Source of the DNA: Nitrospirales bacterium
Lineage (GTDB): Bacteria > Nitrospirota > Nitrospiria > Nitrospirales > UBA8639
Length of the DNA stretch: 50,863 bases
Direction of reading: 5' to 3'
NCBI GenBank assembly: GCA_029261355.1
Contig: JAJDBM010000011.1
Span: 1 to 50,863, forward strand
Shown: positions 1 to 50,863 of the stretch, piece after piece
Layout: each line of letters opens with the position of its first letter
Numbering within the stretch: the stretch's first letter is position 1
Made by a program: the position numbers and the translations under genes
Notes under the pieces: model-generated
The model's database searches: none
What the model was told of the DNA's origin: nothing
Seen by the model: only the letters and a program-made list of their open reading frames with translations

Positions 1-87
1 CGTCTCCCCTTTGAGAATCCTCAAGACCAGAACCGCACGTCGTTTGGCGGTCCATCGTTCAATCGGGTCTTCGGTCGGTTGTCCCAT
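1..87 (-). CDS. IS3-type transposase OrfA, N-terminal fragment cut by window edge
   Basis: The first 29 codons of a transposase OrfA read leftwards out of the window and begin MGQPTEDPIERWTAKRRAVL. This opening is typical of the helix-turn-helix OrfA of a group of IS3-family elements, which binds the element ends. The start is well supported: an AGGAGG Shine-Dalgarno sits a few bases upstream, at about 93-99. The rest of OrfA and all of OrfB lie outside, so it cannot be said whether this copy is intact. Confidence 0.75.
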   Translation of the reverse strand, partial: MGQPTEDPIERWTAKRRAVLVLRILKGET

Positions 88-149
88 TTGTCTTCCTCCT
101 TTAAGAATTGAGTTATGTCTTAAAGGTGGTCTCACTTTCAAGGGGGGCA
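1..149 (-). mobile_element. Left end of an IS3-family element (partial)
   Basis: Upstream of the OrfA start the minus strand reads TGCCCCCCTTGAAAGTGAGA, starting at base 149. This has the 5'-TG and C-rich look of an IS3-family terminal inverted repeat. The outer boundary is inferred from the TG dinucleotide and the gap to the OrfA start; the other end is not in the window. Confidence 0.6.
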
Positions 150-179
150 GTATAGCCACAATGAGTTGAACTGAGGCTG

Positions 180-1337
180 TTAAGGATGAACTCCAGCTAA
201 TTTTAGGGTTTCACGAAGGTCATCTCTGTCTATGGAGTAGTCGCTCATCCCCCAATCACGAGGATTACCGATTCGAGATCGTAGAAAGTAATATTCAAGC
301 TCCACTGCTTTACTTAGCCGGAATAAAGCATCAGCCGTGGCTGCAGGAAAAAATTCAATTACCCGAGTTCCCTTGGAGCAAAAAACCAAATTTGCCAATC
401 CCCCGCCATGAGGGCCAATAACGACCTCGGCGTTCTGAAATAAACTGACTTGCTCAATAAATGATAACTCTTCTAAGTTCACTGAAATGAATCCATACTC
501 CTTTAAGATGGAAACAATTTTTTTTTCATTTGTTACCCTTCTATGATGTGTATTTTTACGTGAAATATATATACGACGATGCCTGGTAGCCCTGTCTCTG
601 GCATGTGGCAGGAAGCTTTCCCGTAGAAAATGGCACAACCACCTTGGATACTCTCGGCCTTCCATGATTTGATGGCAAGGCACAACTAATGTAGAGGCGG
701 AGATTATAGGTAGCTGATCACAATCAATGAAAATTTCGTTTGAGTGCGTTCCAAATAATCTCAGTGTTTCTTGTTGGAATCTATGGCAACTTTGTATGTA
801 TATGCGCTCTGTTTTTATAGCACTTTCTCGAAGCATTGCTAACCGGGGAAGCACTTCAAAAATCCAATGCCAATATATTTGCTGATTTGATGCTGTGAGA
901 ACCACAACGGTGCCCTGAAACTTTGTGATTTGATCGTATTCAAAATTCTTTTGATCAGATAATCCCCAATTAAAATGATTTCGATGCTTATGCGAGGCTT
1001 CTTTAATGAGCCTCCCTTCCGCATCAAAGACATACCCTCCTTGGGTTGCTATCCCCCCCCTTATCTTGATCATATGGCCTATTGTCTTATCACTGATAGG
1101 CAAAGCATTCCAGAGTTCTTCTCCTTGGATACAGCGAGGCTTTGGTCCAGTTACAATATCTTGTGTATGAAAAGGTACAGGGTTGAAGGTCTGAAAGGAA
1201 ATTACTCTGAAGGGAAGTATTCCTGTCCAGCGCATTAGAGTAAGCGGTCTTACAACCCAACTCATTGCCCATACAATCCTTTTACGGATCTTTAGTGTTA
1301 ATCGTTTCAAGGGAATCGTCTTGATAGAAAGCATCAT
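180..1337 (-). CDS. Glycosyltransferase family 61 (DUF563) protein, copy A
   Basis: This 385-residue protein resembles the GT61/DUF563 capsular-polysaccharide glycosyltransferases. These transfer a sugar from a nucleotide donor to a growing glycan at the inner membrane or in the cytosol. Visible family blocks are ASNQQIYWHWIFEVLPRL (about residue 150), PCHQIMEGREYPRW (about 220), IYISRKN (about 255) and the C-terminal signature VIGPHGGGLANLVF (about 307), which carries the conserved GxHGxGL. Two adjacent ATG codons are possible starts and neither has a clear ribosome site. It shares its whole length, including an N-terminal MRWTGILPF block, with the next gene upstream at 1506-2714, so the two are tandem paralogues in the same orientation. 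Donor and acceptor cannot be read from sequence. Confidence 0.8.
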   Translation of the reverse strand: MMLSIKTIPLKRLTLKIRKRIVWAMSWVVRPLTLMRWTGILPFRVISFQTFNPVPFHTQDIVTGPKPRCIQGEELWNALPISDKTIGHMIKIRGGIATQGGYVFDAEGRLIKEASHKHRNHFNWGLSDQKNFEYDQITKFQGTVVVLTASNQQIYWHWIFEVLPRLAMLRESAIKTERIYIQSCHRFQQETLRLFGTHSNEIFIDCDQLPIISASTLVVPCHQIMEGREYPRWLCHFLRESFLPHARDRATRHRRIYISRKNTHHRRVTNEKKIVSILKEYGFISVNLEELSFIEQVSLFQNAEVVIGPHGGGLANLVFCSKGTRVIEFFPAATADALFRLSKAVELEYYFLRSRIGNPRDWGMSDYSIDRDDLRETLKLAGVHP

Positions 1338-1505
1338 GAGTGAAATTGAACTTATAGATATCTTATTTCCTAAAGATACCCACTTTTTTAATCAACTCCG
1401 TTTAATGAACAATGAATTTGCCTAATGTAATTTTCAGTGAGGCATCTTTCAACTATGATAGTGATAAAGAAATAATCCATATGAACGTGGCTTGCCCTGT
1501 TTAGG

Positions 1506-2714
1506 CTATTTCGATAGGGTAATTTTTGCTAAATCAAAAGTTTGAACCAAGTCTTCAGGAGTAAGGGGGTAATCGCCAGTATTCGAGACGCCTTCGTTAC
1601 AATTACTACTGGATACAAAAAAATAATTGAGATCTAATGCCCTAGAAAGACGATAGTTGTAGTCGAAGTTAAATGTATGGTCCACGTTGAAAGCATGAGG
1701 GACGTTCGGGAAAATTTCTATCACAACTGTACCTTCTGAACAAAAAATTAAATTGGCAAGTCCGCTTCCATTCGGGGCTACAATCACCTCTGCGTTCTTA
1801 AAGAGGCCAACCTGCTCTCCAACGGTTAAATCCTCTAACCTTACAACATGAAAACCATAGTTACGTAGTATTGGGAAAAGTTTTTCTTCATTAGAGATAC
1901 GCCGTTGCTGAGAACCAGCTCTTGAAATATAAATTCGGTTCAATGTCCCCATCTTGCCTTGCTTGGAAAAAGGAAAAAACTTTTTCCGAAGTTCCTGGTA
2001 GACCCATTTGGGAAACTCTCGGCCTTCCATGACTTGGTGGCAGGGGACGTGAAGAGTTGAGGCTGATATCATCGGAAATGTATCACAATCAATCAGTCTC
2101 CCTTTCGGCAATACTCCCATATATTGGAGCATTTCATGTTGAAATGGGAGTTTAGTTTGGATGTACCAAAACTGAGGTTGCCTCTCTATCTCTTCCAGCA
2201 TGATTAACCGTGGGATAACATCCAGTAGCCAATGCCAATAAATATGTTGATTAGAAGCTGTAAAAACGGCCACATCTCCTGGCACCTTTTCCACGTGTAG
2301 ATATCTTCGCTGAGGTAGAGGGATATGTGCACGTTTTACCTTGTCCCGATATTTATGTGTTGCACCAGAAATGAGTCTGCCAGTCAAAGGGTCAAAGACA
2401 TTCCCTAAGCGGTCGGCAATACCGTTTTTTATCGAAAGAACATGGCTCATCACTAGATCACTTGGTGGAGTTATGGTCCAGATTTTGTTGTGACAAATTG
2501 ACTGTGGCTTTTGTTCATCCATGATGCCCTGTGCATCAGGACGAAAAGAGATTGGAGAAAGTTCTCTATACGAAATAGTCCGATATGCCAAAATCCCTGT
2601 CCATCTAAAAATCATGAGGGGTTGAAAGATCGTGCTGGCCCACCAAGCCAAACGTTTACAAGGTTTTTTTAATAGATCCGTTAGGCTAAGTAATTTCAAA
2701 ATCGTTCCACTCAA
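1506..2714 (-). CDS. Glycosyltransferase family 61 (DUF563) protein, copy B
   Basis: This 402-residue paralogue of the downstream copy A has the same blocks in order: ASNQHIYWHWLLDVIPRL, PCHQVMEGREFPKW, IYISRAGSQQRR and VAPNGSGLANLIF. By eye the two match at about every second residue in these blocks. The histidine of the GxHGxGL signature is asparagine here (APNGSGL), and this copy has an insertion near its C-terminus (around DHTFNFDYNYRLS), so its activity or specificity may differ. The start is a TTG chosen because the N-terminus (LMIFRWTGILAYRTISY) aligns with copy A from the first residues; no strong ribosome site is visible. The 168 bases between the two genes hold no terminator, so cotranscription is possible. 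Confidence 0.78.
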   Translation of the reverse strand: MSGTILKLLSLTDLLKKPCKRLAWWASTIFQPLMIFRWTGILAYRTISYRELSPISFRPDAQGIMDEQKPQSICHNKIWTITPPSDLVMSHVLSIKNGIADRLGNVFDPLTGRLISGATHKYRDKVKRAHIPLPQRRYLHVEKVPGDVAVFTASNQHIYWHWLLDVIPRLIMLEEIERQPQFWYIQTKLPFQHEMLQYMGVLPKGRLIDCDTFPMISASTLHVPCHQVMEGREFPKWVYQELRKKFFPFSKQGKMGTLNRIYISRAGSQQRRISNEEKLFPILRNYGFHVVRLEDLTVGEQVGLFKNAEVIVAPNGSGLANLIFCSEGTVVIEIFPNVPHAFNVDHTFNFDYNYRLSRALDLNYFFVSSSNCNEGVSNTGDYPLTPEDLVQTFDLAKITLSK

Positions 2715-2759
2715 AATGTAAGATAATTTTCCCCGACAACGTCGGCCATCAAGTTAAGG

Positions 2760-3490
2760 TGCTGGATCAAACATTATCGGGATCTTCTGTTCGATTACTG
2801 AGTACTTTCTCTCCTGATTGCTATCCGTTTCAATGGACTCAAAGGTTTTGTATTGGGTGGTGCGCAGAGTCTCATATTGTTTTCGATGAACGAGTTTTAC
2901 TTTCAACATGGGAAGGAAGCTTCCCCTCACAGCATGATCATATCAGGTTGCTCTTTGCCCCATGCTGCAGCGTCGTCGGTTATTTTCAATCAATTGTTGA
3001 TAGCGCATTGACCCATGTTGACCGTCATGATCCAATTGGGAAATCGTCCCTTTGGGGAAACGGCGATAGAATAAGTTCATGTTTCGGTCTGTGTTTCATC
3101 ATATGTAGGGTCATTGATCACCTCACGACAGCACGGTGAATATATAGACCCATCATTACCTAGATACAGAATACTTCTTGTTAGTTCACATAGAGGAAAT
3201 ATCAGTCGTCGCTTTTTGATTCGTGATCTCTGCATAAAAGTATTGTTTCAATAAATCTGGGGACCCTGGTTTGACGTAGTTCGAGCCAGTCATGGTTCTA
3301 CATTTCTTTGCCTAAACCGCTCGCAATTCTAGGGCCCGTATTATGAGCATTTAGTTCGTCATTTCAGCATCTGATTAAGAGTCACTGACACCTAACGCCA
3401 AGCAGCCGCGCAATTATAGCCATGTTTCACCACTAACGCGACTGCTTCTTGCCTTAATTCTGGACGGTGATGCCTGCGTGTTCCTTTCAT
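2760..3490 (-). pseudogene. Decayed IS3-family element, relic 1 (OrfA start and OrfB end)
   Basis: On the minus strand an OrfA start is readable from 3490 (MKGTRRHHRPELRQEAVALV then VKHGYN) before the frame is lost. Further along, at about 2985-2760, broken frames still spell OrfB C-terminal motifs: SMGQRAT followed by a stop and YDHAVRGS (compare SMSRKGNCYDNAVMES), then KTFESIETDSNQERKYSVIE (compare SIFEYIEVFYNRQRRHSALG). The OrfA start and OrfB end are only about 0.7 kb apart, so internal sequence is missing as well as frameshifted. No product can be made. It is a different, more degraded copy of the type seen at 11710-11996. Confidence 0.65.
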
Positions 3491-4341
3491 TCAAAACCTC
3501 GCACTGAATCAGTGCAGAATGCTTAACTCTGCGTCCGATATACCAGGGAAGGACCCGGGTTTGAATATTGGCAGTCAATGAGTTGGATCACACGAACATT
3601 AGGATTCCATGAAAATGAAAATTCTGTAAATTGAGATTGGAAAATTCGAAGCAAGAAATTCAATGCAGTAGATAACTATCATACGGGATTTGTAATGATT
3701 AGTATTTTGGTTACCCGCTTGGCCATGCGTATTGGAGGCACTAGCTCTTAATTGTCGAAGATGCGTCAAAATATTAACGTAAGCACTCACCTAGAATCCA
3801 ATGATTACGAATTGATAATTGTTCCCTTCCTTTTCTAGGGCAACTCACCCAATGTATTTTTTTTTGATTGCATCTATTGATAGAGTTTTCAAGTAATCAG
3901 GGGCTCTCCAGCAATCTGTGATGAAGTATTCTGAATAAATGTCTCTCCGGGATCATCTCCAATGACTCGTCTTTATTTCACATACATATTGCAGCATCAA
4001 ATTAGTCCTCGACTTCCTTGGATCTCGCCAGAGAAATATTACGATTGTGTGAGGTACAGTGAAAACCAAAAAACATGCTTGCAGGTCGTTAATTATTCTG
4101 GCAAGATAATGTTACACCCGATGCTACAATAAGAAAAATTTGATCGTATTGCGGTGCCTCAAGCATAGTTTAGGGATGATGATGGAGCACTTGATTTATC
4201 TGAATGATGCTGAGACCTTCCCATATTCGTATCAGGACTCAAGCCCTCATGCTTCTTTGAACCCCATACAGGGATGGGTCCTAAAATTTTTGTAGGCATT
4301 TGACTATACTCCAAGTAAATATTTTCAAATCTTAATAAGCC
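3491..4341. other. Gene-poor stretch with decayed sequence
   Basis: No convincing gene was found in about 850 bases. The longest readable piece with coding character is 3962-4132 on the plus strand: a 56-codon ATG frame containing LYFTYILQHQISPRLPWISP and ending VVNYSGKIMLHPMLQ. After its stop the flanking bases still look weakly protein-like in other frames (for example FDRIAVPQA, then a stop). This may be the remains of a gene lost by frameshifts, but the family was not recognised. No RNA gene or repeat was seen. Confidence 0.35.
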
Positions 4342-4560
4342 CTAGGGTTTGACGTCTCTTGCGTTAGGTAGTAAAAAGCCCATTTGGATTCCTAAGTCTC
4401 TCAGCTTATGCCCCTCTGTAATTTCAGGAAGTAACATCCTTTTTAGTTTAGAGGTATCCGATTCATGTAGAGTGATGATTTCCAAAATCACTGATCGGGT
4501 GAATGTATTCCTATAATACGGAATGCTCGCATTCAATATTTTGGTACAAGTAACATTCAC
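4342..4560 (-). CDS. Small hypothetical protein (72 aa), doubtful
   Basis: A 72-codon frame starts with GTG at 4560 and has an AAGGA-like ribosome site about nine bases upstream. The product (MNVTCTKILNASIPYYRN...) has no recognisable family, signal peptide or membrane segment. It is divergent from the radical SAM gene that begins at 4655. It could equally be part of the decayed sequence filling 2715-4600. Confidence 0.22.
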   Translation of the reverse strand: MNVTCTKILNASIPYYRNTFTRSVILEIITLHESDTSKLKRMLLPEITEGHKLRDLGIQMGFLLPNARDVKP

Positions 4561-4654
4561 GTGAGCTTTCCTTTTCTGGGGGTACTGAACCCTATCGTGC
4601 CTTCCTTTGTCTATTAAGAATTCAACTTTCCATTCACCCTATGGAGTCAAAAAG

Positions 4655-6160
4655 ATGATTTCACATATTTGTCTGATAACACCACCGTCAATTTTTCTTC
4701 TCGACGAACGAGTGTTCATGACTCTCGGAATCTTGAAAATTGCGGCCGTTCTTGAACAAGGTGGCATTACTGTGGAAATGCTTGATCTTTCCGGCGTAGA
4801 AAATTATGAACAGGTCGTGCATGATCATGCTAATAGTCATAGTTCAACATGCTATGGCATTACCGCCACAACACCACAAATGCCAGCAGCCTCAAAAGTC
4901 TACCATTCTATTCGAGCAGTTCAACCTAACGCTCGAATCATTCTTGGTGGGCCTCACATGACCTTAATTCATGCTGCACAATTGTATGAACAGAAACACA
5001 ATCGTGTAGGCCGTGGCACAATTGCATATACCCAATTGCAGGATATGTTTGATGTGATGGTGGCCGGGGATGGGGAATATGCAATCTTTAGAGCCTTGAC
5101 CGATCATCCTCCAAATTTTATTAACGGAGATGATCCAAGGTCAGAATTGTTCTTAACGAATCAACGATTAACTGAGCTTCCATTTCCAGCTAGGCATCTT
5201 GTCGATGTCGATAGCTATCAGTACCAAATTGACGGTGTCCGTGCATTGTCATTAATTGCGCAATTGGGCTGTCCATTTGGATGTGGTTTCTGTGGGGGAA
5301 GAATGAGTCCATTCCTTCGACGGGTACGTATGCGAACGTCTGAAAGCATTGTCCAAGAAATCGTCCATTTATATGAGACGTACGGAGTCACAGGGTTTAT
5401 GTTTTATGATGATGAACTTAATATAAATCCAAAATTTGTTGAATTAATGAATCTTCTTTCAACGGCTCAAGAGAGTCTTGGTGTTGAATTTCGCCTTCGT
5501 GGGTTCATTAAAGCCGAGCTGTTCACTGACGAACAAGCTGAAGCGATGTTCCGGGCAGGTTTTCGTTGGATTCTTGTGGGATTTGAGTCAGGGCACGAAC
5601 GTATTCTGATTAATATTCAAAAAAGAGCCTCACAAACTGACAATACACGATGCATGGAAATAGCAAGGCGACATCATTTAAAAGTCAAAGCCTTAATGTC
5701 CGTTGGACATCCCGGGGAATCAGAGGAAACAATTCGAGCAACGCGAGATTGGCTTATAGCTGTCAAGCCTGATGATTTCGATTCCACCGTTATTACCACA
5801 TACCCTGGCACACCATACTTTGACGAAGCTGTCGAGACGAAGCCGGGCATTTGGACATATACTTATCCGAAGACCGGAGATCGACTTCACAGCGTGGCCG
5901 TCGATTATAGGGAAACAGCCGAATACTACAAAGGCATACCTGGAGAATACACGTCTTATGTTTACACGGACCACTTAACCTCACCTGAGCTTGTACAATT
6001 GCGTGATTGGCTCGAATCCGATGTGCGGCAACATCTTGGCATCCCCTATAATACGGGTGCACCAGCAGTTCGCTATGAGCATTCTATGGGGCAAGGAGCC
6101 ATTCCTTCATCGATACTCAGAACGTCTTCCGTCCAAGTTCCCGAGACGTCCTTAAAATAA
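4655..6160 (+). CDS. B12-binding-domain radical SAM protein
   Basis: This is a cytoplasmic iron-sulphur enzyme of the cobalamin-dependent radical SAM class, whose members perform methylations and other radical reactions on unactivated carbons. Roughly residues 1-140 look like a B12-binding Rossmann domain (ICLITPPS start, GITATTPQM, then ARIILGGPHMTL). The radical SAM core follows, with the cluster motif CPFGCGFC (CX3CX2C) at about residue 206 and MFYDDELNINPKF and ILVGFESGHERIL further on. The start is placed at ATG 4655 because GGAG lies eight bases upstream and the protein then begins directly with the B12 domain; an in-frame TTG at 4607 has no ribosome site. It stands alone between decayed DNA and an IS relic. 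In a polysaccharide island it may modify a sugar or lipid, but the substrate is unknown. Confidence 0.85.
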   Translation: MISHICLITPPSIFLLDERVFMTLGILKIAAVLEQGGITVEMLDLSGVENYEQVVHDHANSHSSTCYGITATTPQMPAASKVYHSIRAVQPNARIILGGPHMTLIHAAQLYEQKHNRVGRGTIAYTQLQDMFDVMVAGDGEYAIFRALTDHPPNFINGDDPRSELFLTNQRLTELPFPARHLVDVDSYQYQIDGVRALSLIAQLGCPFGCGFCGGRMSPFLRRVRMRTSESIVQEIVHLYETYGVTGFMFYDDELNINPKFVELMNLLSTAQESLGVEFRLRGFIKAELFTDEQAEAMFRAGFRWILVGFESGHERILINIQKRASQTDNTRCMEIARRHHLKVKALMSVGHPGESEETIRATRDWLIAVKPDDFDSTVITTYPGTPYFDEAVETKPGIWTYTYPKTGDRLHSVAVDYRETAEYYKGIPGEYTSYVYTDHLTSPELVQLRDWLESDVRQHLGIPYNTGAPAVRYEHSMGQGAIPSSILRTSSVQVPETSLK

Positions 6161-6298
6161 CGACTTCTGCAATTGTTAAAAGCATGTAGCAGTTTGCCTA
6201 GGGTATTTGTGTGTGGCAGGCTTGAGTCTTCAGCATTGAGCGGGATTGGGGGAATGTCGGTTGCCTTATGTGAAGAATAAAGGAAACCTAAGCTTCCC

Positions 6299-7156
6299 TG
6301 TCAAGCGGACAGTCCATAAATAGAGTTTTCCTGTTTGGATTTGTGATAGTTAGAGGGTGCTGTCCCCTATAGCGTGTCATGAGGGCGGTATTCGTTCTAG
6401 ATGGTGATTCACTTCGCGGTGGTCTCCCCACGTCTTCTAACCCTGAAACAAATAGAGAGTCAGTACTGCGGTTCAAAATGTCCGATTGAAGCGTTCAAGT
6501 AACGCGTTCTGAGTTGGGCGTCCTGGTTGGTTGTCATAGCTCAGCACGCGATTGGCCTTCCTCCAATCTTGAAGAGTCTGAGCGATGAACTTTGGGCCGT
6601 TATTCACTCGAATCATCTGCCGTAATTCCCGCTCGGTCTTGAGTTGTTCTCGCACAGGAAAAATACGTTTGGTTCGCCGTGAGGTATCAATTTCTATGGC
6701 TAACACTTCTCGATTATAGTCATCAATGATATTGAAGGTACGAAATCGCGTACCGGGATACAAGGCCTCGCTCATGAAGTCGGCCAACCAGACCTCGTTC
6801 GAGTGCTCGGGCACAAACACTGGAAGAGAGGGGCGTTTGAGTAGCCGGCGTATCATGTGGCGAGGTTGATTGAGCCTCAATTGCCGATAGCCACGATACA
6901 TTCGTTTATGATTCCACGAATAGCCCAAGGCGCGTAAGCGAGCGATATATTTCCCCACGCACCTGCGTGGATACGCCTCCACTCACTGATTCAGGTCTTC
7001 AATGACATCCTCGTCCTGCTCCTACCAATGACGTGGCTTCTGATAGTTTGCCGATCGAACTTGAATGCAGCACACCCGCTCACGATGGAAACCCCGTAGG
7101 TCTCCTCCATGGCATGCACGATCTCACGTTTCCCTGCCGGCGTGAGAGCTTTTTTT
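6299..7156 (-). pseudogene. IS3-family transposase OrfB, inactivated
   Basis: The integrase-type catalytic subunit is split over several frames. Its start reads KKALTPAGKREIVHAMEETY, after which the frame breaks near 6985-7030. The longest open piece (6473-6982) contains the DDE core: WLADFMSEALYPG with the first Asp, NIIDDYNREVLAIEID, then RVNNGPKFIA and NALLERFNRTF with the final Glu. The second catalytic Asp of the usual RVDNGPEF is Asn here, which should abolish transposition. Beyond a stop the C-terminal tail continues as TAVLTLYLFQGLEDV. Confidence 0.72.
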
Positions 7157-7409
7157 CGATCAGATTCTTCAGCTCCCGATTCTCTAAGGCGAGATTCGCA
7201 TGCATCCTTTTGAGCTTCGCCAGTTCACTCTCGGTCTCCTTAAGGCCCTTGAGATCCGACGATTCCAGCCCACCATGCTTGGCCTTCGAATTGTAATTAG
7301 TTGGCATCACTGATGCCATGCTCCCGGCACAGGTTTTTGACCTTAATGCCCGGATCGTCTTGCTTCAAGATCGCCACAATTTGATTTTATTGAATTGACT
7401 TGTTTTCAT
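7157..7409 (-). pseudogene. IS3-family transposase OrfA, frameshifted
   Basis: OrfA begins at ATG 7409 (MKTSQFNK), but the frame shifts almost at once. The next frame reads QIVAILKQDDPGIKVKNLCR and EHGISDAN before a second break near 7300, after which KAKHGGLESSDLKGLKETES and the leucine-zipper part LALENRELKNLIEKKL can be read. These are the helix-turn-helix and coiled-coil parts of an IS407-type OrfA. At its end the minus strand carries seven A residues followed by G (plus-strand 7149-7156), the kind of slippery run IS3 elements use for programmed -1 frameshifting into OrfB. Confidence 0.65.
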
Positions 7410-7470
7410 GAGAACCTTCTGGGTGAAATTTTCCAGAAAGCTCTACTTTTAGCCTGTCCGCCTTTTGAAG

Positions 7471-7990
7471 AAGCTTACATTCGTTGGAAATCACCGTTTT
7501 CTTCAACGCTCTGTGTTAAGCTAATTGTCGTTTTATACGAGGGAACATTCTTAAGACTCGGAAAAAAGAGGAGATGGTCTATCACTGAAAGTCTGTCAGG
7601 ACAATGAAAAGGCCCCGGCCATTTTCTTTCTAGCTCTTTGTCAGCATAGAAACACCAAAGAAGGCGGTGGCCTGGGTTGTCGCTTAGTATAATGATGTGC
7701 ATTGTTATATTAAGATTCAACTTGTTCCTCCAGTGAACGTCATTAGAGGGGGCCTGTGAGACCTGATGCCATCTGCCAGGCTACGAAGAAACGCATCCCG
7801 AGCGATGGTGCCCAGACACCAGAAATTGAGATTTAGGATCAGCAAAGACAAGTTGAACTAGGAAACTCCGGATACCAGAAGTCTCAAAATCAGAGAGAAT
7901 GCGGTATTGGAACCACAATAATTATCTTGGCAAACACGGGGCGGGGCCTTATGACCAGCTTACCCCCAAAAATCTAAGATCTACAGAACC
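7471..7990. other. Intergenic stretch with no recognisable gene
   Basis: About 520 bases lie between the IS relic and the acyltransferase gene. Two overlapping antiparallel frames exist but neither has a ribosome site or family resemblance. A promoter for the acyltransferase gene must lie here or further upstream, but no clear consensus was identified. Confidence 0.4.
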
Positions 7991-8755
7991 ATGAATCAAA
8001 ACGAAAGTTCAGCCGACCAAAAAATGAAAAAAAATAGCGCAGCATCGCCACACCAGCTCTTCTCCCAAACGTTGCGAGATCTGTCAGCCCGAACGTGGAT
8101 GAAAACAATGATGCACTTTGCCAATGTCTCGCCGATGTTAATACGCCTAGCCGCACTACCCTTGAGACACTATAAAGATAAGCGAAAGTTAAGGCGGTAT
8201 CTTGGGACTCAATCGTATATTTCACCTAAAGCCCAAATTAGCTGCGATGCATTGCAGTTAGGACCAAAATGTTTAATCGATGATTTCGTAACAATCTATG
8301 CACATTCAAAGGCATCTGGATCAGTTCACTTTGATGAGAATGTTCATATATATCGTTGGTCAATAGTCGAACTTGGTGAGGGAGCCGCCAGCCTTAGGGT
8401 GGGCCGCAACACGTATATTCAACCTGGATGCATTATTAACCCGTTTGTCAGTAATATCATTATTGGCGCCAACTGCATGATTGCTGCCCACTGCTCTCTT
8501 ACATCCTATCAACACGGTTTTTCTGACACCAGTCGATCCATGCGTGAGCAGCCCATGACAAGCAAAGGAGATATTATTATTGAAGACGATGTTTGGCTGG
8601 GTCTAAATGTTTCGGTTATGGATGGCGTGACGATCGGAGAGGGGGCAATTATCGGTGCCGGCGCGGTAGTGACCAAAAACATTCCGCGATATGCCATTGC
8701 CGGTGGTGTCCCCGCGCGCGTTCTTCGTACCCGCGAGACGACAAATTCTGTGTGA
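7991..8755 (+). CDS. Hexapeptide-repeat (LbH) O-acyltransferase, WbbJ/CatB-like
   Basis: This 254-residue left-handed beta-helix acyltransferase probably acetylates a sugar or another hydroxyl or amino group, using acyl-CoA in the cytoplasm. Hexapeptide repeats run from about residue 75 to the end and culminate in the conserved closing block IIIEDDVWLGLNVSVMDG, then TIGEGAIIGAGAVVTKNIP and AIAGGVPARVLR, which is diagnostic for the family. A likely catalytic histidine is in IAAHCSLTSYQHGFSD. The first 70 residues, rich in basic and hydrophobic residues, are not part of the helix. The ATG at 7991 lacks a strong ribosome site. It converges on the SGNH/MBOAT pair. Confidence 0.88.
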   Translation: MNQNESSADQKMKKNSAASPHQLFSQTLRDLSARTWMKTMMHFANVSPMLIRLAALPLRHYKDKRKLRRYLGTQSYISPKAQISCDALQLGPKCLIDDFVTIYAHSKASGSVHFDENVHIYRWSIVELGEGAASLRVGRNTYIQPGCIINPFVSNIIIGANCMIAAHCSLTSYQHGFSDTSRSMREQPMTSKGDIIIEDDVWLGLNVSVMDGVTIGEGAIIGAGAVVTKNIPRYAIAGGVPARVLRTRETTNSV

Positions 8756-8917
8756 ACCCTTTAGCGCATAATTGATTCTGATGCATTAAGTGCAGTGACT
8801 CTAACCGAACACCAATAGATTTGCTCTTCCCTAACTTTGATGGCTCCTTCGAAAGGGGCCGAAATGGACCAGGTTTTGACATTCTCATGATTGTCTCAAA
8901 GGGCAAAAATGTCAGGC

Positions 8918-8934
8918 CGCCCCAGTGAGGGGCG
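8918..8934. terminator. GC-rich hairpin between convergent genes
   Basis: The stem CGCCCC/GGGGCG with a five-base loop lies between the ends of the acyltransferase gene (plus) and the SGNH gene (minus). On the minus strand a T-rich run (ATTTTT) follows about eight bases later, so it may serve the minus-strand operon. The spacing is imperfect. Confidence 0.35.
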
Positions 8935-8989
8935 ATCCCCACAGCTTTGGGCTTCATAGTTCTCTACACTCAAATAATTCAAAAATGTT

Positions 8990-10234
8990 CTACTTACTTC
9001 GGTGATGTGACGGATTGGCTGGTATATCTGGTAGGTCAAATGCTAAAGGAATTGCTGCCCTCTTAATGATCTCCAATAGGTCTTTAAGATTTACATTTTT
9101 CAGATAGCTAGAATTAGGAGCCTTCTCAATTAGGCTTTTGACAAGATGGGCGATATACACTTCACTGGGATGAAATCCATCGAACATGTAAGTGTCATCT
9201 AATCCGAATTGGATAGGGTGAGATACTGGCATAACCACTATGTCGTGTTTCTCTAATAACGTGGGAAATTCGTTATTGTAGAAATTCCACCACCGTTTCA
9301 ATGGCTGATTGTCTTCCAAGGCTTGAAATGCTTCTGTTGAATAGGGGGGCATGAAGGCAAAGACTTCAACTCCTTTGTTTTTGATAAGGGACAAGGCCGC
9401 AATGATAAGGCGGACTCGTTCTTCATCAACAATGGCTGGGAGAGAATATTCCCTTCTTGCCATCTGTATACGATCAATGATTGGTGGAGATTCTCTATCG
9501 ACATAGACCGGTGTCTTCAAAAAATCCAAAAACATTTTCAGCGGGTAGAGACGACTACCATCCTTTCTAAATCCGGTCCCCTCCACTCGAGCAGATGTTC
9601 CAATGGCGTCATAGCCAAAGAGTGGAACCTCTGATGTAAAAATCGACGCAGTAACTTTTTTCAGAGCATCTTTTTTAAGGATTTGACGAAAAGCTTCAAT
9701 GTGGCCAGCAAAAGTGAAACGTTCATCTGGGTCATTAAGCCAAGTGATTTCCCCATGGTTTGTGCGAAGCCACCAGGGATCGAGACCAACGATGAGGACC
9801 CTCGGTAGGATCAATTCCTCACGTAGGAGCATGGCGACAAACGCCTCAAGGTCAAACGCATTTCTAAGGAGGCCTCCTCCATTGTAAAACTCCGTTTCCA
9901 ATGAAGGAAACATTATGTCGCGAAATTGCATAACCCTCGAACTTCCAATAGCTAGTATGGATGGATGTCGATGTTCGATGGCAGATAGTTTATAAAGACT
10001 ATACTGGTCAGAAAAGAACCGTGGGCCATATATTGATTCATGTGTGGAATGCTGTTGATGTCTTAGCGCATATGAGGGAGTCCATAAATCTCCGGTTTTC
10101 CATAAGACAGCTTCCATGGTTAAGGCTATAAATATGAATGGCAATAGAAACGTGAGAATTCGTCCCACGAAAGGCATAATATCTGCTTGATTGGGTCGTT
10201 TTTCTTTAGAATTGGAAGTAAATAAAAGGGACAT
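8990..10234 (-). CDS. Membrane-anchored SGNH-like protein paired with MBOAT acyltransferase
   Basis: This 414-residue protein has one N-terminal membrane segment (about residues 22-45, VGRILTFLLPFIFIALTM) followed by a periplasmic or extracytoplasmic domain. A GSSR motif in ILAIGSSRVMQFRD (about residue 95) resembles the nucleophile block of SGNH/GDSL esterases. FDGFHPSEV (about 348) supplies the Asp-x-x-His pattern near the C-terminus. AlgX/AlgJ-type SGNH proteins work with MBOAT partners to O-acetylate polysaccharides. Its start overlaps the end of the upstream MBOAT gene by 29 bases, which argues for translational coupling and a shared job. Whether it transfers or removes acyl groups cannot be decided here. 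Confidence 0.75.
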   Translation of the reverse strand: MSLLFTSNSKEKRPNQADIMPFVGRILTFLLPFIFIALTMEAVLWKTGDLWTPSYALRHQQHSTHESIYGPRFFSDQYSLYKLSAIEHRHPSILAIGSSRVMQFRDIMFPSLETEFYNGGGLLRNAFDLEAFVAMLLREELILPRVLIVGLDPWWLRTNHGEITWLNDPDERFTFAGHIEAFRQILKKDALKKVTASIFTSEVPLFGYDAIGTSARVEGTGFRKDGSRLYPLKMFLDFLKTPVYVDRESPPIIDRIQMARREYSLPAIVDEERVRLIIAALSLIKNKGVEVFAFMPPYSTEAFQALEDNQPLKRWWNFYNNEFPTLLEKHDIVVMPVSHPIQFGLDDTYMFDGFHPSEVYIAHLVKSLIEKAPNSSYLKNVNLKDLLEIIKRAAIPLAFDLPDIPANPSHHRSK

Positions 10235-11636
10235 GCCCAGTTTTTCCTACAAACAGAATGAGTAGTGAAATACTATAGTAAATTGCCCATCGTGAGTAGC
10301 GAGGTAACATGGCAATTTCCAAGGGATGTTGTTTGTCTCGTTGTATCCAATCAATCACTAGAATAAGAAGTACATACCATAGCCCTTTGGTGTGGCGTAA
10401 TGGGGCTAACCAACTATTCGTTCCTATATGGGCAATGAACCCTATGGCATGAGAGAACGTTGTTGCCCGAAAAAAAATCCATGCAAATGCGATGAGAATA
10501 AATGTTCTTGCAATTTGGAACAGTTCTAATGGTGTGGGGAACCAACGTCCCGTTGCTACAACTTCTGTCAGGTGCCTATGCGGCCCTCGTAGGAATGGAG
10601 GGAGATAATATAAACCATTCAAAAAACCCCAAACCACATAGGTCCAGTTTGCTCCATGCCAAAACCCTGAAATTGTGAAAGTGAAAATAATATTTGAAAA
10701 GTGCTGCAGGGTTGTTTTTGTGCGATTACCTCCCAATGGAATATAGACGTAATCCCGAAACCACGTAGAGAGGGATATATGCCAGCGTCTCCAAAATTCT
10801 CCGATATCTCTTGAAAAATAGGGGTAGGCAAAATTACGCTTGAGGTCAAATCCGAAAAGACGCGCTGTGCCTATGGCCATATCAGAATAGCCACTAAAGT
10901 CACAGTAAATTTGAACGGCAAAATAGATCGCGCCCAATAGAAGTACTGACCCCGGATAGGTTTCATAGTTCGAGAAAATTTTATCCACATACGGGGCTAA
11001 ATTATCGGCAATTACAGTTTTTTTAAAGAGTCCCCAAAGAATTTGTCGTAATCCTTCCTTGGCTTGTTCGATGTTGAAAATCTTACTTTGTAGAAATTGG
11101 GGGAGTAGATTGCTGGCGCGTTCAATTGGACCTGCTACTAGTTGAGGGAAAAAGCTCACAAAGGCAAAGTAGGCGATGATATTCCGGGTCGGAATGATTT
11201 TCCCTTGATAGATATCAAGAGTATAACTTAGTGTTTGAAAAGTATAAAAAGAAATGCCAACGGGTAAGATTATGCCCAAGGTATGAACGTTTGCTTGCAA
11301 CCCGATTGCCTGTAGAACTTCGATGGTGGAATTGATAAAAAAATCATAATATTTAAAAACGCCTAGAATCCCTAAATTTATCCCAAGGCTTATTCCAAGT
11401 AAAAGTTTCCGTTTTCTTTTTACTTGAACCTGATATATCGACCTCCCAATGACGTAATCTACAGTTGAATTGAGGAGGATAAGTCCTAAGAAATGCCAAT
11501 CCCACCACCCATAAAATATGTAACTGGAGATTAAGAGAAATGCATTTCTGATTTCTAGCGGTTTGCTGGGTAGCCTCCAATAGAACACAAATACAATAAG
11601 GAGGAATATTGCAAAAACTGACGAGTTAAATGCCAT
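10206..11636 (-). CDS. MBOAT-family membrane O-acyltransferase (AlgI/DltB-like)
   Basis: This 476-residue polytopic inner-membrane protein belongs to the AlgI/DltB branch of MBOAT enzymes, which pass acyl groups across the membrane for surface-glycan O-acylation. Family blocks are PQLVAGPIERASNLLPQF (about residue 168), DFSGYSDMAIGTARLFGF (about 247), GEFWRRWHISLSTWFRDY (about 278) and SGFWHGANWTYVVWG (about 322), which holds the presumed catalytic histidine. The length is normal for the family. The start ATG at 11636 gives the expected hydrophobic first helix (FAIFLLIVFVFYW). It forms a two-gene operon with the overlapping SGNH gene downstream. Confidence 0.93.
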   Translation of the reverse strand: MAFNSSVFAIFLLIVFVFYWRLPSKPLEIRNAFLLISSYIFYGWWDWHFLGLILLNSTVDYVIGRSIYQVQVKRKRKLLLGISLGINLGILGVFKYYDFFINSTIEVLQAIGLQANVHTLGIILPVGISFYTFQTLSYTLDIYQGKIIPTRNIIAYFAFVSFFPQLVAGPIERASNLLPQFLQSKIFNIEQAKEGLRQILWGLFKKTVIADNLAPYVDKIFSNYETYPGSVLLLGAIYFAVQIYCDFSGYSDMAIGTARLFGFDLKRNFAYPYFSRDIGEFWRRWHISLSTWFRDYVYIPLGGNRTKTTLQHFSNIIFTFTISGFWHGANWTYVVWGFLNGLYYLPPFLRGPHRHLTEVVATGRWFPTPLELFQIARTFILIAFAWIFFRATTFSHAIGFIAHIGTNSWLAPLRHTKGLWYVLLILVIDWIQRDKQHPLEIAMLPRYSRWAIYYSISLLILFVGKTGHVPFIYFQF

Positions 11637-11709
11637 GGTCTGGTCTTTTCAGAAGTGATCTTCTCACAGGGTATCAGACTCAAAGTGACGTTGTTTTCTC
11701 AAATATAAC

Positions 11710-11996
11710 CGACATCTGATGCCCTATCGACGACTGCGCTCTCTGCCTATTGTAGGGTGTTTCGATGTACTCAAAGATGCGAGGTTGGGCTATGGGTCGA
11801 GTTCAGTACCGTTATCGATGAATGCGTTCAATTTTTCGAGTGTGCAAGAAGCTCTCGGTCACAGCCGTATCGTAGCAGGTCGCTCCTCGCACCATATTAC
11901 AGTTCAACCCATCGCACAACTGTAGCCATGTTCTTCAATCAACCCGACTGCTATTTGTTTAAACTCGCGGTTGTGATGTCTTCGTGTTCGTTTCAT
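11710..11996 (-). pseudogene. Internally deleted IS3-family element, relic 2
   Basis: From 11996 leftwards OrfA starts cleanly (MKRTRRHHNREFKQIAVGLI then EEHGYSCA) and then joins, after a stop, directly to the OrfB C-terminus. That part reads CYDTAVTESFLHTRKIERIH and, in the next frame, IFEYIETPYNRQRAQSSIG. These match the ends of OrfA and OrfB of the same IS3 subgroup as relic 1, so about 0.9-1 kb of the middle is missing. It sits between the MBOAT gene and a kinase-like gene and cannot transpose by itself. Confidence 0.75.
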
Positions 11997-12159
11997 TTAA
12001 CACCTCGTTTTGAATCATTATAGAGGGAAGTTCACGCAGCTTAATCAAATGTCTACGATTTCTGGGGAAGTTAATATCTGCCCCTTCTTTGATGAGCCAA
12101 GCTAATGACCACAGCAGCCTATTTAAGATTGGGACGACAATCCATGAGAGGTTCAAGTC

Positions 12160-13140
12160 CTATCGCTTTTTCCGTGGAATGCCAAATCTTTGTTGGAAGT
12201 CTTGCTGGCGGTCAGAAAAACGCTTGTCAGAGCTTAGGATATTTTCAGCGCGTGCCATTACCTCATTCACCAAGTCTCTACACATGGCTTGGTTTAACCG
12301 TCGAATGCCAAGAACCTCAAAGTACCCAGACAGGAATGACAAAAGCTCACTGAACGTACTTGTCCCAATCGTAAATGCGCTCTTGATCCAAATATCGGCT
12401 AACGATTTCCCTCGGTCCTTAACCGAAAGACTCACTGGATAAGTCTGGCCTCGTTCACGGTCAATGACGACGAAACATTTCCGGAAATTCTCATAGTCTT
12501 CTGAAACACAGATTAAATCTTGTGGTCGAACCTTGGACTGAATCCCCTTATGATGCAACGTTCCCATGAGTTCACCGTAGATGCACATTAAACGTCGACG
12601 TTGCCGCAATGAGGCTGATCGATAGACATCCACAAATTCTTTTCCAACAACTTCTTCCACTAAAATAAACCCACCCATGGACCAACCGAAAAGCCTACGC
12701 TCACCCCATGCTACAGGCCTCATGACGGGAATGTCATGATCACGAAATAGACCAAGAATCGAAATCTCACGTGCCGTGGCTGAACTGGGCACGTGGACTT
12801 GACTCAATGATTTTATCGCGATCTGGAGATGTTGAATTCCAGTTTGCTTGAGGAAATATTTTTTCTTTTTCCCTTCAATCTCTAAACAGAGAGTTCGAAC
12901 ATTTCGTTTAGATGGACGTGATACAATTGCCCCGGACGAATACTTCGTAAAGTCTCTGAAGCAAACCAATCCTATAGAGGAAAGCTCTTGTCTAAGAGCT
13001 TCTTCGACATATAAATTTTCCTCAAAAAGCATATGGTCAACTGGAGAGGGGGATTTCAGCTGCCCTGGAATGATTAGGGATGGGAGATATTGTAATCTTT
13101 TTTTTCGAGAATGGGAAGGTGTTCGATTAGTACCGCGCAT
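12160..13140 (-). CDS. LPS-kinase-like (WaaP/InaA fold) protein, possibly pseudokinase
   Basis: This 326-residue protein has the layout of the lipopolysaccharide kinase family, which phosphorylates Kdo or heptose of LPS on the cytoplasmic face. A lysine strand YFLKQT (K98), AREISILGLFRDHDIPVMRP with the paired Glu, GWSMGGFILVEEVVGKEF as the hinge, and FVVIDRERG (D227) in the DFG-like position are all visible. The catalytic-loop region LHHKGIQSKVRPQDL lacks the expected HxD (SKV at the place of HRD), so catalysis is uncertain. The gene is divergent from gpmA, with 156 bases between the starts. The start at ATG 13140 is followed by a basic tail; M37 would be an alternative giving a tighter domain. 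Confidence 0.65.
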   Translation of the reverse strand: MRGTNRTPSHSRKKRLQYLPSLIIPGQLKSPSPVDHMLFEENLYVEEALRQELSSIGLVCFRDFTKYSSGAIVSRPSKRNVRTLCLEIEGKKKKYFLKQTGIQHLQIAIKSLSQVHVPSSATAREISILGLFRDHDIPVMRPVAWGERRLFGWSMGGFILVEEVVGKEFVDVYRSASLRQRRRLMCIYGELMGTLHHKGIQSKVRPQDLICVSEDYENFRKCFVVIDRERGQTYPVSLSVKDRGKSLADIWIKSAFTIGTSTFSELLSFLSGYFEVLGIRRLNQAMCRDLVNEVMARAENILSSDKRFSDRQQDFQQRFGIPRKKR

Positions 13141-13296
13141 TGTTGAGGGCCAGAGAAAATGTTAACGTAACGACTCATTCGTAAGCCAACGTATAGTTTT
13201 ATTTAGACCAAACTACCTTCATGGAAAATATTTCATCTATTCTATTTTATTATTTAACGTCCTTCTGGATACTTAAATAAAAATCCACACCATTTT

Positions 13297-14052
13297 ATGG
13301 CGACTCTCACAATTCTTCGACATGGAAAAAGCCTCTGGAATCAAGAAAAACGTTTCACTGGTTGGACTGATGTTGCATTGAGCACTGCAGGTATTGCCGA
13401 AGCCAGACAGGCCGGTCGATTACTTACGGCTCGCGGGATTATGTTTGATCGTTGCTTTACCTCTTATTTGAATCGAGCGAGTGAAACATTACGGATTGTA
13501 TTAGACACCATGAAACTGTCTCAGGTTCCGGTACAGAAGGATTGGCGTTTAAATGAGCGGCACTACGGGGCACTCCAGGGATTAACTTGGTGGGAGGCGA
13601 GAAAAATATATGGAGCCAAGCAGGTTCTCACCTGGCAACGGGATTTTGATTGTCCACCTCCTCCGCTTGAATATAACGATGAGCGATTCCCTGGGAATGA
13701 CCCTCTCTATAGTAAAATTCCACCAACCGAACTTCCGAAAAGTGAAAGCCTCAAAGATACGCTTGCACGTCTTTTGCCATTCTGGCAAGATATTGCGACC
13801 CCCGAACTGCATCAAGGAAAACAGATTCTTATTGTGGCGCATCACAATAGTTTACGAGGATTAATGAAGCACTTGGATGGCATCAATGATGCTGACATCG
13901 CAAGTACTCGGATCAGGACGGGAGACCCTATTTTGTATCAACTGAACAATGCGCTTGTTCCTATAAGTCGAGAAAGCCTTCGGTCCCACTCCACCTTTAG
14001 TAAATTGTCTCAAAAAATATGTGGCCCTTGGCTTCAACGTATTTTGCGCTAG
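13297..14052 (+). CDS. gpmA: 2,3-bisphosphoglycerate-dependent phosphoglycerate mutase
   Basis: This cytoplasmic enzyme interconverts 3- and 2-phosphoglycerate in glycolysis and gluconeogenesis. The histidine-phosphatase block LTILRHGKSLWNQEKRFTGW opens the protein, with the phospho-accepting His at residue 9. ASETLRI, NERHYGALQGL, PGNDPLYSKIPP, PKSESLKDTLAR and the second catalytic His in IVAHHNSLRGLMKHL follow in the usual order. The 251 residues match the normal GpmA length. Variations from typical GpmA (RHGKS for RHGES, IRTGDPILYQL for the IPTG block) are modest. It heads a plus-strand series (13297-18132), unusual company for a glycolytic enzyme, so it may be a second or island-specific copy. 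Confidence 0.9.
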   Translation: MATLTILRHGKSLWNQEKRFTGWTDVALSTAGIAEARQAGRLLTARGIMFDRCFTSYLNRASETLRIVLDTMKLSQVPVQKDWRLNERHYGALQGLTWWEARKIYGAKQVLTWQRDFDCPPPPLEYNDERFPGNDPLYSKIPPTELPKSESLKDTLARLLPFWQDIATPELHQGKQILIVAHHNSLRGLMKHLDGINDADIASTRIRTGDPILYQLNNALVPISRESLRSHSTFSKLSQKICGPWLQRILR

Positions 14053-14059
14053 GCAGCCT

Positions 14060-14773
14060 ATGCCCTATTTAGATTTCCAAAATATCTCAGCTATTGACCC
14101 ACGGCAATTTCAAGAAGAAACCCCTTATCCTTGGATGAACCCTGAAGGGTTACTGACGACTGATGGGCAACAACAACTACAGCTGACGCTCCCAGACATT
14201 TCATTATTTCAACGGCGCTTTGGAGTGACACGAGCTCATGGCCAACAAAGTCATGATCGGTTCACGCTTGAATACCAGGAGGATCTTCCCCTGTCTCCAG
14301 CCTGGAAAGGCTTCATTGCCGAATTGTACGGGAAGGAATATCAGGATTTTCTCAAACGGTTATTCAATGTCAACTCTATGGAAATGAGCCTTCATTGGCA
14401 CTACACACCCAATGGGTGTTCCGTCTCGCCCCATTGCGATGCCAAGCATAAGCTGGGATCCCATATTTTTTACCTCAATGCGGAGCAGGACTGGAAAGAA
14501 GAGTGGGGAGGCGAAACGGTCATTCTTGATGATGAAGGTGAGTTTGCTCGGAAGTCCGCACCAACGTTTGATGATTTCAAGCGAGCCACGGTCTCAAAAG
14601 CTGTGGGGAACTATAGTTTGTTGTTTGCTCGCAAAGGTAATTCTTGGCATGGAGTGAGAGCCATTCAATGTCCAGAGGGTTACATGCGAAAGGTGTTTAT
14701 TGTAGTGATCAATCGCTTTTCCCTGTTTGATCGGGTGAAAAAAGTATTTGGTAAATCGGCTAAAGAATATTAG
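14060..14773 (+). CDS. 2OG-Fe(II) oxygenase superfamily protein
   Basis: This is a predicted Fe(II)/2-oxoglutarate-dependent dioxygenase of 237 residues. The iron triad is visible: VSPHCDAKHKLGSHIFYLN supplies H125 and D127, and GNSWHGVRAI supplies H197. It is followed by an arginine-bearing strand (YMRKVFIVVINRF) that can hold 2-oxoglutarate. The ATG at 14060 was chosen over an in-frame GTG at 14021 because the latter would overlap gpmA; the chosen start leaves only seven bases after the gpmA stop, so the two are almost certainly cotranscribed. Proteins of this class in glycan islands may hydroxylate a sugar or lipid; the substrate is unknown. Confidence 0.8.
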   Translation: MPYLDFQNISAIDPRQFQEETPYPWMNPEGLLTTDGQQQLQLTLPDISLFQRRFGVTRAHGQQSHDRFTLEYQEDLPLSPAWKGFIAELYGKEYQDFLKRLFNVNSMEMSLHWHYTPNGCSVSPHCDAKHKLGSHIFYLNAEQDWKEEWGGETVILDDEGEFARKSAPTFDDFKRATVSKAVGNYSLLFARKGNSWHGVRAIQCPEGYMRKVFIVVINRFSLFDRVKKVFGKSAKEY

Positions 14774-14874
14774 ATGATGAACTCTCCTCCCATTTTTTGG
14801 CAAATGCGTTAATCCCATTTTGTTTTTCCGTATCGCACACCAATTTCGTATTTTTACGGTTTGACTCTCCCTCA

Positions 14875-16086
14875 ATGAATACATCTGAAAAACGGCTGAA
14901 GATTATTCTGATTCTGGCTTCCATTTTTCTCACGTTAATTGGTGGGGAAATTATACTTCGCGTCATTTCGACTACAGACATGGATGGTAATATTTCTATT
15001 ACCGACCGAAGAATCCGCCCTTTTCAATTTCCAATAAAAAGCCTGGGGAAAAAACTCGAGTATTATCAAAAACAAGAGACGAGTTATACTCATTACGATC
15101 CTGATCTAGGTTGGACCGTACGACCTAACAGTCAATCTGCAAATGGATTGTACTATTCCAACAGTTTAGGAATTCGGACGTCTTCTACCCGTCAAGAAAC
15201 GCCCTTGCATCCTTCTAGTGAAACGTTACGTATTGCAATTTTTGGAGACTCTTTTACCCACGGAGACGATGTCCCATATGAAGAAAGTTGGGGAGCCATC
15301 CTTGAGGAGACCATGAAGGCGCAGGGTCGGAAAGTCGAGGTGATGAATCTGGGAGGTCAAGGCTATGCCATTGATCAGGCCTTTCTTCGCTGGAAAAAGC
15401 ATGGCAAGTTCTTGCAGCCTCACTTGGTAATTTTTGGATTTCAGAATTCCAATGTGAAGAGAAGTATGAATCTCATACGACTGCTGTACAGTCCAGATAC
15501 GGGAATCATCTTTTCCAAGCCACGATTTATTTTAAGAGATGAAACGTTACACTTGATTAACGTTCCAACTGCTAAACCCGAAGATCTTATCCCTATTTTT
15601 AAAAATTTCCGAAATTGGGAATTTAAAATCCATGAGTTTTTTTACCAGCAGGCGAATTATGAAAATAGCCCGCTGTACTGGAGCCGTTTAGGTTCATTTA
15701 TCATTACAGGCGTTTCAGTGAAATTTTCATCCAGGAGAAAGGGGTATGACTTTTTTGATAGGGACTCAATATCGAGAAAGGTGGTATGGCAGATTATTCA
15801 AGAGTTTAAGCGTGAAGTTGAAGATACTGGTGGACGTTTCGTCATTGTCCATCTTCCAACCAAAAAACCCATTAAACGGTTACAAGATGGACGCGATTTA
15901 AAATATCAAGATCTTTTAGAACAATTACGTGCTACCCATGAACTTATTGACCCGTCTCCAGACATGATGCGTCAGGCTGAAATATCTTCATCAGAAGAAC
16001 TGTTTGCAGATGGTAGCAGTCACTACTCAAAAGTTGGCAATCGAGTAGTGGCAGAAACTATAGCAAATGCTTTACTTTCTCTGTAG
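14875..16086 (+). CDS. SGNH/GDSL-family hydrolase, membrane-anchored
   Basis: After a short N-terminus a hydrophobic helix (LKIILILASIFLTLIGGEII) anchors the protein, with the rest probably outside the cytoplasm. The GDSL block IAIFGDSFTHGDDVPYEE holds the nucleophilic serine at about residue 125. VMNLGGQGYAIDQ gives the block-II glycine, FGFQNSN the block-III Asn, and ADGSSHYSKVGNRV the C-terminal Asp and His. All four SGNH elements are therefore present, unlike the looser protein at 8990-10234. The start ATG 14875 follows the stop of the oxygenase gene by about 100 bases; an earlier in-frame start at 14797 would add a poorly conserved extension. It probably edits acyl groups on the island's glycan (inference from context). 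Confidence 0.82.
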   Translation: MNTSEKRLKIILILASIFLTLIGGEIILRVISTTDMDGNISITDRRIRPFQFPIKSLGKKLEYYQKQETSYTHYDPDLGWTVRPNSQSANGLYYSNSLGIRTSSTRQETPLHPSSETLRIAIFGDSFTHGDDVPYEESWGAILEETMKAQGRKVEVMNLGGQGYAIDQAFLRWKKHGKFLQPHLVIFGFQNSNVKRSMNLIRLLYSPDTGIIFSKPRFILRDETLHLINVPTAKPEDLIPIFKNFRNWEFKIHEFFYQQANYENSPLYWSRLGSFIITGVSVKFSSRRKGYDFFDRDSISRKVVWQIIQEFKREVEDTGGRFVIVHLPTKKPIKRLQDGRDLKYQDLLEQLRATHELIDPSPDMMRQAEISSSEELFADGSSHYSKVGNRVVAETIANALLSL

Positions 16087-16203
16087 GTTAACATGTACGT
16101 ATAGGTTTCTTTTGTAAATTATTAAGCAATATTACCGTATACTTTATCATTATAGATCCCTCTTAATATTATTGACGAAGCATCTCAGTAACAAAATCTT
16201 ATT

Positions 16204-18132
16204 ATGTGTGGCATTGCTGGGTTTTTAGATTATTCTTCCCCGAAGATTCCCTACAATTTATCTGAGGTCGCGACGGATATGGCTGAGACCATGTATTTCC
16301 GTGGTCCAGACCACGGAGGTGTTTGGTCTGATCAACGCCATAACCTTGCACTCTCCCACCGTCGCCTCGCTGTCATCGACCTTTCTTCAAATGGGCACCA
16401 ACCAATGCTTTCTGTCGATAAGCGATATGCCATTGTATTCAATGGGGAGATCTATAATTTCTTGGAATTAAAGAAAATATTATCAGGCATGGGGCATTCT
16501 TTTACTGGGACGAGTGACACCGAAGTGTTATTGCAAGCCTGTGTTGTGTGGGGCATAAAAAAAACAATTGAGCAATGCATTGGCATGTTTGCTTTAGGGA
16601 TTTGGGACCGTCAGGAAGCGACGTTGACGTTGGGACGTGATCGTCTAGGGATTAAGCCTCTCTTTTGGTACCATTTCGATAATCTTTTTATTTTCGGCTC
16701 CGAGTTAAAAGCTTTACGACAGCATCCTCGATTTAAGCCCTCGTTAGATCTCAATGCCATGGCGACCTTCCTCCGTTTTGGATTTATCCCCTCGCCACAC
16801 AGCATTTATAAAAATACGTATAAATTAGAACCTGGATGTCTACTGACTATTCGTCCGCAGCAACTGCCACAAATCGACAGATATTGGGACCTTCGGAGCA
16901 TAGCCATTCGGAACACCAGAGAGCCATGGTCTTTCACAGATGAAGAAACGCTCAAGCAATTCGAATGCTTGCTTGGAGATGCCGTCAACCAACGCATGAT
17001 CGCAGATGTCCCCCTAGGAGCATTCCTCTCAGGGGGAATTGATTCGTCAACTATTGTAGCCTTAATGCAGAAAAATAGTGATCAGCCTGTCCGAACCTTT
17101 ACGATTGGCTTTCAGGAAATTGAGACTGATGAATCTGTTTATGCCAAAAAAATTGCTACTCATTTAGGTACGAATCATCAGGAATTTATCGTCGAACCTC
17201 AACACATTTTCCAGTTATTTCCAACCCTAGCTGATTGGTATGATGAACCCTTCGCAGATATTTCCCAAATTCCCACATTATTGGTCTCGCAAATGACGAG
17301 GGAAAATGTCACCGTTGCCCTATCAGGAGACGGTGGAGACGAACTCTTTGCTGGGTACAAGCGTTACTTTAAACTGTCCCAACGATTGGGCCAAATAGGA
17401 AAAGTTCCTCCGGCTCTACGCCCTCTTCTTTCGGCCGTCGCGGGAATTCCTCCCTTTTTCCTTGATTCTTCACTAGACTTTCTCCCGCCAACATTAATGA
17501 AACTGATTAAAAAGTTGCGAACCCTTTCCCAAACATATGGAAGTCATGGCATAGAAGATCACTATCGCCAACTTATAAGTCGGTGGGAAAACCCCTTAGA
17601 CCTTGTGCCTGATGCAACAGAAGAATTAGCCAATATCTATTCGAATCAGACATTAGGTAACGATTTCCCTGATCCCATCACTCGCTTGCAATACTGTGAA
17701 ATGATGGCTCATCTTCCCGAGGGTATTCTGGCTAAAGTTGATCGAGCAAGCATGGCCGTAAGCCTCGAGGTCAGAGTTCCCATACTTGATCACCGGGTTG
17801 TTGAGCTCGCCTGGTCCCTTCCAAGTCATATGAAGATACGCAATGGGCAAAGTAAATGGCTCCTTCGTCAACTTCTCCGTCAATACGTCCCGGTAGATCT
17901 TTTCGAAAGGCCCAAAATGGGATTTGGAATACCTATAGGGCAATGGCTAAGAGGACCCCTGCAAGAATGGGCAGAAGACCTTCTTTCCGAAAGCTCATTG
18001 AAAAAAGATGGATTGTTTAACCCTGCACCAATTAGGAAAAGGTGGAAGGAACATCTTTCCGGTACTCACGATAGGACCCGATCGCTCTGGACCATCCTCA
18101 TGTTTCAATCCTGGCATAAACGTTGGATGTAA
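16204..18132 (+). CDS. asnB: Asparagine synthase (glutamine-hydrolysing) family amidotransferase
   Basis: This 642-residue enzyme transfers ammonia from glutamine to an adenylated carboxylate. The mature N-terminus MCGIAGFLDYSS provides Cys2 of the class-II glutaminase. RGPDHGG, LSHRRLAVIDLSSNGHQPM and FNGEIYNFLEL are the glutamine-site blocks. The synthetase half has the PP-loop SGGIDSS (about residue 276) and ALSGDGGDELFAGYKRY. RASMAVSLEVRVPILD and ERPKMGFGIPIGQWLRG complete the pattern of the surface-glycan-linked AsnB/WbpS group. In such islands these enzymes often amidate uronic acids instead of making asparagine. The 117 bases upstream are AT-rich and could hold a promoter, but no consensus was certain. 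Confidence 0.93.
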   Translation: MCGIAGFLDYSSPKIPYNLSEVATDMAETMYFRGPDHGGVWSDQRHNLALSHRRLAVIDLSSNGHQPMLSVDKRYAIVFNGEIYNFLELKKILSGMGHSFTGTSDTEVLLQACVVWGIKKTIEQCIGMFALGIWDRQEATLTLGRDRLGIKPLFWYHFDNLFIFGSELKALRQHPRFKPSLDLNAMATFLRFGFIPSPHSIYKNTYKLEPGCLLTIRPQQLPQIDRYWDLRSIAIRNTREPWSFTDEETLKQFECLLGDAVNQRMIADVPLGAFLSGGIDSSTIVALMQKNSDQPVRTFTIGFQEIETDESVYAKKIATHLGTNHQEFIVEPQHIFQLFPTLADWYDEPFADISQIPTLLVSQMTRENVTVALSGDGGDELFAGYKRYFKLSQRLGQIGKVPPALRPLLSAVAGIPPFFLDSSLDFLPPTLMKLIKKLRTLSQTYGSHGIEDHYRQLISRWENPLDLVPDATEELANIYSNQTLGNDFPDPITRLQYCEMMAHLPEGILAKVDRASMAVSLEVRVPILDHRVVELAWSLPSHMKIRNGQSKWLLRQLLRQYVPVDLFERPKMGFGIPIGQWLRGPLQEWAEDLLSESSLKKDGLFNPAPIRKRWKEHLSGTHDRTRSLWTILMFQSWHKRWM

Positions 18133-18248
18133 CTCGTGAAAGTTTTAGACACAAATCCTCGTCAAGGTAGACATAGGTCCAACCTCGTTTGAAAACAAGT
18201 GTCCATCCTCGACTTGTAGAACCTTACTGGATAATCGTTGTGAGGGAC

Positions 18249-19244
18249 TTATAGAGGGTGACGAAACCGATCAAAGCGGGTTGAGTCAATCACTTTCCAA
18301 TCATGTTCTAAAAATGCTCGTTTCATCCACTTGGCGAGAAAACACAATTCCACAAAACTGAAATACTCCTGGAAATCTGGGGTTCCTTGATGAGCAAGAG
18401 AGGAAAAAAACAAGGATTGATGGGGCCCAAGCCATCGGACACAGGCTTTGGCTACCCCTGTGCCTAATAGTTGATTCGCAGCCAACCCATCAACATCTAC
18501 CACGCAAACCCGTCCGTCCTCTTTTCGTAGGAGAAAGTTTTTAAGGACGGGGTCGGTATATTCGTAACCCACCCAGACTTTTTCTGGAGTCAAATCATGT
18601 ACTGCAGTTTGTAGGTTACGATAAGAATCTAGAGTTAAAATATTGGCTTGATAGAGAAAGCGAAGATCCTGGAGGAGCCGTTCTGGAAAAGCCGATTGTT
18701 TGGTCTTTAGGTATATGGGGTTTCTCTTATATACCGTCGCGTAAAATTCTGCGACTTTTAGGACAAGATCTTCGTTAACGGATTGAATTGGAAGACCTTC
18801 AAGATATTCAAGCCAAATCTCATGCTCATACCGTGCTACAAGAGGAGGGAAGTAACCACTTTCTCTAAATTCCTCTAAATGTTGTTCAATTTCAGTGGCC
18901 AAAAATGAATCGCACAGAATAAGGCGTTTGAATTGATGCCCATTCACGTTGACAAAATGAATGCCTTTGGCTTTTTGCAAACGTGTACCAACCAATCGTG
19001 AGAGAAAATATTTCACTCTTTTCAGAAAAAACGGAGAAGACTGTTGAGTAAATCCTTTAAAGTCCATTTTTAAACGTTTTTCAATAAATGTAATATTTAA
19101 GAGCAACTTGGATATGGCAATTGGCCGATGGGTTGTATAAAATCTGCCGACCCATTTAAATAGACGGGTGAAAAGGTGAGAAGCTGCGGCAAGCTTTGGT
19201 CTGACTCTAACCTGCGATTGTATCAAATACTTTGCATCTGGCAA
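18249..19244 (-). CDS. Kinase/phosphotransferase-fold protein, unknown substrate
   Basis: This 331-residue protein has no named family at first sight, but its C-terminal half resembles an aminoglycoside-phosphotransferase or LPS-kinase fold. YEYTDPVLKNFLLR offers the catalytic Asp and the Asn five residues later, and VCVVDVDGL provides the metal-binding Asp. An upstream hinge-like block EIWLEYLEGLPI is also typical. The N-terminal 60 residues are basic and hydrophobic, and M59 would be an alternative start. It converges on asnB and is divergent from the GT2 gene (76 bases between starts). It probably phosphorylates a lipid or sugar of the island's product (inference). Confidence 0.55.
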   Translation of the reverse strand: MPDAKYLIQSQVRVRPKLAAASHLFTRLFKWVGRFYTTHRPIAISKLLLNITFIEKRLKMDFKGFTQQSSPFFLKRVKYFLSRLVGTRLQKAKGIHFVNVNGHQFKRLILCDSFLATEIEQHLEEFRESGYFPPLVARYEHEIWLEYLEGLPIQSVNEDLVLKVAEFYATVYKRNPIYLKTKQSAFPERLLQDLRFLYQANILTLDSYRNLQTAVHDLTPEKVWVGYEYTDPVLKNFLLRKEDGRVCVVDVDGLAANQLLGTGVAKACVRWLGPHQSLFFSSLAHQGTPDFQEYFSFVELCFLAKWMKRAFLEHDWKVIDSTRFDRFRHPL

Positions 19245-19320
19245 AACACCTGTTCATAATAAGTCATCATCTGAGATATCTGTCGTAACCCGTGAATGTA
19301 TTCGTTCATAACCCTTCCTG

Positions 19321-20343
19321 ATGACTAATTCTAACACGCCTAAAGTCACAGTTTTTATCCCGGTTTATAACCGTGAACACTATATTGGAGAAGCTATTGA
19401 GAGTATTTTAGCTCAAACATTTTCAGATTTTGAAATACTGTTGATCGATGATGGATCCACTGATTTGAGCGTGGAAAAGGTTCGCTCATATACTGATGCA
19501 CGTATTCGATTAGTCTGTAATGACGAAAACCTTGGCATTCCTAAAACACGAAACAGAGGGGTCTCTCTTGCTCGCGGTCAATATATGGCCATGCTTGATA
19601 GTGATGATCGGGCCTACCCTGATCGCCTTGAAAAGCAGGTTGCCTTTCTCGATCTGCATCCAGAGTATGCTCAGTTAGGAAGCTGGTGTCGTATGATGGA
19701 TGCCCATGGACAAGTTTTAAAGACAATTAAACGGCAGCCTATTTTGCCAGATGACATCCAGGCGCAATTTTTGTTTCGCTGTGCCATGAGCAATCGCTCG
19801 ATTATGGCAAGAACGGCTATCCTTAAAGAATATGGATACCACAATGATTTTTCACGCTGTCAAGACTATGAACTCCACGTGAGACTCGCCAAACGTTATA
19901 AGTTAGGGAATCTTCCTGAGTGCCTGGTCTATGGCCGCATTCATCCAGAGCAAATCACTGGTCAAACCCCGGGGCTTGGCGATGAAAAAAAACAAGAAAT
20001 CATCAGTAGGCAACTTACGGAACTAGGCATGACCTTTTCTCAGGATGATCTTGAACCTCATTTGATGCTTTCACGAATGCGAAAGCATCATTTTATCCCA
20101 GATGCTGACTATCTCGACTGGGCCAGAGTCTGGTTAGCACGATTACAAGAGGCGAACAAGCAAACCCATTGTTATGCTGAACCCGCATTTTCTCATGCAC
20201 TGAGTCAGAAGTGGCTTCAAGCCTGTTGGGTCGCTCGCAAGAGTATGGGGTTGGCAATCGGGAAATATTTCTTTCGTTCGACTTTGAGCAAAAACGTAAT
20301 ATCAACTGTATCAAAACAAATTTTTTCTGCAAAAGGTTCTTAG
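19321..20343 (+). CDS. Glycosyltransferase family 2 protein
   Basis: This 340-residue GT-A enzyme transfers a sugar from a nucleotide donor in the cytoplasm. The N-terminal nucleotide-binding domain is textbook: VTVFIPVYNREHYIGEAIES, then ILLIDDGSTDLS, GIPKTRNRGVSLARGQYMAM and the DXD-like LDSDDRAYPDRLEKQ at about residue 93. The acceptor part contains CQDYELHVRLAKRYKL, the ED-type catalytic base region. ATG 19321 is the natural start. It begins a plus-strand run GT2-GT4-ABC-GT4 that looks like assembly and export of one glycan. Confidence 0.92.
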   Translation: MTNSNTPKVTVFIPVYNREHYIGEAIESILAQTFSDFEILLIDDGSTDLSVEKVRSYTDARIRLVCNDENLGIPKTRNRGVSLARGQYMAMLDSDDRAYPDRLEKQVAFLDLHPEYAQLGSWCRMMDAHGQVLKTIKRQPILPDDIQAQFLFRCAMSNRSIMARTAILKEYGYHNDFSRCQDYELHVRLAKRYKLGNLPECLVYGRIHPEQITGQTPGLGDEKKQEIISRQLTELGMTFSQDDLEPHLMLSRMRKHHFIPDADYLDWARVWLARLQEANKQTHCYAEPAFSHALSQKWLQACWVARKSMGLAIGKYFFRSTLSKNVISTVSKQIFSAKGS

Positions 20344-20404
20344 CGAGGCTTCGTTCTTGATTGTCATTCAATTCGAAAGACATCAACTATCAAAAAAGAA
20401 AACC

Positions 20405-21625
20405 ATGGCAACCCCCGACGCCTTTTCAGTAGCTAAAAAGCATATCGCAATTTTTCTCCCTTCGTTGACGGCGGGGGGGGTCGGACGAGTGATGCTGAAT
20501 TTGGCCAAGGACTTTTCAAGACGAGGGCATCAAGTTGACCTTGTGTTGTGCCAACGCAAAGGGCCATATTTGAACACGGTTCCTCCAAACGTTAACATAG
20601 TGGAGCTCAAGCAATCAGGGTTTATGCCTAGTAGGCTGAAAGTGCTTCGTACCCATCCCGAAGCTTTTATGGCACTTTGCTTTCCTATTTTATTAGCGCG
20701 CAGACCGCCTAAAGCCATACGTTATCTTGACAGCTTGGCTGCCTATCTTCAGAAAGAACAACCGGATTCCTTACTCTCAGCAAAAACCCCAGTTAACCTT
20801 GTTGCTCTTTGGGCCAAACGACTCGCAAACGTCAGCACTCGGATCGTCCTAAGTGAACAGACAAATTTGTCGATGAGTATCCAGGAATCACAAAAATGGC
20901 GTTGGCGCTTTGTAGCTCCCTTAATTAAGAAGGTCTACCCACAGGCAGAACATATTTTTGCCGTATCGAGAGGTGTGGCCGATGACTTAGCTGCGACCAC
21001 TGGATTACCTCGAGAAACCATTGGAGTGATTTCTAATCCAACAGTAACGGCTGAAGTACAGGAAAAATCACAGATACTTCTTTCTCATTCTTGGCTCCCT
21101 TCAACGAGCATCCCTGTGATTTTGGGCGTTGGTAGGCTGGTCCCACAAAAAAGATTTACGATTCTTCTTAAGGCATTTGCCCTCGTACGAAAGAATGGTC
21201 CTATCCGTCTCATCATCCTTGGCGAAGGAAGAGAACGTCCAATTCTCGAATCCTTGGCCTCCCAACTCGGGGTTGAACACGATGTGTTATTTCCTGGATT
21301 TGAGCCCAATCCCTATGCCTTTATGTCACGTGTTTCTGTCTTCGTCTTATCTTCCGCCTGGGAGGGGCTGCCAACCGTGCTCATTGAAGCCTTAGCTTGC
21401 GGATGCCCAGTTGTCAGTACTAATTGTCCCAGTGGTCCACAAGAGATTTTAGACAATGGGGCCTTCGGGCCATTAGTTCCTGTCGGAGATGAGCAGGCTC
21501 TAGCCAAAGCGATTCTCCACACATTGGAACATCCTCCTGATGCGGAACGACTTCGATTGCGTGCAGCAGATTTCGATATTCAAACAATCGCAGAACATTA
21601 TCTACGGGCCTTACTTCCAACATGA
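20405..21625 (+). CDS. Glycosyltransferase family 4 protein
   Basis: This is a GT-B retaining glycosyltransferase. The acceptor domain begins HIAIFLPSLTAGGVGRVMLN. The donor domain has GVGRLVPQKRFTILLKAF, LIILGEGRERPILESLA and the EX7E region SAWEGLPTVLIEALACGCPV, followed by a phosphate-binding region NCPSGPQEIL. ATG 20405 was chosen because the protein then starts close to the first beta strand; an in-frame TTG at 20357 would add 16 residues without homology value. The 61-base gap after the GT2 stop suggests cotranscription. About 290 bases without a gene follow before the ABC exporter. Confidence 0.9.
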   Translation: MATPDAFSVAKKHIAIFLPSLTAGGVGRVMLNLAKDFSRRGHQVDLVLCQRKGPYLNTVPPNVNIVELKQSGFMPSRLKVLRTHPEAFMALCFPILLARRPPKAIRYLDSLAAYLQKEQPDSLLSAKTPVNLVALWAKRLANVSTRIVLSEQTNLSMSIQESQKWRWRFVAPLIKKVYPQAEHIFAVSRGVADDLAATTGLPRETIGVISNPTVTAEVQEKSQILLSHSWLPSTSIPVILGVGRLVPQKRFTILLKAFALVRKNGPIRLIILGEGRERPILESLASQLGVEHDVLFPGFEPNPYAFMSRVSVFVLSSAWEGLPTVLIEALACGCPVVSTNCPSGPQEILDNGAFGPLVPVGDEQALAKAILHTLEHPPDAERLRLRAADFDIQTIAEHYLRALLPT

Positions 21626-21917
21626 ACGTTCACAGGTTTCACTTTTGAGAAGATCCCCTCACTGTGTATGAAGTATGCGGGGTATTGTCTTCCTCATCAT
21701 TCTTCCAAAGATCAGATGTATACCGTTTGTACAACGAATGACCGATGTCCTGGTGCATCATGACCTGATGACGGATTGAAAGCGATAGAATGGTGAACGC
21801 ATTTTTCACCTATCTTTCTGTCAAAAATATTTATCCCATGACTGACCACATCATGCGGTGTTAGAGAGTAATAGTTATTGAGTACGCCAACATTCTATTT
21901 GTGGTGAATTTGTTTAT

Positions 21918-23642
21918 ATGAAACTGTTCCTAACCTTTGCGCGATCATATCCTGGGGCGACCTTTGCAACGATTTTTGCGCTATTAGTTGCAGGAGTCAT
22001 GGAAGGGTTAAGTCTTACAGCCCTTCTACCGTTACTCTCGACCGCTCTTGACCATCAGTCTGCTGGTGATCAATTAACTTCTCCAGGAAATTCAGTAAAT
22101 GATGTTGGTCCTGGTCAAGTGATTATCGATGCACTTGTCGGGATGGGCATTACACCTTCGCTTGGGACCTTATTGATTGTGATTGTCATGGGGATTCTTC
22201 TTAAAAACGGATTTGTGATGGTTGCCAAAAAACAGGTTGGATATACTATGGCTCAGATCGCAACAAATCTTCGCTTATCACTCTTACGTGCTCTGTTAGT
22301 CACCCGATGGGATTATTACATCCGACAATCATCTGGATCCTTGGTCAATGCTATTGCGACAGAGGCTCAACGTTCAGCGAAGGCTTATCAATTAGCCGCG
22401 AGTGTGGCTGCTATCACTATTCAGGTTTTTGTGTATTTGTGTGTGGCATTTCTTGTGTCATGGAAAGTCACGTTGGCTTCCACTCTGGCGAGTCTTTGTC
22501 TTCTCTACTGCTTGAGTCACCTCATTCATATGGCTAGAAAAGCGGGGAAACGACAAACGAAATTATTGAAATCGTTATTGCGAGCCATGACCGATAGTCT
22601 TCAATCGGTAAAGCCATTAAAATCTATGGCCCGTGAAGCTCTCTTTAGTTCTCTTCTTCAATCAGAAACGAATAAATTAAATAAGGCCATCAGACGAGAG
22701 GTCTTTAGCCGTGAAGCGTTACGAGCTGCACAGGAACCAATCTTAACGGTTTTAGTTGCTATTGGGTTATATGTGACATTAGTTCAGTGGGGAATGCCAT
22801 TTGCGAATGTTTTGGTTCTAGTCTTGTTGCTTACCCAGATGTTGAGTCGACTTGGAAAGGTCCAGCGGCAATATCAAGATATGGTGACATTTGAAAGTGC
22901 CTATTGGTCCTTGAAGGACACCATTCAGAGAGTAGAGGATGAATGTGAAGATGTATCGGGAGAAATTGTGCCAAAATTTCAGGATATTATCAGGTTTCAG
23001 GATGTGACATTTTCTTATGGGCAAACCTCTGTATTACTCAATGCTACGCTTGAATTTCCAGTAGGATCCTTTACTTCTATCATTGGATCTTCTGGGGCAG
23101 GAAAAACAACGATTGTGGACCTTGTCATCGGCTTGATTCGCCCTCAAGCAGGAGAAGTCTTCATTGATACCATTCCACTGCAAGACGTTGAAATTAGAAG
23201 TTGGAGAAGAATGATAGGCTATGTGCCTCAAGAAACACTACTGCTACATGATACGGTACTCAAGAATGTGACATTAGGTGATCCTGCTCTGACAGAAGGT
23301 GATGCAGAATTTGCATTAAGAGCGGCAGGGGCTTGGAGCTTTGTCGAGGACTTGCCTCAGGGACTAGAGACATCAGTAGGGGAGCATGGCCGTAGTCTGT
23401 CAGGGGGGCAGCGGCAACGTATTGCCATTGCTCGCGCATTAGCTCACCGTCCGAGTTTGCTTATTTTGGACGAGGCTACGAGCGCGCTAGACCCTGAAAC
23501 TGAAAAGGCTCTTTGTAAGACAATCGAGAAGCTTCGAGGAAGCCTCACAATCCTAGCCATATCACATCAATCAGGCTTAATCGAAGCTGCCGACCGTGTC
23601 TATCGACTAGAAAATAAAGAGGCGACATTAATAGTTAATTGA
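21918..23642 (+). CDS. ABC transporter, fused permease and ATPase (MsbA-like exporter)
   Basis: This 574-residue half-transporter has an N-terminal membrane domain of about six helices (residues 1-330) and a C-terminal ATPase. Walker A GSSGAGKTT (about 391), the Q-loop in YVPQETLLLH, the signature LSGGQRQR (about 494) and Walker B LLILDEATSALD (about 514) are all intact, so it should be active. Such exporters flip lipid-linked oligosaccharides or lipid A across the inner membrane. Placed between two GT4 genes, it is the natural translocator for the glycan assembled here. ATG 21918 is consistent with the short cytoplasmic N-terminus of the family. Confidence 0.93.
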   Translation: MKLFLTFARSYPGATFATIFALLVAGVMEGLSLTALLPLLSTALDHQSAGDQLTSPGNSVNDVGPGQVIIDALVGMGITPSLGTLLIVIVMGILLKNGFVMVAKKQVGYTMAQIATNLRLSLLRALLVTRWDYYIRQSSGSLVNAIATEAQRSAKAYQLAASVAAITIQVFVYLCVAFLVSWKVTLASTLASLCLLYCLSHLIHMARKAGKRQTKLLKSLLRAMTDSLQSVKPLKSMAREALFSSLLQSETNKLNKAIRREVFSREALRAAQEPILTVLVAIGLYVTLVQWGMPFANVLVLVLLLTQMLSRLGKVQRQYQDMVTFESAYWSLKDTIQRVEDECEDVSGEIVPKFQDIIRFQDVTFSYGQTSVLLNATLEFPVGSFTSIIGSSGAGKTTIVDLVIGLIRPQAGEVFIDTIPLQDVEIRSWRRMIGYVPQETLLLHDTVLKNVTLGDPALTEGDAEFALRAAGAWSFVEDLPQGLETSVGEHGRSLSGGQRQRIAIARALAHRPSLLILDEATSALDPETEKALCKTIEKLRGSLTILAISHQSGLIEAADRVYRLENKEATLIVN

Positions 23643-23674
23643 TCAAGTTAAACTGATTATTGAGGTGGGGAGAT

Positions 23675-23740
23675 ATGATTGAACATATAGAGAAATTAAT
23701 AGAGGAGCAGTTAGTCCATAATAGCCAAAAGAGGTTTTAG
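23675..23740 (+). other. 21-codon frame with strong ribosome site, in frame with the next gene
   Basis: ATG 23675 is preceded by GAGGTGGGGAGAT, one of the best ribosome sites in the island, and the frame runs 21 codons to a TAG at 23738-23740. The same frame then stays open through the glycosyltransferase gene. It could be a leader peptide, the original start of that gene cut off by an amber mutation, or chance. Confidence 0.3.
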
Positions 23741-23839
23741 TTATACTTGCTGAAGAAAGCTGATGGTGTCCATGATCCTATATTCTTCTCCGATGATGAA
23801 TGTCCAGGCATGATGCATGAGGTAAGGAAAGGGGAAAGT

Positions 23840-25162
23840 GTGAAAAATGGACGGATTCGAGTTCTATTGTTGGTTGACTCGCCTTATTGGGCCATAGGCA
23901 GTTTTGCCCGTCAAGTCACAAAACATAATCCTTTGATCGATCCATTTATTTGCTCTCAATTTTCTATGAAGCAATTTTTGCATAGGTATAAGCAAATTCC
24001 TCGGTCTTTTGACCTCGTTCATGATCTTACACGAAAGATCATGAAGCCCTTTGTTGGGCGAATGCCAATTGTGACGACTCTTCATCATATGGACTCAGGG
24101 ACTCAGGTGCCTGATCTGGAAGAAAGTGATGCCGTCATGACTGTTTCACTGCAATGGTATCAGTACCTTATCAGATTGGGGATTGCTGAAGAACGTTTGG
24201 GGTTAGTTCCATTTTGTGTAGACCTGGATAAATTTTACCCTGGTAGTGATGAAGATCGCGTCAAATTACGTGAAAAGCTTCATATTGAGCAGAGTGATTT
24301 TGTCATAGGTTTTATTGCTAGCCAATTGAGTAATATGGATGGACGAAAAGGGATCAGTTGTTTTCTTGAAGCGACCAGAAAAATCCATCAGGAAAATAAA
24401 AAGGTTGTCACGCTCATTGTCGGGCCAGGGTGGCAAAGTCTTGTCTCGAGCTTACGAAGCGAGTGCATTCGATGTATTTATATTCCCTACCAGATAGATC
24501 ATGGCGAAATTGCTAAGTTATATAGAGTTTTGGATGTACTTTGGGTCACATCTAGAATTGAAGGTGGACCAGTTCCTCTCTTAGAAGCGATGGCAAGTGG
24601 AATCCCTTGTATTTCCACTCCAGTAGGTGCAAGTCTTGACCTTCTTGTTCATAATGAAAATGGGTTTATTGTGCCTTTTGATTGTCCCGAAAAGTTTGTG
24701 GAGCTGACGCTTCATCTGAATGCGGCTCAGGCGTTGAGGCAGAGTGTTGGACGCGAGGCACAAAGGACGATAGAAAAAAAGAGGCAATGGAAGCATTCTA
24801 TCGATAATCTCAATAGCTTATATAATAAAGCCATTCAACACTTTAAGGTTAAGAAGAAACATCAGGTCATGTTTAGGAATCAAGGTGTCAATGGTTCGAG
24901 TTCGGATCTTGATTCACGTAATTCTCTAATTCCCCAACCTAAGCCAATTAATCTATTTTCACCAAAAATACTTAATTGGATGAATGGGTGTGACCATCTA
25001 CGAGGGTTTAAATTGATGATGCGACTTGGTGAGTGGCGAATGGCTGGTCATATAGCAGGCCTCGCTATAAAAACTGCTCCATTTGACCTGAATTTATGGT
25101 GGCAGGCAAGCTGTGCCGTAGCGAATGAGGGAAGGAAGGTTTTATTTTCCCGTAAAGTTTGA
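23840..25162 (+). CDS. Glycosyltransferase family 4 protein
   Basis: The GT-B fold is visible: the N-terminal strand RIRVLLLVDSPYWAIGSFAR, VPFCVDLDKFYPG at the domain boundary, VIGFIASQLSNMDGRKG and the donor-site EX7E block IEGGPVPLLEAMASGIPCIS. The frame is open from 23747, but GTG 23840 is preferred because AAGGAAAGGGG lies five bases upstream and the protein then starts just before the first beta strand. ATG 23810 is an alternative. The last 110 residues (from about NHRQ-like linker to NEGRKVLFSRKV) are not part of the usual fold and are unidentified. It is the last gene of the plus-strand GT2-GT4-ABC-GT4 run. Confidence 0.83.
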   Translation: MKNGRIRVLLLVDSPYWAIGSFARQVTKHNPLIDPFICSQFSMKQFLHRYKQIPRSFDLVHDLTRKIMKPFVGRMPIVTTLHHMDSGTQVPDLEESDAVMTVSLQWYQYLIRLGIAEERLGLVPFCVDLDKFYPGSDEDRVKLREKLHIEQSDFVIGFIASQLSNMDGRKGISCFLEATRKIHQENKKVVTLIVGPGWQSLVSSLRSECIRCIYIPYQIDHGEIAKLYRVLDVLWVTSRIEGGPVPLLEAMASGIPCISTPVGASLDLLVHNENGFIVPFDCPEKFVELTLHLNAAQALRQSVGREAQRTIEKKRQWKHSIDNLNSLYNKAIQHFKVKKKHQVMFRNQGVNGSSSDLDSRNSLIPQPKPINLFSPKILNWMNGCDHLRGFKLMMRLGEWRMAGHIAGLAIKTAPFDLNLWWQASCAVANEGRKVLFSRKV

Positions 25163-25300
25163 GGCTGAGGGAGTTTGATGTAAATTTCCTTATACCTGAA
25201 TTTTCTCTGAAATATTTCTCCCCAAATCTTTTGAAAAATCGACTTCCAGCTACTATTGCTTATTTCTTTTTTAGATGTATAGCCTGAATAATCGTGTCTG

Positions 25301-25804
25301 CTAATACTGTAAATTAATGTCAATAGGTGTCATTCCATTATTGACTGGAAAAGCCACTTCCGAATGATTTGGAGGTGCAAGGAAAAGTTGTGGGTTATTC
25401 GAAAACCCCACTCCTTCCGTTGGCATGCCAATCCAGTTTTGATCTAACTTTTTATTCCCATTTTCATCATGATGGATGACTATGGCATAGGTGCCAGGAT
25501 GCGGTGCTTCTAGGCAAAGCACAGTTGAAGGTATTTGAGTCGATTCTCGTTTCGAATCAAGTTTCTTACCTGTGACGAGAAAGTCATCTGAATTTTCACC
25601 ATAGAGCTTCGCCTTGATTGAGCCATGGTTATTACGCATTCCTCGTACGGTGACCATAATAGGGTATGAGGCATCCGTACAGGCTCGGATGGTCTTGAGT
25701 GCCGGTTTAGCGCTCAGTGTTGTCGGAAGGATTAGGGCGATAGTAAGGGATAACGTGGAGATGGAAAATCCTTGTTCTCGTAATCCTGCATTGAACTTGA
25801 TCAT
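25301..25804 (-). CDS. DUF2141-domain secreted protein
   Basis: The product is about 167 residues with a signal peptide (STLSLTIALILPTTLSAKPA). After it comes a DUF2141 domain, a small beta-sandwich of unknown function found in periplasmic or outer-surface proteins. Diagnostic blocks are GSIKAKLYG, TYAIVIHHDENGNKKLD and MPTEGVGFSNNPQL. ATG 25804 gives a signal peptide with a basic start; an in-frame TTG at 25837 is less likely. The role is unknown, and the neighbours do not suggest a pathway. Confidence 0.8.
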   Translation of the reverse strand: MIKFNAGLREQGFSISTLSLTIALILPTTLSAKPALKTIRACTDASYPIMVTVRGMRNNHGSIKAKLYGENSDDFLVTGKKLDSKRESTQIPSTVLCLEAPHPGTYAIVIHHDENGNKKLDQNWIGMPTEGVGFSNNPQLFLAPPNHSEVAFPVNNGMTPIDINLQY

Positions 25805-25998
25805 GATTGGGTAACAGTCTTTCGTAGGCTGATTCAAAATCTAAATTCTTTGGGCTTGGGAAGCCCTCATTGACAACTAAATAACTTTCGTTCAGCTGTT
25901 GGTCTCCTCTCTGTATTGTATCAGGTTTATTTAGTGAATTTCCCTATTCATAATGGCATCATACGTCTATCATTATTTCAATTTTTTTATTCGTCATT

Positions 25999-26298
25999 TC
26001 AATAATTTCGGACGAAACCATAGCTTCCATGGTGAACATAGTCAGCCCAGTTTAGAGGTTTTATTTTGCATACTTCATTACGTCTATTTTGAAGTGCCTT
26101 CCCAATTAATGCTCCAAGGACTAAGTTCTTATAGAAGGTTTCGGAAAAATCTGCAGCTGCGTTGTCTTCAACAGGCCAATAGATCCCAGGATAGTTGGCA
26201 GCGCCATTTTGCATAAAGGATTCGGTAAGTGTCACGTTTTTATTGCTGCGTTCTTCTATTGAAAGGTTAAGATCATTCTTGACGGTTCTACAATGCAT
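25999..26298 (-). CDS. Small hypothetical protein (99 aa)
   Basis: ATG 26298 has AAGGAG eleven bases upstream, a credible ribosome site. The product (MHCRTVKNDLNLSIEERSNK...) is polar, with a central NAAADFSETFYKNLVLGALI segment that is mildly amphipathic. No family was recognised. It lies in a gene-poor stretch with other small frames, in the same direction as the 50-codon frame upstream at 26423-26575. Confidence 0.38.
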   Translation of the reverse strand: MHCRTVKNDLNLSIEERSNKNVTLTESFMQNGAANYPGIYWPVEDNAAADFSETFYKNLVLGALIGKALQNRRNEVCKIKPLNWADYVHHGSYGFVRNY

Positions 26299-26422
26299 TC
26301 GAGCTAAATCTCCTTGTTATCATGCACCGTAATTACGACTTGGAAAAAATGTTGAGTAAGTACATCGGACATTGCCTTTTAAAGCTCATAAGCGTATTGA
26401 GCCTCGTACGGATCTTCAGGTA

Positions 26423-26575
26423 CTAACGCAAGTCTTGCCCCACCTTGTCCCCTTCATCTTCTCTCAATTTTTTCCATCTATTTTTATGATATTTCCTACT
26501 TGAATCGATGGCATGCATGCACAGATTTTCGTTCAATCTTGTATTCATTGAGATACCAACTGTATCAATTTTCAT
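26423..26575 (-). CDS. Very small possible gene (50 aa)
   Basis: ATG 26575 is preceded by GGAGG ten bases upstream, and the frame is open for 50 codons (MKIDTVGISMNTRLNENLCM start, strongly basic and acidic C-terminus with KNRWKKLREDEGDKVGQ). No family was recognised. It lies 124 bases upstream of the 99-residue frame in the same direction, so the two may share a transcript. The remaining bases of 26576-26702 show no gene. Confidence 0.3.
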   Translation of the reverse strand: MKIDTVGISMNTRLNENLCMHAIDSSRKYHKNRWKKLREDEGDKVGQDLR

Positions 26576-26715
26576 GTCATTGATTCCTCCATGGGTTGCT
26601 CGATAATTTTTACTTCACAGACAGGTTGTTGATTAGGGGGACATGATCATTCTGGGAGGCGATAGACAGCATATTACGATGAGTGACAAATTGATTATCA
26701 TCGGAGGGTAAGATA

Positions 26716-27012
26716 GTGAGTGAAGGTTGGTCAGAGAAAAGAGAGCATGGCTACTTGAGCGCTGTTGGGATGTCATATTCTAGTGAAGGTACCTCGTGGA
26801 TGCTTGAGTTTGAGAGCGAGGATTATGTTGCTCAAATTATTGAGGTGACATCAAGCTGTGAAATGGAACTTTTACCAATCACATGCATCAGTTCTTGTAT
26901 GGCATATGATAATAAGGGTTTTTTATTTTTTGGACTTTCTGAACAAGGAAACGGATATGAGAAGATCAAGGGTAGGGCGTTGAGAAATCGAAGAGGACCT
27001 GACTGTCTGTAG
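26716..27012 (+). CDS. Small hypothetical protein (98 aa)
   Basis: The GTG start at 26716 has GGAGG eight bases upstream, a strong ribosome site. The product reads like a small beta-rich domain (YLSAVGMSYSSEGTSWMLEF, then YVAQIIEVTSSCEMELLPIT) with three cysteines and no membrane segment. No family was recognised. It converges on the KtrA-type gene, whose end is only 38 bases away. Confidence 0.5.
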   Translation: MSEGWSEKREHGYLSAVGMSYSSEGTSWMLEFESEDYVAQIIEVTSSCEMELLPITCISSCMAYDNKGFLFFGLSEQGNGYEKIKGRALRNRRGPDCL

Positions 27013-27050
27013 GTTTTAACCGATGCTGTAACTCGAACTATATAGCATTT

Positions 27051-27740
27051 TTATTCAGCATTACTGAAACGATCAAAGTCTTCTTCTCGCCCGATTAAGA
27101 CCAAGACATCACCTTTTTCGATGATCTCGTCATGAGCTGGAGTGAAATTAAAAGACTCACCGACCATCATTCGTCCTTTGACCATTCGAGTGACCTGTTT
27201 CTTGATGCCTATAATGTTGAGATTGTGCTGTTCGAGAATTTTTGACTCTCCAATGCTGAGACCAGAAAGTCTGTCAGAAACTGAAACTTCTTCGATGCTG
27301 TATCCAGGCGAGAGTTCGAGATATTCCAACACGTTAGGTGAAATGAGGCGATGGGCTAGGCGAATGGCTGTATCACGTTCAGGGTAAATGACTTCATCGA
27401 CACCCAAGTTCTTCAAGATTTTCCCCTGAATTGGGGCGACCGCTTTGGCGACAATTGATTTGATGCCCATTTCTTTCAGTGTCTGGACGATTAAAATACT
27501 GGCCTCAATGTTCTCGCCGATACTGACGACTGCCACATCCACGTTTTGAGCACTGACCGCTTTCATTGCGCGTTCATCAGTCGCATCGCATTGGACGGCA
27601 AAGGTGGCAATATCACTAATGGCCTGAATTTTTTCCTCGTCTCGATCGATTGCTAAGACTTCACAACCTTTATTGATGAGCGTTTCTGCTACGCTATAGC
27701 CAAATCGCCCAAGCCCGATGACGGCAAAAAAACGTTTCAT
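27051..27740 (-). CDS. KtrA/TrkA-type K+ uptake regulatory protein (RCK domains)
   Basis: This is a cytoplasmic gating subunit of a Ktr/Trk potassium channel. The N-terminal RCK domain has the nucleotide-binding motif VIGLGRFGYSVAETL and the acidic end of the second strand VLAIDRDEE. The C-terminal RCK_C domain (about residues 140-229) contains ILEQHNLNIIGIKK and GDVLVLIGREEDFDRF. ATG 27740 starts exactly at the first strand (MKRFFAVIGLGRFG) with an AAGGAA site upstream; the open frame to 27791 is extra. No KtrB membrane subunit lies next to it, so its partner must be elsewhere in the genome. Confidence 0.88.
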   Translation of the reverse strand: MKRFFAVIGLGRFGYSVAETLINKGCEVLAIDRDEEKIQAISDIATFAVQCDATDERAMKAVSAQNVDVAVVSIGENIEASILIVQTLKEMGIKSIVAKAVAPIQGKILKNLGVDEVIYPERDTAIRLAHRLISPNVLEYLELSPGYSIEEVSVSDRLSGLSIGESKILEQHNLNIIGIKKQVTRMVKGRMMVGESFNFTPAHDEIIEKGDVLVLIGREEDFDRFSNAE

Positions 27741-28236
27741 ATCACATGTTCCTTGGTGAAGAGTTCTTGGCGACGTTGTGCTGTTCCCCAAAGCTTGAAG
27801 GCTTGTTGCTTAGGAACGTTGGTCTGAGACAACTGAATATTGATTATCGATTTGGGCTCCTCATTGTCCAACGGGTGTTTTTTCTCTGTTCCTCTTAAAT
27901 TCATTCACATGGTGAACGTGTAAGGAATAGGTTTGTATGTGTGCTAGGTTAGACATTCGTTTCATAACAGAGTATGGAATCATTCGAGAGTCCAGTCGGT
28001 GGGCATGGGACAAATGGGAGATTTCCCCAATGTCGGTTGGCTAGAGAACTATGCTATTTTATTCAACAGAAAATAGGGAATACTGCTGACGGAAGGTGTT
28101 ATGAAATTCATAGAGCTTTTCATCGCTGTGAGTACCTTCTGTCTTCGATCTTACGTCCCCATGGAAATCGTGTCAAGGGAGATGAACTGACATGTGAGCG
28201 GTGAAAATTGATTCTTAATTATGAACGGAATTGTAG
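27741..28236. other. Intergenic stretch between divergent KtrA-type and trmI genes
   Basis: About 500 bases without a supported gene. A 76-codon plus-strand frame (27974-28204, MESFESPVGGHGTNG...) exists but has no ribosome site and no recognised similarity. Promoters for the two flanking genes should be here; no clear consensus or riboswitch-like fold was identified. Confidence 0.35.
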
Positions 28237-28362
28237 ATGAAAAGAAAAGGAATATGTCGCGTGCAAGTTTCGAATGATGAAATACGACCTTATCAGAATG
28301 ATTCCCCTCAAAATGGTGGGTGTGAAATGGCCGGAGGGCTTGTTAGAATGCGGGACTTATGA
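28237..28362 (+). CDS. 41-residue upstream frame overlapping trmI start
   Basis: ATG 28237 opens a 41-codon frame (MKRKGICRVQVSNDEIRPYQ start) whose TGA overlaps the ATG of the next gene as ATGA. That arrangement usually means translational coupling. The ribosome site is weak (GGA at eight bases). It may be a leader peptide for trmI or a chance frame. Confidence 0.28.
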   Translation: MKRKGICRVQVSNDEIRPYQNDSPQNGGCEMAGGLVRMRDL

Positions 28363-29249
28363 AATATCTTCAAGCTGGTGATCGCATTCATTTGGTCGAT
28401 CGAAAAGATCGGCATTACGCGTTAACGTTACAAGCTGGCGAAACATTTCAGTTTAGTGGCGAACGCATCCCGCACGACGATATTATCGGAAAGCCGGATG
28501 GCACGATGGTTCAATTGTCAACTGGAAAGCCCATGTTGGCGATCTATCCGACCTTGGCTGAATATACTGTGAAGATGCCGAGAGGTGCTCAGGTCATTTA
28601 TCCAAAAGACCTAGCCATGATCACGATTTGGGCAGATTTATATCCTGGAGCGCGTGTTTTGGAGGCTGGTGTAGGGTCTGGCTCCTTAACGATGGCTTTA
28701 CTCCGAGCTGTCGGAGACCGAGGTCAGGTGACAAGTTATGAAGTTCGAGAAGAATTTGCAAAAACCGCAACAAGAAACATTGAGCGATACATGGGAGTCG
28801 TTGGAAACTTTAAGTTGAGGATTGCGGATATTTTTGAGGGCATTCATCAAGAAGATCTTCAGCCGGGACTATTTGATCGAATCGTGCTTGATTTATCTGA
28901 ACCATGGCAAGTGGTGCCGCATGCCGTACAGGGTTTGCGGTGTGGTGGGCTCTATCTAAGTTTTGTTCCGACAATCCCGCAGGTTCAGCAAACGGTGAGT
29001 GCCCTTGAAGAGACAGGGTCATTTGGACTCATTGAAACATTTGAAACCTTGTTGCGTACCTGGAATATTAAAGGTCGGAGTGTCAGACCTGATCATCGAA
29101 TGGTTGCCCATTCAGGGTTTATCACGGTTGCTCGTAAGATAGATGTTGGGGTGTTGGTATCTGAAGAACCTCGCCAAGAAGGGGAGGAAAGTCAAAGAAT
29201 AGAATCCACGATCATGGAGGATCAAGAGTCGAATGTAGAAAAAACCTGA
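28359..29249 (+). CDS. trmI: tRNA (adenine-N1)-methyltransferase, TrmI-like
   Basis: This SAM-dependent enzyme methylates A58 in the T-loop of tRNA. The N-terminal beta domain (MKYLQAGDRIHLVDRK, GERIPHDDIIGKPDG) precedes the family block PRGAQVIYPKDLAMITIWAD. The SAM-binding motif VLEAGVGSGSLTMALLRAVG lies at about residue 105, with YEVREEFA, the catalytic-site LDLSEPWQ and RPDHRMVAHSGFITVARK following. The length of 296 includes an acidic C-terminal tail (about 30 residues) beyond the usual end. It is followed 46 bases later by the response regulator and may share a transcript. Confidence 0.9.
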   Translation: MKYLQAGDRIHLVDRKDRHYALTLQAGETFQFSGERIPHDDIIGKPDGTMVQLSTGKPMLAIYPTLAEYTVKMPRGAQVIYPKDLAMITIWADLYPGARVLEAGVGSGSLTMALLRAVGDRGQVTSYEVREEFAKTATRNIERYMGVVGNFKLRIADIFEGIHQEDLQPGLFDRIVLDLSEPWQVVPHAVQGLRCGGLYLSFVPTIPQVQQTVSALEETGSFGLIETFETLLRTWNIKGRSVRPDHRMVAHSGFITVARKIDVGVLVSEEPRQEGEESQRIESTIMEDQESNVEKT

Positions 29250-29295
29250 TAACCCCTTAATGGGCAATTATCAGAAATTCAAGGGTAGATAAGGC

Positions 29296-29673
29296 ATGGA
29301 ATCTAGAGGGAAAACTATTCTTATCGTGGAAGACGACGACGATATCCGTGAATTGATTGAAATTACCCTAGATGATTCGCAGTATTATCTTCGAACTGCC
29401 TCAGATGGTGAAGTCGGCCTCAATTCCATTCGACTACAGCGACCGGACCTGGTGATCTTAGATTGGATCATGCCTCGACTTACGGGGTTAGAACTCCTGA
29501 GGAAAATTCGAGAAAACCCAAGTACTTCGGGAATTCCTGTTATCGTTTTAACAAGTATTACTGAAGTAGAACATGAAGCAGAGGTTCAATCACTTGGTAT
29601 TTTCTCGTATCTCCAGAAACCATTCAGTCCCCTCGAACTGATCCAAACAGTCCAAGCAGCCCTAGCAGGATGA
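29296..29673 (+). CDS. Single-domain response regulator (CheY-like receiver)
   Basis: This 125-residue protein is a receiver domain only. The acidic pocket VEDDDD, the phospho-acceptor D56 in VILDWIMPRLTG, the Thr in IVLTS and the Lys in YLQKPFSP are all present, so it should be phosphorylatable. It overlaps the next gene, an HD-GYP protein, by four bases (ATGA), so the two are translated together. The pair probably functions like a split RpfG-type module, with the receiver controlling the phosphodiesterase. No histidine kinase is adjacent. Confidence 0.9.
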   Translation: MESRGKTILIVEDDDDIRELIEITLDDSQYYLRTASDGEVGLNSIRLQRPDLVILDWIMPRLTGLELLRKIRENPSTSGIPVIVLTSITEVEHEAEVQSLGIFSYLQKPFSPLELIQTVQAALAG

Positions 29674-30554
29674 GTTGTTTTGATTCAAATGACGCAGGGT
29701 CCCCACTTGGTCCAGGAATCCCACACGTTTCGAATCCAAACATTCAACATCAGTTGAATGCTGTCAACTCTCAATTATCTCGCTATGCGGTAGACCTAAA
29801 GACCATGCTTCGGCGAGAAGCCAAGAAAACCAAACAGGTGATACGGGTTAATCAACAACTCAAAGCCTATGCACATGATTTAAAAAAATCCTATGATGCG
29901 GAACAGCGAAAAAATCAAGAATTAGAGCAAGCTTATGCCGAAACCATTGTCCGACTATCTCTGGCTTCACGTTACAAAGATGAGGAGACAGGGGGACATA
30001 TTGAACGGTTAAGTCATTATTCTAAGAAGATGGCCTTGTGCATTGGATGGGGGGAAGAACCAGCTTGCCAATTATTCGCAGCTGCCCCCATGCACGATGT
30101 TGGGAAAATAGGTATTCCAGATGCGATCTTGGGGAAAAAAGGCCCTTTAGAGGAAGAAGAGTGGGAAATGGTGAAGCAGCATCCAGCTTTAGGGGCAAGT
30201 TTGTTGATGGGGTCTTCGTCACCGTTATTGAAGATGGCAAGAGAGGTTGCGCTCACTCATCATGAACGATGGGACGGAAGTGGCTATCCTCATGGCCTCA
30301 AAGGCGACCAGATACCACTGACGGGACGCATTGTCATGTTGGCTGATCATTACGATGCGTTACGAAGCCAACGTCCGTATAAGCCATCCTTTTCTCATAA
30401 GAAGACTTGTGATTTGATGTTGACTGGGAATGATCGAACGAAGCCCTCTCACTTTGATCCCCAATTATTGGCGGCTTTTCGAGAAATACATGGAGAGTTT
30501 GACATGATTTTTTCTAGAGTCACCGAAGAAATCAACGGTCTGGATGTGTTGTAA
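29670..30554 (+). CDS. HD-GYP domain protein, probable c-di-GMP phosphodiesterase
   Basis: This 294-residue cytoplasmic protein has a coiled-coil N-terminus (residues 20-90, rich in K, Q and E) leading into an HD-GYP domain. Signature residues are GGHIERLSHYSK, the HD pair in PMHDVGKIGIPDAIL (about 142), KQHPALGASLL and the GYP block LTHHERWDGSGYPHGLKG, so all metal ligands appear intact. It is predicted to hydrolyse cyclic di-GMP. Coupling to the receiver gene by ATGA overlap suggests phosphorylation-controlled activity. It is the counterpart of the diguanylate cyclase at 34165-35703. Confidence 0.9.
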   Translation: MSCFDSNDAGSPLGPGIPHVSNPNIQHQLNAVNSQLSRYAVDLKTMLRREAKKTKQVIRVNQQLKAYAHDLKKSYDAEQRKNQELEQAYAETIVRLSLASRYKDEETGGHIERLSHYSKKMALCIGWGEEPACQLFAAAPMHDVGKIGIPDAILGKKGPLEEEEWEMVKQHPALGASLLMGSSSPLLKMAREVALTHHERWDGSGYPHGLKGDQIPLTGRIVMLADHYDALRSQRPYKPSFSHKKTCDLMLTGNDRTKPSHFDPQLLAAFREIHGEFDMIFSRVTEEINGLDVL

Positions 30555-30569
30555 CCTCAAGTTGCCTAC

Positions 30570-30995
30570 TTAGTTCGCTTGTTCGATCTTATACCCAGCC
30601 GCTTGCCAGGCATTCATACTTCCTTCAACATTATAGATATGTTTATACCCCAGTTCGGCTAGGGTATTGGCGGCAATATTGCTGCGATGTCCAGATTGAC
30701 AATAGACCACGATATGGTCTTCCAGTGTGGCTTCGATCTCACGATAGCGTTGTTGCAATTCACGATAGTCAATATTAAAGTCTGTGCCAGGAATAAAGCC
30801 TTCTTGGTGTTCTTCTGGGGTCCTCACGTCGATTAAAATAAACCCTTTTTGTGAAGGGTGTGAGGCCTTCTCAAGTCCAGCCTGTACTTGTTGGACATTG
30901 ATTACATAGGGTTGGCCTGCAGAACTCATGACACAAAACCCTAAAAGAATAAACAGCATGACATGAGCAATGATGAGGGACTTTCTCAATAACAT
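30570..30995 (-). CDS. Periplasmic rhodanese-like domain protein
   Basis: This 141-residue protein has an N-terminal signal segment (SLIIAHVMLFILLGFCVMSS) followed by a single rhodanese domain. The active-site loop VYCQSGHRSNIAANTL contains the persulphide-forming cysteine, and FILIDVRTPEEHQEGFIPG is the conserved N-terminal block. Rhodaneses of this form move sulphane sulphur or act in envelope redox reactions. It converges on the HD-GYP gene, 15 bases apart. ATG 30995 gives a proper signal peptide. Confidence 0.88.
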   Translation of the reverse strand: MLLRKSLIIAHVMLFILLGFCVMSSAGQPYVINVQQVQAGLEKASHPSQKGFILIDVRTPEEHQEGFIPGTDFNIDYRELQQRYREIEATLEDHIVVYCQSGHRSNIAANTLAELGYKHIYNVEGSMNAWQAAGYKIEQAN

Positions 30996-31097
30996 GATGC
31001 GGTCTCCTTATCTAAAATTTTTACCTTAGGTTGTAGTGCATATATGTGGGACCTGATCAGCTGACACGAAATAATCAAAGTGTATATGAGGCATTAA

Positions 31098-31460
31098 ATG
31101 ATTCGTCGATCACATGAAAACTTTATGCTCTTGTGGAAGCGTTGGTCAAGTCGATGGGGAATCGTCTTGCTACTAGGGACGATCATGGGGTGTGGTACTG
31201 GTGTGCTTCTTCAGAAGGATGGCGAAGGGGGGGGAGTTGTCCAATATCTTTACCAAGAACGGATGGGCCACTTACTTTCTTCGAATCGAACGAGGGCACT
31301 CAATGAAATTTCTCAGTATTGTGGGAGGGCATACATCATCGTACAAGAAGGGCCAACTCGGGGAAGGAAGCGGGTCGTGCAGGGGATAGCTTCAGATGAC
31401 GTGATTACTGAAAATTGGTGGGGCATACGATATAGCTGTCACAGGGTCTCTGGGCCATAA
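31098..31460 (+). CDS. Hypothetical lipoprotein (120 aa)
   Basis: The N-terminus has basic residues, a hydrophobic stretch and a lipobox-like end (WGIVLLLGTIMGCGTGVLL), so it is likely a lipid-anchored envelope protein. The mature part is short, with two further cysteines (YCGRAYIIVQEG and IRYSCHRVSGP). No family was recognised, though the shape resembles small, Nitrospirota-style hypothetical lipoproteins. It converges on pyrE, with 17 bases between the ends. Confidence 0.6.
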   Translation: MIRRSHENFMLLWKRWSSRWGIVLLLGTIMGCGTGVLLQKDGEGGGVVQYLYQERMGHLLSSNRTRALNEISQYCGRAYIIVQEGPTRGRKRVVQGIASDDVITENWWGIRYSCHRVSGP

Positions 31461-31477
31461 TGTCAACGATGAAAGTG

Positions 31478-32047
31478 TTAGGAAGCTTGTGCGGCTTTGA
31501 GATCGTCTAAGGTGAGGAGACGTAATAATTGAATGCCGTGTTGGGCAAGGCGTTGTCTAGCTTCTTCTTCAGAACGATCGACGATGACTAAGGCATGCGT
31601 AACCAGTAACCCAGCATCACGTGCCGCGTCAGCTGCTCGAATAAGTGACCCGCCAGTCGTGAGGACGTCATCAACAATGATAGCGGTTTCGCCATTTGAA
31701 AATGTGCCTTCAATCAATTTGCCAAGTCCATGATCCTTGGCTTGTTTCCTGACCACAAAAGTGCGCCAATCGTAGGTGGGATGAGCGGTATATCCATAGT
31801 CTGAAATACAGGTTGCCAGAGGAATGGCCCCAATTTCGAGTCCGCCAATTAAGTCGAAATCCAAGCCTTTCAGGTGTTCATAGGCCAGTTTGGCGACCAG
31901 GTGACGTGGACCAGGGTGAGATAATACAATACGACAATCAACATAATAGGGGCTGGTCAAACCAGAGGCCAGACGAAAGCCTTCATCCTTATTCCATTGA
32001 AATGCTTGAGTGGTCTGAAAGGCCTGTAAGAGATCGTGTTGTGACAT
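31478..32047 (-). CDS. pyrE: Orotate phosphoribosyltransferase
   Basis: This enzyme joins orotate and PRPP to give orotidine monophosphate in de novo pyrimidine synthesis. The PRPP-binding motif AIIVDDVLTTGGSLIRAAD lies at about residue 120. The substrate region GLTSPYYVDCRIVLSHPG, the FVVRKQAKDHGLGKLIEG loop and a normal length (189) support the call. ATG 32047 is the first methionine. It is divergent from the unknown protein at 32154, with 106 bases between the starts. Confidence 0.92.
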   Translation of the reverse strand: MSQHDLLQAFQTTQAFQWNKDEGFRLASGLTSPYYVDCRIVLSHPGPRHLVAKLAYEHLKGLDFDLIGGLEIGAIPLATCISDYGYTAHPTYDWRTFVVRKQAKDHGLGKLIEGTFSNGETAIIVDDVLTTGGSLIRAADAARDAGLLVTHALVIVDRSEEEARQRLAQHGIQLLRLLTLDDLKAAQAS

Positions 32048-32153
32048 GGTAAATAGAGTGAAAGGTCAAATCGGCATTCTTCTACCATTGAGTCATCACA
32101 AAATGCAAATATGACAGGTCTAGACCACTTCGACGAACGAGGAGTTCTATCTG

Positions 32154-33008
32154 ATGTTTAAAGTAAAAAAACGTCCGCTCAAAAAAGAAAAGTCACCGGT
32201 TCTGTATAACGTGTTGGAAAATTACACGGATCATGATCCGCCAGGAAACGTGATGGTCTGCGCTATGACTGAACTAGAAGATATCGCGGTTCATGCGAAA
32301 GTGTTGTCGGAAAGCTATGAAATTCCCATAGAGACTGTAACGCAATTATTAACTGAAGGCGGGTTGTATCAATACCCGCAAGATGGTGCGCTTGTTACCA
32401 AAGGACTCTTTGTATGCAAAATTGACGAATCCGGACAAGATCCCAAGCAAACATGGGTATTGGATCTTGAGCAATATGCGGATACTGAACAAATGCGCCA
32501 GAGTTGGGGGCTTTCGATGGAAGAAGCCGCATCACGTGTGTTTTATAGAACGCTTCCTGAAGAATTAAAGGAACGACTCAAGAAAAAGAACCTTGGCATC
32601 GACTACGCCAAGTTAGAATTATCAGTTGCGCGAGGAGGGGATGTAAAATATATCGATTTCCGAAAAGACTGGTCACCTCACTTTAAGCGTAAATGTGTGA
32701 TGCCTGATGGTAAACTCATAGAAACGAGCGGACTCGATGAGTTTGCGGAATTTCATGGCCTTGGAAAAGATGAAGCCCAAAAGTTGTTAGATCATGGAGG
32801 AACCTGTGAACTGAAGACTGGAGGCGTCTTAGCTTGCCAAATCATCAATGGTCAGCCATCGGTCGCCCGTTTTAATGCAGGTCAATATTCAAGAGCCAAG
32901 GGACTCGTCAAGTCGATGGATGTCCATATCATGGATGCGTTGAGTGAAGTGGCGATGAGTGACCCAATATTGATGCGAGCATTGAGGCGAGCTGAAGCGA
33001 GTACCTAA
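32154..33008 (+). CDS. Uncharacterised 284-residue protein with internal duplication
   Basis: No family was recognised. The protein is cytoplasmic (no signal or membrane segment) and shows an internal repeat. Residues 53-91 (ESYEIPIETVTQLLTEGG ... GALVTKGLFVCKI) match residues 199-234 (EFHGLGKDEAQKLLDHGG ... TGGVLACQIINGQ) in the pattern of a short helix, a GG turn and a two-stranded hairpin. A third, weaker helix of the same type lies at about 117-132 (SWGLSMEEAASRVFYR). A role in binding or regulation is possible, but nothing can be assigned. ATG 32154 follows a GAGGAG-type ribosome site. Confidence 0.72.
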   Translation: MFKVKKRPLKKEKSPVLYNVLENYTDHDPPGNVMVCAMTELEDIAVHAKVLSESYEIPIETVTQLLTEGGLYQYPQDGALVTKGLFVCKIDESGQDPKQTWVLDLEQYADTEQMRQSWGLSMEEAASRVFYRTLPEELKERLKKKNLGIDYAKLELSVARGGDVKYIDFRKDWSPHFKRKCVMPDGKLIETSGLDEFAEFHGLGKDEAQKLLDHGGTCELKTGGVLACQIINGQPSVARFNAGQYSRAKGLVKSMDVHIMDALSEVAMSDPILMRALRRAEAST

Positions 33009-33054
33009 GGTCTCGTAGAAGAGTCGCCTCTAGGGCGATGCCTGTGGTTTGCCT

Positions 33055-33073
33055 CGCGTTTTTTCCTAACGCG
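33055..33073 (+). terminator. Possible terminator after the 284-residue gene
   Basis: The stem CGCGTT/AACGCG with a T-rich seven-base loop is followed by TTTATT. It begins 47 bases after the stop codon of the plus-strand gene. The six-base stem is modest. Confidence 0.35.
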
Positions 33074-33231
33074 TTTATTGATTCGTGCCTCCTATACCAC
33101 ACTTCTGATGAGGCACTTCCCCACGTATCCCGTTAAGAGATGTGTCAGAAAAACCGATCAATGCACTAAAAGGTTTGTACTGAGTTGAGTCATATCAACA
33201 GGTTTGATTAAGCATTTATGGGTTGGAAATA

Positions 33232-34098
33232 ATGACTGCAGAAGAACTCATCCAAAACTGTGACGATTTACCTTCCTTACCCGATGTCTATCTACGAGTG
33301 AAGGAAGTAGTTGAGGATCCGAATGGGTCGATGGTGGATTTAGCACGAGCCTTGTCAGTTGATCCTGCAATGACAGCTAAAGTGCTGAAGCTTGTGAATA
33401 GCCCATTTTATGGGCTCTCAGGAAAGATTGAGACGGTTTCTCGCGCCGCAAGTATTCTAGGAATGCAACCTATTCATGATTTTGTGTTAGCCACATCTGT
33501 CGGGACAACGTTCTCGAAGGTGTCTTCTCCAATCATGGATATGAATGTATTTTGGCAGAGCAGTGTTGAGCGAGGGTTGCTGGCTCGCCTGACAGCCAAA
33601 TGGTGCAACCTGGTCGATAGTGAACGGTTATTCGTGGGAGGGTTGTTGTGTGATCTTGGACATCTTGTGATTTTCCAACACATTCCTGACCTGGCTGTGC
33701 AAGCGTTGAATCAGGCCAAAACAAAGAAGAAACTACGGACAACCTGTCAACTGGAATTGTTGGGATTCGATGCAGCCGAAGTTGGGGCTCAGCTCTTGAA
33801 AGAATGGAATCTTCCGTTGAGCTATCAACAAGGCACACGCTACCATATGAATCCTTCTCAAGCATCTGAATGTTCGTTGGAAATTGAAATTCTTCACATC
33901 GCTGGGATGATTGCGGAATGTCAGTTGTTAGACATGCCGAGAGATCAGTGGATGCAGTGGATAACAGTTGAAGATAAGGAGCTACAGGCATTGACGGATG
34001 AAGACCTCGATGGATTCATGGCCGTGGTTCAAGAAGATTTACATATGATGCTTGATTTGATTTCCCCAAGCTTAGCGCGTGCTACCGTCTCATCATAG
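33232..34098 (+). CDS. HDOD-domain signalling protein
   Basis: This cytoplasmic protein of 288 residues is almost wholly an HDOD domain, an HD-like fold lacking most metal ligands that acts as a scaffold in signalling. Key blocks are LPSLPDVYLRVKEVV, SVDPAMTAKVLKLVNSPFYG, AASILGMQPIHDFVL and VGGLLCDLGHLVIFQH. ATG 33232 was chosen; an in-frame TTG nine bases upstream is possible. It converges on the diguanylate cyclase. HDOD proteins commonly accompany c-di-GMP circuits, which suits this neighbourhood, but the target is unknown. Confidence 0.88.
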   Translation: MTAEELIQNCDDLPSLPDVYLRVKEVVEDPNGSMVDLARALSVDPAMTAKVLKLVNSPFYGLSGKIETVSRAASILGMQPIHDFVLATSVGTTFSKVSSPIMDMNVFWQSSVERGLLARLTAKWCNLVDSERLFVGGLLCDLGHLVIFQHIPDLAVQALNQAKTKKKLRTTCQLELLGFDAAEVGAQLLKEWNLPLSYQQGTRYHMNPSQASECSLEIEILHIAGMIAECQLLDMPRDQWMQWITVEDKELQALTDEDLDGFMAVVQEDLHMMLDLISPSLARATVSS

Positions 34099-34129
34099 AC
34101 TTCGTGAATTGCCCTCCTTGTCATTCGCT

Positions 34130-34176
34130 ACGACGTCGGTAGGGTTTTTCAGGGACCTGATAAATTAGGACGTCGT
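34130..34176. repeat. 8-bp inverted repeat between convergent HDOD and GGDEF genes
   Basis: ACGACGTC at 34130-34137 is repeated in inverted form (GACGTCGT) at 34169-34176, 31 bases apart, with a GGTTTTT run between them. The right arm lies within the last codons of the GGDEF gene. It may fold into a long-loop structure or be chance. Confidence 0.25.
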
Positions 34177-35703
34177 GACAAGAGAAGCATTTACTTCCGC
34201 AACGCGAGGTTGATCGTCCCAGAATCCGACTTGATTCCGCCCATTCTCCTTTGCTGCATACAGAGCCTTATCCGCCTGATCAATTAATTCCAGTGGATCG
34301 ACTGTTTCCGATGTGAGGGTCGCGACTCCAAAGCTTGAGGTGATTGTCAGGCCAGACGTGGTTCGAATTTTCCCTCCACTTTCTGCCTCAATTTTCCGAC
34401 AGATACGTTCGGCAATATCAATGGTTCGATTCCGATCGGAATTGGGTAACACGATGCAGAATTCTTCTCCTCCATATCGGCCAATAATATCACCTGTTCG
34501 AAGTACTTCACCAATGGTCTTGACGACGACCTGAATCACTTGATCACCCAAGGCATGTCCATACCGATCATTAAATAGTTTAAAGTGATCGATGTCGGCC
34601 ATAATACAACTCAATGCCGTTCCATTTTCCTTGGCTAATACATACGCACTATCCAATTTCTCAAAAAAGGCACGTCGGTTGAAGCAGCCAGTCAGTGAGT
34701 CCCTTGTGGCCAGTAGTTCAAGCTCTTCATTTTTCTTGAGAACTTCGGTTTGGCTTTCATGCAAATTCTTGAGAGTATCGACCAGGTGGGAATTGGCTTG
34801 ATCTAATTCAGTGACATCATTAAATGCGACAAGTACACCGTTGACCTTGCCATGGTCGTCTGAGATTGGGGAACAGTTGACCAGGAATTTTCTCAGTTGG
34901 CCTTCGGAAGGTGCAAGAACACGCGGAAAACCGGTTTGAGAATCATTCTGGGTGCGGGCCAGCTCCCAAGGAGGCTTCTCGTCCATTTGATCGTCTGTCG
35001 TTAACCATGTGAGGTCAGCAATCTTGGTTCCCAGTAGGTCAGAGATTGATTTTTCCGACTGTCGAAGAAAGGCGGTATTAGCTAAAATAATTCGATCGTG
35101 TGGGTCAAGGATCACGACGCCTTCTTCGAGGTTGTCGAGGGCCGCTTTGACTCGTTTGGGAACAACTGCAGAGGGATCAAGATGTCGTAAGGTGCGTTTC
35201 ATGAAAAAGTAGTATCCAAGAAACCCAATCAATCCGACAAAGGCGATGAACTGAACCCAGGTATGGGCAATAAGTTCTATTGGATCAGATGTATTGTTTG
35301 ATCGAAATCGTACTTGAACGACTCCCCATTTACCAAGACCTTGGAAAATGGGAATTTGTATATGGTCGAGGGTCGACTCAATACCCTGAGGAGGAGTCCA
35401 GGAGTCCAGATGATGTCCTGTCTGGGCCAACGTGGTTCCATCGATAGCCACTAAGGCTGCTGATTGAATATCGGCAGTGCGAGCAACGAGGGCGTTCATG
35501 GCTAACTCAATGGTTTCAAAGTCATCCTGACTGGCCAAGGTAGAATAGAGGACGGCCAGTGATTCAGAGAGCGACCGACGATGCTCAAATGTTATTTTTC
35601 TTTCATCTGGGACGAGCTCAAAGAAAGTATTGCCAAGCAGCATGACACTGATGGTCAAAGAGACAAGCCCGATACTGATTCCCACAAGTGGAGGGAGACG
35701 CAT
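34165..35703 (-). CDS. Membrane diguanylate cyclase (PAS-GGDEF)
   Basis: This 512-residue inner-membrane sensor is predicted to make cyclic di-GMP. Two hydrophobic helices (about 5-25 and 158-180) bracket a periplasmic sensory region. A PAS-like domain (about 195-310, with LGTKIADLTWL and VLVAFNDVTELDQ) follows, then a coiled linker and the GGDEF domain (about 345-495). The active site is GGEEF in GRYGGEEFCIVLP, and RTGD stands exactly five residues before it, a canonical inhibitory I-site for product feedback. It follows the giant surface-protein gene by 33 bases in the same direction, so both are likely on one transcript. ATG 35703 is preferred to an in-frame TTG at 35715. Confidence 0.9.
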   Translation of the reverse strand: MRLPPLVGISIGLVSLTISVMLLGNTFFELVPDERKITFEHRRSLSESLAVLYSTLASQDDFETIELAMNALVARTADIQSAALVAIDGTTLAQTGHHLDSWTPPQGIESTLDHIQIPIFQGLGKWGVVQVRFRSNNTSDPIELIAHTWVQFIAFVGLIGFLGYYFFMKRTLRHLDPSAVVPKRVKAALDNLEEGVVILDPHDRIILANTAFLRQSEKSISDLLGTKIADLTWLTTDDQMDEKPPWELARTQNDSQTGFPRVLAPSEGQLRKFLVNCSPISDDHGKVNGVLVAFNDVTELDQANSHLVDTLKNLHESQTEVLKKNEELELLATRDSLTGCFNRRAFFEKLDSAYVLAKENGTALSCIMADIDHFKLFNDRYGHALGDQVIQVVVKTIGEVLRTGDIIGRYGGEEFCIVLPNSDRNRTIDIAERICRKIEAESGGKIRTTSGLTITSSFGVATLTSETVDPLELIDQADKALYAAKENGRNQVGFWDDQPRVAEVNASLVTTS

Positions 35704-35736
35704 GATTTCGCACAAATAAGGTGAATTGAGAGTGAT

Positions 35737-38700
35737 TTAGTCTTGTTCGGAGTCTCGGAAGATTTCGTCTAAGCCTTGATGTTCTGAATTTTCTTTATTC
35801 ATTTCAGCTTTGTTTCCCTCTTCTCCTGCTTTACGTGCCGTATAGCCTCCGGTGAGGATGGGTAGAGGGTCGAAGTTCCCCCAGGCCGGGAGGGAGGCCA
35901 TGAGGCTTGTGAGGAGCGAGGTTCCTCGTAACATCCAGGCGACGTAGCCAGCCGAGAGCGTGAGACCTGTTCCTGTGGTGACTCCAGAGATGATTTTTGA
36001 GTCAATCTGGTCTTGTTGAACCGTGTCTTGCAGACGTTCGGCTAAGGCATCCAACTGCTGTTCTAGTCCAATGGGGATCGTTGGAGTGGAGTATCGTAAA
36101 TCAAACGTCCGCATGGGGCCCGAGAGCGAATCACTCAAACCAAGGGTGTGTGCGGATGTCAGGTCTCTGGCCTGACTGACTGAGAGAGAGGCGAATTGGT
36201 GATTGAGTTCCCGTCCTATGCGAAAGGCTGTTCCAGATTTGTCAGCCATGTGGTCTTGGGTTGTGCCGTTCGTTAGAACTACGGGAGAGATCGGTCCTTG
36301 CGTTCCTGTGTTCGTAGATGGAGAAGGACTATCCGAGATGTCCAGGCTCTCTTCAGTGTCCGGCTCTTGTTCTGATTGGACTTCCCGTTCTGTTTCTGAC
36401 TCCGGTAGGGGAGGAAGGGCTTCAATAATATTGGTCACGTTCACGACAAGGGATTGAAGGTCAGTGCCCCCGTTGCCGTCATTGACTTGTATCTGGACGA
36501 CGTATTGGTTATCGGCATTCGTATCGTGTGGATTTTCGAAGTCTGGCGTCGTCTTGAATGTTAACGCTCCCGTCCTGCTATTGATGGTGAAGCGACCGGC
36601 ATCGGCTCCACCGACCAGACTGTAACTCAAGGTATCTCCTGGAAGATCCGCATCAGTTCCTGTAACAGTCGTGACGAAAGTAGTCCCCTCAGTAACATTC
36701 ACATTGGCTATTGTTCCTCCACCATTACTCGTGATGACCGGGACGTCATTGAAATCGACCGCTACGATGTTTAGTCCAAACTCTGAGGTATTGCCATAGT
36801 TCCCACTACCTAACGAGATCGTGGCTGTGGCAGTGATGAATTCTCCTGCAAGCACAGCTGCTGATAAGGTGGTATTAATCGTCGCATTTCCTGAGCCATC
36901 CGTCGTGATATCTACGAACCCCAGATAGTCTTCCCCTTCACCGTACTCTGATCCGTCCTGACCGGTAGCTACTGTGTTTCGGAAAAATTCAATACGAAAG
37001 TCAGTGCTGGCAGTACTATTGAGAGACCCGGTTATGGTGACTTCAGATCCAGACTCAATATTTGCAGTGGTGAGGACCGGAAAGTTCTGTAAGGCATTGG
37101 CACCGGTATCGCTATCTCCGGCATCATTGGCCGTGACGCCATCATTATCAATATCAATCCCAATCCCTGAGTTTGAGTGGATGAGATTGCGGAGAAGGCT
37201 ATTTCCAGTGCCAGCTGAGTTATCAAGTGTGATGCCATCTTGGGAGTTATAGGCAATGGTATTGCCGGCATCGCTGGCTGTGCCTCCAATCGTGTTGTTG
37301 GTGCCTGTCGTGATTCGTACGCCACTCCCTCCATTTCCGATATTGATCGTTCCCGTGAGGTCTGTGCCGATGAAATTGCCCTCGACGATCGTGCCACTCG
37401 ACAATCCAGAAAGAATTATTCCGTCACTTGTGTTTCCTGAAATCACATTGCCTGCGCCCGCGGCAGTACCACCAATTTGTGTATTCGCCGCGTTAGCTTC
37501 AATTTGAATTCCTCGGTTAGTATTGGCAAGGGCGGCAGTGCCGGCGGCAGTTGTTCCGATGAAGTTGCCTTGAATCACATTGCTATCAGTCCCAGAGTCC
37601 GTAATGTAAATTCCATCTCCAGTATTTCCAGAAATCACATTACGAGCACTTGTGGTTGTGCCGCCAATGGTATTACTAGAAGCGCTATTATCAATTCGGA
37701 TTCCCGTACCGGTATTTCCAATTGCTGACGTCCCAGCGGCGTTGGTGCCAATATAATTTCCGAGAATCGTATTCCCCGTTGTTCCTGATCCATCGATTTC
37801 GACGCCGTAGCTATTGTTTCCAGAAATGACGTTGCCCGCACCAGCTGTTGCACCTCCAATGGTGTTATTGGTGCTTTGTGTGTCGATCAGGATACCTTGA
37901 TCTGTATTGCCCAAATCAGCCGTCCCCGTGACATCCACACCAATATAATTACCCTGGATAATATTGCTACTGGTGCCAGAACCATAAATATCAAATCCGC
38001 GACTATCATTGCCTGAAATAATATTACGAGTAGCAGCCGTTGTCCCGCCAATGGTATTGCTGGAAGCGGCACCAGAAAGTTGAACCCCATCATCACTATT
38101 GCCGAGATCAAGAGTTCCGGTGACGTCTGTGCCAATATAATTACCCGTGATAATATTGCCTGTCGCGCCTGCTTCGTCTATTTCAATACCATCAAAGGCA
38201 TTGCCTGAGATAATGTTGCGATCAGCACTGGTGGTTCCGCCAATGGTATTATTCGCGCCAGAAATATCGATGCCGTCGTCGTTATTGCCTAAATCAATGG
38301 TGCCCGTGACGTCTGTCCCAATATAATTGCCGACAATGGTGTTATTGTCCGAAACAATTTGTATGCCGTCATCGGCAAATTGATTAATGACCAATCCACG
38401 AATCGTACTGCCATCGCTTCCTGAGGCGAGGAATAAGCCCTCTATTCCAACACCCGTTGCACTACCATCTAATTCAATAATCGGTGTCGACGAAAAATCA
38501 GAATCGGTGGTTCCATCGATGATGACGGTCTCGGTAATGGAGTCAAGCCCGCTGGCCCCGACAGCAATCGTATGGGCTCCGCCGACGAGGGCATCAGAGA
38601 TTTGGAAATAAATATAGTCTGTTCCGTCTTCGGTATTCGCGACCTCAATCGCTTCTCTTAACGACACGCCATCACCCCCATCATTGCCTACTAAGGCCTC

Positions 38701-41700
38701 TTTAGAGGTGACCGTGCCGTTACTAGTGTCCGTAGTGTTAGTGACGACGATCGCGCCGACATGAATATCCACGGTGTCCGTGTCGGTTTTCGCGCCCCCT
38801 GAGCCGGTAAAGCCTTGATCGTCTGTGGCGAGCGTGAGCTGAGCTAACCCGCGGAAACTGGTGGTGGGGTCAAACCTTAATCCCTCGAGGGCGGTGTTAA
38901 TCTCGCTTACAGTACCTGTAAAGGTCATGGTTGAATCTGAAGTGCCATTCCCGATGGTGAAAGACAAACCTGTTGTGCCTGCGAGGGTCAATGTCCCATT
39001 CGTGACGGTTAGGGTTACTTCTAGATCACTGGAGCTGGCATCGACATCGCTGATACTGATGAGATTGCTATTTCCCGAGGAGAAGACAACAGCGGTATTG
39101 AGGGCCGTAAACTCATTCGACGGCATGCTGTTTACGGGATTATCATTAACGGCTGTAATGTTCACCGTCGTGCTGCCCGTATCTGTGAGTGCGCTGCCCG
39201 TGCCCTGACTGCCCGTATTACCATCATTAAACGTCCAGTCAATTTGTGCCGAGGCGGGAGGAGCATCAGAGCTGTTGGTGTAGGTAAGTTGTCGAAGAAT
39301 CGTGTCCACGTCTGACGACGTGGGCGTTTCACCATTTACGTCAGTGAAGGTGATGACGAGTTGGCCAGCAGTCGTTGTGGAATCAAAGCTGGCGATGATT
39401 TGGCTATTCTTGATGAGGTTACCCCCACTCAATGTAATCCCATTGTCATCGATGAAGGATAAGACATCTTCACTTGATGCCCCGCCATTGCGCACAAGGG
39501 TGAGACTGGCCCCTGCATAATTCCCGTTGCCGCTGTTGAGGGCATCCAATTCGCTGTCGCTGATTTGGACATCCACATCTAACACCATGGCCGCACCATC
39601 TTCAGTGAAGCTGGGATTGCCATCAAGTGTCGCCATAAGTGCAAAACTGGTATCGAGCGTGCCGTCACTGTTGTAGCGGGCGAGGGCAAAGTCGGCATTG
39701 CTCCCATTGGAACTTTTTCCTGCGAGTAGGATCTTTCCATCGGTTTGCAAGGCCATGCTGTAGGCTCGATCTACGCCACTAGTAATTTCGGTATTGACAA
39801 TCCCAGTTCCGCCGCCAAAGGTGGTATCGACGGTTCCATCGGCCAGATAGCGTGCCACCGAAAATTTATCAGTCGAGTTGCCCCCATAGCCCGCTATGAG
39901 AATTTTCCCATCAGGTTGCACGACCATGTCGAGGGCTTCGGCGGCGGCATCTCCGGTGGTAATGACGATGCCATCGCCACCACCAAAGCTGGTATCGAGC
40001 GTGCCATCAGCATTGTATTTGAGCAGGACGAAGTCTGCTCCACCACCGGAAGTGGTGAGTGATCCACTAGCCAAAATTTTTCCATCAGATAACACGGTGA
40101 CTGTCTCACCAAAATCCGAACGCGTCCCATCGCTCACGGCCGTGGTGACGATGCCATCGCCTCCGCCAAAACTCGTGTCGAGGGTGCCGTCCGCGTTATA
40201 GCGAAGTAAGGTGAAATCAAGCTTACTCCCTGTGTTGCCTTGGCCCCAGACCAGAATTTTTCCATCGGTTTGTACTGTGACACTGTGCCCCGAATCTAGG
40301 CCACTGCCGATGGCGGTGGTGACGATACCGTCGCCGCCGCCAAAGCTGGTATCGAGTGTGCCGTCGGTATTGTAGCGCACCAACAGAATGTCTGTATTCG
40401 ACCCCCCGGTAAAGCTCGATCCTGTCACCAAGATTTTCCCATCACTTTGGAGCGTGACACTCTCCCCAAGCTCCAGAAAAGCAACGGTTGTTCGAACAAT
40501 GCCATCACCACCCCCAAAACTTGTATCCAATGTCCCATCACTGTTATAGCGCACTAGAGCCAAGTGTTTACCCGCACCAATATACGATTCTCCCGCCAGC
40601 AAGATTTTCCCATCCGCCTGTATTATAATACTATGACTTCGATCAAAATTCGTGCTTCCAAGATCGGTCGTCACAATCCCATCCCCGCCGCCAAAACTCG
40701 TATCTAGGGTCCCATCGGTGTTGTAGCGGGTCAGGGAAAAGTCCCATTCAGTTGAGTCAGGAGTAATCGCGGTCGCGGTATAACCACCAACTAAAATTTT
40801 CCCATCTGCCTGCACGGCCACACTTTGCCCAATATCGTCTCCACTCCCAATGGTAGTGGTGACGGTGCCATCACCCACGTCAAACGTAGGCGCGTCATTG
40901 GCATCAATGACCGTCACTGTTGTGTCATAGTTGGCGGAGGTGCCACCATCGCCATCGGTGAGTACAGAGCGAACGGTGCGGCTGGTGGTCGTGGGGTTTT
41001 CGGTGTCGGTATTTTCATAGGTGATATTTTGAACTAGGGCACTGACGGCGGTCGGCGTGGCGTTGCTATCGAAGGTGATGACTAAGTTAGTACCACTGGT
41101 GCCGCCGGTGAAGGTCCCGATGGTGATGCCTTCGTAGGTCACAGCGAAGCCACTGACGCCGATTTGACCCGAACTGGTGCCTTGGTTTTGGATGCCTAAG
41201 ACATCTTCTGTACTATCTGACCCCGCCGTGACGCTCACGGTCAGGGTGCCGGTATCGAAGTCAGAAGAGTCGCTATCAGTGACCGTGGCGTTGGAAGATT
41301 GATCAATGACCTGCGCTCCGTCCCCTTCGGTATAAGTCAGGCTATCGCCGCCGAAGTTGGCAATGACGGGTGGCGTTGGTCCTAGTACGCCGGAGAATTC
41401 TTGTTGGGCAATTTCATTGACCACGATGGCCGTTTCAATTGATCCCGTTTGGTACTCTAATTCCCAGTCCCCCCCTAGGGCGGTATCTCCAGTCAAGTCT
41501 TGTGATGCCGCAATGTCTGCACCTGTTAGCTGCGCTAATCGTATGGCCGCGTTTTGGCCGACTTGGCCTTCGCCGAAGTTGCACCCATAAATCAAGAAAT
41601 CCGCATCCGCATTCAACGCCTGGTTTATGATAGACAGCTCATTCGCATATTCATTTGTCATGGATTCAACGGTGAGGGTTCCGGTGCCCAATCGAAGTTC

Positions 41701-42111
41701 CCCTTGATTGCCATGCGAGATGAGGTGGATAGCGTCAATGTCCGTGTAGTCCTGAAGGATGGCCGCTATTTGTTCAAGACCGTCACGGGTTGAGTCGAGC
41801 AAGATGACTTCGGCATTGGAGCTGATGCCGGCCATGAGTGTTTGATAGTCGTTCACGCTGGTATCGATAAAGACCAGTTCCCGTCGTTCGGCGGGAAATC
41901 CAAACGAATCCACGACTTTCCGGAGTGAGTCTTGTTGGGCTGCAGCTGTTTGTGCCTGTTCGTGTTCGGTATCACCGGGCTCGGCGTCAGTGGTTTGTGT
42001 GGCATCGGCTTCTTGGCTAACTTCGGCTCCGGTGAGGAGCGCGGCGGCATCGAACATGACTCGTGGCTCTAATGCGAGTAAGGATTCGGTGACGGTGTGA
42101 TTTGTTTTCAT
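35737..42111 (-). CDS. Giant repeat-rich surface protein with DUF4347 and LEPR-type N-terminus
   Basis: This 2124-residue protein is a probable exported adhesin. Residues 10-28 hold the sorting-like LLALEPRVMFDAAALLTGA (LEPR-XLL type). Residues about 77-235 are DUF4347, with His133 in AIHLISHGNQ and Cys177 in FLIYGCNFG, placed like a caspase-fold dyad. Seven delta-60 repeats (about 427-822) are followed by cadherin-like linkers, a SLREAIEVAN motif (about 1150) and a right-handed beta-helix with six repeats (about 1258-1637). A cadherin domain (about 1784-1895), an acidic Pro/Ser linker and a C-terminal hydrophobic segment GYVAWMLRGTSLLTSLMASL (about 2058) complete it. There is no Sec signal peptide and no RTX repeat. 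It lies just upstream of a diguanylate cyclase and is oriented like the exporter operon at 43394-49408. Confidence 0.9.
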   Translation of the reverse strand: MKTNHTVTESLLALEPRVMFDAAALLTGAEVSQEADATQTTDAEPGDTEHEQAQTAAAQQDSLRKVVDSFGFPAERRELVFIDTSVNDYQTLMAGISSNAEVILLDSTRDGLEQIAAILQDYTDIDAIHLISHGNQGELRLGTGTLTVESMTNEYANELSIINQALNADADFLIYGCNFGEGQVGQNAAIRLAQLTGADIAASQDLTGDTALGGDWELEYQTGSIETAIVVNEIAQQEFSGVLGPTPPVIANFGGDSLTYTEGDGAQVIDQSSNATVTDSDSSDFDTGTLTVSVTAGSDSTEDVLGIQNQGTSSGQIGVSGFAVTYEGITIGTFTGGTSGTNLVITFDSNATPTAVSALVQNITYENTDTENPTTTSRTVRSVLTDGDGGTSANYDTTVTVIDANDAPTFDVGDGTVTTTIGSGDDIGQSVAVQADGKILVGGYTATAITPDSTEWDFSLTRYNTDGTLDTSFGGGDGIVTTDLGSTNFDRSHSIIIQADGKILLAGESYIGAGKHLALVRYNSDGTLDTSFGGGDGIVRTTVAFLELGESVTLQSDGKILVTGSSFTGGSNTDILLVRYNTDGTLDTSFGGGDGIVTTAIGSGLDSGHSVTVQTDGKILVWGQGNTGSKLDFTLLRYNADGTLDTSFGGGDGIVTTAVSDGTRSDFGETVTVLSDGKILASGSLTTSGGGADFVLLKYNADGTLDTSFGGGDGIVITTGDAAAEALDMVVQPDGKILIAGYGGNSTDKFSVARYLADGTVDTTFGGGTGIVNTEITSGVDRAYSMALQTDGKILLAGKSSNGSNADFALARYNSDGTLDTSFALMATLDGNPSFTEDGAAMVLDVDVQISDSELDALNSGNGNYAGASLTLVRNGGASSEDVLSFIDDNGITLSGGNLIKNSQIIASFDSTTTAGQLVITFTDVNGETPTSSDVDTILRQLTYTNSSDAPPASAQIDWTFNDGNTGSQGTGSALTDTGSTTVNITAVNDNPVNSMPSNEFTALNTAVVFSSGNSNLISISDVDASSSDLEVTLTVTNGTLTLAGTTGLSFTIGNGTSDSTMTFTGTVSEINTALEGLRFDPTTSFRGLAQLTLATDDQGFTGSGGAKTDTDTVDIHVGAIVVTNTTDTSNGTVTSKEALVGNDGGDGVSLREAIEVANTEDGTDYIYFQISDALVGGAHTIAVGASGLDSITETVIIDGTTDSDFSSTPIIELDGSATGVGIEGLFLASGSDGSTIRGLVINQFADDGIQIVSDNNTIVGNYIGTDVTGTIDLGNNDDGIDISGANNTIGGTTSADRNIISGNAFDGIEIDEAGATGNIITGNYIGTDVTGTLDLGNSDDGVQLSGAASSNTIGGTTAATRNIISGNDSRGFDIYGSGTSSNIIQGNYIGVDVTGTADLGNTDQGILIDTQSTNNTIGGATAGAGNVISGNNSYGVEIDGSGTTGNTILGNYIGTNAAGTSAIGNTGTGIRIDNSASSNTIGGTTTSARNVISGNTGDGIYITDSGTDSNVIQGNFIGTTAAGTAALANTNRGIQIEANAANTQIGGTAAGAGNVISGNTSDGIILSGLSSGTIVEGNFIGTDLTGTINIGNGGSGVRITTGTNNTIGGTASDAGNTIAYNSQDGITLDNSAGTGNSLLRNLIHSNSGIGIDIDNDGVTANDAGDSDTGANALQNFPVLTTANIESGSEVTITGSLNSTASTDFRIEFFRNTVATGQDGSEYGEGEDYLGFVDITTDGSGNATINTTLSAAVLAGEFITATATISLGSGNYGNTSEFGLNIVAVDFNDVPVITSNGGGTIANVNVTEGTTFVTTVTGTDADLPGDTLSYSLVGGADAGRFTINSRTGALTFKTTPDFENPHDTNADNQYVVQIQVNDGNGGTDLQSLVVNVTNIIEALPPLPESETEREVQSEQEPDTEESLDISDSPSPSTNTGTQGPISPVVLTNGTTQDHMADKSGTAFRIGRELNHQFASLSVSQARDLTSAHTLGLSDSLSGPMRTFDLRYSTPTIPIGLEQQLDALAERLQDTVQQDQIDSKIISGVTTGTGLTLSAGYVAWMLRGTSLLTSLMASLPAWGNFDPLPILTGGYTARKAGEEGNKAEMNKENSEHQGLDEIFRDSEQD
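37195..38345 (-). repeat. Six tandem 63-residue beta-helix repeats within the giant gene
   Basis: Units of about 189 bases encode a pattern of the kind GNYIGTDVTGT, LGN, NTIGGT, RNVISGN, DGI and GN.I. The units keep phase through the block and differ mainly at surface positions, as expected of a right-handed parallel beta-helix. They are protein repeats, not a CRISPR or integron array. Confidence 0.85.
39646..40833 (-). repeat. Seven tandem delta-60-type repeats within the giant gene
   Basis: Units of about 57 residues, each with SDGKILV near the start and RYN.DGTLDTSFGGGDGIV near the end, match the delta-60 (DUF5122) repeat thought to build a beta-propeller. Seven units would close one propeller. 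The DGTLDTSFGGGDG core is nearly identical between units, so the DNA is also close to a tandem repeat and a candidate for copy-number change. Confidence 0.85.
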
Positions 42112-42643
42112 ATTGACTTGAGTGACTTAGTGCATAATTTATTAAGATTGGCAGAGCGTATTGGTCGGGCGTTGAGCGTCCACGATTGGTTTGGCTGATG
42201 CCAATGTCTGCTTGATGTCTGTCGGCTCCTTTTGCATCGGGGTATTCCATCTAAGGCGAATGAAAATGTAGGCACTCGGCTTCGTGATTACTAGGCAAAC
42301 TATTCCTACTCCATTCCTATCGGTTCATTTGAAAACTTATTGATGGCGAAGGTTCGTGAATCTGACGTTCGCCAAGACTGGACACATACAAAAGAATATT
42401 CCTTGAGAGTAACCGGTAAGAATCGTTTACATTCTCAAGAAACATTCATTGTGGGGGTCGTAAGACAAGGCGCGAATTGGATACGAAATGTGATGGAGAG
42501 AGAGGTGCATTCAGGAGCTTTAATTCAAGGGCTTTTGGGTTCGTTCGGCAAAAATGAACAATGATATACAGTAAATTTTCTCTTGCGCCTAGATCTTTTT
42601 GCCATCTGTCGTCCCAGGCATTTGAATTGCACATTTATGCGAG
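42112..42643. other. Divergent intergenic region upstream of giant gene
   Basis: This is about 530 bases between the giant gene (minus) and the TIGR04255 gene (plus). A 75-codon plus-strand frame (42340-42564, containing KVRESDVRQDWTHTKEYSLR) has no ribosome site or known family. The promoters of both flanking genes should be here; no clear consensus was identified. Confidence 0.4.
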
Positions 42644-43360
42644 ATGCTTACAATGCCTCAGACTCAGCCTGTCGTCGTTCATTCTAAACAGACACCGCTT
42701 GCCCAAGTCCTTTGTCAGGTATCGTTCCCGAATATTCTGAAAAATTCTTTACAATTAGCTGCAAAGTTTCAGAGCCACATTCATACTCAATTTCCGTATG
42801 CCAGTCTCACCGCTAATCAAAAATCCTCCAATTATTTCGCAAAGGATCGCCTGAGCCATCTCACATTGGCCCCTCAATCACTGAGTCTTGTGACGAGTCG
42901 GTACGGTGGCTGGGAGTCTGTGCGAGATCAATTTTGGGTACCGGTTAACGCCCTGGTTCAGGAATATGATCTTCCGTTTATTGTCCGAGTCAGATTACGA
43001 TTTTCCCATGTCATTCGGCGCGCACGTTTGGGGTTAGGGAATCATGAATGGAATGAGTTACTCAAATCAAAGGCAGCCAATGCTGGTGGGTGGGATGAGG
43101 TCTCTCAAAATATGCATGGGAGTCGTACTGAAGTGGTGATGGCGTTGGATGATCCCTCGCAACGATTACGCGTGATTCATGGAGTGGTAAACGTAAATGG
43201 CGAGACAGATGAACAAGCCTATCTGCTTGACCACGATTTCTTTTCTGAAAAGGAAATGAGTATTGAGGAAGTCTTTGCTAATTTGGATACCTTTCATGTC
43301 GAGGCGAGTGTTCTCTTGCAAGGTTGGACTTCCAAGATAATTCCAAGTGGCAAGCTCTGA
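42644..43360 (+). CDS. TIGR04255-family uncharacterised protein
   Basis: This 238-residue cytoplasmic protein matches the layout of the sporadically distributed TIGR04255 family of unknown function. It opens with a PLAQVLCQVSFP strand, then HLTLAPQSLSLVTSRYGGWE, LPFIVRVRLRFSHVIRRARL, LGNHEWNELL and QAYLLDHDFFSE in the family's order. Starts at ATG 42644 or 42653 are both possible. It is inserted on the opposite strand between the giant gene and the exporter operon and converges on the latter with 33 bases between the ends. Its sporadic phylogenetic spread (family knowledge) hints at transfer or a conflict-type role, but none is shown here. Confidence 0.7.
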   Translation: MLTMPQTQPVVVHSKQTPLAQVLCQVSFPNILKNSLQLAAKFQSHIHTQFPYASLTANQKSSNYFAKDRLSHLTLAPQSLSLVTSRYGGWESVRDQFWVPVNALVQEYDLPFIVRVRLRFSHVIRRARLGLGNHEWNELLKSKAANAGGWDEVSQNMHGSRTEVVMALDDPSQRLRVIHGVVNVNGETDEQAYLLDHDFFSEKEMSIEEVFANLDTFHVEASVLLQGWTSKIIPSGKL

Positions 43361-43393
43361 CGTATGCTCATAAGCCTTTTTTCCGATTGTCTT

Positions 43394-45520
43394 CTAGAAT
43401 CCCATTTCACTGATGAGTATCGAAAGGCTCCAATCCCAGAATCGTGCCACAAAGCTGTGGGGCTCACCGTTCACATGGATGACGCCTTTAATCACTTGAT
43501 TCGGCAGTTTTTGTTTGTCAATGGGGGTTAGCGTAATGCGGTAGACTGCTGCCTCGGGGCGCAGGTCACCATTTAGATCTTTGCGTACGGGAATGTCTCC
43601 GCCAAAGATGGAGGCAAGATAGGGTATTTCGAGTATTTCTTCATCCACTTCTCGTATGTCTTTAATCCGTGCACGACGAGTGGGACGTAGTGGATCGTCT
43701 GGGATAAAAGTCGCGTCTTGTCCCACTGATAACCGTGGTAATTCTGTTTCCGGTGATAAGCCCACCAGTTCGATCTGTTCAAGGTTAATCAGCCGAGCCA
43801 ACGGAAGTTTTTCGTTGATCCAGCGATCAGGGTGCAAGGAGCGCTGAAGGTCAACCACCATGCCTGAAAATGGCGCTTTCAACTCTAAGTTTTCCTGCCT
43901 TTCACGTAATCCTTCTAGCTTCGATCTCTGCATCTTCAACTCTTCAATAATTACGGGGGTTTTTGTCAACTGGTCGGCATTGCCAGCGATCCTAGAGAGC
44001 CAGATGTTGAGCGCCTGTAATTGTTGCGTCGTTTGCATGATGTCACGTTCAAGGGTCGGAGCCTCTAAGCGGACAAGGACATCCCCCTTTTTGATGGTTT
44101 GACCATTATTCATGGTTACCTGAATCAGCCGACCAGGGGTGGGAGAGAAAATCGTTGTATGGAGTTGGGATTGGGAGATACCTGGAATGGAGACGCGTGT
44201 ACTCCAGGGAATGCAGACAAGTATGACAAGGAAGACGAATAAGACTCCGGTTATCCAAATTCGATTTTTGAGAAGGATGTCATGACGGAGTTTCCACCAT
44301 TCTGTCAGTTCCTGTGTCACAGGCATGAGAATAAACCAGACAATTTCGACCGCAAATAAGATGATCCCCAGCAGTTTGAAGAAATAGTGATAGACGAGAA
44401 GGGCGATTCCTAAAAAGAGGAAGAACCGGAATACCCAAATGGACCATGCATAGATGATGAGAGAATTTCTCATTTTAGGAGAGAATGTTTCGGGTGGGTG
44501 TGCCCCAAGGCCAAATGTCCATTCCCGCATTTTCCACCGTCCAATGGTGAAGGCTCGCTGTTGGAGATTGGGGACTCCCAGCCAATCAGAGAGGAAGTAG
44601 TATCCGTCAAAACGTAATAACGGGTTGAGATTAATCGCGACAGACATGACCCAACTTGTTGTGGCTAAGGTGAAGGCGATACTGCGGAAAATGCCATCTG
44701 GGAGGAAATTCCATAAAAAGGTGGCCAACATGGCGATGCCGAGCTCAACAATCACGCCAGCGGCGGCAATGTTCAGACGCTCATTGCGTCGCGTGAGTCG
44801 CCAGGCATCCGTGGTGTCGGTGTAGAGCACAGGGAACATGACCAAAAAAGCCACACCCATCGTATGGACTCGACAGCCAAATTTTGTCGTGGTATAGGCA
44901 TGTCCTAATTCATGTAAGACCTTGACTCCACATAAAGCAAACCCAAAAGCTAACATACCTTCTAGTGTGAACATATGGAGGAAGGTATTGGAGAAAGTGT
45001 CCCATTGGCGACTGACGAGATATATTCCCATAACGCCAAGAAATATCACTATGATTGCGATTCTTTTTGTCATGAGTGGTGCAATATATGGCAAGGTTAT
45101 TTTGAGCAGACGATCGGGTTGTGTGAGAGGTATTTTGAAAAAGAGATAGTGATGGACCAATGCGGTGAGCCAATGTTGTTTGCGAGCTACTGCTTGCATG
45201 GCAAACGAGGCACTTCCACCAGATTGCGGGTTTTGTGTCAAATGATTGGTATAGAGAAAATTGATGAACTCCTCCACTTCTTTTTGAGTGGTAGAGGAGG
45301 TTGTTTCAGAGGTGACTCGTGTGATGAGGTGTTCGAGAGTTCCTGCTTTCCATCGTGATAACAGTTGATAGGCGCCCCAACCAATTTGAAAATAGGCATT
45401 CCGGATAGGGTCGACAATCGTCCATGTTGGCTCTCCTTGAATGGTGGCCATACCTTTGACAATTTGTATATCGTCACGTAGAGGAGGGAGCGATAGGTCT
45501 TGAGGAGGTTGATTGTCCAT
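43394..45520 (-). CDS. PqqD-like / M50 zinc protease / HlyD fusion membrane protein
   Basis: This 708-residue inner-membrane protein has three parts. Residues about 15-100 resemble PqqD-type peptide-binding domains (LPPLRDDIQIVKGMATIQG, then TWTIVDPIRNAYFQIGWGAY). Residues about 130-420 are polytopic with the site-2-protease motif VLHELGHAYTTTKFGC (HExxH at about 203-207) and the distal ligand block NPLLRFDGYYFLSDWL (about 302). From about 455 on comes a HlyD-type adaptor with a lipoyl half-motif SPTPGRLIQVTMNNGQTIKK, a coiled hairpin and ELKAPFSGMVVDLQ. Its ATG overlaps the upstream stop by one base (TAATG), so translation is coupled. Such fusions are annotated as putative peptide zinc metalloproteases. 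Here it replaces the pump of a TolC/HlyD system. Confidence 0.88.
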   Translation of the reverse strand: MDNQPPQDLSLPPLRDDIQIVKGMATIQGEPTWTIVDPIRNAYFQIGWGAYQLLSRWKAGTLEHLITRVTSETTSSTTQKEVEEFINFLYTNHLTQNPQSGGSASFAMQAVARKQHWLTALVHHYLFFKIPLTQPDRLLKITLPYIAPLMTKRIAIIVIFLGVMGIYLVSRQWDTFSNTFLHMFTLEGMLAFGFALCGVKVLHELGHAYTTTKFGCRVHTMGVAFLVMFPVLYTDTTDAWRLTRRNERLNIAAAGVIVELGIAMLATFLWNFLPDGIFRSIAFTLATTSWVMSVAINLNPLLRFDGYYFLSDWLGVPNLQQRAFTIGRWKMREWTFGLGAHPPETFSPKMRNSLIIYAWSIWVFRFFLFLGIALLVYHYFFKLLGIILFAVEIVWFILMPVTQELTEWWKLRHDILLKNRIWITGVLFVFLVILVCIPWSTRVSIPGISQSQLHTTIFSPTPGRLIQVTMNNGQTIKKGDVLVRLEAPTLERDIMQTTQQLQALNIWLSRIAGNADQLTKTPVIIEELKMQRSKLEGLRERQENLELKAPFSGMVVDLQRSLHPDRWINEKLPLARLINLEQIELVGLSPETELPRLSVGQDATFIPDDPLRPTRRARIKDIREVDEEILEIPYLASIFGGDIPVRKDLNGDLRPEAAVYRITLTPIDKQKLPNQVIKGVIHVNGEPHSFVARFWDWSLSILISEMGF

Positions 45521-46968
45521 TAGAAGCCGAGATACTGGCGTGTTGTTGAAATTGGACGGCGAAATAAGAGAAAGAAGACGGAAGTTTTTTCGCCGTAGAT
45601 TTTGGCGGTGCCACGCCATCCGATTCGAATGTCAGGGGGAGTTTCTTGTAATGTGCCGGTGACTTTATAGGCCAACACTTGTTCAGGTAACTGGACGGCT
45701 TGATAACTTGCATGGGTCAGCGTGGCCGCTAGTGTTTCCAATGGTTTGGCATCGAGGAATACTTCAATGGGCGCCTGTTCTTTCAGAATAATGGCGTCGA
45801 CCACGGGGAGTTCGATGGCCAACTCTATTTTGCCCGGGTCCGCAATTTCCATGATCCGTTCTCCTGCCTCGATTGGGCGGCCAATCCAATCCGATTGATC
45901 GGAGTATAAGAGCAACCCCGTTTTGGTGGCTTTCACTTCCACTTGTTCAAGTCGTTCTAGGGTATAGTCGAGTTCGGTCTCTCGTAAATGGACCTCTGCT
46001 TTGAGTAATGGAAGGTGAGCCTCATTGTCGTCGACAGAGAAGGCTTCCTGTGCGGCTTTTCGATATTCTGCGATGGCCTTCGAGAGATTTTGTTCAGCCA
46101 CTTCATAGGCGCTGCGAAGATTGGTGCTTTCATAGACGAATAGGCTTTCTCCAATTTTGACGGACGTATTGGGATGAACCAGAATTTCAGCAATAATCCC
46201 ATCCATTGGGGCACTGATCATGGCTGGATCTTTTGCGACAATCTCTACTGGAGCCAACGTTGATAGGTGAACGGGGAGGGCTAGTGTGATCAGGCCAACC
46301 ATTAATGCCAGCCAGAAGAGCCATGTTCGTATTCCATTCCTATTGATTGTAACTTTTTTCTTGCCTGTGAGTGCGCCCCAGGCGTGGGCATAGGTGTCTG
46401 ACAATCGTTGAGCAACTGTAGCTTCACTATCTTCCCAAGGGGTTTCCTTTGAAAGCCAAAGACCACCGAGGAATGTTTTGTCCGGTAATATGAAGGGACA
46501 CCATAAGACATGAGCGAACGAGAATTCTTTCCATTCAGCCTTGAGATCTGGTGAACCATCACTGTCAGAGAAGCGTTGGGTTTTGGGTTTGTCGCCCGTC
46601 TCACGATGCTTGTGTAATGTTCGCTCGAGCCATTGAGTGAGTGGGGCATCACGTTCTACCACAGGGACGCTTGATGCGGTTTCAAGGTGACATGGTTTTC
46701 GTGGTGTTGATCCGGCTTGAAAAAGAAATGCTTGTCGATAGGGCAATAATCGACGGGTTTCGTTGACGGTGAGAAATTGTAGTTCCTTAATGCTTTGAGC
46801 CATTCGAGCTTGGGGCTCTAATTGGAGGAGCGTGAAGATCGCTTGGAGTTCAAGGGGCGGTGGCTCTGGAATCTCTTGGGAGCTTGAAGAGGCAGACGCA
46901 TCAACCGATGGCTGAGGGGATGGTGTGTGTGCCTGCTCGAGAACGGAAGCTCTGGATTCGTCTGGCAT
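45520..46968 (-). CDS. HlyD-family adaptor with N-terminal GAF-like domain
   Basis: The 482 residues split into a cytoplasmic GAF-like region (about 40-205, with LELQAIFTLLQLEPQARMAQ, TRRLLPYRQAFLFQAG and GLWLSKETPW), one membrane helix (TWLFWLALMVGLITLALPV, about 214-232) and a periplasmic HlyD domain. That domain has the lipoyl motif ISAPMDGIIAEILVHPNTSV, a helical hairpin, and VEVKATKTGLLLYSDQ. An adaptor with a possible sensory domain on the cytoplasmic side is unusual. It sits between the simpler HlyD gene (41 bases upstream) and the M50 fusion (overlap one base) in a four-gene operon. Confidence 0.82.
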   Translation of the reverse strand: MPDESRASVLEQAHTPSPQPSVDASASSSSQEIPEPPPLELQAIFTLLQLEPQARMAQSIKELQFLTVNETRRLLPYRQAFLFQAGSTPRKPCHLETASSVPVVERDAPLTQWLERTLHKHRETGDKPKTQRFSDSDGSPDLKAEWKEFSFAHVLWCPFILPDKTFLGGLWLSKETPWEDSEATVAQRLSDTYAHAWGALTGKKKVTINRNGIRTWLFWLALMVGLITLALPVHLSTLAPVEIVAKDPAMISAPMDGIIAEILVHPNTSVKIGESLFVYESTNLRSAYEVAEQNLSKAIAEYRKAAQEAFSVDDNEAHLPLLKAEVHLRETELDYTLERLEQVEVKATKTGLLLYSDQSDWIGRPIEAGERIMEIADPGKIELAIELPVVDAIILKEQAPIEVFLDAKPLETLAATLTHASYQAVQLPEQVLAYKVTGTLQETPPDIRIGWRGTAKIYGEKTSVFFLLFRRPISTTRQYLGF

Positions 46969-47009
46969 AGTGGCTTTCTGAAAGGTTCATTGAACCTTTT
47001 GTGGGCATG

Positions 47010-47903
47010 TTACTGCTTGATAGTCGATAGGCGTTTTCGTGTGTTGTGTTGTGTCTGTTTTCTTTTTGAATGCGCATTCGTGCTGTCTATTTTTTCTAGG
47101 GTGACAGCCTTGGGTTTGTTGGAGAACAGGGCACTACCACTCATGCCGGATAACATGGACTTTGGTTTGTGTTTGAATTTTCCACTGACTCGAATGGTTT
47201 GACTGACGGGGTCAATGCTTGCTCCAAGGTCTGTGACTGTTCCTGAGTGGGTCTGTCCTGTTTCGTCAACAGTGAACTGAAATGTCATGCCTTTTTTGAG
47301 CCATGAAATCGATGAAGATGGAAGAATAAGTTCAACCTCAAAGCGGCTATCGTCCAAGATGCTGAATAACTCATCATATGGATTGACACTTTCATATTGA
47401 TGGACCAACATTTTAATGACTCTTCCAGAAAATGGTGCGTGAATTGTGCAATGTTGGGTATTGATGGTGGCAATGTTGATCGCGGTTATGGATTTCTTAA
47501 CATCCACTTTGGCCATATCGACTTCTAGCTGTCCAATAGAGTTGAGAGAGGCCATCTCTAGATTGTTCTCTAGAGTCATTTTTCTTGCTTCATATTCCGT
47601 TCGCGCTGCATTAAGCTCCGCGTGATATTTTTTACAATCAAACTTCACCAAGGCTTGTCCCTTTTTAAAACGTTGTCCATCTTTGAATGGCAGATGAATG
47701 ATGCGTGCTTGGATGTCACTCGATATCGTTGCACTGACGGCTGGCTTGATAAGGCCGCGAATTGTGTCGAGTCCAGAGGTTTGTGTGGCTGTGGGCTTTT
47801 TCGCTTTAGATTCTGCAATCTCAGGCGCGACGATCATGAGGCAGTACATGACTACATTGAGCCAGACAATTCTCTGAGGATATGGTGTCAGCAAAGAATT
47901 CAT
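47010..47903 (-). CDS. HlyD-family periplasmic adaptor protein
   Basis: This 297-residue membrane-fusion protein bridges inner-membrane partners to TolC. An N-terminal hydrophobic segment (VWLNVVMYCLMIVAPEIAES) precedes the half-lipoyl SDIQARIIHLPFKDGQRFKK, a short helical hairpin, CTIHAPFSGRVIKMLVHQYE, and beta domains (GTVTDLGASIDPVSQTIRVS). The C-terminus is basic. The start ATG at 47903 overlaps the TolC stop as ATGA, so it is coupled to the outer-membrane component. Confidence 0.88.
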   Translation of the reverse strand: MNSLLTPYPQRIVWLNVVMYCLMIVAPEIAESKAKKPTATQTSGLDTIRGLIKPAVSATISSDIQARIIHLPFKDGQRFKKGQALVKFDCKKYHAELNAARTEYEARKMTLENNLEMASLNSIGQLEVDMAKVDVKKSITAINIATINTQHCTIHAPFSGRVIKMLVHQYESVNPYDELFSILDDSRFEVELILPSSSISWLKKGMTFQFTVDETGQTHSGTVTDLGASIDPVSQTIRVSGKFKHKPKSMLSGMSGSALFSNKPKAVTLEKIDSTNAHSKRKQTQHNTRKRLSTIKQ

Positions 47904-49408
47904 GAGTCTTGTTCGGAGGTTCTCATCGTGTTATCCGCTTGAACGAGCATATCCCATCTCGTACGTAATTTATTCGCGAGTTCAATGACTGTCGTCTCCT
48001 TGGTGGTGATGGGTACTGGATCTTCGCCAATTGCGCCGATGAGATTGGCGTAAGCCGTTTCAAGTTCTGATAGGGCAACATCGTAGCGAAGTTCGGCGAG
48101 TAAGTTGTTGAGGCGTTCCCTTATGACCATTTGTTCACTCACACGTTTGGTTTTCCATGACACGTGGACATGTTTGCCTATTTCTTTTTGCGTGTCATAG
48201 AACATTTTTGTACTGCGTACTTCCATGTGCGCAGCGGTGAGTTGAGCCATGCTGACATGGACTTGAGTCATAATAGCCATGGTCAATGCCATACTTTGAG
48301 CTTCAAGGAGTTGATCTTGTGCCTCAATCATCTTGAATTGGGCTGGTTGTCGGAAGAGAGAGAGAAGATTCCAACTGATTTTCGCTCCGTATGTCAGCCA
48401 ATGATTGTTAAACAGAAATGAGTTGTTATTGTAGTTTGGTCCAAATTCAATGTTGAGTTTGGGTAACATGTCTAAAATGGCGGCTTTGGTTTCACGAGTG
48501 TTAATGCGTTGTCGATAATCAATGGCTCGAAGTTCTGATCGGTTTCCGAGCGCTCGGCGTTCTAAGACTTCCAGATCCAATTTCCTATCAGGAATGAGAG
48601 TCTGACGTTTAGGCAATGCCAGTTCAAATGATTCACCTGGAGCCAGATTGATGAGTTTGGCAAGTTCGAATCTTGCTAACGACAGTTTGTGATGAAGCTT
48701 GTGAATTTCGTTGTGCGTCGTCATCAATTCACGTTGATACTTGAGAGTGGCGAGTGGTGAGTCTAAATGTCGTTCTTGCACGGATTGAGAATCTTTGAGA
48801 GCTTTTGATACCCAATCATCAAGATGCGCGAGTCGTCCTAGGATGCGATCGGAGCTGACGGCACGCCAGTAGGCGATGCGTACATCTTGAGTCACTCTAT
48901 TGGCGACCCGTCGTTTTTCTTCTTCGGCGATCAAGACGTCATCTGCGGCTTGTTGGGCCCGAATATATGACAGTCCAAAATCCAGCACATCCCAACTTAA
49001 TGATAAGTCTGCGGTGAAGAGGTTTTTGTCTGATGATGTCGATGGTTCCAGTGATGTTTGGCCGCTGAGGAGTGAGCGACTTGTGGCCCCACTGAAATTA
49101 TTTCTGCCATCATAGCCTGCATTCGCCGCTAACTTGGGAAGGAGGTCATAATGCGACAGATCGAGTTTGTTATGGGCGAGCATGGTTTTCATCAGTTCAA
49201 CCCTGGCCTCGAGGTTGTATTTCAGCGCACGCGCCATCGCTTCATACAGGTCAATTGGAGCTTGGATAGCCTCCTGCCCTTTATGTAAGTTTTCCAGATG
49301 ATGGTCAACTCGCCTGTGAATGTCTTGTTCCGTTAGCACCGTTGGGGTGATCATACAACCATTGAGTAAGAAAAATAGACTGATGATTTTATTTATTTTT
49401 ATATACAT
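47900..49408 (-). CDS. TolC-family outer-membrane efflux lipoprotein
   Basis: This 502-residue outer-membrane channel heads the exporter operon. The N-terminus has a signal peptide ending in a lipobox (LFFLLNGCMITP), so the mature protein is lipid-anchored. Two long alpha-helical repeats follow, with YEAMARALKYNLEARVELMK at the start of repeat 1, NLFTADLSLSWDVLDFGLSY in the first strand-turn, RALGNRSELRAIDYRQRINT at the start of repeat 2, and NNHWLTYGAKISWNLLSLF. TolC trimers form the exit duct in secretion and efflux systems. ATG 49408 is chosen over the adjoining TTG. The 460 bases upstream presumably carry the operon promoter. Confidence 0.9.
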   Translation of the reverse strand: MYIKINKIISLFFLLNGCMITPTVLTEQDIHRRVDHHLENLHKGQEAIQAPIDLYEAMARALKYNLEARVELMKTMLAHNKLDLSHYDLLPKLAANAGYDGRNNFSGATSRSLLSGQTSLEPSTSSDKNLFTADLSLSWDVLDFGLSYIRAQQAADDVLIAEEEKRRVANRVTQDVRIAYWRAVSSDRILGRLAHLDDWVSKALKDSQSVQERHLDSPLATLKYQRELMTTHNEIHKLHHKLSLARFELAKLINLAPGESFELALPKRQTLIPDRKLDLEVLERRALGNRSELRAIDYRQRINTRETKAAILDMLPKLNIEFGPNYNNNSFLFNNHWLTYGAKISWNLLSLFRQPAQFKMIEAQDQLLEAQSMALTMAIMTQVHVSMAQLTAAHMEVRSTKMFYDTQKEIGKHVHVSWKTKRVSEQMVIRERLNNLLAELRYDVALSELETAYANLIGAIGEDPVPITTKETTVIELANKLRTRWDMLVQADNTMRTSEQDS

Positions 49409-49874
49409 CAAGAGTGATATTCCAAATATGAATATGCGGGATAGGATTTTTGTTCTCTCCCATAGACCTCATACTCATTTCAATAATTGCCTGCTTATAT
49501 CTTGTCGAAGGTCTGCATAGTTTTTTCTCTATCCAAAATATCGGTACTTCTCTAATGAAAATGTATTTTTTAGACATTTTGCTTCGATGAAGGTCTCATG
49601 GGCGGGCAAATGAATCATGTCCAATGCCACGTAAAAACTGGCACCCGGGCCTATTATTTTATGTGGCGATAAAAAAAGACGCAATGAGTTCACCTTGGCA
49701 GATCCAAGGGAAATCACAACGCCTTCACCTTGCTGGACGTTTTGCCAGCTCGCTAAGACATTTGGTGATGTTTGAGGGGAAGGGGGTAGCTAAACACTCC
49801 CAACACTACATTCGGAGAAGTGAGGGGTAAACTTTAGGGTTTTATTGTCCGTTGTATTTTATTTGAATCGAGCT
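49409..49874. other. Intergenic stretch upstream of exporter operon
   Basis: No gene is supported. A minus-strand frame ending at 49529 is open for about 85 codons and contains VISLGSAKVNSLRLFLSPHK and FYVALDMIHLPAHETFIEAK, which looks protein-like. It has only a GTG start and no family. It may be the tail of a lost gene. The operon promoter should lie in the AT-rich part near 49409-49560. Confidence 0.35.
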
Positions 49875-50669
49875 TTAAGGTGGTGGTGGTTTAACCCTAT
49901 TTCCTGCCATCCGAATCATCAGGGTGCGAGGGAGAAATCGTGTGAGCCTATCAGAGAGCCATCCTTGCCAGCCAATCGTGACGCGAGGTTGTTTCTTTTC
50001 GATGGCTTCCAGAGAGGTCTGTACAACTTGACTGACTGTTTGAGGGCCGATGGGATTTCGAGGGTGGTAGCCTGCGGTATTGTGGAAATTGGTTTCTGTA
50101 TACCCTGGACAACAGGCTTGAATGGAGACCCCGGACTCCCGGACTTCTTCGGCGAGTGCTTCTGAAAAAGAAAGAAGGAAGGCTTTGGTCGCGGCATATT
50201 CAGCGATATATGGAATGGGAAGAAAGCCGGCTACCGAGGAGACATTGATAATGGTCCCAGTTTGTCGTTCGATCATTGCTGGTAAAAAGAGGCGAGTGCT
50301 TTCTACTATGGTGTTGATATGCAATTGAAGCATTTCCTGGATACGAGGAAGTGCCATATTCACGAATTCACCATATAACCCAAAGCCGGCGTTGTTGATG
50401 AGCATGTCGACAGGCTTCCCACAATCACGAGCGGCGACAAACAACTGATGTGCGGATCCGGCCAACGAAAGGTCTAGGCATTGGGTCGAAATTTCCACCT
50501 CATGCAATTGGGTAATTTCTTTAGAGACGGACTGTAACCGAAGTTCATCTCTCCCGATCAATAAGAGTGCATGGCCCTGGGCCGCAAGTACTCGAGCATA
50601 TTCTGCCCCGATGCCTTGTGACGCTCCTGTAATGATAGCCAGGCCGTGATCTTGATTTTGATATATCAT
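49875..50669 (-). CDS. Short-chain dehydrogenase/reductase (SDR) family oxidoreductase
   Basis: This 264-residue cytoplasmic NAD(P)-dependent oxidoreductase is of the classical SDR type. The cofactor motif ITGASQGIGAEYARVL opens the protein and LLLIGRDELRLQ suggests NADPH preference. MLINNAGFGLYGEF is the structural NNAG, NVSSVAGFLPIPYIAEYAAT the catalytic Ser and Tyr, and the Lys follows at YxxxK (YAATK). The length is normal. ATG 50669 is the first start. It is separate from the exporter operon, and its substrate is unknown; the family fits short-chain or fatty-acyl carbonyl substrates. Confidence 0.9.
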   Translation of the reverse strand: MIYQNQDHGLAIITGASQGIGAEYARVLAAQGHALLLIGRDELRLQSVSKEITQLHEVEISTQCLDLSLAGSAHQLFVAARDCGKPVDMLINNAGFGLYGEFVNMALPRIQEMLQLHINTIVESTRLFLPAMIERQTGTIINVSSVAGFLPIPYIAEYAATKAFLLSFSEALAEEVRESGVSIQACCPGYTETNFHNTAGYHPRNPIGPQTVSQVVQTSLEAIEKKQPRVTIGWQGWLSDRLTRFLPRTLMIRMAGNRVKPPPP

Positions 50670-50722
50670 ATTGGGGAGTTCAATATTGAGAGGTATGGGT
50701 TAGTGAGGGGTTTTTTCAATGT

Positions 50723-50863
50723 TGGTCTTCCCCCGATTTCGTGGACGGGTTAGTTAAGAGTTTTTGCGACCTGTTTTGCAAAGGCTTTGGGCGACAATCC
50801 TTTGGTATAAGAGTGTTGCCGCTGCCGATTATAAAACCGTTCAATATAGTCAAAAATATCCGT
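50723..50863 (-). mobile_element. Right end of an IS3-family element (partial)
   Basis: Downstream of the transposase stop the minus strand carries GTCCACGAAATCGGGGGAAG followed by ACCA, a terminal-repeat-like sequence ending in CA at about 50723 (or 50720). The rest of the element lies beyond the window. Its end does not obviously match the end at 149, so the two flanking elements are probably different types. Confidence 0.55.
50750..50863 (-). CDS. IS3-family transposase OrfB, C-terminal fragment cut by window edge
   Basis: The last 37 codons of an OrfB read in from the right edge and include IFDYIERFYNRQRQHSYTKG and LSPKAFAKQVAKTLN. This is the conserved C-terminal helix of the IS3 integrase-type transposase (compare IFEYIEVFYNRQRRHS). 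The frame is intact to the stop, so this copy may be functional, but the catalytic core is outside. Confidence 0.78.
   Translation of the reverse strand, partial: TDIFDYIERFYNRQRQHSYTKGLSPKAFAKQVAKTLN

Follow-up and report, generated by a model that had tools for sequence, protein, structure and literature searches.

A pump-less TolC–HlyD cassette built around an M50 protease–adaptor fusion is a candidate export route for giant LEPR-leader proteins

The window, by which we mean the whole stretch of Nitrospirales DNA analysed (50,863 nucleotides), contains four cassette genes that profile searches place on its minus strand. The first encodes a 502-residue TolC/OEP outer-membrane channel (47900..49408; PF02321, 2.6e-25), a NodT-like lipoprotein with the N-terminal lipobox LNGC. 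It overlaps by 4 bases the gene for a periplasmic HlyD/RND-type adaptor of 297 residues (MFP; 47010..47903; PF13437, 3e-17; TIGR01730, 112 bits), which has an N-terminal signal sequence with its hydrophobic segment at residues 12–30. After a gap of 41 bases follows a 482-residue protein with a GAF domain at its cytoplasmic N terminus, one transmembrane segment (217–235) and an HlyD adaptor (45520..46968; HlyD_3, 2.2e-8); PF01590 matches the GAF domain in 11 of 50 homologues, with 2.4e-6 as the best value. The fourth gene (43394..45520) encodes a fusion of a PqqD-like domain, an M50 intramembrane metalloprotease and a further HlyD adaptor (PF02163, PF13437; model pLDDT 89). Judged from the sequence TAATG at 45520, where an ATG overlaps the GAF-HlyD stop codon, this gene probably starts there and specifies 708 residues; the alternative start at 45619 gives a 741-residue frame that would overlap the GAF-HlyD gene by 100 bases. 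No ABC or RND gene lies within the operon. An earlier note on this DNA had described a coupled four-gene operon lacking both kinds of pump, and gene calls, profiles and the invariant protease motifs described below bear this out.

Downstream on the minus strand lies the gene for a candidate client of 2,124 residues (35737..42111; PF14252, 3.6e-56; PF17164, 2.1e-79), a neighbour of the cassette across relatives. It is composed of an LEPR leader, a DUF4347 domain, delta-60 propeller repeats, cadherin/Ig domains and a C-terminal hydrophobic segment. Directly downstream of the giant, and probably co-transcribed with it, is a gene for a PAS-GGDEF diguanylate cyclase (34165..35715, minus strand; PF00990, 1.1e-44). 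In the window a convergent gene of the TIGR04255 family (42644–43360, plus strand) separates the giant gene from the cassette, unlike in most relatives' genomes, where the giant directly follows the M50 gene. The arrangement of the cassette genes is far beyond chance, since it is kept across phyla.

The M50 protein carries a HELGH zinc motif (residues 203–207; 44900..44914, minus strand), in which H203, E204 and H207 are invariant in 59 homologues, and a second S2P motif, NLNPLLRFDG (residues 297–306; 44603..44632, minus strand), of which N297, P300, R303, D305 and G306 are likewise invariant across 59 homologues. The HExxH and NxxPxxxxDG motifs in membrane helices, by which M50/site-2 proteases are recognized, are both present, with PF02163 above its cut-off, and the active site is, as read from the sequence, intact. 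The C-terminal half (residues 421–708; 43397..44260, minus strand) is an adaptor of the HlyD/MacA type, with VIA structure comparison giving Z scores of 16.9 to MacA (9qgy_G) and 16.4 to a MacA-MexA chimera; this half takes up the structure-match lists for the protein and crowds out the membrane and PqqD parts. The PqqD/RRE-like domain (residues ∼14–100; 45221..45481, minus strand) is supported by profile–profile comparison with PqqD (hhalign E 1.3e-5, probability 80%) and by the order of three β-strands and three α-helices in the predicted model. Its Pfam match is weak in the window branch, where only 2 of 59 homologues match, at 0.15; sister paralogues match PqqD directly, at 22.7–25.2 bits. 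RRE domains as a class are established readers of leader peptides. RiPP-type M50 relatives (daptide, YydH) are among the best NCBIfam matches of the window protein, and the maturases daptide HExxH and YydH/LiaK share with it the coupling of a PqqD-like domain to a membrane metalloprotease of the M50 family. The window protein differs in its fusion to an HlyD adaptor, in the giant size of its candidate clients and in scoring below the equivalog cut-offs (154 bits for daptide_HExxH, where the cut-off is 300).

TolC and HlyD proteins normally partner ABC or RND pumps, which favours a reading in which the three HlyD proteins would enlist an ABC exporter encoded elsewhere, of the T1SS type or another, for transport, and the M50 protease would only process the client. 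The gene neighbourhoods lend this little support. At 58 homologous loci with enough upstream room, GAF-HlyD is present in 58, the MFP in 54, TolC in 51 and an adjacent giant in 51, and neither a dedicated RND pump nor any conserved pump family was found around the cassettes. A T1SS-type ABC exporter is near only one of the 58, in Serratia (L081), where the exporter and an HlyD stand beside the cassette, and an AcrB-like RND protein is near one other, ∼8 kb from the cassette (L113); pumps are thus not a routine part of homologous loci, in line with the earlier note. T1SS ABC proteins were also searched for genome-wide with two profiles. No LssB- or PrtD-type exporter above threshold was found in five near-complete Nitrospirales genomes that have only the window-type cassette (G001, G012, G016, G019 and G033). 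A T1SS exporter in trans was thus rejected as a requirement for several Nitrospirales, in which the cassette is present without one above the thresholds. LssB-type exporters conversely occur without the cassette in G038 and G056. In favour of an exporter elsewhere, G000 encodes a PrtD-type exporter on a different contig from its cassette, Serratia L081 has its own, and generic MsbA-like ABC proteins remain candidates. A further T1SS ABC search at 1e-108, which would miss HlyB/LssB types and did miss L081, is not proof of absence. Taking these points together with the fact that the giants are as a rule not RTX proteins, we regard an exporter encoded elsewhere as rather unlikely. The cassette likewise differs from RND/MFS tripartite efflux systems in that no inner-membrane pump is encoded beside the adaptor. 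No conserved accessory gene was found around window-type cassettes except unrelated ABC genes.

A sister cassette has the same gene order with a SecA paralogue beside the M50-HlyD gene, and it adjoins LE-x-R-LL proteins. A secondary locus of this kind (SecA_DEAD, M50-HlyD, GAF-HlyD and HlyD) was described by Kamneva, Poudel and Ward in 2015, who proposed the M50 protein as a membrane pore replacing an ABC transporter (PMC4452313); the system is thus not wholly new. In that locus, as in the window, GAF-HlyD, M50-HlyD and HlyD occur together, sometimes with OEP/TolC, and without an ABC transporter. The window type differs in having no SecA paralogue and in being nearly always accompanied by TolC and LEPR/DUF4347 giants, which the PMC4452313 work did not identify as clients. 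The window and sister M50 proteins are ∼26% identical, and a long branch with good support lies between them in the M50 phylogeny, which is a quick tree only. We propose that the window cassette is a variant of this little-known kind that lacks SecA and for which probable clients can now be named.

The sister also bears on what drives transport. The earlier note's suggestion that the protease is the engine is not supported, as the M50 protein has no NTPase and the sister has a SecA-family ATPase beside its M50-HlyD. This neighbouring ATPase suggests that M50-HlyD would be the recognition, cleavage and membrane-gate part, with a separate motor driving transport. The idea that the window type has a SecA of its own was rejected: no SecA_DEAD paralogue was found near 80 window-type loci, and no extra SecA was found in any Nitrospirales with only the window type or, in other clades, in 27 of 29 genomes with the cassette. 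Within Nitrospirales a secondary SecA occurs only in the three genomes with a SecA-type sister cluster (G025, G050 and G054). Our best guess is that the motor would be supplied in trans by housekeeping SecA, which is favoured because the nearest relative of the system carries its own SecA-like ATPase at the corresponding place.

The cassette recurs in Nitrospirota, Proteobacteria (including SAR11 and E. coli plasmids) and Desulfobacterota, and its distribution agrees with the earlier proposal that the LEPR/DUF4347 giant is its client. Of the 61 genomes of Nitrospirales, the 20 that have M50-HlyD are exactly those with DUF4347 giants, so that the giants are present in 20/20 genomes with the cassette and 0/41 without it; both are jointly missing in some members of five genera. 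In other clades DUF4347 is present in 25 of 29 cassette genomes. The association in Alphaproteobacteria is not absolute, with DUF4347 in 6/9 cassette genomes versus 4/116 without the cassette (p 3e-6); the genomes tallied are related, and p-values do not refer to independent events. It is very unlikely that the cassette instead exports or matures some other cargo, such as a small peptide or drug, and that the giant is a mere neighbour. The RiPP maturases within the M50 family and the convergent gene that separates giant from cassette in the window would fit such a role; the way in which cassette and LEPR giants come and go together in several classes and phyla would not, nor would the joint absences within the five genera or the frequent position of giants inside the operon, adjoining TolC.

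The LEPR leader of the window giant (residues 10–30, around LLALEPRVMFDAAALL; 42022..42084, minus strand) is common to cassette-side giants of several classes and phyla, in which a DUF4347 domain usually comes next, and the consensus of candidate clients is LEPRxMFDAA, of a non-Sec type. None of 33 giants has a Sec-like hydrophobic core at KD11 ≥ 2.0, a value reached by 91% of MFP N termini from the same loci. A Sec signal on the giants was rejected on hydrophobicity alone, a crude proxy for a signal-peptide predictor. This bears on another reading, in which an unusual signal would take the giants to the periplasm via Sec and the cassette would act as a gate that retains and releases them at the outer membrane, akin to LapA/LapD/LapG; the GAF domain would be the sensor, and the M50 protease would cut the anchor. 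The GAF domain and the co-encoded diguanylate cyclase do suggest control, and S2P enzymes, which normally cleave membrane-spanning helices, could cut the C-terminal hydrophobic segment of Nitrospirota giants. However, besides the 33 leaders without a Sec-like core, the PqqD-like domain and three adaptors exceed the needs of such a gate, and the SecA-type motor in the sister points to translocation; we consider a release gate unlikely.

At the C terminus, an [FL]xxQ[LIV]-type motif occurs in 58% of giants versus 1.8% of random windows. Nitrospirota giants often have a hydrophobic segment in place of this proteobacterial motif, and a single recognition rule may therefore not fit all giants. RTX repeats are common, but not universal, in T1SS substrates. 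There are none in the window giant, and of 53 full or fragmentary giants only 2 carry at least three repeats; the giants were accordingly rejected as RTX substrates. Compared with type I secretion (HlyB-HlyD-TolC; LapBCE), the window cassette shares HlyD and TolC family parts and, as we propose, would export very large adhesin-like proteins in a single step, but it has a membrane protease instead of an ABC exporter, and its candidate clients have an N-terminal LEPR leader and mostly lack RTX repeats.

The DUF4347 domain (41383..41877, minus strand; PF14252, 189.9 bits against a gathering cut-off of 24.6) has a caspase/CHAT-like fold with a His133/Cys177 dyad, as indicated by profile, fold comparison and conservation. 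VIA gives Z scores of 12.7 to Tce1 and 10.2 to SAVED-CHAT, Cys177 is the sole cysteine of the window giant, and in homologues the cysteine is invariant and the histidine present in most. The domain has the fold and His/Cys dyad of clan CD (caspase-like) cysteine peptidases and is a predicted peptidase. It resembles in both respects the CPDadh/DUF4347 peptidase domains (Tce1, 9qpe, and MARTX-type CPD kin; PMC13323088), with CPDadh as given in PMC2900308. Tce1 is a T6SS cargo, whereas the window DUF4347 follows an LEPR leader near the N terminus of a giant and is associated with an export cassette. DUF4347 alone was rejected as a mark of clients because the DUF4347 proteins inspected in cassette-less Alphaproteobacteria lack the LEPR leader, an inspection that covered three of the four cassette-less genomes with DUF4347, all but G146.

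We think it fairly probable that the cassette is an ABC-free apparatus dedicated to the export and processing of giant LEPR-leader proteins, driven in trans by a motor that is most likely housekeeping SecA. More tentatively, and at somewhat less than even chances, it may represent a distinct Gram-negative secretion system, where LEPR-marked giants would enter at the inner membrane through an active intramembrane metalloprotease equipped with a PqqD-like reader and an HlyD arm, without an ABC/RND pump or dedicated motor; the SecA-bearing planctomycete-type locus would be its sister, with LE-x-R-LL as the sister's leader. Giant LEPR/DUF4347/tandem-repeat proteins are widespread, and the literature searched yielded neither a described export route for them nor a description of a SecA-less cassette with LEPR/DUF4347. 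The cassette is a candidate for that route, providing address tag, reader, processing protease and duct. Connecting the LEPR leader with M50-HlyD also brings together the SecA/M50/HlyD locus of 2015, which had no clients, and the LEPR-XLL proteins, which had no exporter. The cassette raises the question of what powers export when neither an ABC nor an RND protein is encoded, for which there are tractable hosts, e.g. Azospirillum.

In the mechanism that we propose, the giant would be synthesised without a Sec signal, and the PqqD-like domain of M50-HlyD would read its LEPR leader at the cytoplasmic face, as RRE domains read RiPP leaders. The M50 site would then cut the leader or otherwise license entry, acting as gate and processor rather than engine, with the motor, most likely housekeeping SecA, provided in trans. 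The three HlyD parts would form a periplasmic bridge to the TolC lipoprotein, through which the chain would exit in one step, and the DUF4347 protease might trim the exported giant. The GAF domain, plus the co-encoded diguanylate cyclase in Nitrospirota, could tune activity; this cyclase neighbour is also present at loci L043, L046, L052, L083 and L127.

The window carries four coupled minus-strand genes, for a TolC/OEP lipoprotein (47900-49408), a periplasmic HlyD adaptor (MFP; 47010-47903, with a 4-base overlap with the TolC gene), a GAF-HlyD protein (45520-46968) and an M50-HlyD protein (43394-45520); the closest relatives are Nitrospirales. The GAF-HlyD stop and the M50 start overlap as TAATG, which makes 708 amino acids, rather than 741, the most likely length of the M50 protein. 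A single scan of genome contigs gave 499 confirmed relatives, 80 loci of these were fetched, and gene content was counted in the 58 with sufficient upstream room. GAF-HlyD was present in 58/58, MFP in 54/58, TolC in 51/58 and a giant gene in 51/58 (27 called by DUF4347 or the LEPR leader, 24 by size and composition), and no further conserved gene family was found around the cassette. One of the 58 loci (Serratia, L081) has a T1SS-type ABC gene nearby and one (Pantoea) has an AcrB-like RND gene ∼8 kb away. The earlier note's description of a TolC-HlyD-M50 operon without a pump is confirmed. The order giant-TolC-MFP-HlyD-M50HlyD occurs on annotated plasmids of Azospirillum, Variovorax, Burkholderia and E. 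coli. N-terminal sequences of the giants are LALEPRLLYDAA, LALEPRVVYDAS, ALEPRFMFDAAG and ALESRQLFDGAA. In E. coli, 24 of the 5,426 complete genomes have the cassette, chiefly plasmid-borne. Plasmid pKL53-L of E. coli KL53 (L041, 2340-22133) has the full cassette and a 4,473-residue LEPR-type/DUF4347 giant, and insertion sequences flank the cassette on E. coli plasmids.

The giant of the window (35737-42111, minus strand; 2,124 residues) contains a LEPR leader, DUF4347, delta-60 propeller repeats and a cadherin-like domain. It lies downstream of a convergent plus-strand TIGR04255-family gene (42644-43360) that separates it from the cassette; such a gene is also near the giant in locus L053 (12327-13169, minus strand). 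Among 61 Nitrospirales genomes, full-length M50-HlyD and DUF4347 occur in the same 20 and in none of the other 41 (Fisher 1.6e-16, relatedness ignored). Genera g1, g9, g12, g13 and g15 each have some members that lack both. In other clades, DUF4347 was found in 25/29 cassette genomes versus 0/14 controls. One of the four exceptions, Micavibrio, has two LEKRLMLDAS proteins adjoining TolC, and the other three have large genes at the same place. The proposal that LEPR/DUF4347 giants are the clients is well supported by co-occurrence. Across 125 evenly sampled alphaproteobacterial genomes, DUF4347 was present in 6/9 cassette genomes (the cassette was on short contigs in the two inspected of the remaining three) versus 4/116 cassette-less genomes. 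In the three of these four that were inspected (G112, G167 and G190), the DUF4347 proteins start almost at DUF4347 and lack a LEPR leader, so the cassette is accompanied by the leader more than by DUF4347. Loci L139, L140, L141 and L142, from cassette-less Alphaproteobacteria, encode DUF4347 proteins that have no such leader and in which DUF4347 stands almost at the start. In a complete Nitrospirales genome, one cassette lies amid four DUF4347 giants (L126 and L127; G019:C1:4034000-4070000), as if a single exporter served several clients. A gammaproteobacterial MAG with the cassette has a DUF4347 match inside a 13,078-codon open frame (L086; G070, contig C20:8699-9151).

A Sec-like core, taken as KD11 (a hydrophobicity measure) ≥2.0, was present in 0/33 giant leaders versus 91% of MFP controls. 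A C-terminal [FL]xxQ[LIV]-type motif occurs in 58% of 38 giants versus 1.8% of random windows, an exploratory contrast because the pattern was picked after the ends had been viewed; Nitrospirota giants often have a hydrophobic stretch and a DPLPVL tail in its place.

The M50 part is probably an active protease, as HExxH and N-x-x-P-x-x-R-x-D-G are kept in 59/59 aligned homologues. The C-terminal half of the protein is a MacA-like adaptor (VIA Z 16.9). Its N-terminal domain appears PqqD-like, judged from its predicted strand-strand-strand-helix-helix-helix order, a profile-profile match to PqqD proteins (E 1.3e-5) and the direct PqqD matches of sister paralogues; the Pfam PqqD signal by itself is weak in the window branch. 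The GAF-like assignment was borne out by PF01590 matches in 11/50 homologues.

These sister paralogues, ∼26% identical to the window type, occur in three Nitrospirales genomes in clusters of GAF-HlyD, PqqD-M50-HlyD, a SecA paralogue (663-696 residues), MFP and TolC (L122, 8865-11012 and neighbours; L123; L124). LE-x-R-LLA proteins (LEARVLLA, LEGRILLA) adjoin two of the three (L122 and L123), which suggests that the planctomycete-type LE-x-R-LL and LEPRxMFD are matching leaders of two related exporters. A 2015 study already reported the SecA-bearing locus and put forward M50 as its pore and SecA as its ATPase, but identified no clients (PMC4452313). Unlike that locus, the window type has no SecA gene, and the SecA paralogue is found in exactly the three sister-bearing genomes among the 61 Nitrospirales and in only 2/29 cassette genomes elsewhere. 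The window cassette is a SecA-less variant of this little-known putative export locus, now with probable clients. Because the sister cluster suggests that a separate ATPase is at work, the idea of the protease as the engine is not supported. Five cassette genomes (G001, G012, G016, G019 and G033) have no LssB-type or PrtD-type exporter above threshold genome-wide, which makes a T1SS exporter in trans dispensable there.

The DUF4347 model (core pLDDT >90) matches Tce1 (9qpe; Z 12.7), SAVED-CHAT (10.2), TPR-CHAT (∼8) and caspases (∼7). The dyad in the window giant is His133 and Cys177, the latter the sole cysteine among its 2,124 residues; Cys is kept throughout the alignment and His almost throughout (Glu in L044 and L046). 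The Tce1 dyad has been reported as that of a putative cysteine protease (PMC13323088) and a CPDadh family joining such domains was named earlier, as cited in PMC2900308. The fold is therefore already known, and what is new here is its link to the cassette.

Beyond the directly observed gene content, conservation, folds and motifs, we infer an order of events in which the PqqD-like domain would recognise the LEPR leader on the cytoplasmic side, M50 would then cleave or license the client, and the client would pass via the HlyD bridge to TolC and be matured by its DUF4347 protease. Energy would come from a motor in trans, with housekeeping SecA ranked first and ABC second. Regulation may involve the GAF domain and, in Nitrospirota, a diguanylate cyclase encoded alongside. 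In the window the giant gene is immediately followed by one for a PAS-GGDEF diguanylate cyclase (34165-35715), an order seen in several Nitrospirota loci and one Nitrosomonas locus, hinting at c-di-GMP control. Loci with a PAS-GGDEF gene immediately behind the giant gene include L043 (21106-22223), L046, L052, L083 and L127.
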